IMG/VR virus record: IMGVR_UViG_3300032220_000338 | Location: 1 to 20,861 of that record | DNA: 20,861 bases | Direction: 5' to 3' (one strand) | Source: a virus | Shown: positions 1-20,861 of the stretch, one piece after another | Position numbering within the stretch: the first letter of the stretch is position 1 | Layout of the letters: each line of letters starts with the position of its first letter | Notes under the pieces: model-generated | Told to the model about the DNA's origin: nothing | The model's database searches: none | The model's input: only the letters and a program-made list of their open reading frames with translations | Translations under genes and position numbers: made by a program

Positions 1-1250
1 CAGGAACTTCTGGTACATCAGGAACTTCTGGTTCATCTGGATTGGATGGTACATATTTTGGTAGTAGCGGTACATCAGGAATAAGTGGAACATCAGGAAC
101 TTCTGGAGAAAGTGGTACATCGGGAACTTCTGGCACATCTGGAACTTCTGGTAGTAGCGGTTTAGATGGAACTTACTTTGGTTCTTCTGGAACAAGCGGT
201 ACATCAGGAACTTCTGGACAGAGTGGTACATCGGGAACATCAGGTGAAAGTGGAACGGCAGGTACATCAGGTACATCTGGAAAAGATGGTACATTATTTG
301 GTAGTAGTGGAGTTTCTGGAACATCAGGAACTTCTGGACAGAGTGGTTCATCGGGTTCTTCTGGATTAGGGTCTTCTGGCACATCAGGAACTTCTGGAAA
401 GGATGGTACTTTATTTGGTAGTAGTGGTACTAGTGGAGTTAATGGCTCTACTGGTGTGGCTGGTACTTCTGGTACATCGGGTACAACACCTCCTGAATTT
501 AGTTCTGGTACAAGTGGTATAAGTGGAACGGCAGGTACATCAGGAACAACACCTCCAAACTTTAGTTCAGGTACTTCTGGAAGTTCTGGTATAAGTGGAA
601 CGGCTGGAACATCTGGTACAACTCCACCTAATTTCACATCAGGAACATCTGGTACAAGTGGTATAAGTGGAAGTGCTGGTACTTCAGGTACAACTCCTCC
701 AAACTTTACATCAGGTACTTCTGGTAATAGTGGTACATCTGGTACATCTGCACTTGGATTTACATCTGGTACATCGGGTACAACATTTACACCAACTGGT
801 ACAACTGATAATGGTGTATTAACATTCGATGCTGGGGCATCTATACCAAATGTTGAAAGTAATTTAACTTTCAATGGTAGTACATTGACTGTAACCGGTG
901 GTGTAAACGCAACAACATCAATAACAGCAACAACTTATAGAGAAACATATTCTGATTTAGGAACTGGTGGTAGTGTAACAATTGATTTAGCAACAGCAAA
1001 CAATTTTAGAAGACAATTTAACGCAACATCAACGGTTACATTCTCAAACCCTCCAGCAGCAAACGCATTTGGATTCACTTTAGTTACTGTAAACGCTGGA
1101 GCATTTGCAATAACATGGCCTGCATCTGTTGATTGGGCCGGTGCATCAGCACCTATATTGACTAGTTCTGGTGTGGATGTTTTAGTATTCTATACTTATG
1201 ATGCAGGGGTAACCTATTATGGATTTGTAAGCGCTAAAAATTTAAGTTAA
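1..1250 (+). CDS. Collagen-like tail fibre/adhesin, 5'-truncated by the window
   Basis: The reading frame is open from base 3, so the gene starts upstream of the window; the TTG at 42 is an internal leucine codon and not the start. About 415 residues are visible. The first ~255 are Gly-X-Ser repeats (GTS, GSS) broken by two higher-order modules, DGT(Y/L)FGSSG four times and TTPP(E/N)F four times. From about 780 follows a linker containing TGTTDNGV, then a C-terminal beta-rich domain (933-1247) rich in hydrophobic and aromatic residues, with FYTYDAGVTYYGFVSAK near the end. That C-terminal pattern is common at the ends of phage tail-fibre and receptor-binding proteins, as I recall the family. 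The inferred role is a trimeric fibre presenting a tip domain to the host surface. The next gene starts 4 bases after the stop, so the two are probably co-transcribed. The receptor is unknown. Confidence 0.85.
   Translation, partial: GTSGTSGTSGSSGLDGTYFGSSGTSGISGTSGTSGESGTSGTSGTSGTSGSSGLDGTYFGSSGTSGTSGTSGQSGTSGTSGESGTAGTSGTSGKDGTLFGSSGVSGTSGTSGQSGSSGSSGLGSSGTSGTSGKDGTLFGSSGTSGVNGSTGVAGTSGTSGTTPPEFSSGTSGISGTAGTSGTTPPNFSSGTSGSSGISGTAGTSGTTPPNFTSGTSGTSGISGSAGTSGTTPPNFTSGTSGNSGTSGTSALGFTSGTSGTTFTPTGTTDNGVLTFDAGASIPNVESNLTFNGSTLTVTGGVNATTSITATTYRETYSDLGTGGSVTIDLATANNFRRQFNATSTVTFSNPPAANAFGFTLVTVNAGAFAITWPASVDWAGASAPILTSSGVDVLVFYTYDAGVTYYGFVSAKNLS
42..428 (+). repeat. About 40-residue higher-order repeat inside the collagen-like region
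   Basis: The module (L/K)DGT(Y/L)FGSSG starts at 42, 162, 282 and 399, a spacing of 120, 120 and 117 bases (40, 40 and 39 residues). Each copy contains a one-residue register slip (Gly to Gly spacing of four) inside otherwise three-residue periodic sequence. The span given ends with the fourth module. Confidence 0.85.
483..728 (+). repeat. 21-24-residue TTPP(E/N)F repeats
   Basis: Four copies of TTPP(E/N)F(S/T)SGTSG start at 483, 546, 618 and 690, spaced 63, 72 and 72 bases. Each replaces Gly at two expected positions but spans nine residues from Gly to Gly, so the three-residue register is kept. These are the only prolines in the repeat part of this protein. Confidence 0.85.
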
Positions 1251-1254
1251 AGTT

Positions 1255-2154
1255 ATGGGAATATTTAGAAGATTAACAACATCATCAGAAAGCACAGCAG
1301 TGTTTCCGTTTATAGTTAGGATAACAACAACGGCAGCTAATACTGTTTTTACTTTACCATTAACTGATTTTGGAGGATTGACACCAACTATTACAGTTTC
1401 TTGGGGAGATGGTACATCAAGTACAATTACATCATCAACATCATTGAGTAGAAACCACACATATGTATCAGCTGGTACATACGATATTAGTATAAGTGGA
1501 TTTATGCCTGGCTTTAAAGTTAATAATAATGCATCAATACGTTCATTAATTGTTGCTATTGTTCAATGGGGAATAGTGGGTATAAGAACTATTGATTTTT
1601 ATGGATGTAATAATTTAACAACAATACCCGGAAGTGCAGCTTTGGATTTGGTAGGAGGATATACTGGATTGAGTGAAGTACAAAACTTTTCAGGATTTAT
1701 GAGAAGCACTGGATTAATAACAATCCCATCTGATATATTTGATTACTCACCAAATGCAAATATTTTTTCAAATACGTTTGCATTTACACCAATAATATCA
1801 ATACCAACTGGTTTGTTTGATGAAGTACCAAATGCTACTGATTTTACATCTTGTTTTAGTAATTGTACATCGTTATCAACTGTACCATCAACTTTATTTG
1901 ATTTGAATGTAGATGCTATTAACTTTTCATCTACATTTAGAAATTGTTTATCGGTATCAGCTCCTTTACAATTTACAAACAATACACAAGTTACTGTATT
2001 TTCTAATTTATACAATATGGCATCTGCAACAAATGCTATGACTGGAACTGCTCCTGAACTTTGGAATAGAGTACCTGTGCCTGTTGGTACGGATGCTTTT
2101 AGAAATTGTTTTAACTTAGGAAACTACGCATCAATACCTACAATTTGGAAATAA
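1255..2154 (+). CDS. PKD-like plus BspA-type leucine-rich-repeat virion protein
   Basis: The 299-residue protein starts at the ATG 4 bases after the previous stop. Residues about 20-82 look like a PKD/Ig-like domain: VSWGDGTSS followed by a HTYVSAGTYDISI strand is the classical PKD signature. Residues about 105-290 are leucine-rich repeats of the BspA/DUF285 type. Three near-regular 27-residue units lie at about 154-233 with the pattern IPxxLFDxxxxAxxFxxxFxxCxS, and weaker units flank them. In the families, PKD domains act as spacers or glycan/protein-binding beta-sandwiches, and BspA-type repeats bind surface ligands. I infer a tail-associated adhesin or fibre-tip accessory. There is no signal peptide or membrane segment, consistent with a virion protein and not a secreted host protein. 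The conserved Cys in each repeat could be buried in the solenoid. Confidence 0.75.
   Translation: MGIFRRLTTSSESTAVFPFIVRITTTAANTVFTLPLTDFGGLTPTITVSWGDGTSSTITSSTSLSRNHTYVSAGTYDISISGFMPGFKVNNNASIRSLIVAIVQWGIVGIRTIDFYGCNNLTTIPGSAALDLVGGYTGLSEVQNFSGFMRSTGLITIPSDIFDYSPNANIFSNTFAFTPIISIPTGLFDEVPNATDFTSCFSNCTSLSTVPSTLFDLNVDAINFSSTFRNCLSVSAPLQFTNNTQVTVFSNLYNMASATNAMTGTAPELWNRVPVPVGTDAFRNCFNLGNYASIPTIWK
1714..1953 (+). repeat. Three 27-residue leucine-rich repeat units
   Basis: Three consecutive units of about 81 bases encode (L/I)xx(I/V)Px(D/G/T)(I/L)FD followed by AxxFxxxF. The spacing is regular, but the nucleotide sequences have diverged, so these are old duplications. Confidence 0.7.
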
Positions 2155-2155
2155 T

Positions 2156-2599
2156 ATGTATTTAAGAATTATAAATAATGATATAACATACCCATACTCA
2201 ATTAAAGATTTAAGAGAGGCTTATAACAATATAAGTTTCCCAACTGAGTTATCAGAACAAATGATAATAGAATGGGATATGTATGAAGTTAGAAGCACAC
2301 CTAAACCTGTTGATTATACAAAAAATATAATTGAAGGTACACCAATTTTAGTAGAAGGTATATATTATCAAAATTGGATTCAAACAAATGCATCCGAATC
2401 TGAAATAAATTTAAGATTATCTGCTAAGTGGGAAGAAGTTAAATTAATTCGTAATGAAATGTTATTAGAGTCTGATTGGACTCAATTATTAGATATATCA
2501 ACGGAAACTAAAGAATTGTGGCAACCATATAGACAATCTTTAAGAGATATTACATCTCAGAGCAACCCATTTAATATAGTTTGGCCGGATAAACCCTAA
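2156..2599 (+). CDS. Tail assembly chaperone-like protein (Phage_tail_APC type)
   Basis: The protein has 147 residues and its ATG lies one base after the previous stop. The C-terminal half carries the pattern W-x3-KLIRNEMLLESDWTQL, then WQPYRQSLRDIT and a final PFNIVWPDKP. This matches the RN-LL-SDWTQ ... YRQ-LRD ... P-WP layout of the Phage_tail_APC (PF16778) family and related tail-fibre assembly proteins found next to fibre genes in many phages. The N-terminal half (MYLRIINNDITYPYSIKDLR) is less conserved. Its position directly behind two adhesin genes suggests it helps fold or attach one of them, which is inference. It ends the upstream transcription unit, since a new promoter-like element starts 16 bases after the stop. 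Confidence 0.75.
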   Translation: MYLRIINNDITYPYSIKDLREAYNNISFPTELSEQMIIEWDMYEVRSTPKPVDYTKNIIEGTPILVEGIYYQNWIQTNASESEINLRLSAKWEEVKLIRNEMLLESDWTQLLDISTETKELWQPYRQSLRDITSQSNPFNIVWPDKP

Positions 2600-2614
2600 A
2601 ATAAAAATTGGGTT

Positions 2615-2623
2615 ATATTTATA
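2615..2623 (+). promoter_or_regulatory. Promoter-like element ATATTTATA (copy A)
   Basis: The 9-mer ends 25 nt before the ATG at 2649. It is one of six ATATTTAT elements found upstream of transcription-unit starts in this window. Function as a late promoter is inferred from position and recurrence only. Confidence 0.5.
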
Positions 2624-2648
2624 CCTATAACAAAACTAAATATAGGTA
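2622..2648 (+). promoter_or_regulatory. Leader hairpin abutting the start codon
   Basis: TACCTATA (2622-2629) pairs perfectly with TATAGGTA (2641-2648) across an 11-nt loop, and the ATG starts at the very next base. The hairpin could influence translation start or merely reflect AT-rich sequence. The right arm plus two bases (TATAGGTAAT) recurs at 12250-12259. Confidence 0.4.
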
Positions 2649-2930
2649 ATGGTAATACACACCCCCATATTTTCCGGTTCGATAACTCAAGATAGGAATT
2701 TTGGATACGCAGACTTAAGCGGTTCATTCACAGGTTCATTAACTGGTTCTTTCAAAGGTACTATTGAAGTACAACAAGCTACGTTTAATGTACTTAATGT
2801 AACCGAAAAATTATTGGTTAGTGGCTCCATGCAAATGACCGGTTCTATTAATTTAAGACAAGGTGGATATTTAGTAGAGGGTGTAAACGTATTAGATACT
2901 GCTTTAGCGTATGCTATCGCTTTAGGATAA
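2649..2930 (+). CDS. Small virion-associated protein with GSFTGSLTGSF motif
   Basis: The protein has 93 residues and begins at an ATG 25 nt after a promoter-like element. Residues about 20-37 carry alternating Ser/Gly/Phe/Leu repeats (LSGSFTGSLTGSFKGT). After that comes a short segment with SGSMQMTGSINLRQGGYLVEG and a hydrophobic end, TALAYAIALG. Alternating GS-hydrophobic stretches like this are frequent in phage fibre and tail proteins and also occur in the head of the giant fibre encoded downstream. I recognise no named family. It is first in the transcription unit with 2943-3275 and the giant fibre, so a role in mounting or assembling that fibre is plausible but unproven. Confidence 0.65.
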   Translation: MVIHTPIFSGSITQDRNFGYADLSGSFTGSLTGSFKGTIEVQQATFNVLNVTEKLLVSGSMQMTGSINLRQGGYLVEGVNVLDTALAYAIALG

Positions 2931-2942
2931 AATAAAAAACAA

Positions 2943-3275
2943 ATGGCAAACGTATTCAAAAATAGTGTAACGGGTTCAATTGGTTTAACAAATACAAATG
3001 TTTACCAAGTACCTGCGGCAACTACTACAACAATAATTGGTGTAAATGTAGCAAATGTATCAAATCAAAATATTTCAGTTAGTGTTAGATTAACTGATAA
3101 TTCAGCTAGTAAAACTGTATTTTTGGTAAAAGATATATTAATAACTCCGGGCGCAGCAACTGTATTAGTAGGTGGTGAACAAAAAATTGTTTTAGAAGCT
3201 ACCGATTATTTATCGGTGGTATCTTCGGCAGCAACATCAGCAGATGTAATTGTTTCAGCACTAGAATTGTCATAA
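2943..3275 (+). CDS. Small beta-rich virion structural protein (marine myophage type)
   Basis: The protein has 110 residues, is almost free of Cys and Trp, and is rich in Val, Thr, Ala and Asn. It starts MANVFKNSVTGSIG and contains VYQVPAATTTTIIGVNVAN, a VRLTDNSAS-KTVFLVKD strand pair, GGEQKIVLEATDYLSV and a closing IVSALELS. The layout matches, from memory, a small family of virion proteins encoded near fibre genes in T4-like aquatic phages. The fold looks like a single Ig-like beta-sandwich. It lies 12 bases after the preceding gene and 20 before the giant fibre, with no promoter-like element between. The exact position in the virion is unknown. Confidence 0.7.
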   Translation: MANVFKNSVTGSIGLTNTNVYQVPAATTTTIIGVNVANVSNQNISVSVRLTDNSASKTVFLVKDILITPGAATVLVGGEQKIVLEATDYLSVVSSAATSADVIVSALELS

Positions 3276-3295
3276 TATAAAAGAAAAATAAATAG

Positions 3296-6200
3296 ATGAG
3301 TAGTTTCATAGGGAAGAATCCAAATGGTTTAAATCAGGTAAGTTCTAGTGTTATATCACTTTTTGTGAGTGGGAGCCCTGTAATAAATGCTTCACCATCT
3401 TCGGTGAATATTGTTAATGGTATTCCATTATCAGCATCTATAATAGAAACAAATTTTATAGAAACACCTTCGGGTTCATCACTTACGATAAATGCGGATG
3501 TAAAAATTAGTGGTTCTATTACGGCATCATTATTTAGAGGAGATGGTAGTGGATTATTTAATATACAAGCTGATTCAATTGGAGATATAAATAGATTAAA
3601 ATCAGGATCTGCACTTGCACAAATTTCACCTAATAACGGATTGGTAATAAATGTACCAACAAATATAAGTGGTGGACTAACTTTAACTGGTAATGCAAAT
3701 GTAGTAGGTGATATCAATATTAGTGGTAGACTTACATCAACCGAAATAAGTACAACATTAATTTCTTCTTCGGTGATTTATTCATCTGGTTCAAATAAAT
3801 TTGGAGATGCAACTTCTGATAAACATGATGTTACTGGTAGTTTAAATATTAGTGGTTCTATAATAGTAGGATTGCCAAACACAATACCAACCGATGATAC
3901 AACAAATGAGGTGTTGGTATTGAATATGACTACTGGTAAAATTAGTAGAAGATTTGCAGCTGCAACTTCAGGAACTTCTGGTACAAGTGGTACATCGGGC
4001 TCTTCTGGTTCAACGGGTTCGGCAGGTACATCGGGCTCTTCTGGTTCAAGTGGAAGTAGCGGTACATCAGGAACTTCTGGTAGTAGCGGTTCTTCTGGTA
4101 GTAGTGGAAGTAGTGGCACATCAGGAACTTCTGGTAGTAGTGGTACATCTGGGTCATCAGGAACTTCTGGTTCTTCAGGTAGTAGTGGTACATCGGCAAC
4201 ATCTGGAAGTAGTGGTACATCAGCAACAAGCGGTAGTAGTGGTACATCAGGTTCTTCTGGAAGTAGTGGTACATCGGCAACATCTGGAAGTAGTGGTTCG
4301 TCTGGTTCATCAGGAACTTCTGGTTCAAGTGGTAAAGATGGCACAAGTGGTAAAGATGGTTCAAGTGGTTCATCGGGAGTTAGCGGTAAAGATGGTTCAA
4401 GTGGTTCATCAGGAACTTCTGGAACATCTGGTAAAGATGGTACAAATGGTTCAGCTGGTACATCTGGATTAAGTGGAGGCGCCGGAACTCCTGGTACAAG
4501 TGGTTCATCTGGGTCTTCTGGTTCTAGTGGTAAAGATGGTAACGATGGAAGTAGTGGAAGTAGTGGAAGTAGTGGAAGTAGTGGTTTAACTGGAGCCGGT
4601 GGTGGTTCTGGTACTGCTGGTACTGGAGGTACATCTGGCACATCTGGAAGTAGTGGTTCATCTGGGTCTTCTGGTTCTAGTGGTAGTAGTGGATTTGGTA
4701 GTAGTGGTTCATCGGGTACATCTGGAACATCGGGAAAAGATGGTTCAACTGGAAAAGATGGTACATCTGGTTCATCGGGAACTTCTGGTAGTAGTGGAAG
4801 TAGTGGTAAAGATGGATTCGAAGGTTCATCGGGAACTTCTGGTTCTTCTGGCACAAGTGGTTCATCGGGAACTTCTGGTAAGGATGGTACTAATGGAACT
4901 TCTGGTAAAGATGGTTCAAGTGGTTCATCGGGTTCTTCTGGTGTAGCAGGTTCATCGGGTTCTTCTGGAACAAGCGGTTCTTCTGGCACAAGCGGTTCAT
5001 CAGGAACTTCTGGTAAAGATGGTTCAAGCGGTAGTAGTGGAACTAGTGGAAGTAGTGGAACTAGTGGAAGTAGCGGACAAGAAGGTACATCAGGTTCTTC
5101 TGGTAGTAGCGGTACATCAGGTTCTTCTGGTACACGTGGCACGTCTGGTTCATCAGGAACTTCTGGTTCATCAGGAACTTCTGGAGTAAGTGGAAGTAGT
5201 GGTACATCGGGTTCTTCTGGTAGTAGTGGTACATCGGGTTCATCAGGAACTTCTGGTAGTAGTGGCACATCGGGTTCATCAGGAACATCTGGTTCAAGTG
5301 GTACTTCAGGAACATCTGGAAGTAGTGGTACGTCTGGTTCTTCTGGTAGTAGTGGTTCTTCTGGATTACTATCCCTAACTGGTACAACTGATAATGGTGT
5401 AATCACACTAAACGGAACTGCACCAAATGCAACCGTTGAAGCAAATTTAAGATTCGATGGTAGTACATTGACAGTAACTGGAGATGCTACAATTAGTGGT
5501 AACCTTACTGTAAGTGGTACAACAACATATATTAATACAACAACTTTAAACGTAGGTGATAATATTATTACACTTAACGCAGATATTGGGGCATCAACTG
5601 CACCAACTGAAAATGCTGGTATAGAAGTTAAGAGAGGTAACGTAGCAACTAAAGCATTCTATTGGGAAGAAGCAAACGATAGATGGTATGCTGAAGATGG
5701 ATTGTATGTAGCTGGTAACGTAGTTCTTAGTGGTACAATAGATACTGGATTAGGTGCAACTGAAGTTTATTTAATGAATCAAAATGTTCGTACAACTGAT
5801 GCAGTAACATTTTCTACGGTAGATACTGGACAAGGTGCTAACGAATTGTACGCAATGAATCAAAATGTTCGTACAACCGATGCAGTTACGTTCTCTACTG
5901 TTGATACTGGGCAAGGAGCTAACGAATTGTACGCAATGGACCAGCCGGTTCGTTCTACTGATGGTGTAACATTTGCAACAGTTAATACTGGGCAAGGAGC
6001 TAACGAATTGTACGCAATGGACCAAAACGTAAGAACTACGGATTCGGTAACTTTTGCAAATATAAATGTAGGTGGGTTTAGTGTTGTAACTGGTGGTACA
6101 ATTGATAATTATACAGCAAATATAGATAATGGTTCTTATTATAATATAACTGACCAAATGACAGATGTTGAAGTTAGAGCTCAATTGGGTACTACTTCAA

Positions 6201-9200
6201 CTGTAATTACAAAAGTTAATGATAATACCGCACCAGCTGAAGGATGTTTTAAAGTAACTGGATATTTTGGATTCGATGATAGTAGAAGAATTAAAGTAGA
6301 TAAAAATAGTGAATATATTTTTGAATGTTGGATTAAAGTAATTGATGGTGGTGATACTGACCAAAGATTGTATTTGGGATGGACTATGTACAATTCAGCA
6401 AATGCAACATTCGGAAACACACAAAGATATTGGGGAGCAAGTGGTGAACAATTTGATACAGATAGTAGAAACGATGGACAGTGGTACAAAGTAAGTGGTA
6501 AGATTAGTGGTATTGGTGGTAGTGTAAATCAATTTATAGCAGGTACTGAATATGCTAGTCCTGTTTTATTAATAAACTACTCAACTAACGTTGGGGTTGT
6601 TCATATTTGTGGATTGAAATTATACAAATCAGAACAAACTTTTTCAAAAATACATTTACATTCTGGTACTAGATATGTACATGGTACTACTGACCAAAGA
6701 TACGCAATATTACAACCGGGCAGTTCTGATTCATTAAGAATAGCAACTTCAACTGGATATGGTGATTTTGGTTCAATGAATAGTTCTTTCTTCCATATGG
6801 AAACTGATAGAGCTACATTCTATATGAACAAACGTTTGGATGTTAATGGTAGTGTTTATGTTTATGGTACTACAACTAGAATGGAATCCGGTGGAATGTA
6901 TGCACCAATATTCTATGATACGGATGATACTACATATTATACAAATCCTGCAAATGGTGGATTCGTATTACAAGGTGGTACATCAAATAGAGTTAAGTTT
7001 TACACAAACGATACTGGATTTAGAGTAAACAACGCAGAAGGTAATGGTGTTAGTGATGTAAGATTGGGAGCAGCTTGGGGAAGACCTGGTGTTTATTCAT
7101 CTACATATCTATCATTAGGTTCGGATGGAACTTATGTTGAATTTGTAACTGGAAACGTACAAAGAGGATATTTCAATAACTCTGGGGATGGATACGCACA
7201 AACATCATTCAGAGCACCTATATTTTATGATTCAACAACTACTGGTTATTATTTAGATTTACCATCTACATCTGTTTTAAACGTAATTACATCAAATACA
7301 ATAAATGTAAATAACGGATATTCATTTGTATCACAAGCATACAATAACAATGGTGGATTTGCTATGAATAATGCATCTACCTATTGGGGATTGATGTGGA
7401 ACTACGCAGCAAATGATTGGAGATTGGGTTATGGTTCTACGATTGCACAACAAGGTTGGAATATCAGATGGGATGCTAGTGGTAATGCTTGGGCAAATAC
7501 GTCATTTAGGTCTCCAATATTCTATGATGTAGATGATACTGGTTATTTCTTAGATGCGGCTAATACAGGCACATCTCTAAGAATTCAAGGTGGTATTAAA
7601 CAAAGAAATATTGTTGGTAGACCATATGCAGTTTGGGGTTCTACTGGAACAACTGGAGCAGTAGTTATTAAATTCCCTGGTAATACTGGTAACTATGGTA
7701 TGATTCATGCGGTAATTGACATTTATGAATATAATGGAAATGCTGCGGCAACTGTAATCGTTGGAGGACATAACTGGAGTGGAGCTTGGTATAACTATAA
7801 TGCAAACGTAGTTGGTTATACTGATAAGCAAGTTAGAGTTGGTGTTAAAGATGGTAGATATTGTATTGTAATTGGTACTGGTGGTTCTTCTTGGTCTTAT
7901 GGACAAGTTGTTCTTCGTAAAATACAAAATGGTACATATTACGATGGTGTGATGGATGTTGCTGAAGGATATTCAGTAAATATTGAATCAGATACATATA
8001 GCTGGATTTCTGGTGACCTACAAGTATTAAGAAGTAGAGACATTTATGGTGTAAACTATGTTCAAGCGCCAATATTCTACGATACAAACTCTACATACTT
8101 CGGAGATTTCAGTTCGGAGATAAGAATGCCTTACCAAAATGGTGGTACAATGAGATTAAGAACCAATACACATTGGGATTCTCAATCTGGTATTGACCTT
8201 ATTGGAGGACAGGGTGAATTCCGTATGAGTTCGGATACCGGTAACTTAAACCTTAGAGTTGATGGTTGGATTATAGGATATGATTATCTTCAATCTTTAG
8301 GAGCTGTTTATGGTACAATATATTATGACCAAAATAACTCTGGATATTATACTGACCCAGCTTCATATTCTAATATGAACGAAGGTAACTTTGCAGGTAG
8401 AATGTGGTATAGCAACTATTTGGTAAGTAGAAATAGTGGTGGTATGATGGGTGATTACAATGTTAATGGTACATCATCTAAAGTAATTTGGACAATTGGT
8501 GAAAGCTGGCCTATCGGTAATATGTACGGATTGGGTTATGAGTATGGAAGTGGATACGGGCATCATTTGGCATTAAAGGATAATGGTACAACTTACTCTC
8601 GTTTAGGATTTGCTGGTGGGGCGTTTATCGGAGGTGGTGTAACTATTGGTTCTGCTATGTACGCACCAATCTATTATGATTCAAATGATAATGGGTATTA
8701 TGGTGATTTTGCATCAACATCTCGTACAAACTATATTGTTGGTAATAGAATTAAATTAGTAAACAACGTAAACAATGAACCTCGTTGGGATTTCTCAGCA
8801 TATGTAGTTGAAGCACAACACTGGTATGGAAATAACGCATCTATGACAATGTACATGGGTGAGGGTAGTAATACAATTCAAGTACCTGGTAGTGGTGGTA
8901 TAAGACCTGTAATCATTTACGATTATAATAATGCTGGTTACTATCTTAATATGGATGGTACATCTAACTTATACGCAGTTACTGATTATACTCGTAGAGG
9001 GGCATTTAACTTAGGTAGAGAGAAAGGAAATCGTAGAGATATTACTGGTGATACAAACCATTGGACTGGTACAAACGGATGGGGTACATCTTATGGTAAC
9101 TGGGATACTGCTTGGGAAGGTGGTTTTGCTGGATGGGATATTTGGGGAGGTGGAACTGGTCACCCACAAGGTGGTGGATATGTTCACGCTCAAGGTATCG

Positions 9201-11671
9201 TATCGGGTCAACACTACGCAACTGCTGGTGGTGGTACTGCTTATGGTTGGATGATGGTAGGAGCAGCTGATGCAACTGCTAATAGATATTGGGCAAGAGG
9301 TAAGTGGGGTGGTTCTACATCTGGTTGGTTAGAATTCGTAATGAGTAATTCAAACCCTGGTTATACATTGTATTCTTATATAATGTATGATTCGGACAAT
9401 ACAGGTTATTATGTAAACCCTGCATCTGGTTCAAACTTTAACTGGCTAACAATAAACGATTGGTATTATATCAATGGCCCATTGGGTATGTATTGGAATT
9501 CATATGGTAGAGGATTTGTAATAGCAGAACAACAAGGTAATCCATATGGACATATCACAACTTATGGTGGTGGTAGAAATGGATGGAGTGGATATGGTAT
9601 AGGTTCTCGTTATACGTTTATGAGTACCAATGGTGATAACGTTGGTGTGCATGATTCTGCTAGAGGTTGGGTATGGTATATGAGTGGAGCTGAATTGAAT
9701 CTATATTATGCTGGAGCAGATAGGATGTCAATGAGGTCACATGGCGCATATGCACATGCTGATGTTAGAGCAGCTATATATTATGACCACGATACTTCAT
9801 ACTATTTCAATGGTAATGGTGATAGTAGATGGCAAGGATTGGATGATTATTCCAAAATGAGAATTGGTTTAACTGCAAAGGGTAACTTTAGAAGAAATGA
9901 TTATACTGGAGATTCTAACTATTGGGTAGGTTCAATGGGATGGGGTACGACTGACCTTATCTCTGTATTTACTTGGGGTAGTGGTTTCTTTGATACTTGG
10001 AGTAATCCATCTAACCAACCTGCTGGTACATCTCATTGGACTGGAGTTCAAGCACTTCACTATGTAAATGCATATAATAGTGGATATGGATGGCAGTTAG
10101 TAGGAGGCCCTATTCAGGGAGCATGGTGGACATCCTATTGGAGTTCAAAACGTCCTTGGTATAAGTTGGCAATGTATAGTTTGAATGAATACTCAAGTGA
10201 TTTTTGGGCATCAATTTATTACGATTCAAATAACAGTGGATATTATGTAGACCCTAATGGACAATCACAATTTAGTGAAATAAGATTAGATGGAGTATTA
10301 TGGTCTAGAAATGGATATGGTAGAATATTCTTAGGTGGTAACTTACACATAGATTCATACTCACATAGTATCTATATGAACTATTACACAAATAACCCAA
10401 TGAGATTCTATGGTTATTTGGAAATGAATGGTTATGACATTTATGGTGTTGGTGCAATTTATAGTACAATTTTCTACGATAGAAATGATAGTGGATATTA
10501 TACAAATCCTAACGGATATTCACAAATGTCAGCTGTATTAGCAAACAATTGGTTTAGACCTCAAGGATGTTGTGGATTGTATTTTGAATCATACGGACAT
10601 GGTATATGGTCACCTGAATGTGAGGGTAACTCATATGGTAACATAGCAACTTATGGTGGTGGTAGAAATGGATGGAGTGGATATGGTATCCGTAGTAGAT
10701 TCGTCTTTATGGGTAGAGGTGGTGATTGTGGTGTGCATGATAACTCGTATGGATGGGTATGGTATTGGGATACTAACTTCTATATGTACTATGCTGGTTC
10801 TGAAAGAATGTCTTGTAGAGGTTGGGGTGTTTATGTAAACCAATATTTGGAAGCAGGTGGTTCGTTGAGAGCACCAATATTCTATGATAACCAAGATACT
10901 GGATACTATTTAGACCCGCATAATACTGATAACCAGGGTTTAAGAATGAGAGGTGGTACACTTCACGGACCTAACTGGTATTGGGGAGCTTATTTAAGAG
11001 TTGGTACAAACGAAAGAGTTGATGGTTGGGCAAGTATGTTCACATCGAATGGTAACTTACACATCGATTCTCGTAATGGTTATCCAATGTATCTTAACTG
11101 GCACAATGGTAACACTGTATATGTTGAAAGTGATATTAGAGCAAACATTTACTACGATAGATATGATACTGGATATTACTTCTATGGTAGAACAGATTCA
11201 AGAGTTTATAGATGGAACGCTAACTACTTATACGCTTACGGATGGATATTTGCGCAAGATAACATCATCGCTTACTATTCTGATGAAAGATTAAAAACTA
11301 AGTTAGGACCTATAATAGATGCACTGGGTAAACTTTCTAAATTAAATGGTTTCTATTACGTTAATAACGATTTAGCAAAAACATTTGGTTATAAAGAAAC
11401 CAAAGTACAATTAGGTCTATCAGCACAAGAAGTACAATCGGTTATACCTGAAATTGTACACTTAGCACCATTTGATACTAAGTTTGATGAAGACAATAAT
11501 ATTATCGGTTCTAAAACTGGTGAAAATTATTTAACAATTGAATATGATAAGGTAGTACCTTTATTGGTTGAAGCTATAAAAGAACAACAAAAAATTATAG
11601 AAAATCAAAATAAAGAGATTTCTGATATCAAAGAAATGTTGAATAATATACTAATAAACAAAAAAGAATAA
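3296..11671 (+). CDS. Giant modular tail fibre with C-terminal S74 intramolecular chaperone
   Basis: The 2791-residue protein is by far the largest in the window. Residues 1-223 form a beta-rich head with phrases such as SGSITASLFRGDGSGLF, typical of phage fibre bases. Residues 224-690 are a Gly-X-Ser collagen-like shaft. Residues about 691-815 are a beta module shared with the 1-1250 fibre, followed by four 27-residue repeats (816-923). Residues about 938-1116 resemble a carbohydrate-binding beta-sandwich. From 1203 to about 2635 the motif IFYDxxxxGYYxDP recurs 13 times between variable Trp/Tyr/Gly-rich segments. Residues 2662-2791 are the endosialidase-type S74 chaperone: SDERLKTK, GLSAQEVQSVIPEIV, YLTIEYDKVVPLLVEAIKEQ, then a coiled coil. 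In that family the chaperone drives trimerisation and is cut off at the serine of SDxRLK. The inferred role is the host-binding long fibre. Confidence 0.9.
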   Translation: MSSFIGKNPNGLNQVSSSVISLFVSGSPVINASPSSVNIVNGIPLSASIIETNFIETPSGSSLTINADVKISGSITASLFRGDGSGLFNIQADSIGDINRLKSGSALAQISPNNGLVINVPTNISGGLTLTGNANVVGDINISGRLTSTEISTTLISSSVIYSSGSNKFGDATSDKHDVTGSLNISGSIIVGLPNTIPTDDTTNEVLVLNMTTGKISRRFAAATSGTSGTSGTSGSSGSTGSAGTSGSSGSSGSSGTSGTSGSSGSSGSSGSSGTSGTSGSSGTSGSSGTSGSSGSSGTSATSGSSGTSATSGSSGTSGSSGSSGTSATSGSSGSSGSSGTSGSSGKDGTSGKDGSSGSSGVSGKDGSSGSSGTSGTSGKDGTNGSAGTSGLSGGAGTPGTSGSSGSSGSSGKDGNDGSSGSSGSSGSSGLTGAGGGSGTAGTGGTSGTSGSSGSSGSSGSSGSSGFGSSGSSGTSGTSGKDGSTGKDGTSGSSGTSGSSGSSGKDGFEGSSGTSGSSGTSGSSGTSGKDGTNGTSGKDGSSGSSGSSGVAGSSGSSGTSGSSGTSGSSGTSGKDGSSGSSGTSGSSGTSGSSGQEGTSGSSGSSGTSGSSGTRGTSGSSGTSGSSGTSGVSGSSGTSGSSGSSGTSGSSGTSGSSGTSGSSGTSGSSGTSGTSGSSGTSGSSGSSGSSGLLSLTGTTDNGVITLNGTAPNATVEANLRFDGSTLTVTGDATISGNLTVSGTTTYINTTTLNVGDNIITLNADIGASTAPTENAGIEVKRGNVATKAFYWEEANDRWYAEDGLYVAGNVVLSGTIDTGLGATEVYLMNQNVRTTDAVTFSTVDTGQGANELYAMNQNVRTTDAVTFSTVDTGQGANELYAMDQPVRSTDGVTFATVNTGQGANELYAMDQNVRTTDSVTFANINVGGFSVVTGGTIDNYTANIDNGSYYNITDQMTDVEVRAQLGTTSTVITKVNDNTAPAEGCFKVTGYFGFDDSRRIKVDKNSEYIFECWIKVIDGGDTDQRLYLGWTMYNSANATFGNTQRYWGASGEQFDTDSRNDGQWYKVSGKISGIGGSVNQFIAGTEYASPVLLINYSTNVGVVHICGLKLYKSEQTFSKIHLHSGTRYVHGTTDQRYAILQPGSSDSLRIATSTGYGDFGSMNSSFFHMETDRATFYMNKRLDVNGSVYVYGTTTRMESGGMYAPIFYDTDDTTYYTNPANGGFVLQGGTSNRVKFYTNDTGFRVNNAEGNGVSDVRLGAAWGRPGVYSSTYLSLGSDGTYVEFVTGNVQRGYFNNSGDGYAQTSFRAPIFYDSTTTGYYLDLPSTSVLNVITSNTINVNNGYSFVSQAYNNNGGFAMNNASTYWGLMWNYAANDWRLGYGSTIAQQGWNIRWDASGNAWANTSFRSPIFYDVDDTGYFLDAANTGTSLRIQGGIKQRNIVGRPYAVWGSTGTTGAVVIKFPGNTGNYGMIHAVIDIYEYNGNAAATVIVGGHNWSGAWYNYNANVVGYTDKQVRVGVKDGRYCIVIGTGGSSWSYGQVVLRKIQNGTYYDGVMDVAEGYSVNIESDTYSWISGDLQVLRSRDIYGVNYVQAPIFYDTNSTYFGDFSSEIRMPYQNGGTMRLRTNTHWDSQSGIDLIGGQGEFRMSSDTGNLNLRVDGWIIGYDYLQSLGAVYGTIYYDQNNSGYYTDPASYSNMNEGNFAGRMWYSNYLVSRNSGGMMGDYNVNGTSSKVIWTIGESWPIGNMYGLGYEYGSGYGHHLALKDNGTTYSRLGFAGGAFIGGGVTIGSAMYAPIYYDSNDNGYYGDFASTSRTNYIVGNRIKLVNNVNNEPRWDFSAYVVEAQHWYGNNASMTMYMGEGSNTIQVPGSGGIRPVIIYDYNNAGYYLNMDGTSNLYAVTDYTRRGAFNLGREKGNRRDITGDTNHWTGTNGWGTSYGNWDTAWEGGFAGWDIWGGGTGHPQGGGYVHAQGIVSGQHYATAGGGTAYGWMMVGAADATANRYWARGKWGGSTSGWLEFVMSNSNPGYTLYSYIMYDSDNTGYYVNPASGSNFNWLTINDWYYINGPLGMYWNSYGRGFVIAEQQGNPYGHITTYGGGRNGWSGYGIGSRYTFMSTNGDNVGVHDSARGWVWYMSGAELNLYYAGADRMSMRSHGAYAHADVRAAIYYDHDTSYYFNGNGDSRWQGLDDYSKMRIGLTAKGNFRRNDYTGDSNYWVGSMGWGTTDLISVFTWGSGFFDTWSNPSNQPAGTSHWTGVQALHYVNAYNSGYGWQLVGGPIQGAWWTSYWSSKRPWYKLAMYSLNEYSSDFWASIYYDSNNSGYYVDPNGQSQFSEIRLDGVLWSRNGYGRIFLGGNLHIDSYSHSIYMNYYTNNPMRFYGYLEMNGYDIYGVGAIYSTIFYDRNDSGYYTNPNGYSQMSAVLANNWFRPQGCCGLYFESYGHGIWSPECEGNSYGNIATYGGGRNGWSGYGIRSRFVFMGRGGDCGVHDNSYGWVWYWDTNFYMYYAGSERMSCRGWGVYVNQYLEAGGSLRAPIFYDNQDTGYYLDPHNTDNQGLRMRGGTLHGPNWYWGAYLRVGTNERVDGWASMFTSNGNLHIDSRNGYPMYLNWHNGNTVYVESDIRANIYYDRYDTGYYFYGRTDSRVYRWNANYLYAYGWIFAQDNIIAYYSDERLKTKLGPIIDALGKLSKLNGFYYVNNDLAKTFGYKETKVQLGLSAQEVQSVIPEIVHLAPFDTKFDEDNNIIGSKTGENYLTIEYDKVVPLLVEAIKEQQKIIENQNKEISDIKEMLNNILINKKE
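3965..5365 (+). repeat. 467-residue Gly-X-Ser collagen-like tract
   Basis: Residues 224-690 of the giant fibre are almost uninterrupted Gly-X-Y triplets. X is Thr or Ser and Y nearly always Ser, with occasional GKD triplets and a few breaks such as GFG. Proline is nearly absent. At DNA level, runs such as GGAAGTAGT in tandem (around 4548-4584) alternate with stretches using TCA, TCT or TCG for Ser. Confidence 0.9.
5741..6064 (+). repeat. Four 81-bp tandem repeats in the giant fibre
   Basis: Units start at 5741, 5822, 5903 and 5984, each encoding 27 residues of the form DTGQGANELYAMNQNVRTTDAVTF plus three more. Copies 2-4 are nearly identical at the start (GGxCAAGGxGCTAACGAATTGTACGC); copy 1 is more diverged. 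Similar LYAMDQNVRTTD repeats are known in other phage fibres. Confidence 0.9.
9558..9600 (+). repeat. 43-bp exact repeat, copy 1
   Basis: This stretch is identical to 10647-10689 and encodes TYGGGRNGWSGYG. It is the best-conserved core of a duplication of roughly 100 residues within the giant fibre. Confidence 0.85.
10647..10689 (+). repeat. 43-bp exact repeat, copy 2
   Basis: This is the second copy of the 9558-9600 sequence. Flanking residues align as well (GVHD, GWVWY, YYAGxxRMS), but this copy has five Cys residues where the first has none. Confidence 0.85.
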
Positions 11672-11689
11672 TTATTTTCAAAAAATAAT

Positions 11690-11698
11690 ATATTTATA
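11690..11698 (+). promoter_or_regulatory. Promoter-like element ATATTTATA (copy B)
   Basis: The 9-mer ends 21 nt before the ATG at 11720. It directly follows an AT-only perfect stem (11671-11689). No other terminator is visible after the giant fibre gene. Confidence 0.5.
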
Positions 11699-11719
11699 TA
11701 AAATAAAACAAGCAAAATT

Positions 11720-12166
11720 ATGGCATACACATATGAATGGCAATTGACCGGATTAAGAAAATCAAATACTGATGATTTATCCGAAGTTATTATAGGAACT
11801 CACTGGAAAGTGACAGCAACTGATGAAGATGGCAATCAGGGAAGTTTTGATGGAGCAACTCCATTTAAAGTATCCGAATTAAATACGGGAAGTTTTACTC
11901 CATACCAAGAATTAACAGAAACTCAAATCATAGAGTGGGTTAAGAATGTGGTAAGTGGTTCAAATTCAAGTATGAACTATTGGGACCATATTATGGGAAG
12001 AATTGATAAACAAATATCAGCTACCAAATATGTTGAGGTGCGTGTTGATGCAACGGCATTCCCTTGGTCACCAACATCTGGTTCAGTTACTCCTGGTACA
12101 CCACAACCAAATGCAGATGCAAACATCATACCATCGGCAGGTGCATATGGTGGAACACCTTCTTAA
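11720..12166 (+). CDS. Small virion protein of unknown function (marine-phage family, DUF7936-like)
   Basis: The protein has 148 residues and starts MAYTYEWQLTGLRKSN. It continues with VIIGTHWKVTATDEDGNQGSFDGATPF, an acidic helix (LTETQIIEWVKNVV), and a Pro/Gly-rich tail from about residue 115. The tail contains WSPTSGSVTPGTPQPNAD. The order of a W-K-T-TDEDGN-G-F-GATPF beta part and a TE-x-IIEWVK helix matches, from memory, a small uncharacterised family seen in T4-like cyanophages and pelagiphages. I am not certain of the family number. It stands alone between a promoter-like element and a strong terminator, so it is probably expressed as its own unit between the fibre and sheath genes. Its virion position is unknown. 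Confidence 0.65.
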   Translation: MAYTYEWQLTGLRKSNTDDLSEVIIGTHWKVTATDEDGNQGSFDGATPFKVSELNTGSFTPYQELTETQIIEWVKNVVSGSNSSMNYWDHIMGRIDKQISATKYVEVRVDATAFPWSPTSGSVTPGTPQPNADANIIPSAGAYGGTPS

Positions 12167-12189
12167 TAAAATTAGAAAAATTAGATATT

Positions 12190-12238
12190 AAATACCCAAA
12201 GTGCAGATTTAAAAACAAATTTGTGTTTTGGGTATTTT
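12190..12238 (+). terminator. Strong rho-independent terminator
   Basis: AAATACCCAAA (12190-12200) pairs perfectly with TTTGGGTATTT (12227-12237). The stem continues through three G-T wobble pairs and CAGATTT/AAATTTG to a six-base loop (12211-12216), and T-rich sequence follows. It ends the 11720-12166 unit. Confidence 0.85.
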
Positions 12239-12242
12239 CTTT

Positions 12243-12251
12243 ATATTTATA
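12243..12251 (+). promoter_or_regulatory. Promoter-like element ATATTTATA (copy C)
   Basis: The element starts 4 nt after the terminator and is the only candidate for the sheath gene. The gap to the ATG at 12310 is 58 nt, longer than at the other copies, so the sheath transcript would have a longer leader. Confidence 0.5.
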
Positions 12252-12309
12252 TAGGTAATATTGTACACACTCAATATTAGCATTTAAAAACAATAATAGT
12301 AGAAATAAA

Positions 12310-14631
12310 ATGGCAGAAAGAATCGTATCACCTGGCGTCTTCACAAGAGAAAATGACCTATCATTCATAGCACAGGGTGTAGGTGAAATTGGAGCAGCAT
12401 TCATAGGACCTTTTAAGCAAGGACCTGCATTCGTTCCAACAATTGTGAGAACACAATCAGAATTCCAAGATATTTTTGGAACACCTGATGGAACTTATTA
12501 TACTGAATATGCAGTACAAAGATATCTATCAGAAGCAGGAAGTGCAACTGTAGTAAGAGTAGCTGGTATCGGTGGTTATACTCAAGTTAAACCTTTGGGT
12601 ATATTTGCTAGTGGTTCAGCTGGACTTGGACAAAAATTAATTGGAGTACTTTACTCTACTGAAACTGGATTACAAAACTATGGTTTTGAAGGAGCTAGTG
12701 TAGTAAGTAATGACGCAGTTGATGGAGCATTCCATCTATCAGCATCTGGTGTATTTACATCAGCATCTATATTACCAACAGCAACAAACGATTTATCCGA
12801 TGTATTCGGTGAATCTCCATTTGGAGCTAAGAAAGCTTATTCATATGTTTATTTTGAAAATGTAGCAAAATCATATAGTGGTTCATTGGCAAGTAATACT
12901 GTAATTACAATTGCAGAATTACCTAATCAAGAATATACTGGTGATGATATAACACCTGCATACTCCGAAGCATTTACTCCATATGTTAAATCTCAAATGG
13001 TAAGTGATGTAAGATATGAACTTTTCCGTTTTGCTACAATGGGTCATGGTTCTAACTATAATACTAAATTTAAAATTGGTATTTCTAATGTAAAGGCAGC
13101 TGGTGAAGATGGTGGAACTGATTACGCAACATTTAGTGTAACTGTAAGAGGATATTCTGATACTGATAAGAGAAAAGGTGTGATTGAAACATTTAACAAT
13201 GTAAACTTAGACCCAGCATCTCCAAATTATATCGCTAGAAGAATTGGTGATAGATATATGACTATTGATTCTAATGGTAAGATTACTGAAAATGGTGATT
13301 ACTCAAATCAATCAAAATATGTAAGAGTGGAAGTTAGAGAAGCAGGTACTTTCCCTGTATCAGCAGCACCATTTGGACATGCAGCATATACTAATCCAAT
13401 TGAAGCATCTGGTAACGCATCTAAAGTACCAGCAGTTGTTTATCAAACAAAATCAACTGGTAACACATCATCATCTCCAATATTCTTTAGTGGATTTGAT
13501 TTTGAAACTGAAGGTGTGGCAATGGTTAACAAACAATATTTGAAACCACTTCCTATAAATGCAGAAGTTGGAGCAAACGTTGATTTCGCATTTGATTCAC
13601 AATTAACATATGTAATGACTGGTTCAGCATCAACTGATATGGTTAAAAGACAATTTGTATTAGCATTCCAAGGTGGATATGATGGTATGAACCCAACTGT
13701 AAAAGCTAAAAAAGCTGGAGATAGTGGTTGGGGAGCAGCAAATACGCAAGGATTTGATTGTTCTACATCAACAGCAAGTGGTTCAGTAGGATATACAAAA
13801 GCAATTAACGCTGTATCTAATCCTGATGAGTGGGATATCAATATGGTAGTAACTCCTGGTATTGTTAGAGGCTTACACCCATCTATTACTACAAAAGTAA
13901 TTGATATGGTTGAGGAAAGAGCAGACTGTTTCTATATCGCTGATTTCAACGATTTCGATGATACTATTACTGAAGCAACTGAGCAAGCAAATTCAGTAGA
14001 TTCAAACTATGTAGCAACTTACTACCCTTGGGTTAAGACTGTTGATACAAACACAAATAAATTAACAACTGTACCTCCATCAGTATTGTTACCGGCAGTA
14101 TTTGCTAGTAATGATAGATTGGCGGCTGAGTGGTTCGCACCTGCTGGTTTGAATAGAGGTGGTATCGTAGGGGCAGTTAGTGTATTGAATAGATTAACAC
14201 ACGCTGAAAGAGATACTCTATATGAGAACAAAGTAAACCCAATCGCTGTATTCCCTGGACAAGGTATTGTAGCATTTGGACAGAAGACATTGCAAGATAA
14301 GGCTTCAGCATTAGATAGAATCAACGTAAGAAGATTACTTATCACTGTTAAGAAGTATATCGCATCTACTTCTCGTTACTTAGTGTTCGAACAAAATACT
14401 GATAGCACTAGAGGAAGATTTATTAACACAGTAAATCCTTACTTAGAAGGCATTCAACAAAGACAAGGTTTATACGCATTCAGAGTTGTTATGGATGAAA
14501 CTAATAACACACCTGATGTAATTGATAGAAACATATTAGCAGGACAAATTTTCTTACAACCGGCTAAGACAGCTGAATTCATAGTAATTGATTTCAACAT
14601 CTTACCAACTGGAGCAAGTTTCAACGCATAA
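12310..14631 (+). CDS. Tail sheath protein (T4 gp18 family)
   Basis: The 773-residue protein is a clear contractile tail sheath subunit. The N terminus carries SPGVFTREND and GVGEIGAAFIGPFKQGPAFVPT, followed by a segment with YAVQRYLSEAGSATVVRVAG. The conserved C-terminal part includes EWFAPAGLNRGGIVGAV (from about 606), VNPIAVFPGQGIVAFGQKTL, SALDRINVRRLLITVKKYI and a final strand rich in aliphatic residues, AEFIVIDFNILPTG. In this family the subunits form a helical sleeve around the tube and contract on infection. T4 gp18 has 659 residues, so this one is about 110 longer. The middle (about 90-480) probably carries enlarged surface domains. It is followed 52 bases later by the tube gene, the usual order. 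Codon use resembles its neighbours. Confidence 0.97.
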   Translation: MAERIVSPGVFTRENDLSFIAQGVGEIGAAFIGPFKQGPAFVPTIVRTQSEFQDIFGTPDGTYYTEYAVQRYLSEAGSATVVRVAGIGGYTQVKPLGIFASGSAGLGQKLIGVLYSTETGLQNYGFEGASVVSNDAVDGAFHLSASGVFTSASILPTATNDLSDVFGESPFGAKKAYSYVYFENVAKSYSGSLASNTVITIAELPNQEYTGDDITPAYSEAFTPYVKSQMVSDVRYELFRFATMGHGSNYNTKFKIGISNVKAAGEDGGTDYATFSVTVRGYSDTDKRKGVIETFNNVNLDPASPNYIARRIGDRYMTIDSNGKITENGDYSNQSKYVRVEVREAGTFPVSAAPFGHAAYTNPIEASGNASKVPAVVYQTKSTGNTSSSPIFFSGFDFETEGVAMVNKQYLKPLPINAEVGANVDFAFDSQLTYVMTGSASTDMVKRQFVLAFQGGYDGMNPTVKAKKAGDSGWGAANTQGFDCSTSTASGSVGYTKAINAVSNPDEWDINMVVTPGIVRGLHPSITTKVIDMVEERADCFYIADFNDFDDTITEATEQANSVDSNYVATYYPWVKTVDTNTNKLTTVPPSVLLPAVFASNDRLAAEWFAPAGLNRGGIVGAVSVLNRLTHAERDTLYENKVNPIAVFPGQGIVAFGQKTLQDKASALDRINVRRLLITVKKYIASTSRYLVFEQNTDSTRGRFINTVNPYLEGIQQRQGLYAFRVVMDETNNTPDVIDRNILAGQIFLQPAKTAEFIVIDFNILPTGASFNA

Positions 14632-14652
14632 TATTGGAAAGAAAATAAACTG

Positions 14653-14661
14653 ATATTTATT
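14653..14661 (+). promoter_or_regulatory. Promoter-like element ATATTTATT (copy D)
   Basis: The element ends 22 nt before the tube ATG at 14684 and differs from the main form at the last base. The leader also holds AAGGA (14671-14675), one of the few weak Shine-Dalgarno-like stretches in the window. Confidence 0.45.
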
Positions 14662-14683
14662 AATATAAAAAAGGAATAAGAAA

Positions 14684-15178
14684 ATGGCAAATATTTTAGA
14701 TTTTGGAGATATGATGTACACCTCCTTCGAACCAAAAATGAAGAACCGCTTTTACATGCAGTTCACTGGTACAGGTATACCTGCATTTATGGTTAAGACG
14801 GGGAATAGACCTCAATTAAACTTTGAGAAAGTAACAATCGACCATATCAACGTTAAAAGACAATTGAAAGGTAAAGGTGAGTGGCAAGATTTAGAGGTAA
14901 CTCTTTATGACCCAATCGTACCTTCTGCTGCACAAGCAGTAATGGAGTGGGTTCGTTTAGGACATGAATCAATTACTGGTAGAGATGGATACGCTGACTT
15001 TTATAAGAAAGATATTGACATTTTTATGTTAGGTCCTGTTGGTGATAAGGTTGAACAATGGAAATTGATTGGCGCTTTCCCAACACAAGTAAACTTTGGT
15101 GACTTAGATGCATCTTCTAACGAAGTAGCAACTGTAACAATTACATTGACTTACGATTACGCAATTCTTGAATTCTAA
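14684..15178 (+). CDS. Tail tube protein (T4 gp19 family)
   Basis: The protein has 164 residues, the same size as T4 gp19 (163). Family hallmarks are the N-terminal FEPKMKNRFYMQF and IPAFMVKTGNRPQLNF segments. They continue with the IDHINVKRQLKGKGEWQDLEVTLYDP strand pair, AQAVMEWVRLGHE, and the closing ATVTITLTYDYAILEF. Rings of this protein stack to form the inner tube through which DNA passes. It sits between its own promoter-like element and a compact terminator, so it can be expressed at high level apart from the sheath. Placement right after the sheath is the standard myovirus order. Confidence 0.96.
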   Translation: MANILDFGDMMYTSFEPKMKNRFYMQFTGTGIPAFMVKTGNRPQLNFEKVTIDHINVKRQLKGKGEWQDLEVTLYDPIVPSAAQAVMEWVRLGHESITGRDGYADFYKKDIDIFMLGPVGDKVEQWKLIGAFPTQVNFGDLDASSNEVATVTITLTYDYAILEF

Positions 15179-15200
15179 TCTAAGCAAAATAATAAAAATA

Positions 15201-15229
15201 AAAGGGATATTGAAAGATATCCCTTTTTT
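15201..15229 (+). terminator. Rho-independent terminator after the tube gene
   Basis: AAAGGGATAT (15201-15210) pairs perfectly with ATATCCCTTT (15217-15226) around a six-base loop, and the T run continues to 15229. Confidence 0.9.
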
Positions 15230-15251
15230 ATGTCAACTTTTTCAAACTTAT

Positions 15252-15260
15252 ATATTTATA
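15252..15260 (+). promoter_or_regulatory. Promoter-like element ATATTTATA (copy E)
   Basis: The 9-mer ends 22 nt before the ATG at 15283 and lies 22 nt after the tube terminator. Confidence 0.5.
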
Positions 15261-15282
15261 TACAAACAAATAAAGGTTAATT

Positions 15283-16038
15283 ATGAACAAAAATCAATTT
15301 CCAACAGAAGTAATATCGTTACCATCGGAAGGTAGATGTTACCCTGAATCAAGTCCACTATCAGGTGGTACTCTTGAAATAAAGTATATGACTGCTAGAG
15401 AAGAAGAAATTCTAGCATCAACAAATCTTATCAAAAAAGGTATAGTTTTGGATAAATTATTCGAATCTATCATCGTAGATAAGGATGTAAACCCAGATGA
15501 TATTTTAATTGGTGACAAAAATGCTATTATGTTAGCAACTCGTATTTTAGGATATGGTCACGAATATAAAATTGAGATGGAAGATGAGATGGAAAACAAA
15601 AACGAAGTTGTTGTAGATTTAAGAAGTGTACAAACAAAAGATGTTGATATGAGTGTTTTAAATAGACAAAATCGTTATACATTCACAACTCCAACAACCA
15701 AAACAGTTATTGAATACAAATTACTTACACATGGTGATGAGAAGCAAATTGATACCGAAATCAAAGCTTTACAAAAAATGAATAAAGATGCATCGTTTGA
15801 ATTAACAACACGATATAGATTTATGATTACTTCGGTTGATGGTAATGGTGAGATGGGTTATATTACTAATTTTATTAACAACGGATTTTTAACAAAAGAT
15901 ACAAAAGCATTCAGAGAACATATTAAAAAAATGTCACCTGATGTTAAGATGGAATTTGAATACGAAAACCCAGATAGTGGAGAAAAGGAGGTACGCCAAA
16001 TTCCAATGGGCGTAGGCTTTTTTTGGCCTTCCGAATAA
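15283..16038 (+). CDS. gp26-like baseplate/tail assembly chaperone (zero-frame product)
   Basis: The 251-residue zero-frame protein matches the T4 baseplate protein family (PF12322, T4 gp26-like). It opens with EVISLPSEGRCYPESSPLSGG, then LEIKYMTAREEEILASTNLIKKG, LDKLFESIIVDKDVNPDDILIGDKNAI and ATRILGYGHEYKI. The rest is a less conserved acidic helical part ending IPMGVGFFWPSE. Its place between the tube and tape-measure genes is where most myophages encode the tail assembly chaperone that binds the tape measure before tube polymerisation. I infer that role. T4 gp26 has 208 residues, so this one is slightly long. Codons 246-247 lie in a run of seven T (16018-16024), and the zero frame stops 12 bases later, while the +1 frame stays open. 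This points to a second, longer product. Confidence 0.85.
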   Translation: MNKNQFPTEVISLPSEGRCYPESSPLSGGTLEIKYMTAREEEILASTNLIKKGIVLDKLFESIIVDKDVNPDDILIGDKNAIMLATRILGYGHEYKIEMEDEMENKNEVVVDLRSVQTKDVDMSVLNRQNRYTFTTPTTKTVIEYKLLTHGDEKQIDTEIKALQKMNKDASFELTTRYRFMITSVDGNGEMGYITNFINNGFLTKDTKAFREHIKKMSPDVKMEFEYENPDSGEKEVRQIPMGVGFFWPSE

Positions 16039-16237
16039 CTATTTTAAAATCCTACATAAACAAATTTTCGAATTATGTTATTATGGTGTGGGATTTATAC
16101 AATCAGATGTATATGCAATGCCGGTTCATATGAGATTATTTTATTACAATGAATTGGTTGAAGCAAAAAAGAGAGAAAATAAACAGCAGGAAGAATCAAA
16201 TCAGAGAGCTAATTCTAAGATAAAAGTGAGGAGATAA
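16016..16237 (+). CDS. Frameshift extension of the chaperone (+1 frame, no own start)
   Basis: The +1 frame is open from the codon after a TAG (16013-16015) to the TAA at 16235-16237. Read after the T run it gives 70 residues (GLPNNYFKILHKQIFELCYYG to the end), including the MPVHMRLFYYNELVEAKKRE segment, a charged helical tail of the kind seen in tail-assembly-chaperone extensions. The first in-frame ATG is at 16118, inside the conserved-looking part, so independent translation would lose the first 31 residues. A slip of +1 (or -2) on TTTTTTT would make a fusion of 317 residues. The stop codon lies in the loop of the terminator hairpin. The alternative is a sequencing or assembly error in the homopolymer, in which case the gene is simply one longer frame. 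Confidence 0.75.
   Translation, partial: AFFGLPNNYFKILHKQIFELCYYGVGFIQSDVYAMPVHMRLFYYNELVEAKKRENKQQEESNQRANSKIKVRR
16018..16024 (+). promoter_or_regulatory. Candidate slippery site for programmed frameshift (T7)
   Basis: Seven T follow GGC. Phe-tRNA on TTT at 16021-16023 could re-pair with TTT at 16022-16024 (+1) or 16019-16021 (-2). The shift must occur between the +1-frame TAG at 16013 and the zero-frame TAA at 16036, and this run is the only obvious slippery sequence in that interval. Confidence 0.65.
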
Positions 16238-16250
16238 TCCTCACTTTTTT
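16222..16250 (+). terminator. Rho-independent terminator overlapping the chaperone extension stop
   Basis: AAAAGTGAGGA (16222-16232) pairs with TCCTCACTTTT (16238-16248) around a five-base loop, followed by further T residues. The TAA ending the +1 frame (16235-16237) lies inside the loop. Confidence 0.9.
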
Positions 16251-16258
16251 TATTCCTA

Positions 16259-16267
16259 ATATTTATG
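16259..16267 (+). promoter_or_regulatory. Promoter-like element ATATTTATG (copy F)
   Basis: The element ends 20 nt before the ATG at 16288 and lies 8 nt after the preceding terminator. The last base differs from the main form. Confidence 0.45.
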
Positions 16268-16287
16268 ATTATACAAAAACGTCTATT

Positions 16288-16557
16288 ATGAAATTAAAAG
16301 TAACTAACGAAGATAGACAACTTTTTAAAGAAGTTGTTAAAAAGCATGGTATTATAAAAGAAAGTTTGATAATGACTTTACTTGGAAAGGTATTGGGATA
16401 TCAGATTGAGAAGGCCATCAAAAATGATAAAGATATTCAATCTGCGGTTAAAGCGGCAGATGCTGATATGGATAAAGCAAGAGCATTGATTGATGATTTA
16501 ATTGATAAAGGGTTGGAAGTTCCACCTTTTATGAAGCAATGGGCTACTAAAAAATAA
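16288..16557 (+). CDS. Small helical protein preceding the tape measure
   Basis: The protein has 89 residues and I do not recognise it. It is Lys/Asp-rich and predicted by eye to be almost wholly helical: an N-terminal segment, VTNEDRQLFKEVVKKHG, then a hydrophobic helix, SLIMTLLGKVLGYQIEKAI. A charged helix, AADADMDKARALIDDLIDKG, follows, and the protein ends PPFMKQWATKK. There is no Cys and no signal peptide. It begins the transcription unit that carries the tape measure and the baseplate protein; the tape measure starts 10 bases after its stop. Gene position suggests a tail-assembly accessory, for example a partner of the tape measure or chaperone, but nothing in the sequence proves it. 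Confidence 0.7.
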   Translation: MKLKVTNEDRQLFKEVVKKHGIIKESLIMTLLGKVLGYQIEKAIKNDKDIQSAVKAADADMDKARALIDDLIDKGLEVPPFMKQWATKK

Positions 16558-16567
16558 TTAAAGCTTT

Positions 16568-19096
16568 ATGGCAGATACAAGTTTAAATGACTTAAAGGAG
16601 ATGCAAAAATTAACAGCATCTATGACCAAAGATTATGATACTCTTTTAAAAGGTCATGGTAAAGTTAATAAAGCATTAAAAAGTGAAGTAGAACTTCAAA
16701 AATCAATTGTTGCTGGTATCAAAGATGCCGTAACGGCAGAGGAAGCAATTGAAAAATTGAAGAAAAGACATATTGCTTTAGGTACAAAACATTTGGACAA
16801 TAATAAAAATGTAATAGTTGCCTTACAAATGCAAAATAAAATTGTAAGACAATACCTTCAAGCATCGGCATTAATTGTAGCAAGAGAAACAAAAAGAAAA
16901 GAAATTTTAGAAAAAGTTGCTTCCAAAGTAGATGGTGTTACTGGTGCAATGAAAGGTCAAATGGACCATCTAAAACATGAACTAGAACATATTCCTGTTA
17001 TCGGAAAGATGATGAGTAATATGATACCATTTGATAAAATACAAGGCGGTGTAACCAGAATGGGTAAGGCATTTACTGGAGGTTTTACTGGTTCTTTTAA
17101 TAAAGTTTTAAAAAGTGGAGGAAGTTTTACAAAAGCATTAACAAGTGGTGTAGGTGGGGGTATCAAAGGATTGAGTGTAGCAGCTGCAAGAATAGCACCA
17201 ATGTTAGCAGGTCCTCAAGCAATAATAGCAGCAATAGTAGCAACACTTGCATTGGGTGTTATTAGAATGTATCAAATTGAAAAAGCTGCAGAGGCATTTA
17301 AAAAATCGACTGGTTTATTAAATAATGATACCAAAGATATTCAACGACAAATAAGTAAAATAAATGCAGATTATGCACAAATTGGTGTAAGTGCAGAAGA
17401 TGTAGCAGAATACGCAGCTGCTTTTAACAATGCATTTCATGGTACACAAAGAGCATCGGATGCTGTTTTGGGTTCTATGGCTGTACTTAACAAAAACTTT
17501 GGTGTGGCAGTTGAGGACCAAACAAAATTAAATCATTTATTCCAATCATCTGCACATCTTACTCAGGAACAAGCACAATATATGATTGGTTCGGTTGTTG
17601 CTGCAGCTGATTTAGCAAATGTTGCACCTACTAAAGTAATAGCTGACATGGCTGAGAATTCCGAAGCTATGTACAATTACTTTCATGGTTCAGTTGAAGA
17701 AATGGGAGCAGCAGCTGTTCAAGCTGCAAAAATGGGTACTAGCATTACACAAATGTCTGGTATGGCAGATAAATTACTTAACTTTGAAACCAGCTTAACT
17801 GATGAGTTAAACACTGGAGCAATTTTGGGTAAGAATTTTAATTTAAGTATAGCAAGGTCAGCGGCAGCTGCCGGTGATTTGGGTGGTATGTATGAAGCTG
17901 TTTTAGATGCTGTTGGTAATGTTGGGGATATTACTAAATTAACAAAATTTGAACAGGATTCTATTGTTCAATCAACTGGTATGCAAGTTTCTGAATTAGG
18001 AAATGCATTGCATATTAGAGAAAAATTCTCTAATGCAAGTAAAGCAGAATTGGCAGCTGGTGTGGAACTTCTAAAGAATGGTAAAGATATTCATGATATC
18101 AACGAAGATGATTTAAAAACTTTAGTTAAAAAACAAAAATCACAAAAAGAAATGCAGGGACAAATACATGCATTAGGTGATATGTTATCTGGATTTGGTT
18201 TAAAAATAATGGATGCATTCTTACCGGCTGGACAGGCATTAATTACAATAATAACTCCAATAGTTGCCGCATTGGGTTCTTTTATAAAAGGATTTATATC
18301 TCCAATGGCAAACGCATTTGGCAGAATGGCCAAAACTATTTCTGGTATTATGGAGAAGTTTGGTGGTATGGAAAAGACTGGTAAAATTTTAGGGAAAGTA
18401 TTTGAATTTATAGGAACAATACTTGGAGGTTCAATTGCAGTCGCTATTGAATATATGATGGGCGCATTTGAATCGATAGTAGATGTGGTAAGTGGTATAG
18501 TTAGTGTATTTAAAGGACTTTTTACAGGGGATATGAAGATGGTTGGCGATGGAATTAAAGATATATTTAAAGGTGTGCTTGGATTCATTTTTAGACTACC
18601 AATGGCGTTATATGATGGTTTTATGGATATGTTCCCAAAATTAGGCGAAATGGTATCATCATTCTTTAGTGGGGCATGGGATAAAGTAACTGGATTATTT
18701 GGATTTGGAAAGAGTGATAGTGGTAAAGTACAGGAAGCTGCAAGTAGTGGAATGGCCGATGGTGGTTCTGTACACGATGGTGTAATACAAAAAGGAAAAA
18801 TTATAACAACACATCCTGAAGATACCATAATGGCTATGAAAAATCCAAAAAATGTTCTTGGTAAAGGTTCTGGTGGATTGGGATTATTAGAAAATATAGT
18901 TGGTGGTATTGGTAATTTAATAGGTGGTGGTAGTGGTGGTGCAACTGATATGGGTCCATTGATTGCAGAAATTAAAGGATTAAGAGCCGATTTAGCAGCT
19001 GGTAAAATATCAATTAATATGGATGGTAGAAAAGTTACATCAGGCATTACTAAGATAGCAGGACAAAGCGCAGCAAATTCATATGTACAACGCTAA
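16568..19096 (+). CDS. Tail tape measure protein
   Basis: The protein has 842 residues. The N-terminal ~150 are charged helices (coiled-coil-like, Lys/Glu/Leu-rich). A Gly-rich segment follows, then a long hydrophobic helix at about 203-237 (ARIAPMLAGPQAIIAAIVATL). The central part is Ala-rich and helical. Further hydrophobic segments lie at about 558-583 and 620-690. Near the C terminus (about 729-761) is MADGGSVHDGVIQKGKIITTHPEDTIMAM, a phrase typical of tape-measure C termini, as I recall. In the family this protein sets tail length, sits inside the tube and is ejected before the DNA. If fully helical (about 0.15 nm per residue) it would span roughly 125 nm, a rule-of-thumb estimate. T4 gp29 has 590 residues. 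The stop overlaps the next ATG by one base (TAATG), implying translational coupling. Confidence 0.93.
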   Translation: MADTSLNDLKEMQKLTASMTKDYDTLLKGHGKVNKALKSEVELQKSIVAGIKDAVTAEEAIEKLKKRHIALGTKHLDNNKNVIVALQMQNKIVRQYLQASALIVARETKRKEILEKVASKVDGVTGAMKGQMDHLKHELEHIPVIGKMMSNMIPFDKIQGGVTRMGKAFTGGFTGSFNKVLKSGGSFTKALTSGVGGGIKGLSVAAARIAPMLAGPQAIIAAIVATLALGVIRMYQIEKAAEAFKKSTGLLNNDTKDIQRQISKINADYAQIGVSAEDVAEYAAAFNNAFHGTQRASDAVLGSMAVLNKNFGVAVEDQTKLNHLFQSSAHLTQEQAQYMIGSVVAAADLANVAPTKVIADMAENSEAMYNYFHGSVEEMGAAAVQAAKMGTSITQMSGMADKLLNFETSLTDELNTGAILGKNFNLSIARSAAAAGDLGGMYEAVLDAVGNVGDITKLTKFEQDSIVQSTGMQVSELGNALHIREKFSNASKAELAAGVELLKNGKDIHDINEDDLKTLVKKQKSQKEMQGQIHALGDMLSGFGLKIMDAFLPAGQALITIITPIVAALGSFIKGFISPMANAFGRMAKTISGIMEKFGGMEKTGKILGKVFEFIGTILGGSIAVAIEYMMGAFESIVDVVSGIVSVFKGLFTGDMKMVGDGIKDIFKGVLGFIFRLPMALYDGFMDMFPKLGEMVSSFFSGAWDKVTGLFGFGKSDSGKVQEAASSGMADGGSVHDGVIQKGKIITTHPEDTIMAMKNPKNVLGKGSGGLGLLENIVGGIGNLIGGGSGGATDMGPLIAEIKGLRADLAAGKISINMDGRKVTSGITKIAGQSAANSYVQR

Positions 19097-20861
19097 TGGG
19101 AAAATCAATTTTAGAACTATTTCAAAGTCAACAAATACCATTTAAAGATACTGGTACAGTTGAAACTGCGCAAAAACATTTTGCTATAAGAAATAGTAAA
19201 GATATTGAAAATGAACCATCTAATCCATTATTAATACCTTCGTTTAAATTACAAAAGGGAATACGAAAAAAACTTTCAATTAAAGATAAGGAAACTCGCT
19301 TTGAAGCAGAAACTACGGGATTAAACGCATTAATGTTATTATCAGGTCCTGCTTTATATGGTACTGATTTATTTAGATTAAAAAGAAAAACTACCAATAT
19401 GCTTGATGATATGAGAGCAGCATCTAATGGTAGTAACACAAATGGTTTATTAGGTGGTTTTATAAAAAAAATTGAAAAGTTTGGTAAAGACCTTTTAGGT
19501 AAACTTGGTGTAACTTTTCCTGAAAAATTAATTCCTACTAGAGTTGTACAAAATACAACATTTAAAGATGGTTTGGAAACTGATTTACTGACAACTTTAA
19601 AAACATTAAAAGATGGTAGTAATGGAAGTTGGGCAGGTAGATTTTTAGCAGATAATACAAAGGGTGGTTTAAGTGGAGTACCTAATGGATTATTATCAAG
19701 TGGAATAACTGCAGCAAAGGATGTATTAAGTAAAGCTTTATTTGGTAGTAGAACTGAAGCAGGGCAAAATTTAGCAAAATCAGGTGGTAGGTATAATAGC
19801 GAAAGTTTATATTCAAAATCGGTTGATTATACCAATACAATTATAGGTAGCAGAAATGATTTATCTTCAATATATAATGCATTTAAAAGATTATCAATAC
19901 CAAATAAAAGACCATCTCAAGTCAAAACATTCAATCCTCCAATAAATAATATAACGAGTTACATAAATACTTTTTCTATTATGAATGGTACTGAATATAC
20001 CAAAGTAAGAAAAAAGAATACAATTCATGCTACAAGAGGGTTTGGTTTGGGTTTGAAAGGTGATATGTTAAATTTGTTGGGTGTTGCAACTGCAAATAAA
20101 AAAGGGCAAGTATTATATCCGTTCACAAACCAACCAATAGATAGTTTAGATTTTATACCTTTTAAATTTGTAGGTGTGGCATCATCAAACTATTTATATT
20201 TTAGAGCAACATTAACAAGTTTATCTGAAGTATTTTCTCCAAACTGGGAATCTAAAGCATTTGCTGGTAACCCATTACCATTTTATTCATATGGGCATGT
20301 TGAAAGAGCAGTAACTTTGAATTTTAAAATATTTTCCGAACGTGTAGCGGAACATCAAGGTATGTGGAAACGATTGGCTGAGTTGAGTAGATTAGCATAC
20401 CCACAAAGATATTCAGGCGCAGCATTAAAAGCAACCGCACCATTTATTAAAATGACAATTGGTGATATGTACATAGATAAGTTAGGATTTATTGAATCTT
20501 TAACATATAATGTTCCTGATAATACTCCTTGGGAAATTGGTATGAATGGTGGTAATAGTGATAAGTATAAAGCACCTATGATTATAGAGGTTGAATTGAC
20601 ATTTAAATTCTTACTTGGAAGAAAAAATGTTACTGAAACTTCTTTATATGATTTTGGTAGTTGTAAACCAAAGGCAGGGACTCCACCACCAACGCCACCA
20701 CCTGGAACACCTGTTAAAAAAATACCACCACCTGTAACAATTCCAACGAGAAAACCAGTACCAATTGGTAAACCTCCGATAACACTTCCAGGTATACAAC
20801 CAAATATTAAACCAAATTTACCACCAACCCCACCGCCAACGCCGCCACCGCCGCCACCGCC
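19096..20861 (+). CDS. Baseplate / tail-tube-cap protein (T4 gp48/gp54-like), 3'-truncated by the window
   Basis: The frame opens at the ATG overlapping the tape-measure stop and is still open at the window edge, giving 588 visible residues. Residues about 1-350 are basic and little conserved. Residues about 350-510 contain PIDSLDFIPFKFVGVAS, YLYFRATLTSLSEVFSPNW, YSYGHVERAVTLNFKIFSE, WKRLAELSRLAYPQRYSG, APFIKMTIGDMYIDKLGFI, NVPDNTPWEIG and MIIEVELTFKFLLG. This matches the layout of T4-like tail-tube-cap/baseplate proteins (gp48/gp54), whose tube-like domains nucleate tube growth, and the gene order (tape measure, then 48, 54) agrees. From about residue 525 the protein becomes proline-rich with PPTPPP runs and continues past the window. 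The proline tail is unusual for this family. Confidence 0.8.
   Translation, partial: MGKSILELFQSQQIPFKDTGTVETAQKHFAIRNSKDIENEPSNPLLIPSFKLQKGIRKKLSIKDKETRFEAETTGLNALMLLSGPALYGTDLFRLKRKTTNMLDDMRAASNGSNTNGLLGGFIKKIEKFGKDLLGKLGVTFPEKLIPTRVVQNTTFKDGLETDLLTTLKTLKDGSNGSWAGRFLADNTKGGLSGVPNGLLSSGITAAKDVLSKALFGSRTEAGQNLAKSGGRYNSESLYSKSVDYTNTIIGSRNDLSSIYNAFKRLSIPNKRPSQVKTFNPPINNITSYINTFSIMNGTEYTKVRKKNTIHATRGFGLGLKGDMLNLLGVATANKKGQVLYPFTNQPIDSLDFIPFKFVGVASSNYLYFRATLTSLSEVFSPNWESKAFAGNPLPFYSYGHVERAVTLNFKIFSERVAEHQGMWKRLAELSRLAYPQRYSGAALKATAPFIKMTIGDMYIDKLGFIESLTYNVPDNTPWEIGMNGGNSDKYKAPMIIEVELTFKFLLGRKNVTETSLYDFGSCKPKAGTPPPTPPPGTPVKKIPPPVTIPTRKPVPIGKPPITLPGIQPNIKPNLPPTPPPTPPPPPP
20668..20861 (+). repeat. 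Proline-rich, GC-rich low-complexity tract
   Basis: About 65 residues are dominated by Pro with Thr, Lys and Ile, ending in PPTPPPTPPPPPP at the window edge. CCG and CCA codons make the last ~45 bases clearly GC-rich in an otherwise AT-rich sequence. Confidence 0.85.

Follow-up and report, generated by a model that had tools for sequence, protein, structure and literature searches.

A gene of the T4 gp26/gp51 family with two products very likely made by a frameshift at a conserved TTT TTT T site

The gene upstream of the probable tape measure gene in the virus record IMGVR_UViG_3300032220_000338 ends shortly behind a run of seven T residues, and a second reading frame without an early start codon remains open past its stop codon. 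This raises the question of whether the gene encodes one protein or two. The window analyzed here is a stretch of 20,861 nucleotides of this IMG/VR record; the gene, its neighbors and the terminator described below lie on its plus strand. The zero-frame gene (15283–16038) encodes a protein of 251 aa and ends with GGC TTT TTT TGG CCT TCC GAA TAA, where the T7 run (TTT TTT T|GG) occupies positions 16018–16024 and the TAA stop codon positions 16036–16038. The +1 frame is limited upstream by TAG (16013–16015), is open from 16016 to 16234 and is closed by TAA (16235–16237). Its extension beyond the slip site (GLPNNYFKILHKQIF...KIKVRR and stop, 16025–16237) comprises about 70 codons, and the first possible start codons in this frame, GTG at 16088 and ATG at 16118, are both located deep inside the conserved part. 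The positions given in the first-pass annotation, which had proposed a candidate +1/-2 frameshift yielding products of 251 and 317 residues, were all confirmed.

Slippage must be confined to the interval from the +1 TAG to the zero-frame stop, where only the two Phe codons permit re-pairing. The predicted fusion has 317 aa if the shift is +1 and 318 aa if it is -2, with the junction peptides QIPMGVGFFGLPNNYFK and QIPMGVGFFFGLPNNYFK, respectively, the latter carrying one more Phe (+147 Da). The following TGG CCT (16024–16029) is read as WP in the zero frame and as GL in the +1 frame; according to codon bias and conservation of position, it represents a candidate slow A-site codon followed by a Pro codon.

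The zero-frame protein matches phrog_150 (baseplate hub, E = 3.1e-7). The protein of the window itself gave no match with PF12322 (T4_baseplate), and its membership in this family runs through relatives, since 44 of the 51 aligned short-form relatives match the profile (best 7e-20). On these grounds the gp26-like identity assigned earlier was retained. Structures of the short form and of the extension were predicted separately. The short-form model (pLDDT 92.5) shows a fold match to the SP-15 baseplate hub (TM 0.83) and also to T4-like hub assembly proteins. Several short-form relatives (alignment A2) match zinc-ribbon families; the window protein lacks the corresponding cysteines.

The neighbor of the gene on the 5' side is a tail tube gene of the T4 gp19 family (14684–15178; PF06841 Phage_T4_gp19, E = 7.9e-14; phrog_4542 tail tube, 1.4e-35). 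On the 3' side, a small ORF of 89 aa (16288–16557), for which PF and phrog profile searches gave no convincing family match, is followed by the probable tape measure gene (16568–19096, 842 aa), identified by its position and by similarity to phrog_167 (tail length tape measure, E = 3.4e-4). The same gene order was found in Flavobacterium phage immuto and SP-15, and Microcystis phage Mel-JY01 has a long gene in that place; immuto and Mel-JY01 are isolates that carry the slip site. A position behind the tail tube gene and ahead of the tape measure gene is the classical place of tail assembly chaperones. A terminator scan detected an intrinsic terminator at 16222–16248, a stem-loop with a T tail after it, whose loop contains the stop codon of the extension. 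The hairpin is retained with changed stem bases in five relatives (L009, L010, L011, L014, and L085), which suggests that most transcripts stop in the interval from the chaperone gene to the tape measure gene. Elsewhere in the window (3296–11671 and 3–1250), tail-fibre-like proteins are encoded that contain Gly-Thr-Ser-Gly collagen-like repeats of great length; one of 2791 aa carries at its end a segment resembling an intramolecular chaperone (S74-type), as judged by eye.

Relatives with identities from 98% to about 40% were collected by IMG/VR scans. The sequence TTTTTTTGGCCT was found exactly in 148 of the 203 related loci that were scored. It occurs in separate metagenomes and in isolate genomes, together with a homologous extension, and therefore the site cannot be attributed to chance or assembly error. 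After selection of genes clearly differing in DNA, 110 distinct genes remained, and their +1-frame extensions are homologous throughout (consensus FFGLxxxYKxxLHxQIFxLxYYGxGGFTxxxVYNMPxxLRxFY), with protein conservation starting at the slip site itself (FFGL; alignment A3). In the pairs for which it was measurable, dN/dS was 0.04–0.54 for the extension and 0.02 to 0.28 for the zero frame, that is, broadly alike, and by this comparison the extension is under purifying selection and both frames are constrained. Other searches were less productive: the bacterial genome scan gave no relative of the short form, the plasmid scan gave none with the SP-15 protein, the SP-15 seed recovered SP-15 alone, and the XacN1 seed recovered nothing. 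In L030 and L150, the zero frame of the chaperone gene is broken early by a stop or a change of frame, perhaps due to sequencing error or decay.

The slip site proved to be nearly invariant at the nucleotide level. Among the 110 distinct genes, its second codon reads TTT 105 times and CTT 5 times but never TTC, although TTC accounts for 21% of the Phe codons in the rest of these genes (744 TTT : 203 TTC; P = 9e-11). The Pro codon after the TGG of the slip site is CCT in 108/110 genes versus 341/1018 Pro codons elsewhere, which fits dual coding of Pro and Leu. A slip on this CCT codon itself was considered and rejected, because the CTN or CAN codons that would be reached cannot pair with Pro tRNA and the CCA variants (L162 and L202) retain the extension. 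The zero-frame stop follows the slip by 3–7 codons in all 110 genes. The +1 frame near the junction is without ATG in 84 of them and without ATG, GTG, or TTG in 54. Two further features expected of a frameshifted chaperone gene of the G/GT type, a conserved slippery sequence near the zero-frame stop and an overlapping second frame that lacks its own start and is conserved as protein, are thus present. The canonical -1 heptamer X_XXY_YYZ in the -1 phase is not present at the slip site of the window (GGC TTT TTT TGG, with the extension in +1). The comparative evidence, namely the conserved extension and the near-invariant slip site, upholds the proposed frameshift, and a real frameshift with a two-product gene is considered very likely.

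No strong downstream RNA structure was found in the window, and the stimulator of slippage is thus unidentified; a universal downstream structure across the family was not supported either. In one group of relatives (L018, L023, and L041), but not in the window, a stable hairpin of the GGGCCTGATTACAGGCCC type begins some 7 nt downstream of the slip codons; it is a possible clade-specific stimulator. The sequence GGAGG is present approximately 30 nt upstream of the slip in the window. No conserved upstream Shine-Dalgarno-like element exists in the family, as GGAG, AGGA, or GAGG was found within 25 nt upstream in 11 of 110 genes only.

As for the direction of the shift, the extension lies in the same frame after +1 and after -2, and the T7 run would let the P-site tRNA on TTT re-pair two bases back, a -2 shift as used by phage Mu (PMC5009743). 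In all 114 examined sites of the +1 type, codon 1 or codon 2 allows complete re-pairing after +1. Re-pairing after -2 is impossible at seven of these, which belong to several lineages and all retain the +1-frame extension: TTC TTT TGG (in two separate lineages on the tree), TTC TTT CGT (SagM-GXN1), and TTT CTA TTC (LR756508). Because tRNA-Phe can re-pair at these seven sites after +1 and not after -2, the +1 direction is preferred: of the earlier +1/-2 alternative, the first member is favored, slippage of tRNA-Phe on TTT T by +1 is likely, and the same two products arising by -2 is an improbable reading. A mixture of mRNAs, some of them in the +1 frame, could also result from RNA polymerase slippage on T7, and most relatives do have the homopolymer. 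Seven T residues are a short run for polymerase slippage, and the arrangement is the same where the run is broken (TTC TTTT, TTT C TTT, TTT CTT CTC). Since TTC TTT TGG and TTT CTT TGG replace T7, polymerase slippage is given very little weight and the mechanism is most likely ribosomal; for the same reason, the earlier notion of a homopolymer slip as such does not hold.

It is harder still to accept that the extension is generally a gene apart, initiated independently or by coupling, and that no fusion is made, even though this is true in L128 and L133, where the extension has an ATG of its own shortly after the zero-frame stop. The corresponding sites read TTC TTG TAT and TTC CTT TGG CCA, and the two loci form a supported clade within the frameshifting tree, beside the TTT CTT TGG forms. 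In L159/L160, a GIY-YIG homing endonuclease ORF (about 2199–2900) is inserted exactly at the junction between the chaperone gene and the extension. Behind the endonuclease gene the extension resumes and has potential start codons; the slip site of these loci reads TTC TTC TGG, and separate expression is probable after this insertion. Cyanophage annotations, and that of Microcystis phage Mel-JY01, also give internal starts. However, the window has no +1-frame start before GTG 16088, inside the conserved block, most of the distinct genes have no ATG near the junction, and protein conservation runs from the slip site onward. The constraint on the T run would be unexplained without slippage, and this run is lost wherever the extension can start separately (L128, L133, and L159/L160). 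Relatives with a separate start, which the first-pass annotation would have counted against frameshifting, therefore do exist, but all of them are derived exceptions that branch from within frameshifting groups and have a decayed slip site. Homopolymers are error-prone, and a sequencing or assembly error or a decayed pseudogene could in principle create such a junction; this explanation is refuted by recurrence of the same site in more than 100 distinct contigs and in isolates and by purifying selection on both frames, and it can practically be dismissed. The reading preferred here thus remains a ribosomal +1 shift.

More distant phages were examined by searching the extension profile against a set of 729 ORFs, translated in six frames from distant phages and from Straboviridae regions. 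The best five of the 729 are out-of-frame ORFs behind gp26-like genes at the same FF position: LR756508 (3e-22), Streptococcus phage SagM-GXN1 (4e-5), Bacillus phage SP-15 (1e-4), LR756511 (0.005), and XacN1 (0.18). LR756511 and XacN1 (the latter judged by eye) have the extension in the -1 frame, and so do L080/L082, where the heptamer is A_AAT_TTC. The gp26-like gene of cyanophage Syn9 ends with TCT TTT TTC GGG TAG, and the next ORF, annotated as T4 gp51-like (47 aa), lies in the -1 frame and is open back across T_TTT_TTC; "gp51" is the existing annotation of this downstream ORF in cyanophages. The same T_TTT_TTC with a -1 extension was found in S-PM2, S-SSM7, KVP40, Stenotrophomonas phage Ps15, Desulfovibrio phage 7757, and Citrobacter phage Ci1, as well as in 80 of 80 fetched IMG/VR relatives. 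In all 77 distinct cyanophage-type genes, codon 1 is TTT and codon 2 is TTC, against 599:268 (TTT:TTC) for Phe codons elsewhere (P = 2e-12 for codon 1 and 5e-37 for codon 2). The cyanophage relatives therefore possess the canonical -1 heptamer.

The first-pass annotation held that a lack of similarity between the extension and chaperone C termini would speak against the frameshift; such similarity was found, with T4 gp51 and by way of the cyanophages. When the profile of the cyanophage extension was used, the C-termini of gp51 from seven Straboviridae were the best 7 of the 729 ORFs (1.5e-10 to 4e-5), and hhalign aligned the cyanophage extension with gp51 at P = 9e-10. The extension family of the window (A3) aligned with the cyanophage extension at P = 2.7e-6, and the fused families at 1.4e-16. 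Direct comparison of the window extension with T4 gp51 was only suggestive (P = 0.07), and phrog_634, the C-terminal domain of T4 gp51, was matched by 4 of 54 extension members (best 0.0032). From these profile comparisons, the extension qualifies as homologous to the gp51 C-terminus through the cyanophage bridge, the direct link being weak alone. Modeled alone, the extension forms three helices (pLDDT 87), and it is predicted to be a three-helix domain equivalent to the C-terminus of T4 gp51; the Foldseek search with the extension only returned short phage proteins, none of them significant. Weak matches with DUF6760 were noted in 10 of 54 extension members (alignment A3; best E 0.003), and the search for DUF6760 in the record itself and in control genomes was empty. 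DUF6760 is a small family of contractile injection system loci, which may contain the same chaperone pair.

The two T4 proteins, gp26 with 208 aa and gp51 with 249 aa, share matches to PF12322 and phrog_150 and are therefore regarded as paralogs. Both are listed as hub assembly chaperones (PMC3004832). T4 gp26 ends with ...KEFFELL at the slip position and corresponds to the short form; gp51 continues through the extension and, with a short-form domain and an extension-like C-terminus, corresponds to the long form. Thus, T4 has two paralogous genes without a frameshift, whereas the phage of the window would have one frameshifting gene.

Taken together, the findings favor, with high confidence, a T4-type tail (hub/tape-measure) assembly chaperone that this gene encodes as two forms, the longer one produced by +1 frameshifting. 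Most ribosomes would stop at TAA 16036 and release the 251-aa short form, the equivalent of T4 gp26. A fraction would pause while TTT occupies the P site and TGG the A site; the P-site tRNA-Phe may then shift its pairing forward by one base (TTT T to TTT), and reading would go on with GGC CTT CCG, giving the 317-aa long form, the equivalent of T4 gp51, with its putative three-helix C-terminal domain. The lambda gpG/gpGT pair suggests by analogy that the short form coats the tape measure and that the long form joins it to tail-tube or hub subunits, with the shift frequency setting the short:long ratio. The site, the conserved extension, the purifying selection acting on it, and the homology to gp26/gp51 are read from sequence comparison, and it is at this level that the earlier proposal of 251- and 317-residue products stands, the latter length applying to +1. 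In the absence of protein or ribosome data, the occurrence of slippage, its direction, and its rate are inferred, and chaperone function and the product ratio are inferred from homology and gene position.

As proposed for the window gene, lambda gpG/gpGT (and the wider Xu-Hendrix-Duda family) comprises a short and a frameshift-extended product of a single gene that lies shortly before the tape measure gene, with a stop close behind the slip site; the lambda shift is -1 and not +1, and the proteins belong to another family. In SPP1, a siphovirus, the tail chaperone gp17.5/gp17.5* has a putative -1 shift at UUUUUUC (PMC6316719). This heptamer, U_UUU_UUC, is identical to that of the cyanophage-type relatives, whereas the window uses a T7 phased for +1. 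The -2 shift of the phage Mu tail chaperone reaches the same relative frame as in the window, but Mu-type re-pairing fails across the family at the seven sites named above. In the +1 shift of prfB (release factor 2) at CUU U, the P-site tRNA slides onto UUU as proposed here, and the TTT CTT TGG variants mimic this site; the A-site codon is sense (TGG) in the window and a stop in prfB. CCC and UUU have been reported as the next most slippery codons (PMC10885494). The first-pass annotation had regarded a T4-type chaperone of this kind as a less described variant. No earlier description was found in open-licence full texts, which leaves one in subscription journals possible; the case is nevertheless not isolated, given the -1 heptamer at the same junction in cyanophages, KVP40, and others.

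Frameshifting in tail chaperone genes is described in a review as widely conserved "except T4" (PMC5009743). If one gene here does the job of two genes in T4, this would explain the listing of T4 as an exception. The comparisons suggest that the two-product scheme is old and widespread and that T4 swapped in two separate genes, 26 and 51. It is probable, with less confidence than the frameshift in the window itself, that the one-gene arrangement is ancestral in T4-type myoviruses, the slip direction switching between +1 and -1 at a fixed position, and that T4 and its close relatives duplicated the gene, 26 keeping the short form and 51 the long one. Within Straboviridae, KVP40 and Citrobacter phage Ci1 retain the -1 site. 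A single evolutionary scheme would then comprise one frameshifting gene in many T4-type phages and two genes in T4; gp26 and gp51 would correspond in T4 to lambda gpG and gpGT, and T4 would no longer be an exception. Both proteins would gain a testable role, and hundreds of "gp26" and "gp51" pairs would be re-annotated as one two-product gene. The +1, -1, split, and duplicated forms would constitute a natural series of solutions to one problem, useful for studies of the frameshift mechanism.
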